This document shows, one piece after another, positions 1 through 64,000 of a stretch of DNA of 64,000 nt. Position numbers and translations under genes: made by a program. Position 1 is the stretch's first letter; the number at the start of each line of letters is the position of its first letter. The notes under the pieces were generated by a model. The model saw nothing but the letters and a program-made list of their open reading frames with translations. It was not told where the DNA came from and did not search any database. Source of the stretch: Spiribacter roseus (GTDB lineage Bacteria; Pseudomonadota; Gammaproteobacteria; Nitrococcales; Nitrococcaceae); assembly GCF_002813635.1 (NCBI RefSeq), contig NZ_CP016382.1, positions 1,647,001-1,711,000 on the forward strand. The letters are read 5' to 3'.

Positions 1-43
1 CATACAATCCAATACAACGTCACCATAGCCCAGGAGATCAACC

Positions 44-211
44 ATGCCCATTCGCAGCAATCGAGAGATCGACCCCGCAGCGGCCCTTCGCCAGGCCGAG
101 ATCATTCACAGCGCCTATCGCAGCGGCGCCTGCCAGTCGATGGTTGCAGGCCTGCGCGAGCAGCTCGCCGAGCGCCAGGCCCGCCGCTACGGACTGCCCC
201 GGGCCCGCTAG
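44..211 (+). CDS. small hypothetical protein, 55 aa
   Basis: A 55-codon frame opens at an ATG preceded by a CAGGAG ribosome-binding sequence about 7 bases upstream and closes with TAG. The product starts MPIRSNREIDPAAALRQAE and is rich in Arg, Ala and Gln. It has no membrane segment or signal peptide and looks like two short amphipathic helices. The stop overlaps by four bases the stop of the convergent azlD gene. I do not recognise the family. The good ribosome-binding site and the in-frame ending against the neighbour suggest a real small gene, but upstream context lies outside the window. Confidence 0.5.
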   Translation: MPIRSNREIDPAAALRQAEIIHSAYRSGACQSMVAGLREQLAERQARRYGLPRAR

Positions 212-528
212 GCGGGGAGCAGCGCGCGCAGGCTCCACAGCGCGATCATGCCCAGGATCAGGGTCGGCAGGGTGGCCCGGGTTTTCCAGGCCACTCCCCC
301 GGCCACCAACCCGGCCAGCAGCCGTGGTGCGTCGACACTGCCGTCGCCCTGCCACTGCACCAGCCCCGGCAGGACCAGCGCGGCGAACACCGCCGGCGGC
401 ACATAGCTGAGGCCGCGACGCACCAGATCGGGCATCTGCAGCCCGTGACCGAACACCAGAAAGGCGCCGCGCCAGATGAACGTGCCGACGCCGATCGCCG
501 CCACCATCCACCACAGCGGATCAACCAC
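208..528 (-). CDS. azlD: AzlD-family branched-chain amino acid export subunit
   Basis: The 106-aa protein has three to four hydrophobic segments and the opening VDPLWWMVAAIGVGTFIWR typical of AzlD, the small partner of AzlC. The AzlCD pair exports branched-chain amino acids or analogues across the inner membrane. The start is GTG, and it overlaps the stop of azlC (GTGGTTGA), so the two are translationally coupled. It is the last gene of a minus-strand run that begins near 11.8 kb. Substrate is inferred from the family only. Confidence 0.88.
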   Translation of the reverse strand: MVDPLWWMVAAIGVGTFIWRGAFLVFGHGLQMPDLVRRGLSYVPPAVFAALVLPGLVQWQGDGSVDAPRLLAGLVAGGVAWKTRATLPTLILGMIALWSLRALLPA

Positions 529-1213
529 GACGCCACCCCTCGGCCACGACGCCGGCGACGATCCCGGCGAGCGACGCCAGCGTCAGCCCCAGCCCCGCGG
601 GCAGATCACGCCCCAGCACCGACAGGGAGCCGGCCACCAGCGCGGCGATGACGCCGGGGCGGCTGCTGATGGACATCACCAGCAGCGCCAGAAAGATCAG
701 CGGCACGATAAAGCCCAGCTCCCAGGCCGGCGGCATCGCCGTGCCCGCCCAGTAGCCAAAGGCCGTGGCAAGCTGCCAGACCCCCCACAGCGGCAGCGCC
801 ACCCCAAAATAGAACCAGTGATTGAAGCGCTCGCCGCCGCGGGTCATGACCCGGGAGATGGTCAGCGCATAGGCCTGATCGGTGAGGATATAGGCCATCA
901 GCGATCGACTGCCCGCCCCCACATGCCGGAAGTGCGGCGCCAGATGGGCGCTGTACATCAGCATGCGCAGATTGATGATGAGCGCGGTCAGCACCACCAG
1001 CGGCGCCGCGGCACCGGCGTCGATCAACTGAATGCTCGCGAGCTGCGAGGCGCCGGCGAACACGATCAGCGACATCCCCAGGGTGAGCGCCGCGCCCAGC
1101 CCGGCGTCCAGACCCGCCACCCCCGCGGTCACCCCGAACGGAACGATCGCGGCGACCATGGGCGCGACGGCCTTCAGGCCATCACTGAACGCCTGCTGAC
1201 GGGCGGATGCCAT
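521..1213 (-). CDS. azlC: AzlC-family branched-chain amino acid exporter, large subunit
   Basis: This 230-aa polytopic membrane protein starts MASARQQAFSDGLKAVAP and carries the AzlC pattern: an N-terminal VPFGVTAGVAGLDAGLG segment followed by about five to seven hydrophobic helices. AzlC forms the transport channel with AzlD. I chose the ATG at 1213 because the sequence upstream in this frame is low-complexity Arg/Pro characteristic of a non-coding frame and overlaps the GST gene. It sits 10 bp downstream of the GST stop and overlaps azlD by 8 bp, so it belongs to the same transcript. Confidence 0.88.
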   Translation of the reverse strand: MASARQQAFSDGLKAVAPMVAAIVPFGVTAGVAGLDAGLGAALTLGMSLIVFAGASQLASIQLIDAGAAAPLVVLTALIINLRMLMYSAHLAPHFRHVGAGSRSLMAYILTDQAYALTISRVMTRGGERFNHWFYFGVALPLWGVWQLATAFGYWAGTAMPPAWELGFIVPLIFLALLVMSISSRPGVIAALVAGSLSVLGRDLPAGLGLTLASLAGIVAGVVAEGWRRG

Positions 1214-1223
1214 CCCGGCGCCT

Positions 1224-1826
1224 TCAGGCCGCCGGCGGCGGCGTTGCCGTGAACGAGGGCCGCTCCAGCATGCGCGCCAGCCACTCACCGGCCGCCGGCT
1301 GTGCCGCCCGCCAGGGGATCTCGCCGCCAAAGCGAAAATCCACCCAGGCCAGGGCCACCGCCGTCGCCAGATCGCCAAGATCGGGATCCTCCGCCGGCGC
1401 CTGCTCCTCGATGCCCACCGCCAATGCGTTGGCGGCGCGCTCCAGGGCGTCAAAGCGCCGCCGCGCCAGCGGAGTGTGGGGATCGCCATGGCGGCGCTCC
1501 GTGATCACCCCGGCCCTATTGTCGATGCAGCCAATCGCCTGACCCAGCCGCGCATGCACCGACTCCACGGCATCGCGCGGCATCAGGCGCGGCTCGGGAT
1601 AGCGGCGCTCGAGGAACAGCGCGATCACCGCCGCCTCGCACAGCACCTGACCACTGGGCATGACCAGCGTGGGGACGCGCGAGTGGGTGTTGACCGCGAC
1701 CAGTTCCGCCGGCGACGCCCAGGGATCGACGAAGCGATAGTCCACACGGTCCTGGAGCTGCTTTTCCAGCAGGGTCACCCGCACCAGGCGGGCGTACGGC
1801 GACGTCGGTGATGTGAACAGTTTCAT
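1224..1826 (-). CDS. glutathione S-transferase family protein
   Basis: The 200-aa protein has the usual GST length and layout: an N-terminal thioredoxin-like domain (MKLFTSPTSPYARLVRV, with the SPYAR segment at the active-site position, then SRVPTLVMPSGQ around the cis-Pro and an EAAVIALFLE helix) and an all-helical C-terminal domain. Such proteins conjugate glutathione to electrophiles or act as stringent-starvation-like factors. The start overlaps the stop of the upstream RND pump by four bases (ATGA), so it is probably co-expressed with the efflux genes. Substrate is unknown. Confidence 0.88.
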   Translation of the reverse strand: MKLFTSPTSPYARLVRVTLLEKQLQDRVDYRFVDPWASPAELVAVNTHSRVPTLVMPSGQVLCEAAVIALFLERRYPEPRLMPRDAVESVHARLGQAIGCIDNRAGVITERRHGDPHTPLARRRFDALERAANALAVGIEEQAPAEDPDLGDLATAVALAWVDFRFGGEIPWRAAQPAAGEWLARMLERPSFTATPPPAA

Positions 1827-4800
1827 CGGCTGCCTACCCCCCGGTTGGATACGGCCTGATGCACATTATGCCCGAGCATCAGCAGACACGGCGTCAGCAC
1901 CAGAGTAAGCACCGTGGCAAACGTGAGGCCACCGGCAATGGTGGCCGAGAGCTCCGCCCACCACTGGGTGGACGGCGCGTTGAACTCGATGCGGCGGCCC
2001 AGCAGATCGACGTTGAGCTTGAGCACCATGGGCATCAGCGCCAGCACCGTGGTCACCGAGGTGAGCAGCACCGGGCGCAGACGCTGCACGGCGGTCCGCT
2101 GAATGGCCTCGCGCACCGGCAGGCCGTCGGCCCGCAGGCCATTGTAGGTGTCGATGAGCACGATGTTGTTGTTCACCACAATGCCGGCCAGGGCGATTGC
2201 GCCCACCCCGCCCATGACAATGCCGAACGGCCGCTGGGTGACCATCAGCCCCAGCAGCACCCCGGCGCTGGACAGCACGATGGCCGAGAGCACCAACAGC
2301 GTCTGATAGAGACTATTGAACTGCGTGAGCAGGATGATGCACATCAGCGCGATCGCCACCACAAAGGCCGTCGACAGGAACGACTGCGCCTCGCGCTGGT
2401 CCTCGTCCTCGCCCTTGAACGCCACGCTGACGCCGGCCGGCAGCGGATCCTCGGCAATCGATGCGCGCAGCGCCGCGACCCGGTCATCCACCAGCCGGCC
2501 CGCCTCGACATCGGCATTGACGGTCAGCACGCGCTGGCGGTCGATCCGCTCCAGCGTGCCGGTCCGGGGGGTGGGCTCAAAGTCGACGAAATGGCTCACC
2601 GGGACCTGGCCGTGGCGCGTCGGCACCCGCAGCTCGCCCAGACTGCCGAGGCTGCGATCCTCAAGCGGGTAGCGCACGCGGATGTCCACCTCGTCATCGG
2701 CGTCGTCCGGGCGATAGTCGGCGATCAGTATCCCGTTGGTCACCAACTGCACGGCATTGCCCACGCGCTGGACATCGGCGTCGTATCGGGCCGCCCGTTC
2801 GCGGTCCACGCGCAGGGCCCACTCGATGCCCGGCAGCGGGCGGTTGTCTTCGACATCGGCAAAGCCCCCCAACCGGTGCATGCGCTCGCGCAGCGCCTCG
2901 ACCCCGGCCGCGAGCCGATCCTTATCGCCCGAGACCTGCAGCTCCACCGGTTTCGCCTGACCCGGTCCCTGGGTCTGCTCGGCGATCTGGATGCGGATGC
3001 CGGGGATATCGGCAAGCGCGGCGCGGATGTCCTCAATGATCGCCGTCGCCGGTCGGCGCCGGGTCCAGTCGATGAATTCCAGTTGCACCACGCCGATGGC
3101 ATCGCGGGCCAGCGACTGCCCGCCGGTGCGGGTGGGATCGGCGAAGGTGCGGGCATAGGCGAAGTCGACCTCGTCGAACCCGGCCAGACGCGCCTCCACC
3201 GTCTGCACCAGCGCGTCCTTTTCATGGATCGACAGATCCCCCCGGGCCTGGACCTGCACGCGGGCATAGTCGGGCTCGGTGGCGGGGAAGAACTCCACGC
3301 CGACGCCGAAGCGGCCATAGGCGATCCACGTCGAGACCACCACCGCCAGAATCACCAGCAGCACCGTGCCCGGCATGCGCAGTGCCCCGCGCAGCAGCCG
3401 ATGATAGCCGCCGGCCACCCCGCCCAGGGTGTCAAGATCCCCCGTCTCGGCGATCTCAATGCGGCGATGATGCCCGCCGGGATGCGCCTCGCGCCGGCCC
3501 AGCCAGCCACCCAGCACCGGGATGAACACCAGCGCCATCGCCAGCGAGGCGGTCAGCGTCACGATCACCGTAATGGGCAAGTACTTCATGAACTGACCGA
3601 CCAGCCCACCCCAGAACAGCAGCGGCACGAACACCGACAGCGTCGTCACCGTTGCGGCGATGATCGGCCAGCTCATGCGCCAGGCGCCGTAGCGATAGGC
3701 CTCACGCGGCGACGCCCCCTCGGCCAGGCGGCGCTCGGCAAGCTCCACCACCACGATGGCCGCATCCACCAGCATGCCCACCACCAGGATCAGGCTGAAC
3801 AGCACGACGATGTTCAGCGTGTAGCCCATGGCATTGATCACGAGAATGCCGGCCAGAAACGAGCCCGGGATGGCCAGGCCCACCAGCAGCGCCGGCCGCC
3901 AGCCCATGACCGCCACCACCACGATCATCACCAGCACCACCGCGGTCAGCACGTTGTTCTGCAGATCCCGCAGCATGGTGCGGATATCCTCGGAGCGATC
4001 CTGCAGATAGGTCACCTGCATGGCCGCCGGCCAGTTGTCGCGCTCGGCCGCGACGATTCCGCGGATGCGGTTGTTGACGTCGATGATGTTGGCGCCGACC
4101 CGCTTGGAGACCTCCAGCGTGACCGCCGGCTCACCGTTGACCCGGGCGAACTCGTCGACGTCCTTGAAGGTGCGCCGCACGCTCGCCACATCACCGAAGG
4201 TGACCACCCGATCATCGGTCACCTTGACCGGCAGACCGAGGACGTCGTCCATGTCCTGGATGACCCCGGGGACCTTCACGGATAACCGCCCGGCGCCGGT
4301 GTCCAGTGCGCCCGCGGCGATCAGCCGGTTGTTGCGCTCCACCCGGGCGAACAGATCGGCGTAGGAGACGTCATAGGTCTGCATGACCCGGTCGTCCACC
4401 GATACCTCGAGCAGCTCTTCGCGATTGCCACCAATGTCGGCCTCGAGCACCCCGGGCAGCGATTCGATGCGGTCCTGCAGGGCCTCGGCTGTATCGATCA
4501 GCGCGCGCTCGGGGACCGCGCCGGACAGCGCGACGGTCAGCACCGGAAACAGTGCCACGTTGACCTCGTCGACACGCGGTTCCTCCGCACCCTGGGGCAG
4601 CTCGGAGCGGGCGATATCCACCCCCTCACGCACGTCGTCCAGGGCCCGGTCGGCGTCAAAGCCGGCATCGAATTCCAGCAGCACCGAGGCGAACCCCTCG
4701 GTGGCGGTCCCCTTGATCTGATCGAGCCCCTCGATGCCCGCGAGCTCGCGCTCCATGGGGCGCACCAGCAGCCGCTCGGCGTCCTCGGGCGAGATCCCCT

Positions 4801-4957
4801 CGTAGGCCATCGAGACGTAGACCACCGGGATGTTGACGTCGGGCTCCGCCTCCTTGGGGATGGTCTGGTAGGCCACGGCCCCCATGACCACAATCAGCAG
4901 CAGGACCAGCGTGACCGAGCGGCTGCGGCTTAACGCGGCATCAATCAGCGCGCGCAT
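1823..4957 (-). CDS. RND-family efflux pump, inner-membrane permease
   Basis: The protein is 1044 aa, the normal length for an RND pump. A transmembrane helix at the N-terminus is followed by a large periplasmic loop, a block of six helices around residues 330-500, a second periplasmic loop and a second helix block ending near 1030. Motifs such as GMLVDAAIVVVELAERR and GIVVNNNIVLIDTYNGLR are the TM4/TM10-type proton-relay segments. The opening (TIPKEAEPDVNIPVVYVS) resembles the AcrB/MdtB-like drug and hydrophobe pumps. Its adaptor lies four bases upstream. No outer-membrane TolC partner is encoded nearby, so it presumably uses a TolC protein made elsewhere. Confidence 0.93.
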   Translation of the reverse strand: MRALIDAALSRSRSVTLVLLLIVVMGAVAYQTIPKEAEPDVNIPVVYVSMAYEGISPEDAERLLVRPMERELAGIEGLDQIKGTATEGFASVLLEFDAGFDADRALDDVREGVDIARSELPQGAEEPRVDEVNVALFPVLTVALSGAVPERALIDTAEALQDRIESLPGVLEADIGGNREELLEVSVDDRVMQTYDVSYADLFARVERNNRLIAAGALDTGAGRLSVKVPGVIQDMDDVLGLPVKVTDDRVVTFGDVASVRRTFKDVDEFARVNGEPAVTLEVSKRVGANIIDVNNRIRGIVAAERDNWPAAMQVTYLQDRSEDIRTMLRDLQNNVLTAVVLVMIVVVAVMGWRPALLVGLAIPGSFLAGILVINAMGYTLNIVVLFSLILVVGMLVDAAIVVVELAERRLAEGASPREAYRYGAWRMSWPIIAATVTTLSVFVPLLFWGGLVGQFMKYLPITVIVTLTASLAMALVFIPVLGGWLGRREAHPGGHHRRIEIAETGDLDTLGGVAGGYHRLLRGALRMPGTVLLVILAVVVSTWIAYGRFGVGVEFFPATEPDYARVQVQARGDLSIHEKDALVQTVEARLAGFDEVDFAYARTFADPTRTGGQSLARDAIGVVQLEFIDWTRRRPATAIIEDIRAALADIPGIRIQIAEQTQGPGQAKPVELQVSGDKDRLAAGVEALRERMHRLGGFADVEDNRPLPGIEWALRVDRERAARYDADVQRVGNAVQLVTNGILIADYRPDDADDEVDIRVRYPLEDRSLGSLGELRVPTRHGQVPVSHFVDFEPTPRTGTLERIDRQRVLTVNADVEAGRLVDDRVAALRASIAEDPLPAGVSVAFKGEDEDQREAQSFLSTAFVVAIALMCIILLTQFNSLYQTLLVLSAIVLSSAGVLLGLMVTQRPFGIVMGGVGAIALAGIVVNNNIVLIDTYNGLRADGLPVREAIQRTAVQRLRPVLLTSVTTVLALMPMVLKLNVDLLGRRIEFNAPSTQWWAELSATIAGGLTFATVLTLVLTPCLLMLGHNVHQAVSNRGVGSR

Positions 4958-4961
4958 CGGT

Positions 4962-6041
4962 TCAGCCGCCGTTGGCGGAGGCGTTGGCCGGGACCGGGTT
5001 CACGGTGTCGCCGGGGCGGACAAAGCCCTGGCCCACGGTGATCAGGCGCACCCGATCCGGCAGCCCGGTCACCCAGACGCCGTCGCGCTCGGTGCGCACG
5101 ATATCCACCGGGGCAAAGGCCACCTGATCGGCGTCGTCGACGGTCTTCACGCCGACCTCGCCCGACGCCGCCAGCGCCAGCCAGGCCGGACTCAGGAAAT
5201 GCGCGCGCACCGTCCCCAGCGGGATGCGCAGCGTGGCGCTGACGCCCGCCGGCAGACCGTCGGGGTTGGCCGCCTCGACCTCGACCCGAAAGGTACGCGA
5301 GCCCGCCTCGGCGGCGTTGCCGATACGCCGCACCGTGCCGATCAGGGTGTCGCCGGTGGCCAGCTCGATGCGCACCTCGCGCCCGGTTTCGACCTGGCGG
5401 ATGGACTGCTGGGCGACATGGCCGATGGCGACCAGCGGGTCGACATCGATGATCCGCACCACCTGCTCGCCGGCGGCCAGATAGTCGCCGGTGTCCACAC
5501 CACGCGATTCCACCTGACCGGCGATGGGTGCCGTGATGCGGGTGTTGTCGATTTCCTCTTCGATGGCGGCGCGCCGGGCGCGGGCCGATTCCAGCGCCGC
5601 GCGCGCCTCGGTGACGGCGATCTGCGACTGAAAGCCATCGCCCGAGAGCTGCCGGGCAGCCTCGAAATCCGCCTCGGCCTGGTCAACCCGGGCCTGTGCC
5701 TCGGTACGGCGGGCTTCGCGATCACCCATCGCCAGCTCGACGATGGGATCCCCCGGGGCGACGGTGTCACCGGCTTCGACCTGCACCGCCGCCACCTGGC
5801 CACCGGTTTCAGCACGCAACTGGACATCGCGGTCAGCCACGGTATCACCCTGGCTCTCGAGAAAGCGCTCGACGCGCTCGGCCTCAAGCTCGGTGACCGC
5901 CACGTCCATGACCGGCGCCGCCGCCCCGGCATCACGCTCAGCGGACGGCGCATCGGCACGCTCGCCGATCCGGCCGCTCAGCATCCAGGTGCCGACGACC
6001 AGCGCCGCCGCCAGGGCAAGGAGATACGACCGGAGGTTCAT
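4962..6041 (-). CDS. RND efflux periplasmic adaptor (HlyD/AcrA family)
   Basis: This 359-aa membrane fusion protein has an N-terminal hydrophobic anchor ([16 protein letters not shown]), a biotinyl-lipoyl-like domain ([18 protein letters not shown]), a coiled-coil hairpin around residues 115-165 and the second lipoyl half ([20 protein letters not shown]), then a beta-barrel domain. It would bridge the downstream RND permease to an outer-membrane channel. The start overlaps ribA by four bases and the stop is four bases before the pump gene. Confidence 0.92.
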
Positions 6042-6640
6042 GGCTCGAAGTGATGCCCGAACTTGGCCGCCTTGGTCTCGAGATAGGCGTGATTGTGGGG
6101 ATTGCGCCCGGCCAGCAGCGGCAGTCGCTCGATCACCCGCATGCCGGCGGCCTCAAGGCCCTCGACCTTGGCCGGGTTGTTGGTCATCAGCCGCACCGCT
6201 GTCACGCCCAGCGCGCCCAGCATGGAGGCGGCCACGCCATAATCGCGGGCATCGGCAGCAAAGCCCAGCACCTCGTTGGCCTCGACGGTATCCGCGCCGG
6301 CCTCATCCTGAACGCCATAGGCGCGGATCTTGTTGAGCAGGCCGATGCCCCGGCCCTCCTGGCGCAGGTACACCAGCACGCCCTCGCCGGCCTCGCCGAT
6401 CCGCTGCATGGCCGCCTCAAGCTGGGGGCCACAGTCACAGCGCTGGCTGAACAGGGCATCGCCGGTCAGGCACTCCGAGTGTACGCGCACCAGCGGCGCC
6501 TCGGCCGCGGCAGGATCCCCCATCACCAGCGCCACATGCTCGCCGCCGTTATCGGCCTGAAAACCGTGGATGCGGAACGTCCCCCAGCGCGTCGGCAGGC
6601 GGGCCTGACTGGTCTCGCGGGCGCTGGACTCAACGGCCAT
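6038..6640 (-). CDS. ribA: GTP cyclohydrolase II (riboflavin synthesis)
   Basis: The 200-aa protein opens the imidazole ring of GTP to give the pyrimidine precursor of riboflavin. It has the zinc site in the form [10 protein letters not shown] (Cys57) and SQRCDCGPQ (Cys68, Cys70), the RQEGRG motif at 93-98, and the C-terminal MTNNPAK segment that contacts the substrate. It is the stand-alone RibA type, with no DHBP synthase domain fused. It overlaps yqjG upstream by 11 bp and the efflux adaptor downstream by 4 bp. That is an odd context for ribA, which normally sits with other rib genes. Confidence 0.95.
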
Positions 6641-7583
6641 GCGGCGCGTCCAGGTCGATCACCGGACCGGCCGGGATGATGCCGGTGGGATTGATCATCG
6701 GGTGGCTGGTGTAATAGTGGCGCTTGATGTGATCAATGCTCACCGTCCCGGCGATCCCCGGCTGCTGATAGAGATCGCGCAGATAGCCACTGAGGTGCGG
6801 ATAGTCGTCGATGCGGCGGATATTGCACTTGAAGTGCCCGACATACACCGGGTCAAAGCGCACCAGCGTGGTGAACAGCCGCCAGTCGGCCTCGGTGATG
6901 GCGTCGCCGGCCAGGTAGCGCTGATCGCCCAGCCGGGCCTCGAGCTCGTCGAGGGCGGCAAAAAGCTCGCCCACGGCCTGTTCATAGGCCGTCTGGGCGG
7001 TGGCGAAACCCGCCTTGTACACGCCATTGTTGACGGCGTGATAGACCTGCGCGTTAAGGGCGTCGATGGTCTCGGCCCGATCGGCGGGGTAGAGATCCAG
7101 ATCGTCGGCCACCCCCGGCAGATCATTGAAGGCGTGGTTGAAAATACGCACCAGATCCGCCGACTCGTTGTTGACCAGCGTTTCACGCTGCCGGTCCCAG
7201 AGCGCCGGCACCGTGACCCGGCCGGTGTAGTGCGGATCGGCCTTCTGATAGATCTGATGCAGATACTCGAGGCCGAACAGCGCATCGGCGGTGGCCCCGG
7301 GGTAGCTGTCATCGAAATGCCAGCCGCCGCTGCCCATGTAGGGATGCACCACCGAGACCCCGATATGCGGCTCGAGGCCCTTCAACCGGCGGACGATCAG
7401 CGCCCGGTGCGCCCACGGGCAGGCCAGCGACACATACAGGTGATAGCGGCCCGATTCCGGCGGGTGATCGCCCTGCGGATCGATCGGGTTGCGGAACACC
7501 GTCTCGGGCCGCTCGAAGCGCCCGCCGGTGGATTCGGTGTCATACCACTGGTCGTGCCAGACGCCGTCTACGAGCAATCCCAT
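6630..7583 (-). CDS. yqjG: glutathionyl-hydroquinone reductase (YqjG/ECM4 family)
   Basis: The 317-aa protein reduces glutathionyl-hydroquinones to free hydroquinone plus GSSG, using a catalytic cysteine. The Cys-Pro-Trp-Ala-His-Arg motif is present, with Cys55 in [11 protein letters not shown]. The length, the GxxxxVVHPYMG segment and the C-terminal [15 protein letters not shown] block fit the Xi-class GST family. It is 11 bp downstream of wrbA and overlaps ribA. Next to wrbA and a second GST further down the run, it suggests a quinone-handling module. Confidence 0.93.
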
Positions 7584-7594
7584 TGCACTGGCTC

Positions 7595-8197
7595 CTAAGT
7601 CGCGAGACGCCCGGCGATTTCCGCCACATGGCGCCCCTGAAAACGGGCGATCTCGAGTTCGTTGTCACTCGGCTGGCGGCTGCCATCGCCATCGGAAAGC
7701 GTGGTCGCGCCGTAGGGCGTGCCGCCGGTGATCTCGTCCATGGTGGTCAGCGCCGGGCAGGAGTAGGGCACACCCACCACCACCATGCCCTGGTGGAACA
7801 GCGTCGTGTGGAACGAGGTCAGCGTGGTCTCCTGACCGCCATGCTGGCTGCCGGTGCTGGCGAAAACGCTGCCCACCTTGCCGATCAGCTTGCCGCTGGC
7901 CCACAACGACCCGGTCTGATCGAGGAAGTTGCGCATCTGCGCGGCCATGTTGCCAAACCGCGTCGGGGTCCCGAACAGGATGGCATCGTAGTCGGCCAGC
8001 TCATCCGGGCTTGCCAGCGGCGCGGCCTGATCGAGCTTGGCGCCGGCCGCCCGGGCCACGTCCTCGGGCATGAGCTCGGGCACCCGCTTGACGACCACCT
8101 CGGCGCCCTCCACCGATCGCGCGCCCTCGGCAATGGCACCGGCCATCGTCTCGACATGCCCCCAGGTGCTGTAATAAACCACCAGAATACGGCTCAT
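7595..8197 (-). CDS. wrbA: NAD(P)H:quinone oxidoreductase, WrbA flavodoxin family
   Basis: The 200-aa protein starts [19 protein letters not shown], the FMN-binding loop of the WrbA family, and carries the [21 protein letters not shown] segment and [11 protein letters not shown] loop diagnostic of WrbA. WrbA tetramers reduce quinones by two electrons with NAD(P)H. An AGGATCAAGGG sequence precedes the ATG. It is followed 11 bp later by yqjG. Confidence 0.95.
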
Positions 8198-8218
8198 ACC
8201 CTTGATCCTCTTGTTATC

Positions 8219-9517
8219 TCAGAAAAGTTCGTCGGGGTCGTTATCCGGCCCCAGCGCCTTGCCGGCCGCCCGCGCCATGCCGCGGATCACGGTCCATTCC
8301 GCGTGCACACGGCGCAGGCTCCGCTGCCAGGCCGCGCGCGCCTCGTCACGGAACGCCACGGGCCGGTCGGGCCGCTCGGCCCGACAACCCGCGTAGAGCG
8401 CCAGCGCCCGGTCGACACAGCTTGACAGCGAATACGCATCCGCCGTTTCGGCCAGCGCCTGACGCATCCGCGCCCGGGCCGCTCCGCTCAGGGACAGCAT
8501 GCCCAGCAGCGCCTCGGCAAACGCCGCCGGCGGGGCATCGTCATCCAGTAATCGGCCATTATCCCCCTTCACCACCTCGCGTGCACCCGATGCATCCAGC
8601 GCCACCACCGGCACGCCGGCGGTCATGGCCTCGGCCAGCACCAGGCCCTGGGTTTCGGTGAACGAGGCAAAGCCGAACACATCCATCGCGGCATAGGCAT
8701 CGGCCAGCGCCGGCAGGGCCAGCGCGCCGGGGCGCACCAGCCGATCGGCCAGGCCGGCGGCGGCAAAGCGGGCATCAATGTCGGCGCCGGCGGGCCCGTC
8801 GCCCACCACCAGGCAGATCACCGCCGGGTCCTGCCGGGCGGCCTCGACCAGCGCCCGGGCCAGATAATCCAGGTTCTTCTCCTCGGCCAGCCGGCCGACA
8901 TGGCCGATGACCCGCGCCTGCGGATCAATGCCCAGACGCTGGCGGCCGGCGTGGGCGTCACCGCCGCTGAACGCCGCCCGGTCGATGCCGGTGGGCACCA
9001 CCGCCAGCGGCGACTCCACCCCGCGCTCGCGCAGCAGATCCGCCACGCTCTCGCTGGGAGCGAACACCTGATCGGCGCTGTTGGCATAGCTCGTGGACAG
9101 CTCGACGACAAACCGCTTGAGCGCCGTGGAATCGCCGGGGACGTAGTGGGTGTAGGCCTCGTAGAGCGTGTGATGGGTGAACACCAGCGGGCAGGCCCGT
9201 CGTGCCGCCACGCGCAGGGCGGTGGAGCCGATCAGGAACGGGTGGTGGGCATGAATGATGTCGGGCTCGAAGGCATCCAGGGCCTCATCGAGCTTACCCG
9301 GCACCGGCAGCACCACCGAAAAGTCACTGCCATTGAAGTTCTGGATGGCGGGGATGCGCACCACATCGGGCTCGTCCGCCGGGGTATCGGGGAACACCGG
9401 CGCCACCACCAGCACCCGGTGCCCGCGGTCGCGGCACCCCTCGGTGAGGGCCGAGACGGACCGGGCCACGCCACCGACATGCGGAGTGTAGGTGTTGGTC
9501 ATCATGACGATGTTCAT
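8219..9517 (-). CDS. GT4 glycosyltransferase, probable diacylglycerol-type glucosyltransferase
   Basis: This 432-aa protein has the GT-B fold of family GT4. The N-terminal domain opens [20 protein letters not shown] with the glycine-rich acceptor loop and HAHHPFLIG motif. The C-terminal donor domain has GHVGRLAEEKNLD, VGDGPAG and the E-x7-E motif in FTETQGLVLAEAMTAGVP. The pattern resembles bacterial alpha-glucosyl-diacylglycerol synthases. The last 60 residues form an extra basic helical tail (EARAAWQRSLRRVHAEW). It overlaps the upstream glycosidase-like gene by four bases. Lipid acceptor is inferred from similarity of motifs only. Confidence 0.85.
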   Translation of the reverse strand: MNIVMMTNTYTPHVGGVARSVSALTEGCRDRGHRVLVVAPVFPDTPADEPDVVRIPAIQNFNGSDFSVVLPVPGKLDEALDAFEPDIIHAHHPFLIGSTALRVAARRACPLVFTHHTLYEAYTHYVPGDSTALKRFVVELSTSYANSADQVFAPSESVADLLRERGVESPLAVVPTGIDRAAFSGGDAHAGRQRLGIDPQARVIGHVGRLAEEKNLDYLARALVEAARQDPAVICLVVGDGPAGADIDARFAAAGLADRLVRPGALALPALADAYAAMDVFGFASFTETQGLVLAEAMTAGVPVVALDASGAREVVKGDNGRLLDDDAPPAAFAEALLGMLSLSGAARARMRQALAETADAYSLSSCVDRALALYAGCRAERPDRPVAFRDEARAAWQRSLRRVHAEWTVIRGMARAAGKALGPDNDPDELF

Positions 9518-11838
9518 ACCGGTGCCTCCGGCATTTCCAGCGACCGGCAGTGGCCGGCGCGGTCGATCGGCGGCTGTCCCGGCACCGCCAGGCGGATCCA
9601 GGCCGGCCCGGGGCCATCGATCCGCCAGTCGACACGATGCCCCTCGGGCGTTGGTTCAAAGCGCACCCGGACGCTGCCGAACGCCGTGGGCGTGGGACCG
9701 AAACCGAACCCGGTCCGCGCGGCCAGCCAGCGCGGCTGGACACCGGCGCCGAGTACCAGGCCATCGCCTTCCTCGCGGACGAACGCGTTGCGCATCATCG
9801 ACACCCATTCGGCCGCCGCCCAGACGTGCTGGCCATCCCCCATGCAGCCGCCATCGGTGCGCGGGTGGATGGCTTCGGGCCACTGCCCGGTGGGGCTCGC
9901 CAGCCGGGCCACCGCATCCATCAATGCGAGGCCATCGGCGTCGCCGGCCCGCAGCAGCACCTGGGCCAGGTGCAGGGTCAGATAGGCATTGACGCCGGAG
10001 TGGATCATTTCCTGGAAAAAGCCGCCATTGACGCGATGCGCATCCAGCAGATACCCGACCGTGCCCAGCAGGCGGGCATCGTCCGCGGCCAGGGTCTGCA
10101 GCGGAAACCCCGCGGCAATCGAGCCAATCGCCCCGGCATCCATGCGCCGCCGGGGCGAGGCCGGCATCACCGGCCGGCCCAGTCGCTCGCCATCGGCGGC
10201 GTAGGCCCGCTCGAGGCTCGCCGCCAGATCAGCCGCCTCGTCGTCCACCCAATCGGCCAGCGCCGGTTCGCCGTCGGCGCGCAGCCGCTCGGCCACCGCC
10301 CGCAGACCGCCATGCGCCCACTGATCGTCCCAGTAGTAATAGTCGTTGGGGCCGAGATGCTCGGCGCTGAAGCCGGCCGGCAGCAACCCGGCCTCGGGCC
10401 GGTCGCTGTCCGCTGGCAGCCGCTTGCGCGCCACCCACTGGACACCGCGCCGGATCACCCGCAGCCACTCATCGCGGTCCGCGCCCGGCGGCCACTCGCC
10501 GGTGAGGGCGTGGTGGCGGGCGATGATCCAGAGCGCCTGACCATTGGAATCCCACTCGCCCTCCTGGCTGTGGAAATAGCCGGTGGCGCGGGTCTGGCGC
10601 CCCGGAAAGCGGGCCAGCGAGCGGCGCCCGCGCTCGAGCAGCCCGGCGTTGAACAGCCCATGGATGATGAACGCCGCATCCCTGAACCAGAAGCGCTTAT
10701 AGGTATAGGGCCCCGGGTAGATGTCTTCGACGGAGTGCAGCAGCAGCGTGCGCAGCGCCGTGTCGTAGAGCGCCTGATAGTCCGCATCCGGCACATCCAG
10801 TTGCGCCGCCGGGGCCAGCGCCTCGGCCCACGAGGCCGGGCCCACCGGATCGGCGGGCTCGGGCAGCGGCACCGACAGGGTCACGCTGCGCGACTCCCCG
10901 GGCGCCAGATCGAACTGCGCCGCAGCGGTCAGCAGCCCGGTGTCGCAGTCGAGACGCGCGGGGGTGACGCCCGCATCACCGCCATCGGCAGGCTCACCGG
11001 CAAGCCGCTGGGCGACATCCCCTGATTCGTAATCCGAGGTATCGATGCGCTCGGGGCGGGTGTCAAAGTCGAGCCGCGCCGGCTGCATCACGTGCTGCTC
11101 GTCAAACACCCGCCACTGCCACGCGGCCGCCGGCGACTCGCCCGGTGCCTGGTCAAGCCGCTGGATAAAGCTGATGCCCTCGGGGTTATAGGGGCGCAGC
11201 GCCAGCGCCAGGCGCCCACCCGCCGCGGCGGTGGCGGTGTAGCGACACTCCAGGCGATGGCCATCGCCGGCGGCCACCACCCGGGCGCGGCTGGCCAGTT
11301 GCAGGCCGCCGGTCTCGGCGGTGGTGGTCACGCTCAGGTCATCGTCGCCGCGGTCCAGCCGCTGATCGACGGCGGGCAGACGCGAGGGGATCAGCCACTC
11401 GCCATCGGCCCCCCGCACCCAGGCATCCACCGAGCCGCCGTCGATGAGCGGTGTCACCAGCCCGCGCGGGTCAATGATGGGCAGCGCGGCGCAGTCCGGC
11501 CGGCCCACCGCGGTCCAGTTGCGGTGGGTGAGATTGACGTGGGTGATGCTGAACGCCCGGGGCAGAAACGCCGGGCTGTGCGGGTCGAACTGCTGCTCGA
11601 TCCAGTACGGCCAGATCCAGTCCAGGTTGTGCTGGATGACCCGCGTGTTGATCAGTCCCCGGGCATGAAAGATCATCCCGGCGCGCAGCAGCTCGATGGG
11701 CTCGGCCACCTCCGAGGGCTGGCCGAAGCGCCGCAGCCGCGCCATCACCGCCAGCGGGTCCATGAACCCCTGCGATCGGGCCGCCCGGCGCACCACCCAG
11801 CGCCAGGGCAGCCACCTCATTAACGCCATCAATCGCAT
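9514..11838 (-). CDS. glycosidase-like protein with (alpha/alpha)6-barrel C-terminal region
   Basis: A 774-aa protein with no signal peptide, apart from a short basic, hydrophobic N-terminus. The first half is mostly beta and carries no motif I can name. The second half, from about residue 370, looks like an (alpha/alpha)6 toroid of the trehalase/amylo-1,6-glucosidase type, with [19 protein letters not shown] (Trp-Phe-Arg-Asp, as in glucoamylase-like enzymes), [17 protein letters not shown] and [20 protein letters not shown]. Substrate is unknown. Translational overlap with the GT4 gene suggests it acts on or edits the same glycan. It is the first gene of the ten-gene run. Confidence 0.7.
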
Positions 11839-11939
11839 CTATCGGTGCCCTATCGCTCGAATTTCTGAAACATCTGTGTAAAAGTTCTGTCCGACCCGCC
11901 GTTACAACCCCAAGACTTTCATTCCAACGGAGATCGTTG

Positions 11940-12503
11940 ATGAATCCGGATCTCGACCACCATTTCGAGCAGATCATCACGGGCCTGGGTGAGGACCCGA
12001 GCCGTGGCGGCCTGGAGAAGACGCCCTATCGCGCGGCCCGGGCCATGGAATACCTCACCCAGGGCTATCACCAGTCGCTCGACGAGCTGGTCAACGGTGC
12101 AATGTTCGAATCCGACAATGACGAAATGGTCATTGTTCGTGACATCGAATTCTACTCGCTCTGCGAGCATCACGTCCTGCCCTTCTTCGGCCACGCCCAG
12201 GTCGGTTACATCCCCGACGGCCGGGTCATCGGCCTGTCGAAGATCGCCCGCGTCGTCGACATGTACGCCCGCCGCCTGCAGATACAGGAAAACCTCGCCC
12301 GCGAGGTGGCCGAGGCCATCCAGCAGGTCACCCAGGCGCGCGGCGTGGCCGTGCAGATGGACGCCCAGCACATGTGCATGATGATGCGCGGGGTGAGTAA
12401 GCAGAACGCGGAGATGAGCTCCTCGGTGATGCTCGGCACATTCCGCGAGTCGGTCTCGGCGCGCAACGAATTCCTCCAGCTCATCCGTCGCCGGCCGGCA
12501 TGA
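11940..12503 (+). CDS. folE: GTP cyclohydrolase I
   Basis: The 187-aa enzyme makes dihydroneopterin triphosphate from GTP, the first step of folate and pterin synthesis. The zinc ligands are visible as [12 protein letters not shown] (Cys75 and His78) and [11 protein letters not shown] (third Cys). I chose the ATG at 11940 ([13 protein letters not shown]) because a CGGAGA sequence lies just upstream; a TTG three bases earlier is less likely. Its stop overlaps folX by four bases. It is transcribed divergently from the glycosidase-like gene across about 100 bp. Confidence 0.95.
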
Positions 12504-12877
12504 GCGGCGGTATCCAGCGGCCCCTGTCGCGCATCCGGGTCAAGGACCTGCGGCTGCGCACGTTCGTCGGCTTCAACGACGAGGAGCAGCGCAAGCGCCA
12601 GGATGTGGTCGTCAACCTGCGCATCGACTACGACGCCCTCGCCGCCGCGCGCGGTGATGTGGTGGACGAGGCACTGGACTATAAGACCATCACCAAGCAG
12701 ATCATCGCTCATATCGAGGACAACCGGTTTCTGCTGCTCGAAAAGCTGGTCAACGATCTGGTCGAGCTGATCATGGCGCACACGGCGGTGCAGTATGCCG
12801 AGGTCGAGGTCGACAAGCCCCACGCCCTGCGCTTCGCCGATTCGGTTTCGCTGACCATGACCGCCCAGAGGGACTGA
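12500..12877 (+). CDS. folX: dihydroneopterin triphosphate 2'-epimerase
   Basis: This 125-aa protein matches the FolX branch of the FolB family rather than aldolase FolB. It has [19 protein letters not shown] near the start, [19 protein letters not shown] in the middle and [18 protein letters not shown] at the end, all typical of FolX. FolX epimerises dihydroneopterin triphosphate to the monapterin form, on the route to tetrahydromonapterin, the cofactor of some phenylalanine hydroxylases. Direct coupling to folE (ATGA overlap) supports this. FolB-type aldolase activity cannot be excluded without biochemistry. Confidence 0.9.
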
Positions 12878-12893
12878 CTCCGCCGGCGGCCCC

Positions 12894-13529
12894 ATGACCG
12901 TCAGCGCCTGGCTGTCACTGCTTGCCATCTGCGTGCTCGGCGCCGTGTCACCGGGCCCCAGCCTGGCGCTGGTCATCCGCAACACGGTCAACCGCGGACG
13001 CGGCGCGGGGCTGATCACCGCCGTCAGTCACGGCCTGGGCGTCGGCGTCTATGCCCTGGCGACGGCGCTGGGGCTGGCGGCAGTCATCGCCACCCATGAG
13101 ACCCTGCACAGCGCGATCACCCTAGCGGGTGCCGGCTATCTGCTGTGGCTGGGGGCCAGTGCCATGCGCGCGGGCCACCCGGCCGCCGAAGCGGGTGCCG
13201 AGCCCGCCCCCGCCGATGTCATGCCCGGGCGCGGCGTGGCGGCGGCCCGCGATGGCCTGACCATGGCGCTGCTCAACCCCAAGATCGCGGTGTTCTTTCT
13301 GGCCCTGTTCAGCCAGTTCGTCACGCCCGGCGCCGGTGCGCCGACCGTCGCCCTGCTGGCCGGCACCGCCACCGTGGTCGATGCCGGCTGGTATGCGCTG
13401 GTGGCGACGGGTCTGTCCGCCAGCGGCGGTGCCGCCTGGCTGCGGCGCCGGCAGGTCTGGATCGAGCGGCTGACCGGGGCGGTGCTGGTGTTCCTGGCCC
13501 TCAGCACCGCCGCCACCGTGCTTGGCTGA
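12894..13529 (+). CDS. LysE/RhtB-family amino acid exporter
   Basis: The 211-aa polytopic inner-membrane protein has about six hydrophobic segments and the family signature AVSPGPSLALVIRNTVNRGRGAG near residue 20, followed by a LLNPKIAVFFLALFSQFV block. Members export amino acids such as homoserine, threonine or lysine. It follows folX by 16 bp and may share its transcript, although no functional link is obvious. It converges on the universal stress gene. Confidence 0.9.
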   Translation: MTVSAWLSLLAICVLGAVSPGPSLALVIRNTVNRGRGAGLITAVSHGLGVGVYALATALGLAAVIATHETLHSAITLAGAGYLLWLGASAMRAGHPAAEAGAEPAPADVMPGRGVAAARDGLTMALLNPKIAVFFLALFSQFVTPGAGAPTVALLAGTATVVDAGWYALVATGLSASGGAAWLRRRQVWIERLTGAVLVFLALSTAATVLG

Positions 13530-13542
13530 CGCTGACGCCGCG

Positions 13543-14388
13543 TCAGTGCGAGAGCAGCACCGGCAGGGTCATTTCGCCCAGGATCCGGCGGGTGGTCCCG
13601 CCCATGACCATCTCCCGGAACCGCGAGCGCCCGTACGCCCCCATCACCAGCAGATCGGCATCAGCGTCGGCGGCCGCCGACAGCAGGGCGTCGGCCACGG
13701 GGATGTCGACACTGCCCTGGTGGGTCGCGGTCACCCGCACACCGTGCCGGGCCAGGTAGGCGGCGACATCGGCCCCGGGCAGATCGGTCCCCGCCCCGCG
13801 CAGGCCCGGCGCCTCGGTGCCGATCACTGCCACCTGCACCTCGTCGGCCCGGCACAGCAGGGGCAGGGCATCACTGACCGCCCGGGCCGATTCGCGACCG
13901 CCATCCCAGCCGACGATCACCCGATGCCCCACCGGACGCCGCTGCCAGGCATAGGGCAGCGCCAGCACCGGACGCCCGGCCATGACCGCCGCCTGGCCGG
14001 GCAGATCGGCCGGCACCAGGTCGGCGGGCCGATCCGGGTCGACCTGGCCCAGCACCAGCAGATCGGAATAGCGCGCCTGCTGGGCGACGACATCCACGGT
14101 GCTGCGGTCAACGCGCAGATCCTCCACCGAGCGCCATTCGGTGCTGAGCGCCTGATGCGCCACCTGGGACTCAAAGATCGCCGCCAGCCCGGCGTTACGG
14201 GTCTGCCAGGCCTCGCGGTAGCGATCCAGCGCCTCGGGCGGCAGGTATTCGGCATGGGCGGCCAGCGGCTCGGCCACCGCCAGGCCGGTCAGGTGGGCCT
14301 CATGGGCGCTTGCCAGGGCCGCCGCGGCGGCGACGTGATTGGCCTCGTGGCCGTCCTTGTGCAGATAAAGCAGGATCGAGCGAATCAT
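13543..14388 (-). CDS. tandem universal stress protein (UspA family)
   Basis: This 281-aa protein consists of two UspA-like halves. The first (IRSILLYLHKDGHEANHV) lacks a clear ATP loop. The second starts near residue 155 (HRVIVGWDGGRESARAVSDAL) and ends with DLLVMGAYGRSRFREMVMGG, which contains the G-2x-G-9x-G(S/T)-type nucleotide-binding loop. The split suggests one ATP-binding and one degenerate domain, as in UspE/UspF-type tandem proteins. It diverges from the RND efflux operon; the shared intergenic region holds an 11-bp perfect inverted repeat. Confidence 0.9.
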   Translation of the reverse strand: MIRSILLYLHKDGHEANHVAAAAALASAHEAHLTGLAVAEPLAAHAEYLPPEALDRYREAWQTRNAGLAAIFESQVAHQALSTEWRSVEDLRVDRSTVDVVAQQARYSDLLVLGQVDPDRPADLVPADLPGQAAVMAGRPVLALPYAWQRRPVGHRVIVGWDGGRESARAVSDALPLLCRADEVQVAVIGTEAPGLRGAGTDLPGADVAAYLARHGVRVTATHQGSVDIPVADALLSAAADADADLLVMGAYGRSRFREMVMGGTTRRILGEMTLPVLLSH

Positions 14389-14400
14389 GATCCCCTCTCC

Positions 14401-14431
14401 CTTAGCCTGTTGTTGTCAGGAACAGGCTAAG
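14401..14431. promoter_or_regulatory. perfect 11-bp inverted repeat between uspA-like gene and efflux operon
   Basis: The arms are CTTAGCCTGTT at 14401-14411 and AACAGGCTAAG at 14421-14431, separated by nine bases. The repeat lies 58 bp upstream of the efflux adaptor start and 13 bp upstream of the divergent stress gene start. A TACAAT, possibly a -10 element for the efflux operon, sits just downstream at 14449-14454. This is not a terminator position, since both genes lead away from it. A dimeric repressor operator is the simplest reading; no regulator gene adjoins it. Confidence 0.55.
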
Positions 14432-14488
14432 TCCGCGGGGAGTCCTGATACAATCACAACTTTTACGCCAACAGCTTGTCGGTCAGTC

Positions 14489-15586
14489 ATGAAAGTTTTT
14501 ATCCGTCTGCTTATCGCCCTTCTCCTGCTGGGCGGAATCTTTGGTGGCATCTTCGGCTACAAATACTTTGTCCAGACGCAGGGTGGCGGCCCGGGCGGCC
14601 CGCGTCCGGCCAACATCACCGCGACCACGGTCGCCAGCGAGCAGTGGCAGGGCGAGCGCAGCAGCGTCGGCAGCCTGACCGCCGTGGATCGCGTCGCCGT
14701 GAGCACCGAGGTGGCCGGCACCATCGAGTCGCTCAACTTCGACTCGGGTGAGCGCGTCGACACCAATGATGTGCTGGTCGCCCTGGACACCGATGTTGAC
14801 GAGGCCGAGCTGCAGGGCCTTCAGGCCGAGGCCGAGCTGGCCCGCATCGCGTTCAACCGCGCCGAGGATCTGCTCCCCCAGCAGGCCATCTCCCAGTCCG
14901 AGTTCGACGAAGCGCGGGCCCGGCTCGACAGCGCCACCGCGGCCGTGGACACCCAGCAGGCGCGACTGGCGCAGAAGACCATCCGCGCGCCCTTCCCGGG
15001 CATTCTCGGTCTGCGCACGGTCAGCGTCGGCCAGTATCTGGCCCCCGGCAGTGACATTGTCGAGATCCAGCGGCTCGACCCGATCTATGCCGACTTCACC
15101 CTGCCCGAGCGGTTTCTCACCGACCTCGAGCAGGGCCAGTCCATCGAGGTGAACACCAGCGCCTTCGAGGACACCTTCAACGGGACCATCACCGCCATCG
15201 ACAGCGCCATCCGCGAGAACACCCGCGCCGTGTCGGTGCGCGCCACGCTGGACAATCCCGACGGGCGACTGCGACCCGGCATGTTCGCCGAGGTGACGGT
15301 GCTCGAGCCCATGGAGCGCACGCTGCTCACCATCCCGCGCACGGCGGTAAGCTTTAACACCTATGGCGATTTCGTGCTGCGCATCAATCAGAACGACAAC
15401 GGTCTGGTGGCCGAGCGCGTGCAGATTGAGACCGGCGAGGTGCGCGATGGCCGGGTCGAGGTCACCAGTGGCCTCGACAAGGGCGATCGCGTGGTGGCCG
15501 CCGGGCTGGTCAAGGTCCGCCCCGGCCAGCCGGTCACCATTGATGACACCGTCACGCTGAATCCGGACGAGGTGACCGGTCGATGA
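14489..15586 (+). CDS. RND efflux periplasmic adaptor (MexE/AcrA-like)
   Basis: The 365-aa protein begins MKVFIRLLIALLLLGGIFGG, a single N-terminal membrane anchor. It then has lipoyl-half segments (TEVAGTIESLNFDSGERVD and IRAPFPGILGLRTVSVGQYL) flanking a coiled-coil hairpin, and a beta-barrel domain. The ATG at 14489 was preferred to an upstream in-frame ATG because the anchor follows it directly and the upstream frame overlaps the divergent promoter region. The stop overlaps the pump gene by four bases. It would couple the pump to an outer-membrane channel, none of which is encoded here. Confidence 0.93.
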   Translation: MKVFIRLLIALLLLGGIFGGIFGYKYFVQTQGGGPGGPRPANITATTVASEQWQGERSSVGSLTAVDRVAVSTEVAGTIESLNFDSGERVDTNDVLVALDTDVDEAELQGLQAEAELARIAFNRAEDLLPQQAISQSEFDEARARLDSATAAVDTQQARLAQKTIRAPFPGILGLRTVSVGQYLAPGSDIVEIQRLDPIYADFTLPERFLTDLEQGQSIEVNTSAFEDTFNGTITAIDSAIRENTRAVSVRATLDNPDGRLRPGMFAEVTVLEPMERTLLTIPRTAVSFNTYGDFVLRINQNDNGLVAERVQIETGEVRDGRVEVTSGLDKGDRVVAAGLVKVRPGQPVTIDDTVTLNPDEVTGR

Positions 15587-18500
15587 AATTCACCGACATC
15601 TTCATCCATCGCCCGGTGCTGGCGACGGTGATCAGCCTGCTGATCCTGCTGGCCGGTGTGCGCTCGCTGGACCTACTCGAGGTGCGCCAGTACCCGTCCA
15701 CCGAGAACACGGTGGTCACCGTCACCACCACCTTCCCGGGCGCCGACAGCGAGCTGGTGCAGGGCTTCATCACCCAGCCGCTGCAGCAGGCCATCGCCGA
15801 GGCCGGTGGCATCGACTACATCACCTCGGAAAGCCGCCAGGGCCAGTCCACCATCGAGGTGAACATGGCCCTCAACTACGACGCCAACGCGGCGGTCTCC
15901 GAGATACAGGCCAAGGTGGCCAGCCAGCGCAATGTGCTGCCCGCCGACGCCCAGGACCCGGTGATCGAGTCGAGCACCGGCGATCAGACGGCGCTCATGT
16001 ATCTGGCGATCTACAGCGAGTCGGTCAAGATCCCCGAGATCACCGATTTCGTGAACCGCGTCATCCAGCCCCAGGTCCAGGCGCTGGACGGGGTGGCCAA
16101 GGCCCGGGTGTTCGGGCGCTCGCCGGCCATGCGCATCTGGCTCGACCCGCAGCGCATGGCGGCGCTCAACGTCACCGCCAGCGAAGTCCGCGACGTGCTG
16201 CGTGCCAACAACTACCAGGCCGGCATTGGCAACACCAAGGGGCCGTACACCCGCATCAACCTGTCGGTGACCACCGATGTGAGCGATCCCGACGCCTTCC
16301 AGCGCCTGGTGATCCGCGAAGAGAACGGCACCGTGGTGCGCCTTGATGATGTGGCCGATACGGACTTCGGCTCCGAGACCTATGCCTCGGCGGCCTGGTA
16401 CAAGGGCCAGCCCTCGGTGTTCATCGCCGTCGAGCAGGCTCCCGGCGCCAACCCGCTGGATGTGGCCGGCGAAGTCCAGCAGACGATGCCCAACCTGCGC
16501 AGTCAGCTACCGCAGGACATGCAGCTCGCGCTGCCGTATGACGCGAGCAAGTTCATCGAAGACTCCATCAACGAGGTGTTCAAGACCATCGCCGAGGCGG
16601 TGCTGATCGTGCTCGTGGTGATCTTCCTGACCATCGGCTCGATCCGCGCGGCCATCGTGCCGTCGCTGGCGGTGCCGCTGTCGCTGGTGGGCGCGGCCAC
16701 CATCATGATCGCGCTGGGCTATTCGCTGAACCTGCTCACGCTGCTGTCCATGGTGCTCGCCATCGGGCTGGTGGTGGACGACGCGATCATCGTTGTCGAG
16801 AACATCCACCGCCATATCGAGGAAGGCTACTCCAACGTCGATGCCGCCATTATGGGCGCGCGCGAACTGGCCGTGCCCATCATCGCCATGACCACGACCC
16901 TGCTCGCGGTCTACGCGCCCATCGGCTTCATGGGCGGGCTGATCGGAACGCTGTTCACCGAGTTCGCCTTCACCCTGGCCGGGTCGGTGCTCATCTCGGG
17001 CATCATCGCGCTGACCTTCTCGCCCATGGTCTCGGCCGCCGTGCTCAAGCCCGGCGGCAAGGCGGGGCGGTTTGAGCAGTTCGTCGAGCGCATGTTCAAC
17101 GGCCTGGCCGCCGCCTATCAGCGCAGCCTGCACAGCCTGCTCGACACCAAGAGCGTGCTCATCGTGTTCGGCGTGATCGTGCTGGCCTCGAACTACTTCA
17201 TGTTCACCACCAGCCAGAGCGAGCTGGCGCCCACCGAGGATCAGAGCATCCTGTTCTTCCAGGGCACCGCACCGCGCACCGCCACTTTCGATTATCTGGC
17301 GACGTTCGCCGAGCGCTACCAGACCGAAGCGGAGAGCATCCCCGAGTACAGCGAGACGTTCATGATCCTCGGCGGCCTGTCGCCGGATACGGTGTTCGGC
17401 GGCGTCAAGATGGTGCCCACCAGCGAGCGCGAGCGCAGCCAGACCGAGGTGCAGCAGGAGGTGACCGCCAAGTTCACGCCCAACCCGGGGCTCGACACCG
17501 CGGTGTTCCCGCGGCCGAGTCTGCCGGGCTCGGGCGGCGGGCTGCCCGTGCAGTTCGTGCTGACCACCTCGGCCGGCTACGAGGCGCTGGATAACGTCGC
17601 CACCGATTTCATCGGCCAGGCCATGGGCAGCGGCAACTTCCTGTTCCTGCGCAAGTCCGTGGAGTTCGACCGACCGCTGACCACGGTCGAGGTCAACCGC
17701 GACAAGGCCGCCGACATGGGCATCAGCATGGAGCAGCTCGGCAGCAGCCTGTCGGGGATGCTCGGTGGCGGCTACGTCAACCGCTTCAATCTGGACGGGC
17801 GCAGCTACAAGGTCATCCCCCAGGTTGATCGCCCGTTCCGGGCCAATGCGGCGATGCTCGAGGAATACTACATCGAGACCCCCCAGGGCGAATCGGTGCC
17901 ACTCTCAAGCCTGGTGACCCTCAAGGAATCGGTGGTCCCAAGCTCACGCAACCAGTTCCAGCAGCTCAACTCGGTGACGCTTGAGGGGATCCCGGCGCCG
18001 GGCGTGCCGCTGGGGGATGCACTCAACTACCTCGCGACCACCGCCGATCAGGTCCTGCCGGCAAGCTATAACGTCGACTACACCGGCCAGTCGCGGCAGT
18101 TCGCCGATCAGGGCGGCGCGCTGGTGCTGACGTTCTTCCTGTCGATGCTGGTGATCTATCTGGTGCTCGCCGCACAGTTCGAAAGCTGGCGCGATCCGGC
18201 GATCATCCTGGTCTCGGTGCCGCTCAGTATTGCCGGGGCGCTGGCGTTCATCACCCTTGGCTTCGCCACGGTGAACATCTACACCCAGGTGGGGCTGATC
18301 ACGCTGATCGGTGTCGTCGCCAAGAACGGCATCCTGATCGTGGAGTTCGCCAACAACCTGCAGATCAAGCAGGGCCTCGGCAAGCGCGCGGCGGTTGAAC
18401 AGGCGGCCACCATCCGCCTGCGGCCGATCATCATGACCTCGCTGGCGCTGATCATGGCCATGGTGCCGCTGCTCATCGCCACCGGCGCGGGCGCGGTCAG

Positions 18501-18636
18501 CCGCTTCCAGATCGGTCTGACCATCGCCACGGGGCTTGGCATCGGCACGCTCTTCACGCTGTTCGTGCTGCCCGCCTTCTACCTGGTGCTGGGGCAGGAC
18601 CACAACGCCCACAAGTCGGAGGCGACAGCGGCCTGA
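15583..18636 (+). CDS. RND-family multidrug efflux pump permease
   Basis: This 1017-aa protein has the complete RND layout: twelve predicted helices in two blocks, around residues 330-530 and 850-1005, separated by large periplasmic loops. Proton-relay motifs GLVVDDAIIVVENIHRH and GVVAKNGILIVEFANNLQ are intact. It begins MKFTDIFIHRPVLATVISLL, as in the MexF/AcrB-like hydrophobe pumps (HAE-1/MdtC type). It overlaps the adaptor and shares one base with the ABC ATPase gene downstream. Confidence 0.94.
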   Translation: MKFTDIFIHRPVLATVISLLILLAGVRSLDLLEVRQYPSTENTVVTVTTTFPGADSELVQGFITQPLQQAIAEAGGIDYITSESRQGQSTIEVNMALNYDANAAVSEIQAKVASQRNVLPADAQDPVIESSTGDQTALMYLAIYSESVKIPEITDFVNRVIQPQVQALDGVAKARVFGRSPAMRIWLDPQRMAALNVTASEVRDVLRANNYQAGIGNTKGPYTRINLSVTTDVSDPDAFQRLVIREENGTVVRLDDVADTDFGSETYASAAWYKGQPSVFIAVEQAPGANPLDVAGEVQQTMPNLRSQLPQDMQLALPYDASKFIEDSINEVFKTIAEAVLIVLVVIFLTIGSIRAAIVPSLAVPLSLVGAATIMIALGYSLNLLTLLSMVLAIGLVVDDAIIVVENIHRHIEEGYSNVDAAIMGARELAVPIIAMTTTLLAVYAPIGFMGGLIGTLFTEFAFTLAGSVLISGIIALTFSPMVSAAVLKPGGKAGRFEQFVERMFNGLAAAYQRSLHSLLDTKSVLIVFGVIVLASNYFMFTTSQSELAPTEDQSILFFQGTAPRTATFDYLATFAERYQTEAESIPEYSETFMILGGLSPDTVFGGVKMVPTSERERSQTEVQQEVTAKFTPNPGLDTAVFPRPSLPGSGGGLPVQFVLTTSAGYEALDNVATDFIGQAMGSGNFLFLRKSVEFDRPLTTVEVNRDKAADMGISMEQLGSSLSGMLGGGYVNRFNLDGRSYKVIPQVDRPFRANAAMLEEYYIETPQGESVPLSSLVTLKESVVPSSRNQFQQLNSVTLEGIPAPGVPLGDALNYLATTADQVLPASYNVDYTGQSRQFADQGGALVLTFFLSMLVIYLVLAAQFESWRDPAIILVSVPLSIAGALAFITLGFATVNIYTQVGLITLIGVVAKNGILIVEFANNLQIKQGLGKRAAVEQAATIRLRPIIMTSLALIMAMVPLLIATGAGAVSRFQIGLTIATGLGIGTLFTLFVLPAFYLVLGQDHNAHKSEATAA

Positions 18637-19613
18637 TGGCGGCGGTGACGGCTCGGGGGCTGACCCGGACCTACGGCACGACGACGGTGGTGGATGGCAT
18701 TGACCTGACCATCGAGGCGGGTGAGTGCTTTGCGCTGCTGGGGCCGAACGGTGCCGGCAAGACCACCACACTGCGCATGCTGCTGGGGCTCACACCCCCC
18801 AGCAGCGGCGAGGTGACCGTGCTCGGCGAGCCCATCCCGAAGCGGGCCCGGGCCATGCGCGAGCGCGCCGGCATCGTGCCCCAGTTCGACAACCTCGACC
18901 CCGACTTCAGTGTGCGCGAAAACCTCATCACCTACGGCGCCTATTATGGCGCACGGCGTAAGGTGGTGGAGGCGCGGATGGATTCGCTCCTTGCCTTCGC
19001 CGAGCTGACCGAGCGGGCCGATGACCCCATCCAGGGGCTGTCCGGTGGCATGAAGCGCCGCCTGACGCTTGCCCGGGCCCTGGTCAACGACCCGGAGCTG
19101 CTCGCCCTGGACGAGCCCAGTACCGGCCTTGACCCCCAGGCCCGCCAGCATATCTGGGAGCGCATGCACACGCTGCGCCGCCAGGGCCGCACCCTGCTGC
19201 TGACCACCCATTACATGGAAGAGGCCGAGCGGCTCTGCGACCGCGCCGCGATCATCGATCACGGCCGCATCGTCGCCTGCGACAGTCCCTCGGCGCTGAT
19301 CGCCGCGCACATCGAGCCGCATGTGGTGGAACTGCGCGGCGATCAGGCCATGCAGTGGATGGGGCGGATGAACGCCGCCGGCGACATCGACGCCGAGGTG
19401 CGCGGTCATGCCGGCGTCGGCAGCGGCCTCGAGCCGCTGACCGCGGCGGGATTCCGGGTGGAGCCGGTGGGCGAGACGGTGCTGATCTACGGCCAGGATC
19501 GCGAGGCGTTGATCCAGCGCATCGAGGCACTGATCGGGCCGGGGTATCTCTACCGGCCGGCGAGCCTCGAGGATGTCTTTCTGCGCCTGACCGGACGGGA
19601 GCTCCGCGACTAA
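18636..19613 (+). CDS. ABC-2 exporter ATP-binding protein (NodI/DrrA type)
   Basis: The 325-aa ATPase has Walker A GPNGAGKT (36-43), signature LSGGMKRR (135-142), Walker B ELLALDEP (154-161) and the H-loop His near 192, plus a C-terminal extension of about 90 residues, as in NodI/DrrA proteins. It pairs with the membrane protein immediately downstream. The gene shares a base with the RND pump stop (TGATGG), so RND and ABC exporters form one coupled transcript. Confidence 0.93.
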   Translation: MAAVTARGLTRTYGTTTVVDGIDLTIEAGECFALLGPNGAGKTTTLRMLLGLTPPSSGEVTVLGEPIPKRARAMRERAGIVPQFDNLDPDFSVRENLITYGAYYGARRKVVEARMDSLLAFAELTERADDPIQGLSGGMKRRLTLARALVNDPELLALDEPSTGLDPQARQHIWERMHTLRRQGRTLLLTTHYMEEAERLCDRAAIIDHGRIVACDSPSALIAAHIEPHVVELRGDQAMQWMGRMNAAGDIDAEVRGHAGVGSGLEPLTAAGFRVEPVGETVLIYGQDREALIQRIEALIGPGYLYRPASLEDVFLRLTGRELRD

Positions 19614-20410
19614 TGAGTGCGAGTGTTGCGGATCATCTGAAAACCGGCCCACAGCTCAGTGGCCGGTTCATTGCCGTGTGGCTGCGCAACCTGCGGGTCT
19701 GGCGCAAGCTCATGCTGCCCTCGCTGCTGGGCAACTTCGGCGAGCCGGTGCTGTATCTGCTGGCACTCGGTTATGGACTGGGGCAGTTCGTCGGCGAAGT
19801 CGAGTCCATGCCCTATATGGTGTTCCTGGCGAGCGGCATCGTCTGCTCAGCGGCGATGACCGGCGCCACCTTCGAGGCGCTCTACTCCGCCTACACCCGG
19901 CTCACCCAACAGCAGACCTGGGCGGCGATGCTCGCCGCGCCGATGAACGTCGATGATGTGGTGCTGGGCGAGATCGCCTGGGCGGCCACCAAGGCGCTGA
20001 TCAACGCCAGCGCCATCGTCCTGGTCGCCGCCGTGCTGGGTCTGGTCGCCGGGCCCGAGGCGCTGCTGGTGCTGCCGGTGATCCTGCTCGCGGGGTTTTC
20101 GTTTGCCGGCATCGCGATGATCGTCACCGCGATTTCGCCGAGCTACGATTTCTTCCTGTACTACTTCACATTGGTGATGACGCCGATGCTGCTGCTCTCG
20201 GGCGTGTTCTTTCCGCTATCGGGGCTGCCCGATGCGGTGGGCATCGGCGCGCAGTTCCTGCCGCTCGCGCATGTGGTCATGCTGGTGCGCCCGCTGATGA
20301 CCGGCACGGCCGTCGACGCACCGGTGCTGCATCTGGCGGTGATCCTGGGCTATGCGGTGGGCAGCTACTGGATCAGCGCGGCCCTGGCGCGGCGACGGCT
20401 GATCCGCTGA
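19613..20410 (+). CDS. ABC-2 type transporter permease (NodJ-like)
   Basis: The 265-aa membrane protein has six hydrophobic segments and an N-terminal amphipathic region (RFIAVWLRNLRVWRKLMLPS). The order NodI-NodJ and the conserved TPMLLLSGVFFPLSGLP segment fit the ABC-2/NodJ family, exporters of lipo-oligosaccharides or drugs. The start ATG overlaps the TAA of the ATPase gene (TAATG). No nodulation genes are nearby, so the substrate is unknown. Confidence 0.92.
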   Translation: MSASVADHLKTGPQLSGRFIAVWLRNLRVWRKLMLPSLLGNFGEPVLYLLALGYGLGQFVGEVESMPYMVFLASGIVCSAAMTGATFEALYSAYTRLTQQQTWAAMLAAPMNVDDVVLGEIAWAATKALINASAIVLVAAVLGLVAGPEALLVLPVILLAGFSFAGIAMIVTAISPSYDFFLYYFTLVMTPMLLLSGVFFPLSGLPDAVGIGAQFLPLAHVVMLVRPLMTGTAVDAPVLHLAVILGYAVGSYWISAALARRRLIR

Positions 20411-20469
20411 CCGGCTCTGTCCGCTCCGGCAGCCAGATCCAGACGTAGGCGCCCAGCGGCTGCTCGGCG

Positions 20470-20799
20470 CTAGAAATCATCATCCACTCTGGGGGAGTGG
20501 GCATGACGTGGCAGGAGCGTCAGTCGATCCGCGGCTTCACGGTTGGCGCGCCGCAGCTCTGCCGGGCTCGCACTGAAAAGCGGCACACCCACAATGGTGG
20601 CGGCCTCGAAATAAAGCCCGATATCCGTGCCCGGGTCACCGTTTTCAATGCGCCGCAGCGTCACACGGGTAATGCCTGCGCGCTCGGATACATCGGATGC
20701 GGTCATGCGCCGCTCGATCCGGCCGGTGCGCACAAGCCGGCCCAGTAGCGCGACCGCCTCACGGGTGTGCGGTGAATAGACTCTTTGCCTGGCGGCCAT
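20470..20799 (-). CDS. XRE-family regulator, HipB-like antitoxin without a toxin
   Basis: The 109-aa protein has a helix-turn-helix domain around residues 30-65 (RRMTASDVSERAGITRVTL, then RRIENGD) and the VYSPHTREAVALLGRLVR opening seen in regulators that normally precede hipA kinases. Here no hipA follows: the next gene is the convergent ABC permease, 59 bp away. A set of TATCC/GGATA half-sites lies immediately upstream of its ATG, suggesting autoregulation. A C-terminal tail after residue 75 is Arg-rich and ends RVDDDF. It may be a solitary regulator or the survivor of a lost hipBA pair. Confidence 0.75.
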   Translation of the reverse strand: MAARQRVYSPHTREAVALLGRLVRTGRIERRMTASDVSERAGITRVTLRRIENGDPGTDIGLYFEAATIVGVPLFSASPAELRRANREAADRLTLLPRHAHSPRVDDDF

Positions 20800-20815
20800 A
20801 GAGTGGATCCCTGAA

Positions 20816-20851
20816 TATCCAAAAGTCCCGTAGGAGGATATTCAACTATCC
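20816..20851. promoter_or_regulatory. TATCC/GGATA half-sites, candidate operator of the HipB-like regulator
   Basis: Half-sites TATCC (20816-20820), GGATA (20836-20840) and TATCC (20847-20851) flank the promoter of the HTH gene, whose ATG is at 20799. The first two are part of a perfect 8-bp inverted repeat, GAATATCC and GGATATTC, with arm centres 20 bp apart, two helical turns. The E. coli HipB operator uses TATCC and GGATA half-sites with an 8-bp spacer; here the spacer is 15 bp. Confidence 0.6.
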
Positions 20852-20859
20852 ATCTCGCT

Positions 20860-21408
20860 TCAATACTGGATCAGCGAGTGCACCGGCGCGTCGGTCATGT
20901 GTTCGCGGGCGTTGAGAAAACCCAGCTCGATGATGAAGCTGTAGCCGAGCATCTCCGCCCCCAGGCGACGCAGCAGATCCCCGGTGGCCCGAGCCGTTCC
21001 CCCGGTGGCCAGCAGATCGTCCACGATCAGCGTGCGGGCGCCCTGACCCAGTGCATCGCGATGCACCTCAAGCGCGTCGGTGCCGTATTCAAGCTGATAC
21101 TCGCAGGCGTAGACGTCGGACGGCAGCTTGCCGGGCTTGCGCACAGGGATGAAGCCGGCGCCAATGCGGTACGCAAGCGCGGCGCCAAAGATGAACCCGC
21201 GTGACTCAGTGCCGACGATGTACTCCGGCACCGGACCCTGCAGGTCCTGCGCCAGCAGATCCACGGCCGTTTTAAAGCCCTCGGCATCGCCGAGCAGCGG
21301 CGTGATGTCCTTGAAAAGGATTCCCGGCTTGGGGAAGTCGGGAATGTCCCGGATCAGCCCCTGCACCTGAGCGACGGCGGCGTCCCGGTCCTCGATCATG
21401 GCAGTCAC
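20860..21408 (-). CDS. apt: adenine phosphoribosyltransferase
   Basis: The 182-aa enzyme salvages adenine to AMP with PRPP. The family opening LIRDIPDFPKPGILFKDITPLL, the VGTESRGFIFGAALA segment and the PRPP-binding loop TLIVDDLLATGGTA are all intact. It is followed by the HipB-like regulator and preceded by the small cysteine-rich genes, whose coding ends two bases from the apt start, so the three are probably one operon. Confidence 0.95.
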   Translation of the reverse strand: MTAMIEDRDAAVAQVQGLIRDIPDFPKPGILFKDITPLLGDAEGFKTAVDLLAQDLQGPVPEYIVGTESRGFIFGAALAYRIGAGFIPVRKPGKLPSDVYACEYQLEYGTDALEVHRDALGQGARTLIVDDLLATGGTARATGDLLRRLGAEMLGYSFIIELGFLNAREHMTDAPVHSLIQY

Positions 21409-21410
21409 GA

Positions 21411-21647
21411 CTAGCGTCTCCTCAATCCTTGGGCCACTGCATGGTAGCGGGAAACCGCCGGAGTGTCGTCACGCGACAGCGCCAGCAGGCAGGTGCGACA
21501 CAGGCAGTCATCATACGCAGCGGCCACCGCCTCGCGCATATCATCGCTCAGGGTAATGTCGACACACTGGCAGCGGTGGATCGTGCCCAGCCGGCACTCG
21601 AAGTCGTTGCCGCAACGGGGACAGCGCTTGGGCTCATGATCAGGCAT
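21411..21647 (-). CDS. cysteine-rich CWC-type small protein
   Basis: The 78-aa protein starts MPDHEPKRCPRCGNDFEC and contains paired cysteines (CPRCG, CQCVD, CLCRTCLLAL) that could bind zinc or an Fe-S cluster. This pattern matches the small cysteine-rich CWC family of unknown function. I chose the ATG at 21647 because it overlaps the stop of the DUF1289 gene (ATGCCTGA), indicating coupling. It ends three bases before apt. Confidence 0.75.
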   Translation of the reverse strand: MPDHEPKRCPRCGNDFECRLGTIHRCQCVDITLSDDMREAVAAAYDDCLCRTCLLALSRDDTPAVSRYHAVAQGLRRR

Positions 21648-21888
21648 TCGGGGTTGAGCTTCGCGGGGTTGAGCTTCGCGCCGCGCCGGGGCGGGTTGCG
21701 GTGCTGAAGGCATCATCGGCGAGCCAGCCGCCATTGGCGGCCTCGCGCTCGAGCCGATCCATGATGGCCAGGCGCTTGTCTTCGGGATAGTCGCGCCATT
21801 CAACGATCTCGGTCTCGGTGCGTCCGCAGCCGATGCAGCGGCCATTATCGACTTCGCAGATGCTGATGCAGGGTGACGATGCGCTCAT
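21640..21888 (-). CDS. DUF1289 family small cysteine-rich protein
   Basis: The 82-aa protein begins MSASSPCISICEVDNGRC and has the C-x3-C-x6-C-x2-C pattern followed by TETEIVEWRDYPEDKRLAIM, typical of DUF1289, a family thought to bind a metal or Fe-S cluster. The ATG at 21888 has GGAG seven bases upstream, better than the in-frame start nine codons earlier. The C-terminus contains a duplicated RSSTP pentapeptide from a 15-bp tandem repeat. Confidence 0.85.
   Translation of the reverse strand: MSASSPCISICEVDNGRCIGCGRTETEIVEWRDYPEDKRLAIMDRLEREAANGGWLADDAFSTATRPGAARSSTPRSSTPNA
21650..21679. repeat. 15-bp tandem duplication in the DUF1289 gene
   Basis: Two exact copies of GGGGTTGAGCTTCGC lie head to tail at the 3' end of the DUF1289 gene, just outside the start of the CWC gene. 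Being a multiple of three, the duplication keeps the frame and adds one RSSTP unit. Confidence 0.9.
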
Positions 21889-21946
21889 GATTTCTCCACA
21901 AGATGTTGGGGTCATGTTCTACCAGAAACCCAACTTGAAGGACAAA

Positions 21947-22261
21947 TCACGGCGCCCGACTGCTGTTCATCATGGTCTTGAACGCCGAGTGCTGCCGGCG
22001 GTTACGCCGGGCCAGACGCAGGTCATAGTCCATCTGAAGCCGCAGCCAGAATTCCGGCGAGGTCTCGAAGTAGTCCGCGAGCAGCAGGGCGGTCGGGGCC
22101 GTGATGCGGCGTTTGCCGGCGAGGATATCAGTGATGCGGTTAACCGGCACCCGCAGCGCCCGGGCCAGGGACGCGGGCTTCAGGCCACGCGCGATCATGA
22201 ACTCATGGCCGAGCACGTCGCCGGGCGGCATCGGGGCTTCCCACTCATCCTGCGGATTCAT
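21947..22261 (-). CDS. higA: HigA-family antitoxin (addiction module antidote)
   Basis: The 104-aa protein has the HigA layout: an N-terminal PPGDVLGHEFMIARGL segment, the XRE helix-turn-helix KPASLARALRVPVNRITDI, and LAGKRRITAPTALLLADYF with SPEFWLRLQMDYDL after it. HigA neutralises HigB and represses the operon. The start overlaps the toxin stop by four bases (ATGA). Order toxin-antitoxin, as here, is standard for higBA. Confidence 0.92.
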   Translation of the reverse strand: MNPQDEWEAPMPPGDVLGHEFMIARGLKPASLARALRVPVNRITDILAGKRRITAPTALLLADYFETSPEFWLRLQMDYDLRLARRNRRQHSAFKTMMNSSRAP

Positions 22262-22596
22262 GGGCCCGGCGCCTCGTCGAGGGCGACGCCGTGGGCCTCG
22301 CCGGCGGTAAAGCGAAAGAGCAGCCACCAGCCATAGCCCACACGCAGGGTATAGCGGTCGTGATGGTCGTTGGGGTCGGGATCGGGGTCGGGGTCGGGGG
22401 TGTCGAACGGGATCGACTCATCAATCATGGGCTGCAGGCGCCTGCCGCAGGCCTGTTGCAGATCCTCCGCGTCAGTGGCGGCGTGGAGGAGCGCCAGATC
22501 ACGACGCAGCACGGTGGCGAGGTTTGCTGGCGTGGAATGGGATGGCCGCCCCCACCAGATCATCCGCAGGCGGGGCGAGGCGAAGGTCTTGATCAT
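22258..22596 (-). CDS. higB: HigB-family mRNA interferase toxin with acidic Pro-Asp insert
   Basis: The 112-aa protein has the HigB/RelE-like beginning (MIKTFASPRLRMIWWGRPS), a helix rich in Arg and Leu, and the conserved end DRYTLRVGYGWWLLFRF. HigB toxins cleave ribosome-bound mRNA. Between residues 64 and 77 there is an unusual TPDPDPDPDPNDHH insert encoded by a hexanucleotide repeat, where relatives have a short loop. AAGGA precedes the ATG. Whether the insert impairs activity is unknown. Confidence 0.88.
   Translation of the reverse strand: MIKTFASPRLRMIWWGRPSHSTPANLATVLRRDLALLHAATDAEDLQQACGRRLQPMIDESIPFDTPDPDPDPDPNDHHDRYTLRVGYGWWLLFRFTAGEAHGVALDEAPGP
22372..22400. repeat. GGGGTC-type hexanucleotide tandem repeat inside higB
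   Basis: About four and a half copies of a GGGGTC unit, one with an A for G, encode alternating Pro-Asp in the toxin on the minus strand. Six-base units preserve the frame on expansion or contraction, and the plus strand is a run of G-tracts. Confidence 0.85.
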
Positions 22597-23057
22597 TGGG
22601 CGATTCCTTGCCGGGATGAGGCTTGACGCTCAGTTCACCATATCGCGCGGCGGAGAGGGGCACCGGCCGTCGGGCCATGTGGCGCTGACCGATTCGTGGC
22701 CTGTGCCGGGCGATGAGCGGGAGACGAGCGGGCGGCGGATGCGGGTAAGGGAGGAAGGGCGTTGTGGGGTCTTCGGGACACGAAGTGACGCGCGACGGAG
22801 ATCGTTATTACGCTCGACGTCACACGTCACGCCATGGGCAGCGGGAGTGCCTGGAATAACCGCCGCTCATCCGCGTTTCGGGGCCGCTGGAGCGCATGGG
22901 TCGTTGCGATCGTCCTGACGCGCTCTGTCGTCACTGTAAACGGAGGACGGAGTGCGTCAATTCGTCTCCGGAAGACCCTACAAAACCCAGGAGCCCAGCC
23001 CAGGCCTGGGCACCCGGCCTGGCCCCGGGCCCTGCCCCCGCGTGCTACCGTCCTCCC
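22597..23057. other. 461-bp stretch with no convincing gene
   Basis: No frame here has plausible protein character. The left end would carry the higBA promoter (TATGGT on the minus strand near 22640). The right end, before the DksA/TraR-like gene, is very GC-rich and includes a perfect 14-bp palindrome, GCCCAGGCCTGGGC at 22998-23011, followed by another GGCC-rich stretch. It may hold promoter or structured leader sequence of the DksA-like gene. Confidence 0.5.
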
Positions 23058-23396
23058 ATGGACGAAGACATCGACATCCCCCACTTCCGGCAGCGGCTGC
23101 ACGAGATGCGTGCTGAAATCGAAGGACAGGCGCAGGCTCGCGACGACTCGCGGGCGACCGTGGAGCTGGATCAGACCCGCGTGGGGCGGCTATCGCGCAT
23201 GGACGCCCTTCAACAGCAGGCAATGGCCGAGGCCACCAACGAGCGCGCGCAACTCACGCTCACGCACATCACCTCCGCCCTGCAACGCTGCGATGACGGC
23301 ACCTACGGCGAGTGCCTGCGCTGCGGCGAGCTCATCAACCCGCGGCGGCTTGAGGTGGATCCCGCCGCGACGCTGTGCATCGACTGCGCGGACTGA
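23058..23396 (+). CDS. DksA/TraR-family C4 zinc-finger protein
   Basis: The 112-aa protein has an N-terminal coiled coil (residues about 5-75) and a C-terminal C4 zinc finger, YGECLRCGELI plus TLCIDCAD, as in DksA/TraR regulators that enter the RNA polymerase secondary channel. It is shorter than DksA (151 aa) and resembles the YbiI/TraR-like paralogues. The acidic tip DxxDxA of true DksA is not visible. The ATG at 23058 begins MDEDIDIPHFRQRL; longer upstream frames lack protein character. Confidence 0.85.
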   Translation: MDEDIDIPHFRQRLHEMRAEIEGQAQARDDSRATVELDQTRVGRLSRMDALQQQAMAEATNERAQLTLTHITSALQRCDDGTYGECLRCGELINPRRLEVDPAATLCIDCAD

Positions 23397-23415
23397 GAGC
23401 GCCCGACGCGTCACG

Positions 23416-24927
23416 CTAGCTCAGGAATAACCCATACGCCGGATTATCCGACTCATTCCGATACGGATAGCCCAGCTTGTCGAGGCTTTCCTCAAACTTC
23501 TCCCGCTGCTCGGGCGGCACCTGGATCCCCACCAGCACCCGGCCATAGTCCGCGCCATGGTTGCGGTAATGGAACAGCGAGATATTCCAGCGCCGTCCCA
23601 GGCGCTTGAGAAAGTTCAGCAGCGCGCCGGGGCGCTCCGGAAAGCGCACCTGATAGAGCACCTCGTGATCGACGTTATGCCCGCGGCCACCCACCATGTG
23701 CCGCACATGCACCTTCGACATCTCATCATCGGTCAGATCCAGCACCGGATAGCCCTTCGCCCGCAGCGCCTCAACCACCTCGTCGCGCTCAGCCAGGCCA
23801 TCATTCAGGCCGATCCCAGCGAATACATGCGCCTCATCGGCGTGCGCGAAGCGATAGTTGAACTCAGTGATGGCGCGGTTGCCGATGGTCTCGCAGAACT
23901 CACGAAAACTCCCCGGCCGCTCCGGGATCGTCACCGCCAGCACCGCCTCGCGATGCTCGCCCAGCTCGGCGCGCTCCGCCACATGCCCCAGGCGTGAGAA
24001 GTTCATGTTGGCGCCACAGTTGATGCCCACCAGCGTCTGGCCGGTCACACCGCGCTGCTCGATGTACTTCTTGATCCCCGCCACCGCCAGCGCACCGGCC
24101 GGCTCCATCACCGTGCGGGTGTCCTCGAAGATGTCCTTGATGCCGGCGCAGATCTCATCGGTGCTCACCAGCATGCACTCATCCACCAGCTCGCGGGCGA
24201 TCCGGAACGTCTCCTCACCGATCTGGCGCACGGCTACGCCGTCGGCGAAGATGCCCACCTGATCCAGCGTGACCCGCTCGCCCGCGGCCATCGCCCGCTC
24301 GAGCGTCGGCGCGTCCTCGGGCTCCACCGCGATGATGCGGATATCCGGGCGCAACTGCTTGATATACGCCGCAATCCCGGCGATCAGACCGCCACCGCCC
24401 ACCGGCACGAACACCGCATCAATGGGCTGGGGATGCTGGCTGAGGATCTCCATGCCCACCGTGCCCTGCCCCGCGATCACGTCCGGGTCATCATAGGGCG
24501 GGATGAACGTCAGCCCGCGCTCCTCGATCAGCTTGGCGGCATGGGCCTTGGCGGCATCGTAGTTATCGCCATGCAGCACCACCCGACCGCCAAAGTTGCG
24601 CACCGCGTCCACCTTGATGCTCGGCGTGGTCCGGGGCATGACGATGGTCGCCTTGATGCCAAGCTTCTGCGCCGAGATCGCCACCCCCTGCGCGTGATTG
24701 CCGGCGGACGAGCAGATCACACCTTTGTCCCGCTCGGCCTGGCTCAGGCTCGCGATCTTGTTGTACGCCCCGCGGATCTTGAACGAGAACACCGGCTGCA
24801 TGTCCTCGCGTTTGAGCAGGATATTGTTATCCAGGCGCCGCGACAGGTTGGTGGCAGTGACAAGCGGCGTCTGCTCAGCGACATCGTAGACGCTCGCTGT
24901 CAGAATACGTTGAAGATAGGATTGCAT
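23416..24927 (-). CDS. ilvA: biosynthetic threonine ammonia-lyase
   Basis: The 503-aa PLP enzyme converts threonine to 2-oxobutanoate, the first step of isoleucine synthesis. The PLP lysine lies in [11 protein letters not shown] (Lys50), the [11 protein letters not shown] loop and the glycine-rich [11 protein letters not shown] phosphate cup are present. Two C-terminal ACT-like domains ([13 protein letters not shown] and [13 protein letters not shown]) give isoleucine/valine control. I chose the ATG at 24927 ([20 protein letters not shown]); in-frame sequence upstream runs antisense into rpiA. It diverges from rpiA over 52 bp. Confidence 0.96.
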
Positions 24928-24979
24928 GCCCGACCGGGAATTTGCCCCAAAGGGCGACAGTGTACAGGAGAGACAAGCC

Positions 24980-25642
24980 ATGAGCGTCGACACCCAGAAA
25001 CGCGCCGCCGCCGAAGCCGCCGTCGAGCGCATCGAGCCCGGCAGTGTGATTGGCGTGGGCAGCGGCTCCACCGTCGATCAGTTCATCGACGCCCTCGCCG
25101 CCAGCGACACCCGGATCGAGGCCGCCGTCGCCGCTTCCGAGGCCAGCGCCGAGCGCCTGCGCAACCACGGCATCGAAGTCCGCGACGCCAACAGCGTCAG
25201 CGAACTGAGCATTTACGTGGACGGCGCCGACGAGATCTCCCGCCACCTGCAGATGATCAAGGGCGGCGGCGGCGCGCTGACCCGCGAGAAAGTCATCGCC
25301 GCCATCGCCCGGCGGTTCGTCTGCATTGTCGATGAAAGCAAATGGGTGCGCGCGCTCGGCGACTTCCCACTGCCCGTGGAAGTGGTCCCCATGGCCCGCT
25401 CCTACGTCGGCCGGCAACTGCTCAAACACGGCGGGCGGCCCACGCTGCGTGAGGGGTTCACCACCGACAACGGCAACGTCATCCTCGATGTGCAGGGTCT
25501 GGACTGCGCCGAGCCCATTGCGCTGGAGCGCGCGCTCAATAACATCGCCGGCGTGGTCACCAATGGCCTGTTCGCCGCCCGTCCGGCGGATGAACTGCTC
25601 GTCGGCACCGACACCGGCGTGCAGCGTTTCACCGCCGCCTGA
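24980..25642 (+). CDS. rpiA: ribose-5-phosphate isomerase A
   Basis: The 220-aa enzyme interconverts ribose-5-phosphate and ribulose-5-phosphate. Key segments are [23 protein letters not shown] and [15 protein letters not shown], with [11 protein letters not shown] further on. The ATG at 24980 is preceded by CAGGAGAGACAA, a good ribosome-binding site. Divergent from ilvA; the DUF2905 gene follows after 5 bp. Confidence 0.96.
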
Positions 25643-25647
25643 GCGGC

Positions 25648-25848
25648 ATGCAAAAGGCCCTGATCACCCTCGGTATCGCGATTCTGATCATCGGTCTGCT
25701 CTGGCCGGTGATCAGCAAACTCGGCCTCGGTCGGCTGCCGGGGGATATCGTGATCCGCCGCGAGGGATTCACCGGCTACTTCCCGATCACCACCTCGATC
25801 ATCGTCAGCATCGTGGTGTCAGTAGTTATCTGGTGGTTTCGGCGTTAG
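25648..25848 (+). CDS. DUF2905 family small membrane protein
   Basis: The 66-aa protein has two transmembrane helices flanking a conserved LGRLPGDIVIRREGFTGYFP loop, the DUF2905 signature. Function is unknown. It follows rpiA by five bases and is probably cotranscribed. Its last four bases overlap the 3' end of the truncated vapC reading on the other strand. Confidence 0.9.
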   Translation: MQKALITLGIAILIIGLLWPVISKLGLGRLPGDIVIRREGFTGYFPITTSIIVSIVVSVVIWWFRR

Positions 25849-25958
25849 CGCAGTGGCAGCAAGCAAGCTGTCAATGACGGGCAAGGGACGCTTTGCAGCC
25901 GCTGCGAGCCGCCCCCCGGGAGCTCGGAGATGACATTAGTATCTATCAGATAACTCAA
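25845..25958 (-). pseudogene. truncated, frameshifted vapC-type toxin remnant
   Basis: A TTG start overlapping the antitoxin stop begins LSYLIDTNVISEL, the PIN-domain N-terminus with its first catalytic Asp. The frame then turns into unrelated sequence and stops after 37 codons. In another frame 3' of this, the bases read LPVIDSLLAATALT, the conserved C-terminal PIN segment with the fourth acidic residue. The whole middle of the gene, about 80 codons, is missing and the two ends are out of frame. The remnant abuts DUF2905. It cannot be an active toxin. Confidence 0.75.
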
Positions 25959-26203
25959 AGATCGACCTCACGCGGCAAGCTGTCTCGCCGCTCAAACTCG
26001 ATATCCTCTGCGCCGTAGATCGGGGATCGCCGCATGAAGTCAACCAGCGATTCACGAGGGGCGGTGAGGTGATCGTAGGCGTCCCGCGACATCACAACCG
26101 CGATCGGTTTGCCGTGGTATGTGATCTCCTGAGGGGAGTCGCCTGCCGCACGTATTAAATCGGCGAAGCGCGCCTTTGCTTCCTGTACCTGCCAATCTTT
26201 CAT
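25955..26203 (-). CDS. Phd/YefM-family antitoxin
   Basis: The 82-aa protein starts MKDWQVQEAKARFADLIRAA, followed by EITYHGKPIAVVMSRDAYDHL, the DNA-binding fold of Phd/YefM antitoxins, and an acidic C-terminal tail (IYGAEDIEFERRDSLP) that would occupy a VapC/PIN toxin. Its toxin gene immediately downstream is destroyed, so this antitoxin is now alone. Confidence 0.88.
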   Translation of the reverse strand: MKDWQVQEAKARFADLIRAAGDSPQEITYHGKPIAVVMSRDAYDHLTAPRESLVDFMRRSPIYGAEDIEFERRDSLPREVDL

Positions 26204-26257
26204 TGAAGGCTCTTTCTGATTCGTCTAGCCAGAACATACGCATCCGCACCGATCCAT

Positions 26258-27067
26258 CTATTTCCCTCCCCGCAGCCACGCCCACATCCGGCCCAGATAC
26301 TCATGCCAGGCGGCCTCGGTGGTGCGCAGGTCATCGGCGCTCGGCGCGAAGTCACCCGGGCGGGCGAACTGCTGTGGGATGGCCCGATGGGCGGTCGGGG
26401 CCGGTCGTGGTTCAATGCCTTCGTGATCAAACGCGGCGATGGCCCGCGGCAGATGACTCGCCGAGCTGACCACCACAGGCTGACGAAAGCCCGCGGTGTT
26501 GCCGTCGCGGGCACTCACCCATTCGGCATAAGCCGCCGCCTCCTCCTCGGTATTCCGCGCCGCCGGCAGCATCCGGATCTGCCCCCGCGGCACGCCCAGC
26601 GCCACGGCCATATCCGCGGCGATAGCGGCCTGGGACCGGCCGCGCGGCAGGGCGCCGCTGGTCACCAGCAAGGCATCGGGCCGCATCCGCCACAGCCGAA
26701 TGCCCTCGATGAGTCGCTGCAGGGATGTCGCCGAGAGCTGCGCGCTCAACGGGAGCGAGGGATCATCCACGGCGCCGCCGCCCAGCACCACGATGGCTGC
26801 GACGTCGCTGGGCATTACCTGGCCCACGGCTCCGTCGGGTGCGCTCACCTCAATGGGCGTATACACGCCTTCCAGCGGCGCCATCAGGCTGTTCGACACC
26901 GGCCACCAACTGATCAAGGCGAGCGCCAACGTTGTCACCCCCATCAGCGCCAGACCGGTACGCCGGAAGCGCGTGAACGCGGCCATCAAAAGCCCCACCA
27001 GCAGGGCGATCACGACCAGGCTGAGCGGCTTTAAAAGCGCGCCGGCGAGTTTTGTGAAAAGGAACAC
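26258..27067 (-). CDS. YdcF/ElyC-family membrane protein (DUF218)
   Basis: The 269-aa protein has two N-terminal membrane helices (PLSLVVIALLVGLLMAAF and GLALMGVTTLALALISWW) and a periplasmic DUF218 domain with AAIVVLGGGAVDD, LLVTSGALPRGRSQAAIAAD and VVSSASHLPRAIAAF. ElyC/SanA relatives act in envelope integrity and peptidoglycan lipid-carrier metabolism; the precise reaction is not known. Confidence 0.9.
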   Translation of the reverse strand: MFLFTKLAGALLKPLSLVVIALLVGLLMAAFTRFRRTGLALMGVTTLALALISWWPVSNSLMAPLEGVYTPIEVSAPDGAVGQVMPSDVAAIVVLGGGAVDDPSLPLSAQLSATSLQRLIEGIRLWRMRPDALLVTSGALPRGRSQAAIAADMAVALGVPRGQIRMLPAARNTEEEAAAYAEWVSARDGNTAGFRQPVVVSSASHLPRAIAAFDHEGIEPRPAPTAHRAIPQQFARPGDFAPSADDLRTTEAAWHEYLGRMWAWLRGGK

Positions 27068-27081
27068 ACGCTATCCCTGCG

Positions 27082-27198
27082 CTACTCTGCGCGCATCCGC
27101 CGTTGATAGGCGACGCCGTCGCCGATTTCATCCCGGCGCTCGCGCCACAGCCCAAAGGCGACGCTCGGGTGATTCGATTGGTCGTCGGTTTCAGTCAT
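27082..27198 (-). CDS. 38-aa possible protein, resembles an antitoxin C-terminal tail
   Basis: The short frame reads MTETDDQSNHPSVAFGLWRE and then RRDEIGDGVAYQRRMRAE. The FGLWRERRDEIGDGVAY pattern resembles the tail found at the C-terminus of some small antitoxins. There is no strong ribosome-binding site and no DNA-binding domain in front. It lies 14 bp upstream of the ElyC-like gene. It may be a small gene or a relic of an antitoxin. Confidence 0.4.
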   Translation of the reverse strand: MTETDDQSNHPSVAFGLWRERRDEIGDGVAYQRRMRAE

Positions 27199-27244
27199 AA
27201 GGTTAAGGGTATCGCGGCCACGGGCGACCGAGCGAACCTCCCGT

Positions 27245-27796
27245 CTACAACAACCGCTCGATTGCGCGCTTGACCTTATCCGAGCCAGGTCGGGTCATCG
27301 CCCCGAACACCTCGACCACCTCGCCGTCGGGATTGACCAGGTACTTGTTGAAGTTCCAGCGCGGGGCGCGGGACTGACGCGCCAGTTCGGCGAACACCGG
27401 ATGGGCATCACCACCGCGGACGGGCACGGTCGCCATCATGTCGAAGCTCACCCCAAAGTTCACAAAGCAGGTCTCCGCGGCGGCCGCCTCGTCATCCGCC
27501 TCCTGATTGAAGGAATCCGACGAGAACCCGATCACCTTGAGCCCACGATCGGCATAGGCCTGATGCAGCGCCTCCAATCCCTCGAACTGACCGGTAAAGC
27601 CGCAGTGACTGGCGGTATTGACCAACAGCACCGCTGGCGCATCCGCGGCAAGGTCCTGCACGTTGACGACTTCGCTCGAGTGCAGCCGGCGCATGTCGTG
27701 ATCAAGCCAGTCCGTGCCGGCGGTGGCCGTAGACGCCATGGCGATTCCTCCCAGTAGCAACGTGAGCAGTACAGCAATCGTTAGAGCGATTCTCAT
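27245..27796 (-). CDS. glutathione peroxidase family protein, exported
   Basis: The 183-aa protein has a signal peptide (MRIALTIAVLLTLLLGGIAMAS) and the peroxidase motif VNTASHCGFTGQFEGLEAL, with Cys65 in place of selenocysteine. The second and third conserved positions (RWNFNKYLVNPDGEVVEVF) are present, including the Trp-Asn-Phe catalytic residues. It would reduce peroxides in the periplasm with thiol donors. The yoeB-yefM pair lies upstream on the same strand; 10 bp separates them. Confidence 0.9.
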   Translation of the reverse strand: MRIALTIAVLLTLLLGGIAMASTATAGTDWLDHDMRRLHSSEVVNVQDLAADAPAVLLVNTASHCGFTGQFEGLEALHQAYADRGLKVIGFSSDSFNQEADDEAAAAETCFVNFGVSFDMMATVPVRGGDAHPVFAELARQSRAPRWNFNKYLVNPDGEVVEVFGAMTRPGSDKVKRAIERLL

Positions 27797-27806
27797 GGCG
27801 TACCCC

Positions 27807-28061
27807 TTAGTAGTGATGGCGCAGTTGTGCGATCAGCAGCACCTCATCCGCACAGCGATAAACCATTCGATGCTCTTGGTTGATACGTCGCGACCAATAA
27901 CCGGCAAGCGCATGCCTGAGAGGCTCGGGCTTTCCGGATCCACTGAAGGGTTCTCGGGCAGTGGCTTTGATCAGGGCATTAATGCGTTTCAGCATTCGAC
28001 GGTCAGTGCTCTGCCAGAACAGATAATCATCCCAGGCATTCGTCGAAAAGCAGATCTTCAT
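27807..28061 (-). CDS. yoeB: YoeB-family mRNA interferase toxin
   Basis: The 84-aa protein has the Txe/YoeB pattern: FSTNAWDDYLFWQSTDRRML, KRINALIKATAREPFSGSGK, EPLRHALAGYWSRRINQEHR and a final LRHHY. The catalytic Glu, Arg and C-terminal His-Tyr of YoeB ribonucleases are in place. It overlaps the antitoxin stop by four bases. This is the most complete toxin-antitoxin pair in the region, along with higBA. Confidence 0.94.
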   Translation of the reverse strand: MKICFSTNAWDDYLFWQSTDRRMLKRINALIKATAREPFSGSGKPEPLRHALAGYWSRRINQEHRMVYRCADEVLLIAQLRHHY

Positions 28062-28312
28062 TCAGCCAGCGGATGCACTTCACCACCACCCGCTTCCAGC
28101 TCAGCAACCGATTCAAGTAGTCGACGGGCATTGGCCGGCGAGCGAAGGAGCCAGGCCGTCTCCTGCAACGACTCATAGTCCTCAAGCGACATCATGACCA
28201 CCGACGACGCACGGCTTCGTGTGATTGTGACCGGCGAGTGGTCCTCACACACCTGATCCATTGTGCCGGCTAGATTAGCCCTCACTTTTGTGTAGCTGAT
28301 CGCGTCCATCAC
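28058..28312 (-). CDS. yefM: YefM-family antitoxin
   Basis: The 84-aa protein begins MMDAISYTKVRANLAGTMDQ and continues DHSPVTITRSRASSVVMMSLEDYESLQETAWLL, the canonical YefM DNA-binding domain, with an acidic tail (ESVAELEAGGGEVHPLAE) that wraps YoeB. Antitoxin precedes toxin, with an ATGA overlap. Confidence 0.94.
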   Translation of the reverse strand: MMDAISYTKVRANLAGTMDQVCEDHSPVTITRSRASSVVMMSLEDYESLQETAWLLRSPANARRLLESVAELEAGGGEVHPLAE

Positions 28313-28374
28313 CGCCTCCTTATCTGTACAGGATATTGTACCGGGCGAGTCAGCCTTTAGCGACCCACATCGAC

Positions 28375-29460
28375 CTAACGGTCCGCATAGTTGGCCTCAA
28401 TCCACTCACGGTAGGCACCCGACTGAACGCGGGCGACCCATTCCGGATGGTCCAGATACCACTGAACGGTCTCGCGCAGGCCCTGCTCGAAGGTGTGGGC
28501 CGGCCGCCAGCCGAGCTCGTGCTGAATGCGGCGACTGTCGATCGCATAGCGCCGGTCATGACCGGGTCGATCGGTGACCGAGGTGATGAGGGCGCGATAG
28601 CCGCTGGCGGTGTCCGTGGGCTGGATCGTCTCGAGCGTCTCGCACAGCGCCTCCACCACCTGCAGGTTGGTGCGCTCGGCGTCCCCACCAATGTTGTAGG
28701 TGCGACCGATCTTGCCGTGCTGTAGGACCGCCCATAGTGCCTCGGCGTGATCGTCGACATGCAGCCAGTCACGGATCTGTCCCCCGTCGCCGTAGACCGG
28801 CAGGGGCTTGCCGGCAAGCGCGTTCAGGATCATCAGCGGGATGAGCTTTTCCGGAAGCTGGTAGGGCCCGTAATTGTTCGAGCAGTTGGTGATCACCACC
28901 GGCAGGCCATAAGTGCGGTGCCAGGCGCGGACCAGATGGTCGCTCGCGGCCTTGCTAGCGGCGTAGGGCGAGCTCGGTGCGTAGGGCGTCGCCTCGGTGA
29001 ACGCCGGCGCGTCGGGTGGCAGATCCCCGAAGACCTCATCCGTCGAGATGTGATGCAGGCGGAAGCGCTCGCGCGGGCTCGAGCCACTGGCCTCGGGGCG
29101 GTCGTCGAGCCCCTCCCAGTAAGCGCGGGCGGTATCGAGCAGGTTCTGGGTGCCGACCACGTTGGTGTCGACAAACACGCCGGGGCCGAGGATCGAGCGG
29201 TCCACATGGCTCTCGGCGGCGAGGTGCATCACCGCATCCGGGCGATGTTCGCGAAAGACCCGTTCGAGGGCCTCGCGATCGCGGATATCCACCCGCTCGA
29301 ACCGATACCCGGGATCGTGTTGAAGGCCCGGGAGGGACTCGGGGTTGCCGGCATAGGTAAGCGCATCGACGTTGACCACCTCGGCCCGCCCCCGGCCGCG
29401 GAGTTGCCGGATCAGCGCCGACCCAATGAAGCCGGCACCGCCGGTGATGAGGATTTTCAT
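28375..29460 (-). CDS. rfbB: dTDP-glucose 4,6-dehydratase
   Basis: The 361-aa short-chain dehydrogenase-type enzyme has the NAD site [14 protein letters not shown] at residues 7-20, the dehydratase [12 protein letters not shown] segment and [12 protein letters not shown] with catalytic Tyr and Lys. It makes dTDP-4-keto-6-deoxyglucose, the precursor of rhamnose and related sugars. No rfbA, rfbC or rfbD is in the window, so downstream sugar is unknown. It overlaps galE by four bases. Confidence 0.95.
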
Positions 29461-30518
29461 GGGGCTGCGCCCTCCTCTTCGCCGGCGTCGCGATAGCCGT
29501 TGGGGTTATCCCGCTGCCAACGCCAGGCATCCGCCATCATGGCGTCCAGGCCGCGCTCAGCCTGCCAGCCGAGCTCCTCACGGGCGCGGGTGGGATCGGC
29601 ATAGCACTCGGCAATGTCGCCAGGCCGGCGCGGTGAGACATGCGTGGGGATCGTCTGACCCGAGGCGCGCTCAAAGGCCGCGACCACTTCCCGCACCGAG
29701 TAGCCACGGCCGGTGCCGAGATTCCAGACCCGGGCGCCGGTCTGGGCCATGAGGGGTTTCAGGGCGGCCAGATGCCCCTGGACCAGGTCGAGGACATGGA
29801 TGTAGTCCCGCACGCCGGTCCCATCAGCGGTGGCATAGTCGTCCCCAAAGATCGACAGCGCTTCACGCCGGCCGACGGCGACCTGGCTGATGAAGGGCAC
29901 GAGGTTATTGGGATGGCCCTGGGGATCCTCGCCGATGCGACCGCTCGGGTGGGCGCCCACCGGATTGAAATAGCGCAGCAGCGCCACGGACCAGCGCGGA
30001 TCGGCGGCGGCCAGATCCATCAGGATGCGCTCGATCATCGCTTTGGAGGTGCCATAGGGGTTGGCGGGCTCACCCACCGGGGCGGTTTCGGGGATGGGGA
30101 CGTGGGCGGGATCGCCGTAGACCGTCGCCGATGAGCTGAAGATCAGCCGCCGCACGCCAGCCCCCGCCATCGCGCGGGCCAGGGCGAGGGTTCCGCCGAC
30201 GTTGTTATCGTAATAGGCGAGGGGCTTTTCGGTGCTCTCACCCACGGCCTTGAGACCGGCGAAGTGCATGACGGCATCCACCGGACCCCTGCCATCGGCA
30301 TCACCGCCGGCGAGCAGGGCCGCAAGGCGTTGCTCGTCACGGATATCCGCCTCGACCACGGTCAGAGGCCGACCGCTCAGTGCCTCGACCCGCTCGAGCG
30401 CCGTCGGCGAGCCGTTGACGAAGCTGTCCAGACCGATCACCTCGTGACCGGCGTCAAGGAGGGCCAGCGCGGCATGGGAGCCAATATAGCCGGCCGCGCC
30501 GGTGATGAGGACTTTCAT
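29457..30518 (-). CDS. galE: UDP-glucose 4-epimerase
   Basis: The 353-aa protein starts [21 protein letters not shown] (NAD-binding GxxGxxG) and has [17 protein letters not shown] and the [10 protein letters not shown] catalytic Tyr-Lys pair, with [19 protein letters not shown], typical of GalE. It interconverts UDP-glucose and UDP-galactose (or the GlcNAc forms) for polysaccharide. It precedes rfbB with an ATGA overlap; a nucleotide-sugar pair on the edge of the exopolysaccharide locus. Confidence 0.95.
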
Positions 30519-30571
30519 CGGAAGGAGTCTAGCAAAAGGGGAATCGTGCGCTCATGCTGAGCTGATCGACG

Positions 30572-30826
30572 CTAAAAACGTTCACCCTCCCGCGCCCGAC
30601 GCATGAACAAACCGAATTCCTCTTCAGCCATCGGCATCTGATCAGTCAACGCGCGCAGCCTGTCGGCATTAATGGGCCGGCGTTCGACTTCGACGGGGAC
30701 CAGTCGGACAACTGGCCGTCCGTGCCGAGTGATCGTCACCGACTCACCCCGTTCGGCACGGTCCGCCAGCTCATGGATATGTGCCCTGGCCTTGGAGAGC
30801 GTTATGGAACCGCCATCCATCCTCAT
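30572..30826 (-). CDS. Phd/YefM-family antitoxin without partner
   Basis: The 84-aa frame begins MRMDGGSITLSKARAHIHEL, followed by ESVTITRHGRPVVRLVPVEV, the Phd fold, and the tail EEEFGLFMRRAREGERF. Downstream only 53 bp separates it from galE, so no toxin gene is present. The start could also be the second Met, two codons later. An orphan antitoxin or relic. Confidence 0.78.
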   Translation of the reverse strand: MRMDGGSITLSKARAHIHELADRAERGESVTITRHGRPVVRLVPVEVERRPINADRLRALTDQMPMAEEEFGLFMRRAREGERF

Positions 30827-30957
30827 GCACCGCTTGGTGACTATTGTTCCGTTCAAGGTAGTCGCCGTTGCCGCGCTCGGCAACGCATTGATGCGAATCG
30901 CAGTGACAGCGAGGATGGTGCGCGATTCAACACCAGCGACACGTCACGGGGCATGAA

Positions 30958-31842
30958 ATGAACGACGACTGCTGGGCCCGCATTGAGCAGGCCATCGCCG
31001 AGGCATCCGGTCATGCGCCCGCGCCCATGCGGCGTACACCGGTTGGTGGTGGCGACATCAATGCCGCCTATCGGCTGGAGGGGCCGACGGTACGTTGGTT
31101 CGTCAAGCTCAACCGCGCCGATCGGCTGTGGATGTTCGAGGCCGAGACGGCAGGGTTGGCGGCCATGGCCTCGGCAGCCGAAGGTCCGCGCGTGCCGCGA
31201 CCACTGACTATCGGCGTCGCGGGCAATCGCAGTTATGCGGTGATGGAGTGGATCGACCTGCATCCGCGTGGGGATACAACCGCGCTGGGCCACGCGTTGG
31301 CGAACATGCATGCGGTGACGACCAACCAGTACGGCTGGGATCGCGACAACACCATCGGCGACACCCATCAGGTCAATCCCTGGGAGCGCGACTGGGTGGC
31401 GTTCTACCGCGAGCATCGACTGCGGTTTCAGCTCGACCTCGCACGTCGCAATGGCTTTGGCGGGCGCCTGCAGGATCGCGGCGAGGCGCTGGCGGAACGG
31501 TTAGGGGCATTTTTCAGCGACTACACCCCGCGCACCTCACTGCTGCATGGTGATCTCTGGTCGGGGAATGTCGCGTTTGACGGGACGGGCGCACCGGTGC
31601 TCTATGACCCGGCGGTGTACTTTGGCGATCGGGAGAGTGACTTGGCGATGTCCGAGCTCTTCGGCCGACTACCGGCGGCGGCGTACTCGGCCTACGAGAC
31701 GGTGTGGCCGCTGGATGCGGGATATCCCGTCCGCCGCGAGCTCTATCAGCTCTACCACATCCTCAATCACGCGAATCTGTTCGGTGGGCCGTATGCCCGA
31801 GAAGCGGAGGGGATGATTGATCGATTGCTGGTGGCAGTGTGA
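30958..31842 (+). CDS. fructosamine/ketosamine-3-kinase family protein
   Basis: The 294-aa protein has the family layout: RRTPVGGGDINAAYRLEG near residue 27, a nucleotide-binding WFVKLNR lysine, SLLHGDLWSGNVAF (catalytic loop, HGDLW) and PAVYFGDRESDLAM (Mg-binding Asp). FN3K-like enzymes phosphorylate ketoamines to trigger deglycation of proteins or small molecules. It diverges from the orphan Phd antitoxin. No clear ribosome-binding site is seen upstream of the ATG. Confidence 0.92.
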   Translation: MNDDCWARIEQAIAEASGHAPAPMRRTPVGGGDINAAYRLEGPTVRWFVKLNRADRLWMFEAETAGLAAMASAAEGPRVPRPLTIGVAGNRSYAVMEWIDLHPRGDTTALGHALANMHAVTTNQYGWDRDNTIGDTHQVNPWERDWVAFYREHRLRFQLDLARRNGFGGRLQDRGEALAERLGAFFSDYTPRTSLLHGDLWSGNVAFDGTGAPVLYDPAVYFGDRESDLAMSELFGRLPAAAYSAYETVWPLDAGYPVRRELYQLYHILNHANLFGGPYAREAEGMIDRLLVAV

Positions 31843-31866
31843 CCAATCAAGCCGGCGCTGCGGAAA

Positions 31867-32019
31867 TTATGGCGAGGCCTCTTCCCGAGCGACTTCGGCG
31901 CGGCGATCCGCTATCAAGCTGTCCGCCAGACTGATATGCGGATCGACCGTGCAAAACCGATCCCGCAGCCGTTCACCGGGATTGAGGCCGAGCTGGATTC
32001 CTTTGTTTGATAGGGCCAT
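31867..32019 (-). CDS. small hypothetical protein, 50 aa
   Basis: A 50-codon frame with a strong AAGGAGG ribosome-binding site seven bases before its ATG. The product starts MALSNKGIQLGLNPGERL and ends ISLADSLIADRRAEVAREEA. The charged helical end resembles toxin-wrapping antitoxin tails, but no DNA-binding domain is seen and I do not recognise the family. It converges tail to tail with the fructosamine kinase and diverges from the broken HTH gene. Confidence 0.6.
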   Translation of the reverse strand: MALSNKGIQLGLNPGERLRDRFCTVDPHISLADSLIADRRAEVAREEASP

Positions 32020-32057
32020 CAGACCTCCTTGCTTGTTGCCTGCCCTGCCGGGCTTCA

Positions 32058-32296
32058 TTGGATACCGTGTTCGTATTAAGGCTTTATGTGTTGCAGCACG
32101 CAAGCAGCGTGGCTGGACACAAGCCTTTGTGGCGGAGCGTGCCGGGTTGCGGCAGGAAACGATATCCATCATCGAGAATGGTGCAAAGCCCTCGAGGCTT
32201 TCGTCGATCCTCGCTGTTCTCGCTGCACTCGATCTCGAGTTCAGGGTCGCTGAGCGCTCAAAATGGCAGCCGCAGGATATTGAGGCGCTTTTCTAA
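32058..32296 (+). pseudogene. XRE-family HTH protein with no intact start
   Basis: From about 32075 the frame encodes KALCVAARKQRGWTQAFVAE then RAGLRQETISIIENGAKPS, a clear XRE helix-turn-helix of the HipB type, ending DIEALF. No ATG, GTG or TTG lies in this frame near the beginning. The expected opening residues LDTVF occur just upstream in another frame from a TTG at 32058. A one-base deletion near 32072 would explain this. A non-standard ATT start is an alternative. Confidence 0.6.
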
Positions 32297-32367
32297 CCGC
32301 CGCTGCGGGCAACAGGCTGGCCAATCCGATGACCGGCCATGTTCCCAAAAGATGTGTAACAGCCCTA

Positions 32368-33753
32368 ATGTCGGTACATTACGCGGTTATTAGCGACGAT
32401 CGGACTCACAAGTTGACCACCACCAACACATCCAACCCACCGACGCCGACGCCGACAGCACCCCTCACCCGCAGCGAGCAGTTCATCACCGCGGCGGTGT
32501 TCCTGTTCCCGGCGCTGGCACTGACCGTGCCGGATGGCTATTCCATCGGCGCGGTGGCACTGCTCATCGCGGCGATCACCCACCTCGTCGCCAATCGTCG
32601 CACCTGGGCACAACACCCGCCCCTGCCGGGTGCCGTCAAGGCGGTGATCGCGTTCATGATCCTCTACGCGCTCTTCTGGATGGGTGACGCGGCCCTGCGC
32701 GGCGAAGGCGTGCGCGAGTTCGACCGACCCAGCCGCTTTCTGCTCGCCGCGTTCTGCCTGAGCGTCTTCGCCCGGGCGCGTATCCAGCAGGGTGCCTTGT
32801 GGTTGGGGCTGGCGGTGGGCGGCATTGGCGCGGGTGGACTGGCCATCACCCAGAAACTCATTGAAGGCCAGCAGCGTGCCAACGGCTTCGCGCAGGTCAT
32901 TCAGTTCGGCAACGCGGCCATGCTGATCGGGCTGATGTGCCTGGCCGGCATGCTGTGGAGCCTGCAGCCACCAACCACCAATCCCGACCGCCTGCGTCGC
33001 ACCCGCCGTCGCCGCGTCCTCTTGACCCTTCTCATGGGCTTGGGTGCGCTGGGTGGCCTGACAGCGTCATTCGTGTCCGGCACACGGGGAGCCTGGCTTG
33101 CGCTCGGCCCCGCCCTGCTTGTCGGCCTCTGGGCGGCGGTGCAGCTCAGAAAAGCCCGGCTCTATCTGCTCATCGGTCCATTCGCCCTAGCGGTGATTGT
33201 AACGACGGCGTATTTCATCCCGGCCACAGGCGTGGAATGGCGGGTGGATTCGGCGGTGAATGAGGTGCATCTATACCTTGAGGATACCGAGCGCAGAACG
33301 AATACCGGTAATCGGTTCGAAATGTGGAGAGGGGCCGCTCACCTGATCAGCGAACGGCCCTGGGTCGGGTGGGGCGAAACGGGGTATCAGGCGGGGCTGG
33401 CGCGATTGGGCGAGGCGGGCATCATCACTGAGCGTGCGGCTGAATACACGCATGCCCATAACGAGTGGCTCAACGTCTGGGCAAAAAGGGGCATCATCGG
33501 AATATTCATTCTACTAGGATTGTATTTAAGCCCGATCAACGCGTTTGTCCGTTCCCCTCGCGGGGCAACGAGTCAGACCAGTTCCAGCGGAAGTCATGAG
33601 TCGCCACACCTCGCACTCCACACCGCCGGGATGATGTTCACCCTTGGCGCGATGGCCACCGGTCTCACGCAGGTCAATTTCAACCACAACATCGGGGTGA
33701 TGACCTTTGCGTTCATGACCGCGGTACTAGTGGGGATTTCACAGCGCAATTGA
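32368..33753 (+). CDS. O-antigen ligase/polymerase family membrane protein
   Basis: A protein of about 461 aa with ten or more hydrophobic helices and a long periplasmic loop around residues 290-390 containing the Wzy_C-type pattern RFEMWRGAAHLISERPWVGWGETGY and HAHNEWLNVWAKRG, as in WaaL and related ligases that transfer undecaprenyl-linked glycans. The N-terminus has a Thr/Pro tract (PPTPTPTAPLT). The start is uncertain: no good ribosome-binding site precedes 32368 or the nearby alternatives. It faces away from the rest of the locus. Confidence 0.85.
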   Translation: MSVHYAVISDDRTHKLTTTNTSNPPTPTPTAPLTRSEQFITAAVFLFPALALTVPDGYSIGAVALLIAAITHLVANRRTWAQHPPLPGAVKAVIAFMILYALFWMGDAALRGEGVREFDRPSRFLLAAFCLSVFARARIQQGALWLGLAVGGIGAGGLAITQKLIEGQQRANGFAQVIQFGNAAMLIGLMCLAGMLWSLQPPTTNPDRLRRTRRRRVLLTLLMGLGALGGLTASFVSGTRGAWLALGPALLVGLWAAVQLRKARLYLLIGPFALAVIVTTAYFIPATGVEWRVDSAVNEVHLYLEDTERRTNTGNRFEMWRGAAHLISERPWVGWGETGYQAGLARLGEAGIITERAAEYTHAHNEWLNVWAKRGIIGIFILLGLYLSPINAFVRSPRGATSQTSSSGSHESPHLALHTAGMMFTLGAMATGLTQVNFNHNIGVMTFAFMTAVLVGISQRN

Positions 33754-33829
33754 CGTGGCCGGTGCAGTCATTCGCGGCGCTCGCAGGGCGTCAGCAGTGC
33801 CGCCCGGCCCAATGTCCGGATCAATGGCG

Positions 33830-35119
33830 CTATCGCGCGCCGTCGCCCGTGATAATCGTGCGAAACGTCCGGATCACGATCACCAGGTCCAGCCAGATTG
33901 AGCAGTGCTTGGCGTAATAGAGGTCATACTCAAGCTTATCCCGGGTCTCGTCTTCCGAGTCGACATACCCGTGAGTGACCTGAGCCCAGCCAGTGATCCC
34001 CGGTTTGACCAGGTGGCGATAGGCGTAGAAGGGGATTGACGCTTCAAACGACTCAACAAACGCAACCTGTTCCGGACGCGGCCCGATGACGCTCATTTCG
34101 CCTTTGAGGACATTCCAGAACTGGGGCAGCTCATCGATGCGGGTCCGACGAATGAAATGCCCCACCCGGGTGATACGTTCATCTGCCGCCCGGGCAAACC
34201 GTGGGCCGGCCCGATCGGCATCCACCCGCATGCTGCGGAACTTGACCATGGGAAAACGCTTTCCCCCCTGACCGATACGCGACTGCATAAAGAACAAAGG
34301 CCCCGGCGAATCGCACTTGATCGCCACTGCGGCGAGGCAGACAACCGGGAGGGTGAGTGGGCTCGACGCAAGCACGATCAGTAGGTCCATACCCCGTTTG
34401 ATGGCCATGTAGATCGGATGCGGCTTGAAACTGGCGAGATGGCCTGACTGCAGATACTCCAGAGATACTCGCCCCGTCAGCTGCTCACTAACCTGCGGGC
34501 CGTTATGGACGGGTACACCACGGACCTGACAGTCCGCATGAAACCGCTGCCACCGGGGGTCGTCAGTATCCAGATGGCCAACCACACCATCTACCCGGAT
34601 GCCGCTCATTGAAGGCTCATCCAGTCGTACATAGCGGGCGTCAGCGACCGCCTGCACCGATGCCGGCAGAGCGCCCGGCTCAACAGCCAATACCGGCTTG
34701 AAATAGCGATGCCTGAGCGCGCGGCCAATAACAAGCCAAACCGCCGTGACCACGGCGGCAGTCAGCAGAAAGCTTCGCGAGTAATACGTGCGGGCAAATA
34801 GCAGCGCCACCGCAACGCCACCAAAGGCCGCCATGGTGATCGCCACCCCGACAAAGGGATGGAAAATACCAATATCGACTCGCTCCATCCGCCGTGCGGT
34901 CGTGACGGTGATCCCATAGGCCCCAAGACAGCCAGCAATCAGCAACTGGGCGCGCCACATATCATCCTGGCTCGGTATTCCCCACGCGACGCCGCTGCCC
35001 AGCGCAAGCATTAAAACGGCCCCACCGAGCCACCAGATCAGCGATAGCCATGCCGGGCGCCGTGTCATTGGCCCACTCGGCAGAGAGCGCTTACCGGAGC
35101 CTGCTAGTAAGTTCGACAT
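33830..35119 (-). CDS. undecaprenyl-phosphate sugar phosphotransferase (WcaJ/WbaP family)
   Basis: The 429-aa protein has several N-terminal membrane helices, a CoA-binding-like middle domain, and a bacterial sugar transferase domain from about residue 235. That domain includes KRGMDLLIVLASSPLTLPVV, FFMQSRIGQGGKRFPMVKFR, IRRTRIDELPQFWNVLKGEM and GPRPEQV, with KPGITGWAQVTHGY near the end. It primes repeat-unit synthesis by loading a sugar-1-phosphate on the lipid carrier. It is in the minus-strand polysaccharide operon, 33 bp after a GT4 gene. Confidence 0.93.
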   Translation of the reverse strand: MSNLLAGSGKRSLPSGPMTRRPAWLSLIWWLGGAVLMLALGSGVAWGIPSQDDMWRAQLLIAGCLGAYGITVTTARRMERVDIGIFHPFVGVAITMAAFGGVAVALLFARTYYSRSFLLTAAVVTAVWLVIGRALRHRYFKPVLAVEPGALPASVQAVADARYVRLDEPSMSGIRVDGVVGHLDTDDPRWQRFHADCQVRGVPVHNGPQVSEQLTGRVSLEYLQSGHLASFKPHPIYMAIKRGMDLLIVLASSPLTLPVVCLAAVAIKCDSPGPLFFMQSRIGQGGKRFPMVKFRSMRVDADRAGPRFARAADERITRVGHFIRRTRIDELPQFWNVLKGEMSVIGPRPEQVAFVESFEASIPFYAYRHLVKPGITGWAQVTHGYVDSEDETRDKLEYDLYYAKHCSIWLDLVIVIRTFRTIITGDGAR

Positions 35120-35152
35120 CAGGGTAATCCTTGCCAGGTAGGGGTTTTTTGG

Positions 35153-36307
35153 CTAACCAAGGATCTGGCGGATTTTATCCATGTACGCATCAACGACGAG
35201 GCGGACATCATAATATTGCTCCATCAAACGGCGACCCGCCTGCCCCATCTCCGCACGGCGGGCGGGTCCCAGATGGAGCATTTCAAGCATCTTGTCAGCG
35301 AGATCGTCCGAGTCGCGCGGCTCACAGAGCAGCCCGGTCTGCCCGTCAATCAGCGGCTCACGCGTGCCAACGCTATCCGCCGCGATGATCGGTCGGCCCA
35401 TGGCGGCTGCCTCCAGAAGAACGTGGGGGGTGCCTTCGCGATATGACGGTAGGACGACGCAGTCAGCATCGCTGATCAATGGCCTCACGTCGTCTACCTT
35501 GCCGAGCCAACTCATGACGGGTGATGCAGACCAAGCCTGCAGAGCGGATTCAGAAACAGTGCCAGAGTGTCCGCTCGGCACATCACCCGCAATTGAAAAG
35601 ACAATGTCCGAGCTTTGGGCATGAGCTGCCTTTGCCGCCTCCATGAACTCATTAACGCCTTTCTCAGCAACGAGCCGGGCGATCATCACGAAGTGGACGG
35701 GTCTTGCTGGTGGGGCGGTCGACGCCAGCGGCGTGAAGGGGAATGCGTTCAGATCGATGCCTGAGCCGGGCAGCACCGATAGCCGATGAGACTGTGCGAT
35801 ATTGCGATCAAGGACATGGTCACGATCATCCTTGTTCTGCACGAACACATGAGCGGCCCTGCCCTGGGATGATCGCAGTAGCCCGTTCACCAATGCGCCC
35901 AGCCATCCGCCGCGGGTGATGGCTGTCCCCATGCCCGAAAGGTTGTTGATGAAGGGGATTCTGAGACGGCGGGCGACCAGTCCACCGTAGATATCGACTT
36001 TTGGTGTGAAATGCAGCGCGAGGGCGGGATTGATCTGGCGGTAGGCGTGGTACAGGTCCCGCAACGCCGTCAGCTCGGTCACCAGACCCGTGCTCGCGCC
36101 CTGCAGGCGGAGCGGAAAATGACTGAACCCGGCTGAGTGGAGGTCGCCAACGTATGCATCCGATGGCGCTACCGCTACCGGATCGTAGCCGCCCTCACGC
36201 AGCGCGTTAAGCAAAGGCAACCGAAAGCGGACGACGTACTCAGTCGTTGAGTTGGTGATCGCAACCCGAGGGCACAGCCCGGGCTCAGGCGCTACGTAGT
36301 CAGCCAT
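35153..36307 (-). CDS. GT4 glycosyltransferase (PglA/WbpT-like)
   Basis: The 384-aa GT-B protein starts MADYVAPEPGLCPRVAITNS. It has HFTPKVDIYGGLVARRLRIP and NNLSGMGTAITRGG in the acceptor half, and FVMIARLVAEKGVNEFMEA and SYREGTPHVLLEAAAMGRP (E-x7-E) in the donor half. The pattern is that of lipid-linked N-acetylgalactosaminyl or glucosyl transferases such as PglA. The ATG at 36307 was chosen because upstream codons overlap a relic membrane-protein frame. Confidence 0.88.
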   Translation of the reverse strand: MADYVAPEPGLCPRVAITNSTTEYVVRFRLPLLNALREGGYDPVAVAPSDAYVGDLHSAGFSHFPLRLQGASTGLVTELTALRDLYHAYRQINPALALHFTPKVDIYGGLVARRLRIPFINNLSGMGTAITRGGWLGALVNGLLRSSQGRAAHVFVQNKDDRDHVLDRNIAQSHRLSVLPGSGIDLNAFPFTPLASTAPPARPVHFVMIARLVAEKGVNEFMEAAKAAHAQSSDIVFSIAGDVPSGHSGTVSESALQAWSASPVMSWLGKVDDVRPLISDADCVVLPSYREGTPHVLLEAAAMGRPIIAADSVGTREPLIDGQTGLLCEPRDSDDLADKMLEMLHLGPARRAEMGQAGRRLMEQYYDVRLVVDAYMDKIRQILG

Positions 36308-36530
36308 CCACAGTGACCAAACGATGATCGCTAAATGGCTTGTCAGACTTTTTGGCCAGTACGAGCTGGGGCAGGCGTGGCGCGACGAGCATAATGATCG
36401 CACCAACCAGCTTGGCCCGATGTCGCGTGGCTGCCCCGAAGTTACTTGTCCCCACCCCGAAGGCGAAGACAAACGGTAATAGGGCGAACAGAAGTGCCCG
36501 CGCCGACGGATTACGCCAGATCGCAATCAT
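36300..36530 (-). pseudogene. membrane-protein C-terminal fragment
   Basis: The frame encodes IWRNPSARALLFALLPFVFA then FGVGTSNFGAATRHRAKLV, a hydrophobic hairpin with the FAFG-x-N type motif seen near the ends of large polysaccharide-associated membrane proteins. It has about 76 residues, no convincing start, and overlaps the 3' end of the frameshifted polymerase and the 5' end of the GT4 gene by a few bases. It looks like the tail of a deleted gene. Confidence 0.45.
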
Positions 36531-37790
36531 GTGGGACCCGACAGATACAAAACCGAGGCGACAAGTAGTCTGACAGTGGGGGATGGGAATGCAGACCTTC
36601 ATCCTGGGACGGTCCTTCGGCCCCCGACCCCGTAGTGGCAGAGCCCAGCTTTTCCGCAAACATGAAAACGCACGCAAAAAGAAAAAGTGCGAAGATAGTC
36701 TCAAACCCAAGCACTCTAACTAGATAACTATCTTCAAAAGCCTCTCTAACAAAAAAGAAGGACAAGATTGCCGAGAACAACACCAGCCCAGTTTTTTTCG
36801 CCCAGATCGGATTGTGGGTGTCCCGTGCCCCATGGCGATAGGCTAACTGCAGGCTCAACACCATCACAACGAGGGGCACTACAATGACCGCAAAATAACC
36901 CAAAAGTCCGACTTCGGACAGCAAGCGCAAGTGCAAGTTGTGCGGCGATGAGGCAATATGCTCTGTCCTGCTTCTGGCCTCCGTTAGGACATCTGTAGCC
37001 CCGTACCAACCAAAAGCACCGACCACCGGAGAACTGACAAAACCCTCCCACATGACTTTCCAACCCGCTAACCTACCTTGGAGATTTTTATCACTGAGCG
37101 GTTCACCAACTTCAATTCTAGAATCGAGGTAATCTACTAGTTCACTCTCGGGTTTCATAGCACCGGAGCCGATCAAAGAACCAGCCACCAATGCTCCTAA
37201 TAGAAAAAACCCGGAAATGAAAATAGTTTTTTTCTTTGGCCGAAGAAGGTTCGACCAAGAAAAACTCAAAAAATAATGAGAAAAATAGAAAACGAATACC
37301 GCCGCCCAAGAACCTCGCGAGAAGGACAAGAATAAGACCAAAAGAGCCAAGACTTCAAGCATCTTCGCAGACCATGCTTGCTCTTCGTGCTGCACCCTTG
37401 ATAAAACCGCCCATACCACAAACACAAACGCATAAAGCCCAACTGTATTCGCATTCACGCCACCGGTTAGGCGCCAGCTTCCGCTACCACCATGGCACGC
37501 GAAGACGAATATGCCGGGCCATATGCTCCTAAGGCTAGCAAAGGCAACAGAAGTGCCAAGACTATAAAGTAAAAACCAAACCCAGCCTCAGTTCGAAACC
37601 AGCTCAACCGCCTGCCGGTGGCCACCGTTGCTGGCACGGCTACCACAGCCACCAAGAAAACAGACACTGGGATTACGCTTGCTTCGGGCAGCCGGACCAC
37701 CCAGCTTCCCACCACCGAACAAACCACAACAAGGCCCACAATGACTTGGTTCCTCGGGACATCGGCGATATGGATATTTGGCTGGTCCAT
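36511..37790 (-). pseudogene. O-antigen polymerase/ligase family gene split by a frameshift
   Basis: A solid start (ATG at 37790 after AAGGAGTCTT) gives MDQPNIHIADVPRNQ and three membrane helices, but the frame stops at 37467. The second half continues in another frame with WRLTGGVNANTVGLYAF, the conserved Wzy motif, then further helices, a periplasmic loop (GRLAGWKVMWEGFVSSPVVG, HNLHLRLLSEVGLLGY) and a stop at 36511. A single-base indel between about 37467 and 37490 separates two halves of one protein of about 425 aa. It is either a natural mutation or an assembly error. Confidence 0.8.
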
Positions 37791-37859
37791 AAGACTCCTT
37801 ATGAGAAGGAAATAGCCCTTACCATGTCGTCAAACAGCGGACGGATGGCAAAGAAAGAC

Positions 37860-38978
37860 TCAGGCTCCAAGCACTCCGACGAGCGTTTTACGGTACCATT
37901 CGGCAATCGAATCAAGCCCGTAATACTTAACCATCCTTCTCCGTGCGCACTGCCCGTAACGCCCCAACTCCTCGTGCCCCAGCTGCACAATCTCTGTCAC
38001 TCGCCGAGACAACGTGTCGGTTGCTCCACTTCTACATACGAATCCCGTATTACCAACGACTCTCCAGGCATCTCCCACATTCGTAACCAGTGCTGGTACA
38101 CCACAAGCCATCGCCTCACCCACGACATTCGGAAACCCCTCGCCCCACAGCGAGGGCATCACCAGGAGGTCGAGGGCAGGATAGAGTGATTCGGGAGCAT
38201 CCGTAGGCGCGAGAAGCGTGACGTTAGATTCCAGAGCTGCTTCCCGCACGGCCGTCGCCACCGGCCCGTCGGGCTCTGCCACCCCGGTGCCTGCCATTAC
38301 GCAATGCACGAGCAGCCCCTCATCCACCAGCATCCGCAACGCCTTCAGCCATCCAAGATGGTTCTTCATCGGGTGGGCACGCCCAACGACGCCCAGCAGA
38401 AACCGCTCGGGAGTCACCCCGAGCCCGGCTCGGCGGGCATTTCGGGCATCCGGGTCGGGCTTGAAGCGCGCAAGGTCAAAGCCATTGGGCAGTACCACCC
38501 TCTTGGCGGAGGGATACCCAAAGCGTTCATGCTGTTCGGCAGCGGTTTCGCTGTTGTAGATAACGCGAGCGGGCGATCGGGCCAACCAAGCACCGGCCCG
38601 GATTACCCAGCGAGTGCTCACCTTCTCCCGGCGCATGTCATGCACCGAATGGCGCACATTCCAGACGACCGGCCCACGGTGCCCCAGCCGCTGTGTGAGA
38701 GACGCCGCCAGATTGCCGTGATACATCCATCCCATCACTACATCGGGCCGGAGTTCTCGTATGGCCCCACGTAGCGCCGGTATCCAGGTGGGCGAAACGC
38801 TTCGACGCACCCCCCCCGTGTAGATGGGAGCACCCGCCTTCCGTATCTCGTCCGCCATCACCCCCGGCTGCTTGAGCGAGAAAACGGCGGACTCCTCCGG
38901 ATAGACCGACACCAGGTTCGCCAACTGCCGTTCCGCGCCGCCCTGGCTCAGGCCCGCAATTACATGGAGGACTTTCAT
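37860..38978 (-). CDS. GT4 glycosyltransferase
   Basis: The 372-aa GT-B enzyme starts MKVLHVIAGLSQGGAERQLA, typical of capsular and O-antigen GT4 proteins. The acceptor half has VVWNVRHSVHDMRREK. The donor half has LGVVGRAHPMKNHLGWLKAL and PSLWGEGFPNVVGEAMACGV, with the E-x7-E pair. Donor sugar cannot be read from the sequence. It follows another GT4 gene by 18 bp in the polysaccharide operon and lies 69 bp upstream of the frameshifted polymerase. Confidence 0.92.
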   Translation of the reverse strand: MKVLHVIAGLSQGGAERQLANLVSVYPEESAVFSLKQPGVMADEIRKAGAPIYTGGVRRSVSPTWIPALRGAIRELRPDVVMGWMYHGNLAASLTQRLGHRGPVVWNVRHSVHDMRREKVSTRWVIRAGAWLARSPARVIYNSETAAEQHERFGYPSAKRVVLPNGFDLARFKPDPDARNARRAGLGVTPERFLLGVVGRAHPMKNHLGWLKALRMLVDEGLLVHCVMAGTGVAEPDGPVATAVREAALESNVTLLAPTDAPESLYPALDLLVMPSLWGEGFPNVVGEAMACGVPALVTNVGDAWRVVGNTGFVCRSGATDTLSRRVTEIVQLGHEELGRYGQCARRRMVKYYGLDSIAEWYRKTLVGVLGA

Positions 38979-38996
38979 CTGCTCACTGATCTTCCG

Positions 38997-40142
38997 TCAC
39001 GATCTCGGTCTCGATGGACTCACTTCGAGACCGAAGGCTTCTTCCAAATATTGCCGAGCGATCGCCGGGGCCGCGAAATCGCGCGCCCGTTCCTGCCGAG
39101 CTTCGCGCGTACCTCGCGGCGAATGCAGTGCTTCAGTAATGGCTTCGGCCAGCGCATCCGGCTCATCCACCGGTACCAAATGCCCCAACGCTCCATCGCG
39201 AAGCAACGCCCTAGGGGCGCCCGGACAATCCGTGGAGACCACCGGCACTCCGGTAGCCAGAGCCTCGACAAGCACATTCCCGAACCCCTCCCACCGAGAA
39301 GAGAGCACAAAGAGTGACGAGTGCTCCAACACGTGCATAGGGTCAATTACAAACCCCGGAAAATGTACTCGCTCGCCAATACCAAGCTCCCTCGCTTGCT
39401 CCTGTAGCTTTCCACGGAGAGGGCCTTCTCCAAGGATTACCAAGTCGGCCTCTTGGCTATCCAGCTTCGAAAAGGCCTCCAACAGGCAATCAAACCCCTT
39501 TAGTTCCGCCAACCTCCCGATGGCGCAGATAAGCTTGCGGTCGGATCTAAATCCACCAAAAGGGGACGAGAAATCGTTACTCCGGTCTGCTTCGGACCCT
39601 AACACTGGGTTGGCGATAACAAGGGTGGGGTAGTCCGAAACCATTCCATGTACAGCCATGGATTGCGCTGTTGCCTCCGAATTCGCCACCACGCAATCCG
39701 AACGAGGATAAATGGCCCGCATTGTCTTTAGAACCAGCGCTTGCCTTATCCGCTGAAACCGCGAACCTTCGGGCGCGCGCACCACAGTGGCCTCGGAGAG
39801 CACCAGCCGGCAAGGGCGCCCAGCCATCATCCACGCAATGGACCCAGCGATATTCACATAACTCATGCGGGCCATAAGAACGGCGGGGCGCTCCGAACGC
39901 AAATAGTTAGCAAGGGCCGGGATGGCTGCCAAAGTGCGTTTCTTATCTAGGCTTCGTATGTCAACTTCAGGGCGCAGGTCATCCAAAAACTCGCCCTCCG
40001 CGCGCACCAGCACCAAGTGGACCGGGCGTTCCGACAAATCGACCAAACCGTTCGCTAGGTTAACAATTACCCGCTGCGCGCCACCGCCATTCAACGCGGG
40101 GATGAAAAGAGCTATTGGGCGAGTACTGTTGTCAACCGTCAC
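38997..40142 (-). CDS. GT4 glycosyltransferase
   Basis: The 381-aa protein starts at a GTG (VTVDNSTRPIALFIPALNGG) one base after the stop of the upstream GT gene, in the way genes of one operon often do. It has GGGAQRVIVNLANGL in the acceptor half, and ICAIGRLAELKGFDCLLEAF, VILGEGPLRGKL and SSRWEGFGNVLVEALATGVP in the donor half. Codons upstream in this frame belong to the preceding gene's antisense and are not coding. Sugar specificity is unknown. Confidence 0.9.
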   Translation of the reverse strand: MTVDNSTRPIALFIPALNGGGAQRVIVNLANGLVDLSERPVHLVLVRAEGEFLDDLRPEVDIRSLDKKRTLAAIPALANYLRSERPAVLMARMSYVNIAGSIAWMMAGRPCRLVLSEATVVRAPEGSRFQRIRQALVLKTMRAIYPRSDCVVANSEATAQSMAVHGMVSDYPTLVIANPVLGSEADRSNDFSSPFGGFRSDRKLICAIGRLAELKGFDCLLEAFSKLDSQEADLVILGEGPLRGKLQEQARELGIGERVHFPGFVIDPMHVLEHSSLFVLSSRWEGFGNVLVEALATGVPVVSTDCPGAPRALLRDGALGHLVPVDEPDALAEAITEALHSPRGTREARQERARDFAAPAIARQYLEEAFGLEVSPSRPRS

Positions 40143-40143
40143 G

Positions 40144-41358
40144 TTACGAATCGATCTTATTCGCTTCAGACCGGAACCCATAAAAATCAGAAACATCAGC
40201 CATAATATCGCTGACACTTTGATCGAGAGCGTTATCAAGCGCAAATCTGTAGCCATTCTCTGCCAAGTAAGCCCTGAGTGTCGACTTCTCGGCAACATCA
40301 CGGATCCCGCTCGCAAGTTCACCGGGAGAACCGGGATCAAAAAGCAGGCCATTAAAGCCATGATTGATGACGCTTGGAATTCCTCCAGCTCGCGCTGCAA
40401 TAACTGGAACCGAACAGGCCATTGCCTCCAAAAGCACTTTACCTTGGCGCTCTTCCTTAGATGGAAGCACGAGCATGTCTGCTTCCAAAAACCGGGTTTC
40501 TCTGAGTTCGGCATTAGGCACAGCACCCCGGAAGGTCACGCATTCGGTCCTGCGTTCCGCCACGAGCTTCTCCAATGTATCTCGCTGGGGTCCGTGGCCA
40601 ACAATCTGCACCGAAAGCTGATAATCCTCTTTCTCCAGAAGCGCTGCAGCCTCGATCAGGCACTCGATGTTCTTCTCCGGGCTGAGCCGCCCCGCAAACA
40701 CTACTCGAAGGATCCTGCCAGGCTCGGGAGGCCGGTAACTCGGGATTTCGGAAGAGGTGACTGTCGTTTTAATCCACTGTCGCCAATGGGGCTGAGGCCC
40801 GAGAAAATCGTCACCTGTAACAAAGGCGGGCCGACTGCCACCCAAGTTACGAAGCAAAGCATAAATAGTCTTTTCAACAACCCACGCCTTTGCGCGCCCA
40901 CGGTAACCACCAGCCGAACGAGCCTTCCCGGCTCGATCCGTGTCGATACTCAAGAAAACCGGCTTTCTACGCACTCGCGCCAGCGCCAGGCCGAGAATGC
41001 CCATATTGTTGGGAGCCATCGCGTAAACAAGGTCGGCCTTCCCTATCTCCCGCCACAAATTGCGGCTGATAGAGAAGAATTTCCGAATGAAGCCAAGATG
41101 ACCGCCATATGTTGGCAAAAGGCTAAGGGAGACATTCCCCGAATAGGTCGCAACTTCCGATGTTTCCGGCTCCGCCCCAACAGGGACACAAAGCACCATT
41201 TTTTTGACGTGCCTGGAAAATTCTGACGTTATTTTTGCAAACCCACCCCGAACTGCTATATGTCCATCTGATAGGCTGTCGTGACGCTTGTGGGAGATCA
41301 CAACAAGCCGTTCTATTCGTGAGAGCGCGACTATCGGCGGTTGGGAATGCGCGCTCAT
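40144..41358 (-). CDS. GT4 glycosyltransferase
   Basis: The 404-aa enzyme begins MSAHSQPPIVALSRIERLVV, with GGAAGG-like GGAAGG sequence nine bases upstream supporting the ATG at 41358 over a TTG four codons earlier. Its donor half has VVFAGRLSPEKNIECLIEAA, VGHGPQRDTLEKL and LPSKEERQGKVLLEAMACSV. The first half differs from the other GT4 proteins of the locus, so it probably adds a different residue. Base composition is lower in GC than the flanking core genome. Confidence 0.88.
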   Translation of the reverse strand: MSAHSQPPIVALSRIERLVVISHKRHDSLSDGHIAVRGGFAKITSEFSRHVKKMVLCVPVGAEPETSEVATYSGNVSLSLLPTYGGHLGFIRKFFSISRNLWREIGKADLVYAMAPNNMGILGLALARVRRKPVFLSIDTDRAGKARSAGGYRGRAKAWVVEKTIYALLRNLGGSRPAFVTGDDFLGPQPHWRQWIKTTVTSSEIPSYRPPEPGRILRVVFAGRLSPEKNIECLIEAAALLEKEDYQLSVQIVGHGPQRDTLEKLVAERRTECVTFRGAVPNAELRETRFLEADMLVLPSKEERQGKVLLEAMACSVPVIAARAGGIPSVINHGFNGLLFDPGSPGELASGIRDVAEKSTLRAYLAENGYRFALDNALDQSVSDIMADVSDFYGFRSEANKIDS

Positions 41359-41575
41359 GGCGCCTTCCAACTAGGTACAGGTATCCTGATGGCGAGGCAA
41401 CCACTCCCATGAGGGAATAAAGCATAGCTCCTCGGAGGTACATGATCACTCAGGTCGCAACAGATATCGAGACCAAACAAAGAGAATATCTTCTTAATAA
41501 GGCGCTTCATTATTTCCTCGGAATGTCATCGCGGTAGCGATTTCACTTGATTTAGGTCTTTTTGGAAAATTTAAT

Positions 41576-42319
41576 TTAATAAGAATATTTGTAGTCAAAA
41601 ACCTCAGCCTCAAAAGCGAACTTTTTTTCGGCGACAGATCTCACTTTGTCAGTGTAATATTGTTCTAAGTCGTAGCGTGATCCGGAGCCTTTGAATGTAG
41701 GAATGCCTTTCGACACCTCACCTTCCGGGATTCCAACGATGGCTGCCACTTTCTCTAGACCTGACTCAAGATTTTCATAAGGGATCACGTGATCGACACA
41801 AATTGATTTGTTTGTAGGAAACTTGTAAAAGGGCCTATTAGAAAATCCGTGCGACTTATTCTTTACCCTATTCCACGGGTTTGCGGAAAGAGCTGACAAA
41901 GCGAAGCTTTCAAAAGGAATATCAAGCTGGAACCAGCCCGTTCGCCACCGCCAAAAACTAATAAGGCGATCATATGGATTTCGCTCAATGGTCATTTTTG
42001 TGTAATTATTCCATATATCTGGCCTCACAGCCTCCTTAACTTCTTTAGCCGTCATGTGTTGATGGAAACCGAGCGTTGCAGTTATGCGCTTCTGCTGCAA
42101 CGCCCGTATTACGTATCGCCGAGCGCCGGAAATGCCGACTGAATGACGCGCCGTCTCCGTATTTTGAGTGCTGAGTGTTGTATTGTCAGTAACATCGTGG
42201 CTAATTGCTAGTATGTCGTCAGGTCCTGCATATTTGGCCAGCAATGCCTCGACACTCGTACCTGCAGTTTTTCGAGTCTTGAGAAAGATATATTTATGCC
42301 GGTGGGATACTATCGTCAT
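41576..42319 (-). CDS. sulfotransferase family 2 protein
   Basis: The 247-aa protein begins MTIVSHRHKYIFLKTRKTAG; FLKTRKTAGTS (12-22) is the PAPS 5'-phosphosulfate loop and IERNPYDRLISFWRWR is the 3'-phosphate site, as in carbohydrate sulfotransferases. It would transfer sulfate from PAPS to a glycan. The ATG at 42319 has AAAGGG upstream and overlaps the ABC gene end by 26 bp. The gene and the 205 bp after it are strikingly AT-rich compared with the core genome, which suggests recent transfer. Position in the operon suggests a sulfated exopolysaccharide. Confidence 0.82.
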   Translation of the reverse strand: MTIVSHRHKYIFLKTRKTAGTSVEALLAKYAGPDDILAISHDVTDNTTLSTQNTETARHSVGISGARRYVIRALQQKRITATLGFHQHMTAKEVKEAVRPDIWNNYTKMTIERNPYDRLISFWRWRTGWFQLDIPFESFALSALSANPWNRVKNKSHGFSNRPFYKFPTNKSICVDHVIPYENLESGLEKVAAIVGIPEGEVSKGIPTFKGSGSRYDLEQYYTDKVRSVAEKKFAFEAEVFDYKYSY

Positions 42320-44075
42320 GTTCAACCCTTTCTATATTTTTCACGCTCCCGCGCGCCAACGTTACTATCCGGTTACTCTCCGAGACAGTGGAAAGTCGGT
42401 GTGCAATAACAACGATGGTCTTGAGATCTGCTAGCGCCTTCACCGCGTCCATGACCGCGGCTTCGGTTTCTTTGTCGAGAGCGCTTGTCGCTTCGTCAAG
42501 CACAAGGACAGGTGGATCGTGATACAAGGCCCGCGCAATACCGATCCGCTGACGCTGCCCCCCAGAAAGGCGCACACCACGCTCCCCAACTACAGTGCTG
42601 TAGCCCTGCGGCATGTCGTTGACGATGAACTCGTGCACCTGGGCCATGCGGACACAGCGTTCCACCCGGTCGTGGTCGATCTGCTCGGGCGGCACCCCCA
42701 GGGCGATGTTTTCGGCCACTGTGGAGTCGGTCAAGAAGATATCCTGCGGCACATATCCCAACGCTTGCTGCCAGGCGCGCAGGTTATGATCGGTGATTGG
42801 CTGGCCGTCGACCACAATGGCGCCTTCGCTTGGGCGCAACAGGCCCAGGAGCACGTCCACCAGGGTGGTCTTGCCGGCACCCGAGGTGCCGATGATGCCC
42901 ACGGAGGTGCCCACGGAGATCTCCAGATCGATCCCCTGCAGGGCCGGGCGCTCAGCATTCGGGTAGGTGTAGTGGATGTTCTGCAGGGCGATTTTCTGCT
43001 TAGGCTCCAGCGGCTGCGGGGCGCGCTTGTATAGTTCGGCCAGGGCGGCGCGCTGGTGCAGATCGTTGTAGGCGTTGTCCACAGCGCCGGCACCGAAGCG
43101 CAGTTTGGCCATGCCGGTATAGATGCGCTGGGCGGCGGGCAGCATGCGGTAACCGACGAAGGCGTAGAGCCCGAGGATGGGCAGGATGTCGCCCAAGGCG
43201 TTGCTGTCGGTGCCACCTTTGCTGGCCAGCAGCACCAGCGTAAGCGCGATCACGCCGCCGAAACCGACTGCCTCGATGACGAACTTGGGGATCTCACCGA
43301 GCGTTTGGTTGGTGGCCTGATGGCGGGCTTGGCGGCTGGAGGGACCTTCGAACCGGTAGAGGTAGGCGTGTTCGCGGCCGAGGAGCTTGATGTCCTTGAT
43401 ACCGCCGAGGGCCTCACTGGCAGCGGTAAAGCGCTCCTGGTTGGCTCGGGCGCGGTCGTAACCCACCCGGCCGAGGACACCGCGCACCGCGCCGAATATG
43501 AGCGTATACATGCCGCCGATTACTATGGCCACGCCCAGCGCCAGCCAAGGATCCACGACGATGAGCAGGATGACCAAAGCGAGGATGACCACACTGTAGG
43601 CGACCATCTGCATGCCTGGGCGGAAAACCTGCTGCACGAGCTGGTCCACTTCCGAGAGGATGTTCTTGGCCATGTCGCCGCTGTGGCGGTCGAGAAAGAA
43701 GGCGTAGGGCTGGCGCAGGTAGGTCTCCAGCAGCCGCTTGCCGATGCTGTGGCGGCGCATCTCAATGAAGCGGTTCATTGCGTAGTGCGTAAGCGAGCGG
43801 AAGAAGGCGGAGAACAGGATAAGCCCGAAGGCCGCCATTCCCAGCGCTAAGATGAAGGCGTCCACTGAGGTAAAGCCCATGACCTCGTAGGCGGTACTGA
43901 GCACCGGGTTGGCCTTCACCACTTCGGGGTTACCCAGCACACTGAGAAACGGCATGACAGAAGCCACGCCGGCCGTTTCCAGTATGGCCATGACAACGAC
44001 CATACCAAGGACAAGGCCGCCGCGGCGTTTCTCTTTCGGGCTGAGCAGGGCCAGGGCTTTGCGCCAAGTATCCAT
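42294..44075 (-). CDS. ABC transporter with fused permease, PglK/MsbA-like lipid-glycan flippase
   Basis: A 593-aa half-transporter: six N-terminal helices (residues about 15-320), then the ATPase with Walker A IGTSGAGKTT, signature VRLSGGQRQRIGIARAL and Walker B VLVLDEATSALD. The opening (ALALLSPKEKRRGGLVLGMV) and the ETAGVASVMPFLSVL segment resemble PglK, which flips undecaprenyl-linked oligosaccharides. The ATG at 44075 overlaps the stop of the decayed epimerase (TGATGG), fixing the start. No wzx-type flippase is seen, so this is the likely exporter. Confidence 0.93.
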   Translation of the reverse strand: MDTWRKALALLSPKEKRRGGLVLGMVVVMAILETAGVASVMPFLSVLGNPEVVKANPVLSTAYEVMGFTSVDAFILALGMAAFGLILFSAFFRSLTHYAMNRFIEMRRHSIGKRLLETYLRQPYAFFLDRHSGDMAKNILSEVDQLVQQVFRPGMQMVAYSVVILALVILLIVVDPWLALGVAIVIGGMYTLIFGAVRGVLGRVGYDRARANQERFTAASEALGGIKDIKLLGREHAYLYRFEGPSSRQARHQATNQTLGEIPKFVIEAVGFGGVIALTLVLLASKGGTDSNALGDILPILGLYAFVGYRMLPAAQRIYTGMAKLRFGAGAVDNAYNDLHQRAALAELYKRAPQPLEPKQKIALQNIHYTYPNAERPALQGIDLEISVGTSVGIIGTSGAGKTTLVDVLLGLLRPSEGAIVVDGQPITDHNLRAWQQALGYVPQDIFLTDSTVAENIALGVPPEQIDHDRVERCVRMAQVHEFIVNDMPQGYSTVVGERGVRLSGGQRQRIGIARALYHDPPVLVLDEATSALDKETEAAVMDAVKALADLKTIVVIAHRLSTVSESNRIVTLARGSVKNIERVEHDDSIPPA

Positions 44076-44830
44076 CAAGTCGAGATTCCGTAATATTGCA
44101 AGTACCAATCCAAGAAGTTCGCCACGGTGTTCTCCATCGGGGTGGTGGGCTCGTAGCTCATGTCGGCCTTGAGGTCGGCGACATCGGCGTAGGTGTCCGG
44201 GACGTCCGCCAGCCTCAGCAGCAGCGGGTTCTTTTGCTACCGCCCCTCCCGCCTTCCCAGCTTAGCCTAGAGGACATAGATGTATCTCATAGTCATTGTT
44301 GGTTAGTGGGCGCTCAGGTTGTACATCCAATAGGGCTCGGCGCTGGTTCCCGAGTTCGGTACGGCGCTGTACGAGCCGCGGTTGTACTCCACCGGGTCGT
44401 CCATGCTCTGCGGCGTTCTATAGAAGATGTCATCCTTATAGGTGAAGTCCTACCGATGGTTGCCGCGGCTGAACAGGTCGGTCGGCTCCCCGGCAGGGTG
44501 TTTCTGGCTGAACAGGAACACCGCCATGTCCGGCCAGCCCCGGGGGTTGTAGACGGTAGAAGAACCGCAGCCTGGTGGTGGGTAGCCGATAGAGATAGGG
44601 ATAGATGTGAGCTACGAGCACATTGGCAGTCTTGCTGACGGCGTAGATGTTCACCCTTAGCGGACTGAAAAGAACATTTCGGTGTTGGCGCGGTAGAAAC
44701 GGGATAAGGTAGGCGGTCCAGTTACCCGCCCTGATGTAGTGGCAGCTCTAGGATTTTGGGTGAAGCCGACAAGACTGGCGCCACGTAGGCGTTAATGGTT
44801 TTTATAGAGCAACGGATCATTAAAAGCACT
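44075..44830 (-). pseudogene. decayed copy of UDP-glucuronate 4-epimerase
   Basis: Pieces of one epimerase lie in order in changing frames: SLVGFTQN near 44760, ANTEMFFSVR, NIYAVSKTANVLVAHIYPYL, WPDMAVFLFSQKHPAGEPTD, DFTYKDDIF, and finally DVPDTYADVADLKADMSYEP ending in TGA at 44077-44075. Each piece matches a segment of the intact enzyme encoded at 48110-49132 (for example [18 protein letters not shown]). There are at least three frameshifts and several stops. The coding end is well preserved where the ABC gene start overlaps it. Confidence 0.85.
44236..44244 (-). promoter_or_regulatory. second ops-like core, GGCGGTAGC
   Basis: The minus strand reads GGCGGTAGCAAAAG inside the decayed epimerase, 160 bp upstream of the ABC flippase start. 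The nine-base core equals that of the real ops site, but the following bases differ from the GTG of the canonical element. It could be a chance match. Confidence 0.35.
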
Positions 44831-44911
44831 GGCGTTGTCTGTGATGCGAAACTGTTAGCCGTGTTTTAGCACGGGGCTTCAGGCCCTTCATAATCTCGTA
44901 AAAACTCATGA

Positions 44912-45484
44912 TTAACTGATATTGAATTTCCTCGAAACGGCGGGATATCTCCGCTTCAGATACTTCGAACTCATCCCCGCAAATCGCTCTAAGTCCTTTC
45001 GCGAGAAAGCTCCTGCCGCTAGGTCGGCCGGCTCTTTATTCTGGACGCGAACCCGCCGGACATACGGCTCGATCTGCTTCCACTGTTCGACAAATGTAGG
45101 CCCCCACATCTCAATCAGATGGCGCTTGTTAATCATTCCAGTAACACCGAGATAGCCAACCCGCTGAAGACCAACGCTGATCTCGTGAGCTTTTTGGCAA
45201 GCTTCCTCGTCCTGATCCCAGTCAATCACGGCATGGCGCTGCTTTTCTTTCAATGTCCGAATCGCGGGCTTAAGGGTGTTCATCTGCTCCAATACGAGAT
45301 GCATCATGTCGGCATCGCGGCTCTTCCGGGTTTCCCGGATATTGCGGATACCATGCCAGACGGTGGCCAGCAGGAAGATATTAATGAAGACCATCAGGAT
45401 ATCCGCAACTCCGGACACGCCGGACCAATCGATCGGGTTGAGACTGAGCTCATAACCAAAACTATTATTCAGCCAGTCTCGCAT
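44912..45484 (-). CDS. membrane-anchored hypothetical protein, possibly DUF4760-like
   Basis: The 190-aa protein starts MRDWLNNSFGYELSLNPIDW and has one membrane helix around residues 27-45 (ADILMVFINIFLLATVWHGI), followed by a soluble helical domain with ADMMHLVLEQMNTLKPAIRT and FVEQWKQIEPYVRRVR. The layout is like DUF4760 proteins. It sits between the UDP-sugar dehydrogenase and the decayed epimerase in the polysaccharide operon. Function is unknown. Two small stem-loops (CCGTG/CACGG at 44859-44874 and GGGC/GCCC at 44874-44886) follow its stop. Confidence 0.7.
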   Translation of the reverse strand: MRDWLNNSFGYELSLNPIDWSGVSGVADILMVFINIFLLATVWHGIRNIRETRKSRDADMMHLVLEQMNTLKPAIRTLKEKQRHAVIDWDQDEEACQKAHEISVGLQRVGYLGVTGMINKRHLIEMWGPTFVEQWKQIEPYVRRVRVQNKEPADLAAGAFSRKDLERFAGMSSKYLKRRYPAVSRKFNIS

Positions 45485-45577
45485 GTTCAGTTGTACTCCA
45501 GTGATCCGGCGAGGATTCGGGATTCGCTGTCCGAACAAAGGAAGTTTTCCATCAACAGATACCGTGTCTGCGCTAGA

Positions 45578-46870
<1,293 letters not shown>

Positions 46871-46874
46871 GGGA

Positions 46875-47228
46875 TTAACTCCACTCGGGATCTGCAGCCA
46901 CGCGCCGGCGCAACTCCGCGATCTCAGCCTGCAGCGCCTCGTACTCCGCCTCCTTGCGGCGCAGGAACCGCCAGGTCATGCGGGTTTTCTCCTCGATGCC
47001 TTCGGGCGTGAGCAGATAGGCGTAGCGCATCTTGCGCGGGTTGTGCTGGAAGTTCTGGAGCTTGACCAGACCCTTGTCCATCAGCGCGTGCAGGCAATAG
47101 TTCGTCCTGCCCAGGCTTACACCCAGCTCGCGGGCCAGGGCGCGCTGGCTCAGGTTGGGATCGGACTCAAGCGCCTGAAGCGCCCGCAGGGGCAACGCAT
47201 CGTCGAGCGAAGTGGTCTTGTTAGTCAC
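46875..47228 (-). CDS. MarR-family EPS-associated transcriptional regulator
   Basis: The 117-aa winged-helix protein (LRALQALESDPNLSQRALAR, ELGVSLGRTNYCLHALMDKG) is followed by a coiled-coil tail (RRKEAEYEALQAEIAELRRR), the pattern of the MarR-type regulators found at the head of exopolysaccharide loci. It is the first gene after the ops element. The GTG start has no good Shine-Dalgarno sequence, in line with RfaH-dependent translation. Confidence 0.9.
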   Translation of the reverse strand: MTNKTTSLDDALPLRALQALESDPNLSQRALARELGVSLGRTNYCLHALMDKGLVKLQNFQHNPRKMRYAYLLTPEGIEEKTRMTWRFLRRKEAEYEALQAEIAELRRRVAADPEWS

Positions 47229-47269
47229 TGTTTTTTAATTGCTTTTCTGAGAAAGAGGAGGTAGTCAGG

Positions 47270-47281
47270 CACGCTACCGCC
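47270..47281 (-). promoter_or_regulatory. ops element (RfaH loading site)
   Basis: The minus strand reads GGCGGTAGCGTG, the full 12-base ops sequence known from E. coli RfaH-controlled operons. It lies 42 bp upstream of the MarR-type gene and about 190 bp downstream of the rfaH stop, in the transcribed leader. RNA polymerase pauses at ops and exposes the non-template strand to RfaH. No RfaH site elsewhere in the window is this complete. Confidence 0.88.
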
Positions 47282-47473
47282 AAGTCGCGCTCATCGATTT
47301 TTGAGGCGACAAACCAGAGTGTGAACGCATTCATAGGCTCGGATCAAAGGGCTACCCCGCCAATGCTAGAAGGCAACGCGCGTAGGCGGAGTCCACCTCG
47401 GCGCCGCACTTCTACGCCGGGAGCGTCTGATCCAGGAAACGCCTGGCCCTGGAGCTCCCCTACCGATGGGATG

Positions 47474-47971
47474 CTAACCCCGCGCCAGCGACGCCTCGGG
47501 GAAGACCATGGTCTGCGGCTGTTTCATGACCTCAAGCAGCAGCATGACCCGATCCTCACCACGCCGGCCATAGAACAGCCCCTGGTGACCCGCGAACGCC
47601 CCTTCCTGGATCACCAGCCGATCACCTTTCTGATAGTCGGCCTGGGGTGTCGGGATACAGCCCACTTCATCGACATTGCGGCGCAGACAGTCGATGACGG
47701 GTTCCGGGACCGGCGGGACGTGATCGCCCCAGCGGACCATGCCAGCGACGCCCCGGGTCGAGCGGATGGGCGCCCAGTTCTGGCTGACGTCATCAAGGTG
47801 GATGAACAGATAGCGCGGGAACAGCGACTCAATGAGGGTCGTCATCGCCCCCCGGCGCTTGCGCCGAACACGGTGCTTGGGCCGGAATACCTCGAACGCC
47901 TGATGGTCGAGGTGCAGTTCGGCGCGCTCATCCTCGCGCGGTTTACAGTAGATGGCATACCAGCGTTTCAC
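47474..47971 (-). CDS. rfaH: transcription antitermination factor RfaH (NusG paralogue)
   Basis: The 165-aa protein begins MKRWYAIYCKPREDERAELH (GTG start at 47971, with GGAGGGGGATC upstream) and has the NusG-type N-terminal domain with PRYLFIHLDD and RSTRGVAGMVRWGDHV, a linker, and a C-terminal KOW-type end (KGDRLVIQEGAFAGHQGLFY). Length is close to E. coli RfaH (162 aa). The longer frame upstream lacks protein character. Its gene lies just before the ops-led polysaccharide operon, so it probably controls that operon. Confidence 0.92.
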   Translation of the reverse strand: MKRWYAIYCKPREDERAELHLDHQAFEVFRPKHRVRRKRRGAMTTLIESLFPRYLFIHLDDVSQNWAPIRSTRGVAGMVRWGDHVPPVPEPVIDCLRRNVDEVGCIPTPQADYQKGDRLVIQEGAFAGHQGLFYGRRGEDRVMLLLEVMKQPQTMVFPEASLARG

Positions 47972-48109
47972 GCGTGATCCCCCTCCGCGTTCAATCCGTG
48001 AACAGGTTGAGACACGAATATGCCCACCGACGGGCGGTATAACAACCCCCACCCTCGGCCCGCCAGCCCTCACTGGCGACTGCGACCGTCACCGGGTATC
48101 GTTTCGGCC

Positions 48110-49132
48110 ATGAAGATTCTTGTCACCGGCGCCGCGGGATTCATCGGCTATCACACCTGCGAACAGCTACTCGCCCGCGGCGACACCGTGGTGGGGCTCG
48201 ACAACCTCAACGATTACTACGATGTCAGCCTTAAAAAGGCACGCCTGGCGCGTCTGATGGCCCATGAGGACGACGGGCCCGGCGGTTTCCGGTTTGAGCG
48301 GCTGGATCTGGCCGATGCGCCGGCCATGCGGGCGCTGTTCGAACGCGAGGGCTTCGATCGGGTCATCAACCTGGCCGCCCAGGCGGGGGTGCGCTACTCG
48401 CTGGACAACCCCCAGGCCTATGTCGACAGCAACGTCACCGGGTTCGTCAACGTGCTCGAGGGCTGTCGGCACACCGGCGTCGGGCACCTGGTCTATGCCT
48501 CCACCAGTTCAGTCTATGGCGCCAACACCCACATGCCGTTCACCGAGCATGAGCCGGCCGACCATCCGCTGGCCATCTACGGCGCGACCAAGCGCGCCAA
48601 CGAGCTGATGAGCCACAGCTACGCGCACCTCTTTGGCCTGCCCTGCACCGGGCTGCGGTTCTTTACCGTCTATGGCCCCTGGGGCCGACCGGACATGGCG
48701 CTGTTCCTGTTCACCCGCAAGATCCTCGCCGGCGAGCCCATCGAGGTGTTCAACCACGGCCACCACCAGCGCGACTTCACCTTTGTCGAGGATATTGCCG
48801 AGGGCGTGATCCGCGCCTGCCACCAGCCGGCCACCGGCAATCCGGACTGGGACAGCAACGCCCCCGACCCGGCCACCAGCGCCGCGCCCTGGCGGCTGTT
48901 CAATATCGGCAATAACCAGCCGGTGCAGCTGCTCGACTACATCCGCGTCCTCGAGGAGTGCCTCGGCCGACGCGCCGAGATGCAGATGCGCCCCCTCCAG
49001 CCCGGCGACGTGCCCGACACCTGGGCGAGTGCCGACGACCTCAAGGACGCCGTCGGCTATCAGCCCTCAACCCCGGTGGAGACCGGGGTACGCCGCTTTG
49101 TGGACTGGTACCGGGACTACTATCAGGTCTGA
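48110..49132 (+). CDS. UDP-glucuronate 4-epimerase
   Basis: The 340-aa enzyme starts [20 protein letters not shown] (NAD site). It has [20 protein letters not shown], the [16 protein letters not shown] loop, [20 protein letters not shown] with catalytic Tyr-Lys, and [20 protein letters not shown], all typical of UDP-glucuronate epimerases (CapI/LpsL type). It makes UDP-galacturonate for the polymer. It diverges from rfaH and is not part of the ops operon. A degraded second copy lies at 44.1-44.8 kb. Confidence 0.95.
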
Positions 49133-50874
49133 TCAGTCAGCATACTTTCCAGATCGGTGGCAATTTCTTCCAACCGCTCCACCGCCTGCGCCTGCTCGGC
49201 GGCCAGATCGTCGCTGCCCGGCGCGCCCAGATACTCCAGATAGATCTTGAGCTTGGGCTCGGTGCCGCTCGGCCGGATGCTGACGTGGCATCCGCCGGCC
49301 AGATCCAGCTGAATCAGATCCGATGCCGGCAGCGGAATGGGCTCGGCATCGCGGCCGTCGGGGGCATAACGCTCGGCGGCCCAATAGTCGTGCAAGCGCT
49401 CCACCGCCAGGCCGGCCACTGCGGCCGGCGGCTCGCGGCGCAGGGCCTGCAGGTGGCCGTTCATGCGCTCGCGGGCGTCATCGCCGCTCAGCTTCAGGCT
49501 GACCTGGCGGTTCACTGACAGCCCATGGCGGCGGTACAGCGCCTGCAGCTGGGCATACAGCGTGGTCCCGGCGGCCTTGGCGACGCGGGCCATTTCGGTG
49601 ACCACCGCCGCCGTGGCGATGCCGTCCTTGTCGCGCACCCGCCGGGTGGGGCAGAAGCCGATGGCATCCTCGTAGGCGAACAGCAGGTGATCGCCGTCCT
49701 GCTCACGTTCCAGCGCCCGCTTCCACAACCACTTGAACCCGGTCAGCGTCTGCTCGTAGCCCACGCCATGGTGGGCGGCCAGACGACCCAGCAGGCGCGA
49801 GCTGACCACGGTGTTCATGACAAAGCCGCGGGCCGAGTCGGCCCGGCGCATCAGGTAATCCCCCATTAACGCGCCGGTCTGATCCCCCATCAGCACCTGC
49901 CAGTCGCCGTGCTCGTCGGGCAGGGCCACGGCCAGCCGGTCGCCATCGGGGTCGGTGGCAAGCGCCACATCCGCATCGACGGCCGCGGCCCGGGCAGTCA
50001 GCTGATCCAGCGCCCCGGGCTCCTCCGGGTTGGGAAAGCGCACAGTGGGGAAGTCGCCATCGGGCGCGGCCTGGGCCTCGACCTCCACCAGGTCAATCCC
50101 GCCCTGATCGGCCAGCACGCCGCGGACCAGATCACCGGCCACCCCGTGCATCGCGCTATAGGCCACCCGCAGCGGCGGAGTGGGGTCGGCCACGGGCCGG
50201 GCGACGGCCTGCCGGTAGGCAGCGCGCAGGGCATCGCCGTGCACCCGCCAGTAGGGGCAGACCTCGCTGGTTTCGGCTTCAGCCGCGGTGATCTGCGGGA
50301 TCTCGACCCCAGCAGGCAGGGCATCCAGGGCCTGGGCGATGCGCTCGTCAGTGGGCGAGACGATCTGTACCCCCCGCGCGCCATAGGCCTTATAGCCCAG
50401 ATACTCCGGCGGGTTATGGCTGGCGGTCAGCACCAGCCCGGCGGCGGTCTGCAGCTCAAGCGCAGCGAACGCCACCAGCGGTGTCGGCGCATAGGTGTCA
50501 AACACATGGACCCCAAGCCCGGCCCCGGCAATGGTCTGCGCTGCGGTTTCCGCCAGCGCTGCCGAGCCGTGGCGGGCGTCATAACCAATCACCACGCCGC
50601 GCTCGGCGGCGTCGGGCACTTCGGCGCGCAGCAGGTCCGCCAGCACCGCGGTCACCCGCTGGATCAGGCGGTGGTTCATATGCGCCGGGCCGGGGCCCGC
50701 CAGGCCCCGCAGCCCCGCGGTGCCAAAGCCAAGCGGCGGGTCAAAGCAGTCGCGCACGTCACCGCGCTGGATGCGGGCGTCCAGTTCGGCCCGGGTCTGC
50801 GGGTCAGGGTCGGCATCGCGCCAGGCCCGGGCCCGCTCGAGCAGGGAAGGGGGGTTGTGGCCGTCCGTGGTCAT
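49123..50874 (-). CDS. phosphohexomutase (alpha-D-phosphohexomutase family)
   Basis: The 583-aa protein has the active-site serine in [19 protein letters not shown] (Ser152), the Mg-binding loop [16 protein letters not shown], the sugar-binding FAYEDAIGF loop and a C-terminal phosphate loop [17 protein letters not shown]. The length and the FGTAGLRG start fit the PgcA-like phosphoglucomutase/phosphomannomutase group. It supplies glucose-1-phosphate or mannose-1-phosphate for sugar nucleotides. It converges on the epimerase with a 10-bp overlap. Confidence 0.93.
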
Positions 50875-50884
50875 GGTGTTTCGG

Positions 50885-51277
50885 TTATCCCGCCTCGTCG
50901 ATCAGCTCAGCATAGCCGTCGGCGTCCAGCAGTTCATCCAGCGCGGCCTGGTCCACCACGCGCAGGCGGAACAGCCACCCCTCGCCATAGGGGTCGGTGT
51001 TGACCTGCTCGGGGTCGTCCGCCAATTCGTCGTGGGTGGCGACGATCTCGCCATCCAGCGGAGCGTAGATGTCCGAGGCGGCCTTCACCGACTCCACCAC
51101 GGCGCAGGCCGCACCGGCCTCGACGGCGCCTTCCTCGCCGGGCAGCTGGATGAACACCAGGTCCCCGAGTTCGGCCTGGGCGTGATCGGTGATGCCGACG
51201 GTGACCATGCCGTCGCCATCATCGCGCACCCATTCGTGGCTGCTGGCATACCGCAGGTCGGCAGGAATCTCGCTCAT
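50885..51277 (-). CDS. gcvH: glycine cleavage system H protein
   Basis: The 130-aa lipoyl carrier shuttles the methylamine group in the glycine cleavage system. The lipoylated Lys65 is in [20 protein letters not shown]. It begins [16 protein letters not shown], with the usual His-Glu-Trp. No gcvT or gcvP lies near, so the other subunits are elsewhere. It is 10 bp upstream of the phosphohexomutase gene. Confidence 0.95.
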
Positions 51278-51289
51278 GATGATCGCCTC

Positions 51290-52525
51290 TTAGTCCTGAC
51301 ACAGCGGCGGGACATCGCCGGCCGCTCCGGTCCCCTGTTTGAGTAGCAGCCGCCGGGCCGGGGGGAACAGGTCCAGCGCGGTCAGGCCGATATTGCGGAT
51401 CGCCGCCAGTGGCGGCCAGTCATTGCTGAAAAGCCGCACCAGCCCGTCGGTGAAGGCATAGGTGCGCCGGTAATCGCCCTCGCGGGAGCGGGCATAGGGG
51501 CTCAGCACATCGGCATCGCCGGGGTCGGGGGCCTCGCGCAGGGCCTCGACCAGGGCCGCGACATCGCGCAGCGCCAGGTTCAGGCCCTGGCCACCCACCG
51601 GGTGCAGGGCGTGCGCGGCATTGCCGAGCACCACCGCGCGGTCGGCGGCGAAGTCGGTGGCGGTGACCGCGGTCAGCGGGTAGAGCGCCCGGCTGCCCAC
51701 CGCCTCCAGCCGGCCCAGACGCCAGCCGAAGGCCGCCTGCAGGCGCGCCAGGAAGGTCGCGTCACTGGCCTCGTGAGCCATCCACTCGGCGGTCTCGGTG
51801 GGCAGCGGCCAGACAATCGAAACCGCCCCGTCGGCGGCCGGCAGCACCGCCAGCGGCCCTTCGGGCGTGAATCGCTCATAGGCCATGCCGTTGTGGGCCC
51901 GTTCGGCCCGCACATTGGCGATGATCGCACTCTGGCCATAATCGCGCTCGCGGGTGTCGATCCCCAGCGCCGCGCGGGTCGTCGAGCGCATGCCATCCGC
52001 CACCACCAGCAGCCGTGTCGTCAGGGTGTGTTCACCCCGGTCATCGGCAATGCGCACCCGACGGCCCACCAGGCGGGCGGGCTGGTCACTGCCGTCGCCG
52101 GCGTACTGGGGGTACGTGTCGATGATACGGGCGGGGCAGCGAACCGTGGCGGCGGCGGCCATCGCCGGGCGCAGCGCCTGTCCCAGCACCCGGTTGGGGG
52201 CGACATGCCCCAGCGCCGGCAGCCCCTCGGCCTCGGCGGTCAGGCGGGTGAAGCCGCCATGGCCACGGTCGGAGACGTGGATGCGGCGGATGGGCTCGGC
52301 ACCGGCCTCGATGGCGGGCCACAACCCCAGGTGGGTGAAGAACCGCCGTGACGTGGGCGCCAGCGCGGTGTGGCGCTCGTCAAAGCTCGGCTGTCCGTCG
52401 GCTTTGGCCGGTACCGGCTCGATCACCGCCACCGACCGGCCGCTGTCACGCAGGGCCACTGCCAGGCTGGCGCCCACCAGGCCGCCACCGGCGATCAGCA
52501 CATCAAAGGTGTCATCCGTTGTCAT
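51290..52525 (-). CDS. ubiH: FAD-dependent ubiquinone-biosynthesis hydroxylase (UbiH/UbiF family)
   Basis: The 411-aa flavoprotein has the N-terminal FAD fold FDVLIAGGGLVGASLAVALR, the central DG-type segment LLVVADGMRSTTRAALGI and the C-terminal VLGNAAHALHPVGGQGLNLA that binds the FAD ribityl chain. UbiH adds a hydroxyl to the ubiquinone ring precursor. Position after pepP is as in other gammaproteobacteria (pepP-ubiH). UbiF or UbiI assignment cannot be excluded. The ATG at 52525 overlaps pepP by 14 bp. Confidence 0.92.
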   Translation of the reverse strand: MTTDDTFDVLIAGGGLVGASLAVALRDSGRSVAVIEPVPAKADGQPSFDERHTALAPTSRRFFTHLGLWPAIEAGAEPIRRIHVSDRGHGGFTRLTAEAEGLPALGHVAPNRVLGQALRPAMAAAATVRCPARIIDTYPQYAGDGSDQPARLVGRRVRIADDRGEHTLTTRLLVVADGMRSTTRAALGIDTRERDYGQSAIIANVRAERAHNGMAYERFTPEGPLAVLPAADGAVSIVWPLPTETAEWMAHEASDATFLARLQAAFGWRLGRLEAVGSRALYPLTAVTATDFAADRAVVLGNAAHALHPVGGQGLNLALRDVAALVEALREAPDPGDADVLSPYARSREGDYRRTYAFTDGLVRLFSNDWPPLAAIRNIGLTALDLFPPARRLLLKQGTGAAGDVPPLCQD

Positions 52526-53816
52526 GGGCCATGGCCGCCTCAATCGCCTCGACGGTCTTCGGCACCGCCGCGGTCAGGTTGTCGTGGCCACTGTCGGTGA
52601 CCACACAGTCGTCCTCGATTCTCACACCAATGCCCTGCCAGCGGGTGTCCACCGGACTGCCCGGCGGGATGTAGAGCCCCGGCTCAACCGTGACCACCAT
52701 GCCCGGTTGCAGGGTGCGCCAGTCGCCGTCCACTTTATAGGGCCCGACATCATGCACGTCCATGCCCAGCCAGTGGCCAGTGCGGTGCATGAAATAGCGC
52801 CGGTAGTCTCCCGGGTCGATCAGCGCGTCAACATCGCCGGTCAGAAGACCCAGGTCCACCATGCCCTCGACCAGGACCCGGGTGGCGGCCTGGTGGGCGG
52901 CATTGAATGACTCGCCCGGGCCCACCCGCTCGAGGGCCGCCTGCTGGGCGGCCAGCACCACCTCGTAGACGGCGCGCTGCTCGGCGCTGAAGCGGCCGTT
53001 GACCGGTAGCGTGCGGGTGATGTCGGCGGCATAGCCCGCGAGCTCCACCCCGGCATCCACCAGCAGCAGGTCGCCGTCACGCAGCGCGTCCTGGTTGGCG
53101 ATGTAGTGCAGCACGCAGGCGTTGGCGCCACCACCGGCGATGATCGGGTACGCCGGCTCGCCGTTGTGACGGCGAAAGTCGTAGAGCAGTTCCGCCTCGA
53201 CCTGATACTCCATCATCCCGGGCTCTACCGTGGCCATGAGCCGGGTGTGGGCGTCCGCCGAGATCCGGGCGGCGGCGCGCATCTGCTCAACCTCGGCCGC
53301 GGACTTGATCAGCCGCTCGGCATGCAGCAGCGGAGCCAGTGCCTCCACCGCCTGCGGGGCGCGCTCACCCATCTGCGCGCGGGCCTGACTCAGCCAGGCG
53401 ATCAGCCGCTGATCAAACGTCTCATCGGCCCCCAGGTCACCGACCAGCGAGCGCCGGTCGGCCAGCAGCCCGGGCATCATCGCGTCGAGTTCCTCGATGG
53501 GGTAGGCGGCATCGGCGCCGTATTCGGACTGCGCGGCGGCCTGGCCAATGGTGCGGCCCTCCCAGGTCTCGCGCAGCGGGTCGCGTTCGCGCGAAAACAG
53601 GATGAACGCGCCCTCGGCCCGTCCCGGGGCCAACACCGCCACGGCATCGGGCTCGATGAAGCCGGTCAGATAGCGGAAGTCGCTCGACTGGCGGAATGGA
53701 TAGTCCACGTCGCGGTTGCGGGGGCACTCGCCGGCCCCGGCGATCACGGCGATGGCGTCATCGCCCATGCGGCTGATCAGGGCGTCGCGGCGGCGGGCGT
53801 ATTCAGTGGCATCCAT
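52512..53816 (-). CDS. pepP: Xaa-Pro aminopeptidase P
   Basis: The 434-aa metallopeptidase has the N-terminal creatinase domain (MDATEYARRRDALISRMGDD) and the pita-bread domain with the dinuclear Mn ligands: Asp in LLLVDAGVELAGYAADITRT (two Asp), His in HRTGHWLGMDVHDVG, and Glu residues in VVTVEPGLYI and RIEDDCVVT. It removes N-terminal residues before proline. Downstream is ubiH. Upstream is ygfB; the order matches E. coli ygfB-pepP-ubiH. Confidence 0.95.
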   Translation of the reverse strand: MDATEYARRRDALISRMGDDAIAVIAGAGECPRNRDVDYPFRQSSDFRYLTGFIEPDAVAVLAPGRAEGAFILFSRERDPLRETWEGRTIGQAAAQSEYGADAAYPIEELDAMMPGLLADRRSLVGDLGADETFDQRLIAWLSQARAQMGERAPQAVEALAPLLHAERLIKSAAEVEQMRAAARISADAHTRLMATVEPGMMEYQVEAELLYDFRRHNGEPAYPIIAGGGANACVLHYIANQDALRDGDLLLVDAGVELAGYAADITRTLPVNGRFSAEQRAVYEVVLAAQQAALERVGPGESFNAAHQAATRVLVEGMVDLGLLTGDVDALIDPGDYRRYFMHRTGHWLGMDVHDVGPYKVDGDWRTLQPGMVVTVEPGLYIPPGSPVDTRWQGIGVRIEDDCVVTDSGHDNLTAAVPKTVEAIEAAMAHDNG

Positions 53817-53833
53817 GGCGTGGGCGGCTCCGC

Positions 53834-54421
53834 TCAATGCAGCACATCGGGGTCGGCGCGATCCCCGCCGACCGCCGGCTGGGCCGAGGAGGGCAGTGCG
53901 GTGTGCTCGCGCACCAGCAGGGTGGCCGCGCGCAGATACTCCACCAGCTCGGTGTAGGCGATCTCGTTGTCCTCGTCCAGCTCGGCCTCGGGGTCGATGC
54001 GGGCGATCTCGGTGAGGTCGCTGATCACCTCGTTGGCCTCGCGCGGCAGCTTGGCCGGGTCGTGGCTGCCCGCCACCCCGATGCCAAACAGAAACCCCTC
54101 GCACCAGTGGCCAAGGGCGGTGGCGCGGTCGCTGAGGGGCGCGTCGTCATCGGGCAGCAGCGGCTCAAACTCGAGGCTGTCGTTCTCCAGCCGGTCGCGG
54201 GTGTCCTGATAGAGCGCGCTCAGCGCCTCGAGCACCTCGCGGGCCGGCTCGCCCTTGGGCGACAGGCCATCGAGCACCTGAGCGATCCACTGCGCCGGCT
54301 CGGGCGTTTCGGTGCTGCAGAAAAGACCGCAGAGCATGCCCTGCGCCTCGGCGGCGGAAACCTCGGCCTCGACGCCCGCCAGCGCCGCGACCACATCGGT
54401 ATAGCGTTCGGATTCATTCAT
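53834..54421 (-). CDS. ygfB: UPF0149 family protein (YgfB/YecA type)
   Basis: The 195-aa helical protein (MNESERYTDVVAALAGVEAE) has the family core AEAQGMLCGLFCSTE and WCEGFLFGIGVAG, with an acidic EAELDEDNEIAYTELVEYLR segment. Function is poorly known, but it lies in the conserved ygfB-pepP-ubiH cluster, divergent from zapA. The start is either Met 54421 or Met 54427; neither has a good ribosome-binding site. A 20-bp dyad begins nine bases upstream. Confidence 0.9.
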   Translation of the reverse strand: MNESERYTDVVAALAGVEAEVSAAEAQGMLCGLFCSTETPEPAQWIAQVLDGLSPKGEPAREVLEALSALYQDTRDRLENDSLEFEPLLPDDDAPLSDRATALGHWCEGFLFGIGVAGSHDPAKLPREANEVISDLTEIARIDPEAELDEDNEIAYTELVEYLRAATLLVREHTALPSSAQPAVGGDRADPDVLH

Positions 54422-54429
54422 GGGCATCA

Positions 54430-54449
54430 GTCTAGCATTGCTGCTAGAC
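54430..54449. promoter_or_regulatory. 20-bp dyad in the ygfB/zapA divergent promoter
   Basis: GTCTAGCA (54430-54437) and TGCTAGAC (54442-54449) are perfect inverted arms around a 4-base spacer. TAGACT, an imperfect -10 hexamer, occurs at both outer edges, reading outward in each direction (54446-54451 on plus, 54434-54429 on minus). It may be a pair of overlapping divergent promoters or an operator. Confidence 0.5.
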
Positions 54450-54468
54450 TCAGCGGCAGTCTAAAAGG

Positions 54469-54696
54469 ATGGGACAAGTGGTTGATTCCGTTAGCGAACA
54501 GGCAGCACAACTCGAGCGCCGCGTGGAGCGCCTGATTCAGCTCTGCGAGCAGCTGCGCGACGAGAACCGCGTGCTGCTGCGCGCCCAGGAGTCCCTCAAT
54601 GCCGAGCGCGCCGCCCTGCTCGAGAAAAACGAGACCGCCCGCGCCCGCATCGAGGCCATGATCAGCCGCCTCAAGACCCTGGAGCAGGACGGATGA
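54469..54696 (+). CDS. small coiled-coil protein, ZapB-like (TIGR02449 type)
   Basis: The 75-aa protein, MGQVVDSVSEQAAQLERRVE then RLIQLCEQLRDENRVLLRAQ, is almost entirely one coiled coil with a central CEQLRDENR stretch. It belongs to the small coiled-coil proteins encoded immediately before zapA in gammaproteobacteria. It probably works with ZapA in Z-ring organisation by analogy with ZapB. It overlaps zapA by four bases. Confidence 0.88.
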   Translation: MGQVVDSVSEQAAQLERRVERLIQLCEQLRDENRVLLRAQESLNAERAALLEKNETARARIEAMISRLKTLEQDG

Positions 54697-55007
54697 GCGA
54701 GCCGGTCAAGGTCAGCATTCTCGATCGCGACTTCATGGTCGCCGCCCCGCCCGAACAGCAGGCCGACCTGCATGAATCGGCCCGGCAGCTTGATGCCCGC
54801 ATGCGCGAGATCCGCGACAGCGGCCGGGTGGTGGGCACCGATCGCATCGCCATCATGGCCGCGCTCAACCTCATGCATGAGCTGCTCGAGGCGCAGAGCC
54901 AGGTCCACCACGACACCGCAACGGCCGAGCGGTTGCAGGCGCTGGACGCCCGCATCAGCGACTACCTGGCCGATGTCGACATCCCCGCCGAACTGCGCCG
55001 GCGCTAG
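54693..55007 (+). CDS. zapA: cell division protein ZapA
   Basis: The 104-aa protein starts MSEPVKVSILDRDFMVAAPP and has the N-terminal ZapA beta domain with QADLHESARQLDARMREIRD, followed by a coiled coil through MAALNLMHELLEAQSQVHH. ZapA cross-links FtsZ protofilaments. Its place upstream of 6S RNA and fau is the gammaproteobacterial order. Confidence 0.94.
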   Translation: MSEPVKVSILDRDFMVAAPPEQQADLHESARQLDARMREIRDSGRVVGTDRIAIMAALNLMHELLEAQSQVHHDTATAERLQALDARISDYLADVDIPAELRRR

Positions 55008-55041
55008 ACGCGGCCCGACCCGGTAGGCAAACTGGGTCTTG

Positions 55042-55226
55042 GGTTCCTGTGATGTTCGACACCGGGCTTTTGCATTCTTGACCCTACAATCATGCGCCTC
55101 AGGGGAGGTGGCGTAATGCCGTTGGTGTGCAGGTCCGCCACGAGCGGAAAGCCTAAGACGTCATTCGACCTCCCCGACCTGAACCAAAGGGTTCAAGGGC
55201 GTTGCCCGAACGGCATGATGGGGACC
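55042..55226 (+). ncRNA. ssrS: 6S RNA
   Basis: The approximately 185-nt segment lies between zapA and fau, the usual 6S RNA locus. It contains the recognisable parts: 5' GATGTTCGACACCGGGC, the CCGTTGGTGTGC and AAGCCTAAGACG stretches of the central bubble, and CCTGAACCAAAGGGTTCAAG before the closing 3' CATGATGGGGACC. The 5' GGTTCCTGTGATG and 3' ends can form the closing stem. 6S RNA mimics an open promoter and sequesters sigma-70 polymerase in stationary phase. Ends are estimated. Confidence 0.9.
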
Positions 55227-55805
55227 CACCCTGACACCAAGTCGGACCTGCGCCGCCGGTTGCGGGCCCGACGCCGTCGCCTCCGCGGCCGGGCCGCCCG
55301 CCGGGCCGCCGCGCTGGCCACCCGGCGGCTGACCGCCCTCGACCGGTGGCAGCGCGCCCGGCACATCGGCATCTACTGGCCCGCGGACGGCGAAATCGAC
55401 ACCCGCCCCCTGATCGCGGCCGCCACCCGGGCCGGCAAGCGCGTCTATCTGCCGGTGATCCGCTCATCCAACGGGGATTTGGCCTTCCGCCGCCATCGGC
55501 CCGGCGCCCCCCTGCAACGCGGCCGCTTCGGCCTGCCGATCCCGCCCCGCGCCGGGGCCCCGCAGCGCCGGCTGGCCGGACTCGACCTGCTGGTCATGCC
55601 GTTGGTGGGCTTTGATGCCGCCGGCCATCGGCTGGGCATGGGCGGCGGCTTTTACGACCGCACACTGGCGGGGCGCGGCCGGTGCCGGCGCCCGCTGCGG
55701 GTGGGCCTGGCCTATGCCTGCCAGCAGCACCCGGCCATCCCCCATGACCGGTGGGACCAGCGCCTCGATCGGGTCGTCACGGATCGCACGGTGCATGTCT
55801 GGTAG
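55215..55805 (+). CDS. fau: 5-formyltetrahydrofolate cyclo-ligase
   Basis: The 196-aa enzyme returns 5-formyl-THF to 5,10-methenyl-THF with ATP. It has an Arg-rich N-terminus (KSDLRRRLRARRRRLRGRAA), GIYWPADGEIDTRPLIAAAT and the nucleotide-binding LGMGGGFYDRTL loop, with VGLAYACQQ near the end. The start (ATG 55215 or 55218) overlaps the 3' end of 6S RNA, so the mRNA probably continues from the same transcript, as with ygfA in E. coli. Confidence 0.9.
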   Translation: MMGTHPDTKSDLRRRLRARRRRLRGRAARRAAALATRRLTALDRWQRARHIGIYWPADGEIDTRPLIAAATRAGKRVYLPVIRSSNGDLAFRRHRPGAPLQRGRFGLPIPPRAGAPQRRLAGLDLLVMPLVGFDAAGHRLGMGGGFYDRTLAGRGRCRRPLRVGLAYACQQHPAIPHDRWDQRLDRVVTDRTVHVW

Positions 55806-55846
55806 CATGTGCGATTAAACGTTGAACATTGCGGATGGACGCAGCA

Positions 55847-56329
55847 ATGGCTTACTGGCTCATGAAATCGGAACCGGATGTCTATGGCATCGATCACCTC
55901 GCCGCCGAGCCGGACGGGGTCGAGCACTGGGACGGCATCCGCAACTATCAGGTCCGCAACCTGTTCCGCGATCAGTTCCAGCCCGGCGATCTCGCGTTTT
56001 TCTATCACTCCAACACCAAGGTGCCGGGCATCGTCGGTGTGATGGAGGTGGTGAGCGGGGCGTACCCGGACCACACCGCCTTTGACCCCGACGAAAAGTA
56101 CTACGACCCCAAGAGTGACCCCGACAACCCGCGCTGGCTGATGGTGGATGTGCGCTATGTGCGCCACCTCGACCGGCTGATTTCGCTGGCCGAGCTCAAG
56201 GCCGACCCGGCACTCGCCGACATGCGGCTCGTCCAGCGCGGCAACCGCCTGTCCGTGATGCCGGTCACCGAGGCGCAGTGGCAGCATATCCTCGAAATGG
56301 AAAAGCAGGATGACCCCAGCAACCGATAA
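55847..56329 (+). CDS. EVE domain protein
   Basis: The 160-aa protein begins MAYWLMKSEPDVYGIDHLAA and has the EVE fold segments HWDGIRNYQVRNLFRDQFQP, GDLAFFYHSNTKVPGIVGVM and EKYYDPKSDPDNPRWLMV. EVE domains bind modified bases or RNA nucleotides. An in-frame ATG four codons upstream (55835) is possible. The gene overlaps bax by 20 bp. Confidence 0.92.
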   Translation: MAYWLMKSEPDVYGIDHLAAEPDGVEHWDGIRNYQVRNLFRDQFQPGDLAFFYHSNTKVPGIVGVMEVVSGAYPDHTAFDPDEKYYDPKSDPDNPRWLMVDVRYVRHLDRLISLAELKADPALADMRLVQRGNRLSVMPVTEAQWQHILEMEKQDDPSNR

Positions 56330-57251
56330 CGCCCCCACCTTCGTCAGTCGGGGGCGCGCCCTAATCGATGCCCTGCCGCTGACCGCCGCACTGTTCGGCG
56401 TGGCGCTGGCATGGCTGAGCTGGCCGGATGTGGCCAACAGCGATGGCGAGGTGCCTCCGCTGCAGCCCATCGAAACCCGCACCGCGGTGGCGCTTGAGCG
56501 CGCCTTCACCGGTTATGGCTATGGCTGGCCGGCGCAGCAGGTGCCACCGGTCAGCGTCCAGGCCTTCCCCCCGGATCTGGCCGAGACCGTCACCGACACC
56601 AAAAAGTCGCTGTTCTTTCGCACCCTGCTGCCGCTGGTGCTGGCGGAAAACGCCCGCATCGAGGCACAGCGCGAGGATCTGGCCCGGGCCGCGCAGTCGG
56701 GCCTGCCGGACGAGCGCCGGCGCGAGATCCTGGGCCGGCTCGCCGACGAGTACGGGGTCGAGGGGGATCCACTGGCCGATGCCACTGCAGCCGCTCTGAA
56801 ATCCCGGGTCAACACCGTGCCGCCGGCCCTGGCCCTGGCGCAGGCGGCCAAGGAAAGCGGCTGGGGCACGTCGCGCTTCGCCCGCCAGGGCAATAACCTG
56901 TTCGGCGAGTGGACCTGGGATGCCAGCCAGGGCATGACACCGCGCGACGCCGCCGCTGACGCGGATCACTTTGTGCGGCGGTTCACCAACCTGCGCGCCT
57001 CGGTGCGCAGCTACCTGAACAACCTCAACACCCACGACGCCTATGCCCGGTTCCGCTCGCTGCGCGCCCGGGCGCGGGCGGCGGGTCGTGCGATGACGCC
57101 GACGGAGATGACCGGCGGGCTCGAGAAGTACTCGCAGCGTGGCTGGGATTACGTCAGGGAAGTGCGCGCCATGATCACCACCAACCAGCTCAGCCAGCGG
57201 GTGGCCAATGTGCGCCTCACGCCCCTGGCCGAGCGGGTGGCGCAGCGCTAG
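56310..57251 (+). CDS. bax: Bax-type glucosaminidase family protein
   Basis: The 313-aa protein has an N-terminal hydrophobic segment (LPLTAALFGVALAWLSW), a linker, and a GH73-like glucosaminidase domain: VPPALALAQAAKESGWGTSR with the catalytic Glu, then FARQGNNLFGEWTWD and LNTHDAYARFRSLRARAR. Such enzymes cleave peptidoglycan glycan strands in the periplasm. It converges on argA, the stops overlapping by four bases. Confidence 0.9.
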   Translation: MTPATDNAPTFVSRGRALIDALPLTAALFGVALAWLSWPDVANSDGEVPPLQPIETRTAVALERAFTGYGYGWPAQQVPPVSVQAFPPDLAETVTDTKKSLFFRTLLPLVLAENARIEAQREDLARAAQSGLPDERRREILGRLADEYGVEGDPLADATAAALKSRVNTVPPALALAQAAKESGWGTSRFARQGNNLFGEWTWDASQGMTPRDAAADADHFVRRFTNLRASVRSYLNNLNTHDAYARFRSLRARARAAGRAMTPTEMTGGLEKYSQRGWDYVREVRAMITTNQLSQRVANVRLTPLAERVAQR

Positions 57252-58567
57252 GCGAGGGCCTTGACCAGCACCTTGGAGCCCCGGCCCAGGTTGTAGAACG
57301 CGCGCCGCTCCGCCGGCAGCGACTCGGTCGCCGTCGGCGCAAAGCCCTGTTCCCGAAACCAGTGCGCGGTGCGGGTGGTCAGCACGAACAGCCGGTCACA
57401 GCCCGCCGCCAGGGCATCCCGCTCAAGGCGGGCAAGCAGCTGGCGGCCGCGGTGGCCGTCGCGATAGTCCTGGTGCACCACCAGGCAGGCGATCTCGGCG
57501 GCGCTCGTCCCGTCAATGCGGTGCAGTGCCGCGCAGGCCACCACCGTGCCCTCGCGATCCATCACGGTGAAATCGTCGATCTCGGTCTCCAGCCGCTCGC
57601 GGGTGCGCCGCACCAGGGTGCCGTCCGCCTCCAGCGGCGCGATCAGCGCCAGGATCCCGCTGATGTCGTTGATGCCGGCGGCGCGCAGGCGCTCAAAGGC
57701 CTGGGGCATGATCAGTGTGCCCACGCCATCGCGTGAGAACAGCTCCCCCAGCAGGGCGCCGTCACGCTGGCGGGGCAGCAGATGCACCCGCGGCACCCCA
57801 CCCCGACACGCGGCGATCGCCCGATTGACCTGGGCGTGAAGCGGCCCGGCATCGGCCGGGGCGGCCTCGAAGCGCTCGCGGGCCTCGTCCAGGGTCAGTT
57901 CCCCGAGTGGCGTGCCGTCGGCATTCATCAGCCCCTCGCCCTCGTGCAGGAACAGCAACTTGTCGGCCTGCAGCCCCCGGGCCGCCGCCACCGCCACATC
58001 CTCGGCATACAGGTTGAACTGCTCGCCGGTAGGGGAGACGCCCAGCGGGCTCATCAGCACGACCGCACCGTCATCCAGGCGCTGGCGCACGGCGGCGGTA
58101 TCAATGCGCCGCACCTCACCGGTGTGCAGATGATCGACCCCCGCACGCACCCCCAGCGGCCGGGCGGTGACGAAGTTGCCACTCGCCACCTGCAGTCGCA
58201 GTCCCGCCATGGGCGAGTTGGCGAGGCCCATTGAGAACAGCGCCTCGATGGCCAGACGCACGCTGCCCACGGCGTCCACCACCGCATCCAGCGCTTCGGC
58301 GTCGGTCACGCGCAGGCCGTTGGCGTAGCGGATGGCCGCGCCGCGGGCGTTGAGCCGTTCCTCGACCTGCGGGCGGGCGCCGGGCACCAGCACCAGGCGG
58401 ATCCCCAGGCCGTTGAGCAACGCCAGATCGTGGACCAGCGCCGCCGCGGTGCCCTCGCTGAGGGCTTCACCGCCGACGCTGATGACGAACGTGCGGCCCC
58501 GGTGCGCGTGGATGAACGGCGAGCTCTGACGGAACCAGTCCACCCAGGCGTCAAGGCGGTCGGTCAT
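57248..58567 (-). CDS. argA: N-acetylglutamate synthase (ArgA, kinase-like plus GNAT)
   Basis: The 439-aa protein has an N-terminal amino-acid-kinase domain (RTFVISVGGEALSEGTAAAL, IRLVLVPGARPQVEERL) and a C-terminal GNAT domain from about residue 295 with ACLVVHQDYRDGHRGRQLLA, the acetyl-CoA loop. It makes N-acetylglutamate at the head of arginine synthesis and is normally inhibited by arginine. Length matches the gammaproteobacterial ArgA (about 440). An SH3 gene follows upstream on the same strand. Confidence 0.94.
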   Translation of the reverse strand: MTDRLDAWVDWFRQSSPFIHAHRGRTFVISVGGEALSEGTAAALVHDLALLNGLGIRLVLVPGARPQVEERLNARGAAIRYANGLRVTDAEALDAVVDAVGSVRLAIEALFSMGLANSPMAGLRLQVASGNFVTARPLGVRAGVDHLHTGEVRRIDTAAVRQRLDDGAVVLMSPLGVSPTGEQFNLYAEDVAVAAARGLQADKLLFLHEGEGLMNADGTPLGELTLDEARERFEAAPADAGPLHAQVNRAIAACRGGVPRVHLLPRQRDGALLGELFSRDGVGTLIMPQAFERLRAAGINDISGILALIAPLEADGTLVRRTRERLETEIDDFTVMDREGTVVACAALHRIDGTSAAEIACLVVHQDYRDGHRGRQLLARLERDALAAGCDRLFVLTTRTAHWFREQGFAPTATESLPAERRAFYNLGRGSKVLVKALA

Positions 58568-58579
58568 GATCGGCGCCCC

Positions 58580-59260
58580 CTAGAGCTCGCTCCAGTTGCT
58601 GCGCCGCCGCCAGCGGATGCGGGTGACGAGAATGCCCAGCAGCATGCCAAAGACGATCACCCCGGCCCCGGCGATGAACCAGTCGCGGCTTTCCTGATCG
58701 GCGGCTCGGTTGGCCTCGCGGCTCAGGTCGTTGACCTGGCGCTCAAGATCGAGGACTTCCTTGCGCAGGGCCTGGTTTTCGTCGGCCAGCTGCAGGCCCT
58801 CGTCGGCCTCCTGCAGGCGCTCGGTCATGCGCTGGTTGTCCTCGCGCAGCCGCTCGTTCTCGCTGCTCAGATTCTCGACCTGCGACTCGAGGGCGGCGAC
58901 CTGTTCGCTCAGGTCACGGTTTTCGTCGCGCAGCGCGTCGCGCTCGCTCACCGCCTGCTCAAGCCGCGCGGCGGCGCCGGGCTCGGCATCCAGGTAGACG
59001 CTGCGCACCCAGCCCTCGTCGTTGCCGGCGCGCACCCGGGTCCAGGTCTCGCCGCGCTGCAGTACCTCCAGCTGTTCGCCGGACTCGAGCAGGCGCAGGA
59101 TGCGGTAGTCATTGCCCTGGCCGCTGCGCAGGGTGATCTCGAGGGCGTCGGTGACATAGGCGGTGGTCTGCGCCAGCGCCATGCCGCTGCCGGCGATGGC
59201 CGCGGCGATCAGCCCACCCAGCGCCAGCGCCCTGCCCATTGCCCGTTTCGAATGCCGCAC
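58580..59260 (-). CDS. TIGR04211-type SH3 domain protein (YgiM-like)
   Basis: The 226-aa protein has a signal peptide (LALGGLIAAAIAGSGMALAQ), a bacterial SH3 domain (DALEITLRSGQGNDYRILRL, GWVRSVYLD), a long coiled coil from residue 95 to 185 and a single C-terminal membrane helix (DWFIAGAGVIVFGMLLGILV) followed by a basic tail. It is anchored in the inner membrane with most of its length in the periplasm. E. coli YgiM has the same plan. Met8 is an alternative start. Confidence 0.9.
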   Translation of the reverse strand: MRHSKRAMGRALALGGLIAAAIAGSGMALAQTTAYVTDALEITLRSGQGNDYRILRLLESGEQLEVLQRGETWTRVRAGNDEGWVRSVYLDAEPGAAARLEQAVSERDALRDENRDLSEQVAALESQVENLSSENERLREDNQRMTERLQEADEGLQLADENQALRKEVLDLERQVNDLSREANRAADQESRDWFIAGAGVIVFGMLLGILVTRIRWRRRSNWSEL

Positions 59261-59369
59261 CCAAGCCTCCCTGGTTCAATCAATCATCAGACCGGCAGTC
59301 TAGCTGACGCCTTGGCCGCGGGACACCCGGCGCCTTTGCCATTGCCGCCGGCTGGGTCACAATGCGCCC

Positions 59370-60167
59370 ATGATCCGTTATCCCGCCATCGATCCGATCG
59401 CCATCTCGCTGGGGCCGCTGGATATCCACTGGTATGGGGTGATGTATGCCATCGGCTTTGGTCTGGCCTGGTGGCTGGGCCGGCGTCGCGCGAACCGCCC
59501 CGACAGCCCCGTCGCCCCGGCGCAGATGGACGACCTGCTGCTGTTCGGCGCCATTGGCGTGGTCGTCGGCGGGCGCATGGGCTATGCGCTTTTCTACAGC
59601 GGCGGCGATCTGCTGGCCGATCCGCTGTCGCTGCTGCGCCTGTGGGAAGGCGGCATGGCCTTTCACGGCGGGCTGATCGGGGTCATCGTGATGATGGCGG
59701 TCTATGCCTGGCGCCACCGCATCGCGCCGCTGGCGCTGGGGGACTTCGTCGCGCCGCTGATCCCGCCGGGACTCGCCGCCGGGCGGTTCGGCAATTTCAT
59801 TAACGGCGAACTCTGGGGCGCGCCCACCACCCTGCCCTGGGGCATGGTCTACCCACCGCTCGGCCCCGAGCCCCGGCATCCCTCGCAGCTCTATGAGTTG
59901 GCCCTGGAGGGACTGGTGCTGTTTGCGGTGGTCTGGATTTACTCGCGCCGGCCGCGGCCCATGGGGGCGGTCACCGGGCTGTTCCTGGCCGGCTACGGTC
60001 TTGCCCGGCTGGCGGTGGAGTTCATCCGCCTGCCCGATGCGCACATCGGTTATCTGTGGGGCGGGTGGCTGACCATGGGCCAGCTCCTGTCCCTGCCCAT
60101 GATCATCGCCGGCCTCGCACTGCTGGCCTGGGCCTGGCGCCGCCCGGCCGCCTCCCCCTCGTCCTAG
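59370..60167 (+). CDS. lgt: prolipoprotein diacylglyceryl transferase
   Basis: The 265-aa seven-helix protein moves a diacylglyceryl group to lipoprotein Cys residues. Key motifs are [20 protein letters not shown] near the start, the [11 protein letters not shown] histidine, [15 protein letters not shown] (catalytic region) and [15 protein letters not shown]. It begins the lgt-thyA-folA cluster, the gammaproteobacterial order. Confidence 0.95.
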
Positions 60168-60191
60168 CCCAACCCGGAGCCTATCACCGCC

Positions 60192-60986
60192 ATGCAGCAG
60201 TATCTCGACCTCCTCCGCCACGTCCGCGACCACGGTGTCGAAAAATCCGACCGCACCGGCGTGGGCACGCGCTCGGTGTTTGGCGGGCAGATGCGCTTTG
60301 ACCTGGCCGACGGCTTTCCCATGGTGACCACCAAAAAGCTGCACCTGCGCGCCATCATCCACGAGCTGCTGTGGTTTCTGGCGGGCGAGAGCAACATCCG
60401 CTATCTCAAGGACAACGATGTCCATATCTGGGACGAGTGGGCCGACGCCAACGGCGATCTCGGCCCGATCTATGGCGTGCAGTGGCGCTCGTGGCCGACC
60501 CCCGATGGCGGTCAGATCGACCAGATCGCCCGGGTGGTCGAGCAGATCCGGCACAACCCCGACTCGCGCCGGCATATCGTCACCGCCTGGAACCCGGCCG
60601 AGGTGGATCGCATGGGGCTGCCGCCCTGCCATGTGCTGTTCCAGTTCTATGTGGCCGAGGGGCGGCTGTCCTGCCAGCTCTATCAGCGCAGCGCGGATCT
60701 GTTCCTGGGCGTGCCGTTCAACATCGCCTCCTACGCGCTGCTCACCCACATGGTGGCGCAGGTCACCGGGCTCAGGCCCGGGTCGTTCATCCATACCCTG
60801 GGGGACGCGCATCTCTACCTGAATCATCTCGAGCAGGCCGACACGCAGCTCGCCCGCGAGCCGCTGCCGCTGCCCACCCTCGAGCTCAACCCGGCGGTGG
60901 ATGATCTCTTCGACTTCCGCTTCGAGGACATCCACGTCTCCGGCTATCAGTCGCACCCGCGCATTGCCGCGCCCATCGCCGTCTAG
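60192..60986 (+). CDS. thyA: thymidylate synthase
   Basis: The 264-aa enzyme methylates dUMP with methylene-THF. The catalytic Cys146 is in [13 protein letters not shown], with [36 protein letters not shown] and [20 protein letters not shown] around the substrate. It is 264 aa as in E. coli. The gap to lgt is 24 bp; folA is 12 bp downstream. Confidence 0.97.
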
Positions 60987-60998
60987 GAGCGTTCAGCC

Positions 60999-61496
60999 AT
61001 GCAGATAACCCTGGTGGTCGCCATGACCGAAAACCGTGTCATCGGCCGGAACAACGACCTGCCCTGGCGGCTGCCCGATGACATGCGCCATTTCGTGGCG
61101 CTGACGCGGGGCAAGCCGATCGTCATGGGCCGCCGCAACTACGCCTCCATCGGCCGGCCGCTGCCGCGCCGTCAGAACATCGTCATGACCCGCCAGCCGG
61201 ACTGGTCGGCGGACGGGGTCGAGGCGGTGCATTCGGTGGAAGCCGCCATCGCGGCGGCCGGGGATGTGCCCGAGCTGATGGTGATCGGCGGGGCCGACAT
61301 CTATGCGGCGTTCCTGCCGCGGGCCGATCGCATCGAGCTGACTCGGGTGCGCACCGAGCTGGAGGGTGATACCTGGCTGCCGGTGTTCGAGGGCCCGGAA
61401 TGGACCCGGACCGCACTCACCCATCACCCGGCGGATGCCGAGCATGCCTGGGCGATGGACTTTGAAGTCTGGGAGCGCCAGCCCGCGGCTGACTAG
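60999..61496 (+). CDS. folA: dihydrofolate reductase
   Basis: The 165-aa enzyme has LVVAMTENRVIGRNNDLPWR, LPDDMRHFVALTRGKPIVMG and ELMVIGGADIYAAFLPRAD, the NADPH and folate sites; the acidic residue after LPDD is the proton-relay Asp. It regenerates THF spent by thyA just upstream. Normal length. Confidence 0.96.
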   Translation: MQITLVVAMTENRVIGRNNDLPWRLPDDMRHFVALTRGKPIVMGRRNYASIGRPLPRRQNIVMTRQPDWSADGVEAVHSVEAAIAAAGDVPELMVIGGADIYAAFLPRADRIELTRVRTELEGDTWLPVFEGPEWTRTALTHHPADAEHAWAMDFEVWERQPAAD

Positions 61497-61502
61497 CGCT
61501 TT

Positions 61503-62759
<1,257 letters not shown>

Positions 62760-62833
62760 TTTTGCTTGAGGGGCCGCCCGACGGACGGCCGCTGCCTTGG
62801 TGGGAGGGGCGCACCCCGAGGGGGTCCCGCAGG

Positions 62834-63160
62834 TTAAAGGTTGCTGTCGATGAACGCGGAGAGCTGCGCCTTCGACAGGGCGCCCACCTTGGTGGCCTCG
62901 ACCCCGCCGTTTTTGAACAGCATCAGCGTGGGAATGCCGCGGATCCCGTACTTAGGCGGGGTCTCGGGATTCTCGTCGATGTTGAGCTTGGCGATTCGAA
63001 GCTTGCCCTCGTAGCTACCGGCAATCTCCTCGAGGATCGGGCCGATCATCTTGCAGGGGCCGCACCACTCCGCCCAGTAGTCCACAAGGACCGGCTGGTC
63101 GGCATTGACGACTTCGGATTCAAAATTGGCGTCGGACACGTGGACGATATTGTCGCTCAC
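62834..63160 (-). CDS. trxA: thioredoxin 1
   Basis: The 108-aa protein begins at GTG ([18 protein letters not shown]), with GGAGG eight bases upstream, and contains the active site [16 protein letters not shown] (Cys33 and Cys36) and [14 protein letters not shown]. It maintains thiol redox balance. A TTG five codons earlier is less likely. It is followed by rho. Confidence 0.96.
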
Positions 63161-63245
63161 GGAGCATTCCTCCAAAGGGATATCGGTCGCTGATCGAGAT
63201 CGAGCCGGTCGAACGGATCGCCCGTCAAATCAATGAAAATGGCTA

Positions 63246-63291
63246 AGGGGACATCGCCCGAAAGGGCTTGTACGTCGAAGGCTAGTCCCCT
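63246..63291. promoter_or_regulatory. nested stem-loop in the trxA/cysQ intergenic region
   Basis: AGGGGAC (63246-63252) pairs with GTCCCCT (63285-63291) and encloses a GCCC-GAAA-GGGC hairpin with a GNRA loop (63256-63267). The element lies upstream of both divergent genes and might be a leader structure for either. A TATATT at 63316-63321 could be the -10 of cysQ. Confidence 0.45.
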
Positions 63292-63329
63292 GATTCGCCG
63301 GTGTCAAATGACGTGTATATTGGGCCGTC

Positions 63330-64000
63330 ATGGACACTCAGACACTGCCCCGCCTGGCCGAACAGGCCGTCGCCATCGCCGAGTCCGCGGGCCGCACGAT
63401 CCTTGGCATCTACGCCAACGGCTTCGACGTGCAGGCCAAGGCCGACGACTCGCCGCTGACCACCGCCGACAACGCCGCCCACGAGCTGATCGCGGAACGC
63501 CTGCAGGCGCTGACCCCCGACATCCCGGTGGTCTCCGAAGAGGGCGGCCTGCCCGACTATGCCGAGCGTCAGGGCTGGACCACCTACTGGCTGGTGGACC
63601 CGCTGGACGGCACCCGCGAGTTCGTCAAGCGCAATGGCGAGTTCACCGTCAACATCGCCCTCATCGAGGCCGGCCGCCCCATCTTCGGCGTGGTCCACGC
63701 GCCAGTGCTTGAATGCACGTGGGAGGCCGTCCACCGCCCGGCCCGCGACGGCGAAACCGCCCTGGGCTGGGCGCGGCGCCACGACGCCGACGGTCAGCAC
63801 GCCATCCAGACCCGGCGCACCCCACCCACCGACCTGACCCTGGTGGTCAGTCGTTCGCACCGCCACCCGCAGGTCGAGGCCCTGCTCCAGCGTCTGCCCG
63901 CCTATCAGACCCGCTCCATGGGCAGCTCCATCAAGTTCTGTCTGGTCGCCGAGGGCGAGGCGGACTGCTATCCGCGCTTCGGCCCCACCTCGGAATGGGA
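63330..64000 (+). CDS. cysQ: 3'(2'),5'-bisphosphate nucleotidase, truncated by window end
   Basis: The open frame starts MDTQTLPRLAEQAVAIAESA and runs out at the window edge after about 223 codons with no stop. It has the inositol-phosphatase-type metal motifs: PVVSEEGGLPDY (Glu) and YWLVDPLDGTREFVKRNGEF (Asp-Pro-Leu-Asp-Gly-Thr). CysQ hydrolyses PAP, the by-product of sulfotransfer, to AMP; this suits an organism with a PAPS-dependent sulfotransferase. Full length would be about 265 aa. It diverges from trxA. Confidence 0.92.
   Translation, partial: MDTQTLPRLAEQAVAIAESAGRTILGIYANGFDVQAKADDSPLTTADNAAHELIAERLQALTPDIPVVSEEGGLPDYAERQGWTTYWLVDPLDGTREFVKRNGEFTVNIALIEAGRPIFGVVHAPVLECTWEAVHRPARDGETALGWARRHDADGQHAIQTRRTPPTDLTLVVSRSHRHPQVEALLQRLPAYQTRSMGSSIKFCLVAEGEADCYPRFGPTSEW

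Follow-up and report, generated by a model that had tools for sequence, protein, structure and literature searches.

In E. coli, the antitermination factor RfaH has target mRNAs that lack a Shine-Dalgarno (SD) sequence. RfaH loads at the ops element, excludes NusG and Rho, and recruits ribosomes (PMC7593976), and a stem-loop has been reported for the JUMPstart leader (PMC2864571). In RfaH clusters CL2-CL8, rfaH is found with envelope-biogenesis neighbours, accompanied in CL4 by an HTH regulator (Wang et al., 2020; PMC7593976), and that source already describes RfaH and ops themselves as well as polysaccharide genes and an HTH regulator in the vicinity of certain rfaH clusters. RfaHs adjacent to long operons have been proposed to tend toward monomorphic proteins (PMC13015549). 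Other specialised NusG paralogs include UpxY (Bacteroides), TaA and LoaP, some of which are encoded in their own operons. Our literature searches did not find RfaH, MarR, exopolysaccharide (EPS) and ops together, a functional study of MarR_EPS (TIGR04176), or anything joining Spiribacter with RfaH.

Here we describe a locus in a 64,000-nucleotide stretch of the genome of the halophilic bacterium Spiribacter roseus (hereafter the window), in which rfaH, ops and a MarR_EPS gene stand in that order before a polysaccharide block. A palindrome, GTTCA-N5-TGAAC, appears to link rfaH with MarR_EPS; this shared site is new here and was missed in the preliminary description of the locus. We favour, with a probability of about 0.72, the reading that an RfaH/ops antitermination unit is wired to MarR_EPS to form a two-gate module that would act on both initiation and elongation.

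The rfaH, ops and MarR_EPS locus

The window rfaH (47474-47971, minus strand) encodes 165 amino acids from a GTG start with a strong SD (duplex energy with the 16S tail, -10.5 kcal/mol). Its product passes the NCBIfam RfaH models TIGR01955 (158.8 bits, cut-off 144.5) and NF006534 (124.4, cut-off 124), falls below the cut-offs for UpxY (NF033644, 66.8 against 100 bits) and LoaP (NF033641, 46.9 against 125 bits), and has E. coli RfaH as its best PDB sequence match. A possible rfaH promoter, TTGTTA-17-CATATT (48017-48045, minus strand), was read by eye with 8 of 12 consensus bases, the scan threshold being 9. The ops element GGCGGTAGCGTG (47270-47281, minus strand), an exact 12-base match, lies 192 bp beyond the rfaH stop codon and 41 nt ahead of the MarR_EPS start codon. 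The JUMPstart RNA covariance model (RF01707) scored 17.2 bits here, below its gathering threshold of 35 bits and mainly on the ops letters, and the stem-loop reported for JUMPstart (PMC2864571) was not found above the Rfam cut-off at the window leader.

The MarR_EPS gene (46875-47228, minus strand) encodes a winged-helix regulator of 117 amino acids that scores 146.2 bits against TIGR04176 (cut-off 88) and is also matched by Pfam HTH_24 and MarR_2. The duplex energy at its GTG start is +0.2 kcal/mol, that is, no SD, compared with -5.9 for the next gene and -10.5 for rfaH. These results bear out the preliminary description where it placed rfaH, a 12-base ops and this regulator in order on the minus strand, took the first product to be a regulator, and found no SD at its GTG start. 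That description had also stated that a strong promoter and SD just upstream of marR would make RfaH unnecessary; an SD is absent, and the sole promoter candidate is a weak promoter-like pair, TTCACA-17-AAAAAT (47297-47325, minus strand; 9 of 12 bases), which lies upstream of ops and overlaps a decayed copy of the palindrome. Promoter-like pairs numbered one in a 1.5-kb scan (shuffle mean 0.2) and four in a wider 19.5-kb scan, fewer than the 7.3 expected by chance. A terminator scan of 28-47.5 kb gave 16 candidates against 16.8 expected, and at this chance level we make no terminator claim.

Across loci, an SD was absent from 11 of the 14 MarR_EPS genes that have an ops no more than 300 bp upstream and from 12 of 29 others (Fisher p=0.027; rank test p=0.06), a comparison in which start codons were set by rule, L115 was dropped (no start) and L037 of the same family added, and class and named loci possibly overlap in organism. 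It is suggestive only of SD-less MarR_EPS starts being commoner where ops is near.

Behind marR lies a co-directional polysaccharide block (33830-46870, minus strand). The eight genes behind marR that were tested against curated models, besides RfaH and MarR_EPS, encode a nucleotide-sugar dehydrogenase, a DUF4760-like protein, an ABC transporter, a sulfotransferase, three glycosyltransferases and an O-antigen ligase-type protein; two further genes resemble, by eye, a glycosyltransferase and a sugar transferase. An operon extending over 28-47 kb, as first described, is overstated, because plus-strand frames at 31.0-33.8 kb interrupt it: on the minus strand, marR heads a block that extends from 47.2 down to 33.8 kb, and the galE- and rfbB-like genes at 28.4-30.5 kb, also on the minus strand, lie beyond the interruption. 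Within the block, a decayed, frame-broken stretch (44108-44660, minus strand) resembles, by eye, the sugar-nucleotide epimerase at about 48.1-49.1 kb, which is divergent from rfaH.

A palindrome before MarR_EPS and rfaH

The window genome has one perfect GTTCA-N5-TGAAC, GTTCACGGATTGAAC (47989-48003), which stands 17 bp upstream of the rfaH start and is a candidate MarR_EPS operator. Before ops-marR, a decayed version, GTTCA-CACTC-TGGTT (47312-47326), retains 7 of 10 bases, which is chance level; the aligned site scores 10/10 in G014, G012 and G016 and 9/10 in G009. With this site decayed, the window operon may have escaped regulation by MarR_EPS, its first product.

We first noticed the palindrome by eye when reading leaders that contain ops; in loci distant from one another it lies upstream of that element. 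The loci viewed in this way (including L132 of G196) are no independent test of it. Our class sample comprised 232 genomes, 33 with MarR_EPS above cut-off and 53 with RfaH at E <= 1e-20 (45 above cut-off). A palindrome of at least 9/10 bases was present within 500 bp upstream of MarR_EPS at 30 of the 33 loci, as against 0/33 for the downstream region and about 0.35/33 in shuffles; by genome, this amounts to 17/17 without RfaH and 13/16 with it. The three misses are the window (7 bases; its genome is G000), G147 (7), where palindrome sites surround the rfaH-like gene instead, and G095 (8), counted as a miss with a perfect palindrome 532 bp upstream. In a later phylum-wide set, a perfect palindrome was found at 10 of 13 stand-alone MarR_EPS genes and at none of three long MarR_EPS-like proteins (612-614 aa), which were kept as misses; the controls for the whole set gave 0/16 downstream and 11/800 in shuffles. 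Those 13 phylum loci, the 16 other class genomes without RfaH and seven loci of a longer relative were unviewed before scoring, and the palindrome was present in 10/13, 16/16 and 7/7 of them, respectively.

This longer winged-helix relative (mostly about 200 aa) accounts for 25 sub-cut-off TIGR04176 matches in the class sample. Its N-terminal part matches MarR_EPS below cut-off (61.6-67.1 bits in the four tested); no Pfam family matched its C-terminal part, for which a nucleotide-sugar sensor would be a guess. A perfect palindrome was present in the fetched stretch at all 25 loci (L167-L184 and L223-L229), 18 of which had been picked for nearby rfaH or ops and seven added later. They reveal a second layout, rfaH, longer winged-helix protein, ops: rfaH lies in the stretch at 16 of 18 fetched loci, and an exact ops follows downstream in 14 of those 16. 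All 37 class genomes with RfaH and without MarR_EPS were examined, and 15 of them have the longer relative beside rfaH; G117 and G223 have it on another contig, with no palindrome near rfaH. In the remaining 20 genomes, which include G183 (a broken MarR_EPS fragment) and G124 (a longer relative about 6 kb away), the stretch fetched around rfaH contains neither protein in intact form, and the perfect palindrome was found in none of these stretches; neither winged-helix protein occurs elsewhere in these genomes in the class count, G124 excepted. Near-perfect 9/10 sites occur in three of the first 15 of these stretches and twice in G135, one of the other five.

With respect to rfaH itself, a perfect palindrome stands just before 7 of 10 rfaH genes in the window's family (G000, G008, G009, G010, G014, G018 and G021) and is lacking before those of G001, G002 and G012. 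The half-sites stand out in the seven otherwise diverged leaders, which were chosen for a perfect site, so that their invariance is partly selection and 7/10 is the fair count. Perfect palindromes number 51 in the 23 family genomes (reversed control, 17); of these 51, 20 stand no more than about 175 bp ahead of a MarR_EPS or rfaH gene, and most lie elsewhere. Sixteen class genomes have both genes, and in 9 of them rfaH is found behind the palindrome, either directly (G000, G095 and, with a 9/10 site, G147) or second in a marR-rfaH pair (G108, G129, G143, G232, G235 and G242). The palindrome reaches rfaH through the longer relative in G137 and lies between rfaH and ops-marR in G160; no palindrome was found near rfaH in the remaining five (G001, G099, G112, G188 and G215). 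The earlier suggestion of a self-contained locus is plausible and is strengthened by a palindrome that rfaH and MarR_EPS share.

Two side observations concern genomes in which one partner was not detected. G010 has the palindrome before rfaH, with no MarR_EPS detected and no convincing ops leader. G003, a genome without RfaH, has three consecutive MarR_EPS copies (L162, G003:C1:3475558-3478700), one with an internal stop and two preceded by a perfect palindrome, with an exact ops behind the last copy; this array is possibly a relic.

Co-occurrence suggests MarR_EPS as the putative binder of the palindrome, and repression is the favoured mode of action, given the position of the site by the rfaH start and, in 13 of the 17 class genomes without RfaH, by the marR start. 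A palindrome next to a start codon, overlapping or following any promoter, would occupy a repressor's place. Were MarR_EPS an activator instead, it would form a positive loop with RfaH, a bistable on-switch in place of a self-limiting circuit, and the palindromes found upstream of promoter-like boxes in some loci (L129 and L131, by eye) would suit this arrangement. However, in those 13 genomes the first base of the palindrome lies 20-47 bases ahead of the MarR_EPS coding match and in the window its end is 17 bp from the rfaH start, so that it would overlap or follow any promoter, which makes activation rather unlikely.

It is also conceivable, and in our judgement unlikely, that the window has ordinary RfaH/ops antitermination, with another regulator or a nucleoid protein binding the palindrome and MarR_EPS merely the first gene of the operon. 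The literature searched contains no functional MarR_EPS study, the G010 palindrome stands before rfaH where MarR_EPS was undetected, and most of the 51 family palindromes lie away from MarR_EPS and rfaH starts. Against this, the palindrome accompanies MarR_EPS in every class genome without RfaH (17/17) and the longer relative at every locus (25/25), and the perfect site is absent from all 20 fetched RfaH stretches that have no intact copy of either protein.

Association of ops with RfaH

Bare copy number is no evidence for ops. The element is the only copy with fewer than two mismatches in the window and the 12-mer occurs exactly once in the single-contig 1.93-Mb genome, but the reversed control likewise occurs once, and copies with two mismatches are at chance level in the window (13 against 12.4 expected); we therefore dropped this line of evidence. 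The significance of the match is best placed in its position and conservation, together with strand bias and dependence on RfaH. The string GGCGGTAGCGTGCC is invariant across five aligned genus leaders, chosen for having ops, whose flanks have diverged. A looser motif, GGCGGTAGCNT, is in most family genomes no more frequent than its reversed control and was used by position only. A GGCGGTAGCGT match in G010 was not counted as a leader, as it sits within an 825-aa open frame.

We sampled 75 RfaH loci from named genomes and kept 74 (L122, with a split and weak rfaH match, was dropped), a set that leans to relatives of the window RfaH, from which the search patterns were derived. Allowing one mismatch, 21 of these loci have an ops no further than 300 bp from rfaH, and 24 have one no further than 3 kb; all 26 such elements within 3 kb are on the same strand as rfaH and none on the opposite strand, as against 2 and 5, respectively, for the reversed motif. 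In raw counts uncorrected for phylogeny, ops (same strand, at most one mismatch) lies within 1.5 kb of MarR_EPS in 14 of the 16 class genomes that have RfaH and in 1 of the 17 that lack it (Fisher 2.1e-6), three of the 16 (G147, G160 and G242) being below the RfaH cut-off. The two exceptions are G108, whose contig breaks off directly behind rfaH, and G147, with a weak RfaH match. In the window's family, ops is present at MarR_EPS loci in 8/8 genomes with RfaH and 2/5 without: G003, where an exact ops follows a MarR_EPS gene at a distance of 371 bp, and G016 (87% complete), with ops-MarR_EPS and no RfaH detected. In the genomes compared, ops thus tracks RfaH, and the palindrome the winged-helix protein.

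The window RfaH has the ops-contact residues K10, H20, T72 and R73 and the autoinhibition residues E48, I93, F133 (corresponding to F130) and R141 (corresponding to R138), H20, T72 and R138 being ones that we take to have these roles. In the ops-adjacent RfaH group the contact residues are kept to differing degrees (T72 22/22, K10 20/22, R73 17/22, H20 1/22), and autoinhibition residues are found at E48 in 22/22, R141 in 21/22, F133 in 19/22 and as I/V at position 93 in 21/22. The other residues, K10 and R73 for ops contact and E48, I93 and F130 for autoinhibition, are named in PMC7593976. An AlphaFold model (52 sequences) has a confident N-terminal domain and a mixed C-terminal domain (helix 138-150, strands 118-120 and 130-132, block pLDDT 65-76), for which reason we claim neither a metamorphic nor a monomorphic protein. 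In a Foldseek search with this model, 5ond, the autoinhibited RfaH (PMC7593976), ranked first and second by E-value and the fully recruited RfaH 8phk third, the highest TM being to 8pfg; the ranking favours neither state.

These features bear on whether the window RfaH could be monomorphic and act in cis on the neighbouring operon with no need of ops (cf. PMC13015549), which would accord with the adjacency of rfaH to its target and with the mixed alpha/beta prediction for the C-terminal domain. However, the window rfaH has an intact ops beside it, MarR_EPS loci of the class sample seldom have ops where RfaH is missing (1/17), and the autoinhibition residues are largely kept in the ops-adjacent group; we regard this explanation as quite improbable. 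The retention of autoinhibition residues gives no simple fit with the monomorphic proposal of PMC13015549, as far as that source states it, and does not thereby test the fold itself. That the ops 12-mer is a chance match beside which rfaH drifted is scarcely credible: the single genomic copy is equalled by its reversed control, but orthologous elements stand in five genus leaders, and the 26-to-0 strand bias and the dependence on RfaH presence would go unexplained.

The three parts are found in four orders, in distant families. The window order, rfaH-ops-marR, recurs in G021, G160 and L075, in L071 and L112 with a one-mismatch ops, and in G095 with 1.5 kb from rfaH to ops; the others are marR-rfaH-ops (G143, G232, G242, L052, L055 and L085), ops-marR-rfaH (G129 and G235) and ops-rfaH-marR (L072, L081 and L103). 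In some relatives the parts are separated, with 2-4 kb between rfaH and ops-marR in G008, G009 and G014 and about 97 kb in G012. The antitermination reading of the preliminary description is plausible, and is supported as regards an RfaH, a canonical ops, a polysaccharide operon and an SD-poor first gene; the layout, which it considered special for having rfaH beside its own ops, is common in the sampled loci (the 21 of 74 within 300 bp). What the DNA itself shows is the parts, their order, their conservation and two associations, one between ops and RfaH and one between the palindrome and MarR_EPS.

Several loci carry further features. Between rfaH and ops-marR in L156 and L157, from the relatives G009 and G014, lies a tyrosine-recombinase-like gene (by eye; 6025-7365 and 6049-7377, respectively, both plus strand) accompanied by PIN-like or ATPase-like frames, and the spot adjacent to rfaH is a possible insertion site. 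The four orders and this gene in two relatives weakly suggest that the cassette is transferable, as had been proposed. In L161 (G006:C127), from an assembly of about 420 contigs with 6% contamination, several rfaH fragments share one contig, two with ops within about 75 bp behind, and their rfaH-ops ends look as if they were recombination joints. G021 has two ops-MarR_EPS leaders (G021:C1:1392098-1392685 and 1870616-1871806) with an unusually long distance from ops to marR (about 245 bp), both holding a large inverted repeat (by eye).

A two-gate reading and its relation to known systems

In the two-gate reading, the first gate would be set at initiation, where MarR_EPS would bind GTTCA-N5-TGAAC at the promoter of the operon that it heads and, in the lineage of the window, before rfaH as well. 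The second would be set at elongation: RNA polymerase in the EPS leader would pause at ops, RfaH would bind the exposed ops strand and, once loaded, would keep NusG and Rho off and aid ribosome loading on an mRNA whose first gene is without an SD. RfaH loading, NusG exclusion and ribosome recruitment are transferred here by analogy with E. coli. Because the first product is MarR_EPS, the output would feed back on rfaH.

A further-reaching version would see RfaH, ops and MarR_EPS as a recurrent, reorderable cassette controlling surface-polysaccharide operons, whose elongation factor and winged-helix repressor regulate each other to give a self-limiting pulse of capsule or EPS expression. The repressor mRNA is SD-poor and headed by ops, so that within this cassette reading it would be translated efficiently only with RfaH loaded; the loading needed for efficient repressor synthesis would be followed by the repressor shutting rfaH off via the palindrome. 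We offer this version tentatively, as possible and doubtful.

In either form, the palindrome provides a specific candidate operator for MarR_EPS, a regulator family for which we found no functional study, and such an operator would join initiation and elongation control in one circuit.

Compared with described systems, the window locus is closest to E. coli RfaH with its ops/JUMPstart leaders, sharing an RfaH family protein, an identical 12-base ops, a polysaccharide operon and an SD-poor first gene. It differs in that E. coli rfaH is unlinked to its targets, whereas the window rfaH lies 192 bp from its ops, and in having a MarR_EPS regulator as first gene and a leader below the Rfam cut-off of the JUMPstart model. 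With CL2-CL8 it shares envelope-biogenesis neighbours, and with CL4 an HTH regulator. The main text of PMC7593976 names no MarR, and the passages compared place no ops beside the rfaH of these clusters and give no operator. As with UpxY, TaA and LoaP, the antiterminator is encoded with a long target operon; unlike UpxY and LoaP, it passes the RfaH model, lies below the cut-offs of both of theirs and is accompanied by a canonical ops. Finally, the window MarR_EPS adjoins EPS genes as other TIGR04176 regulators do, and is set apart from the known members by the operator proposed here and by its link to RfaH and ops.
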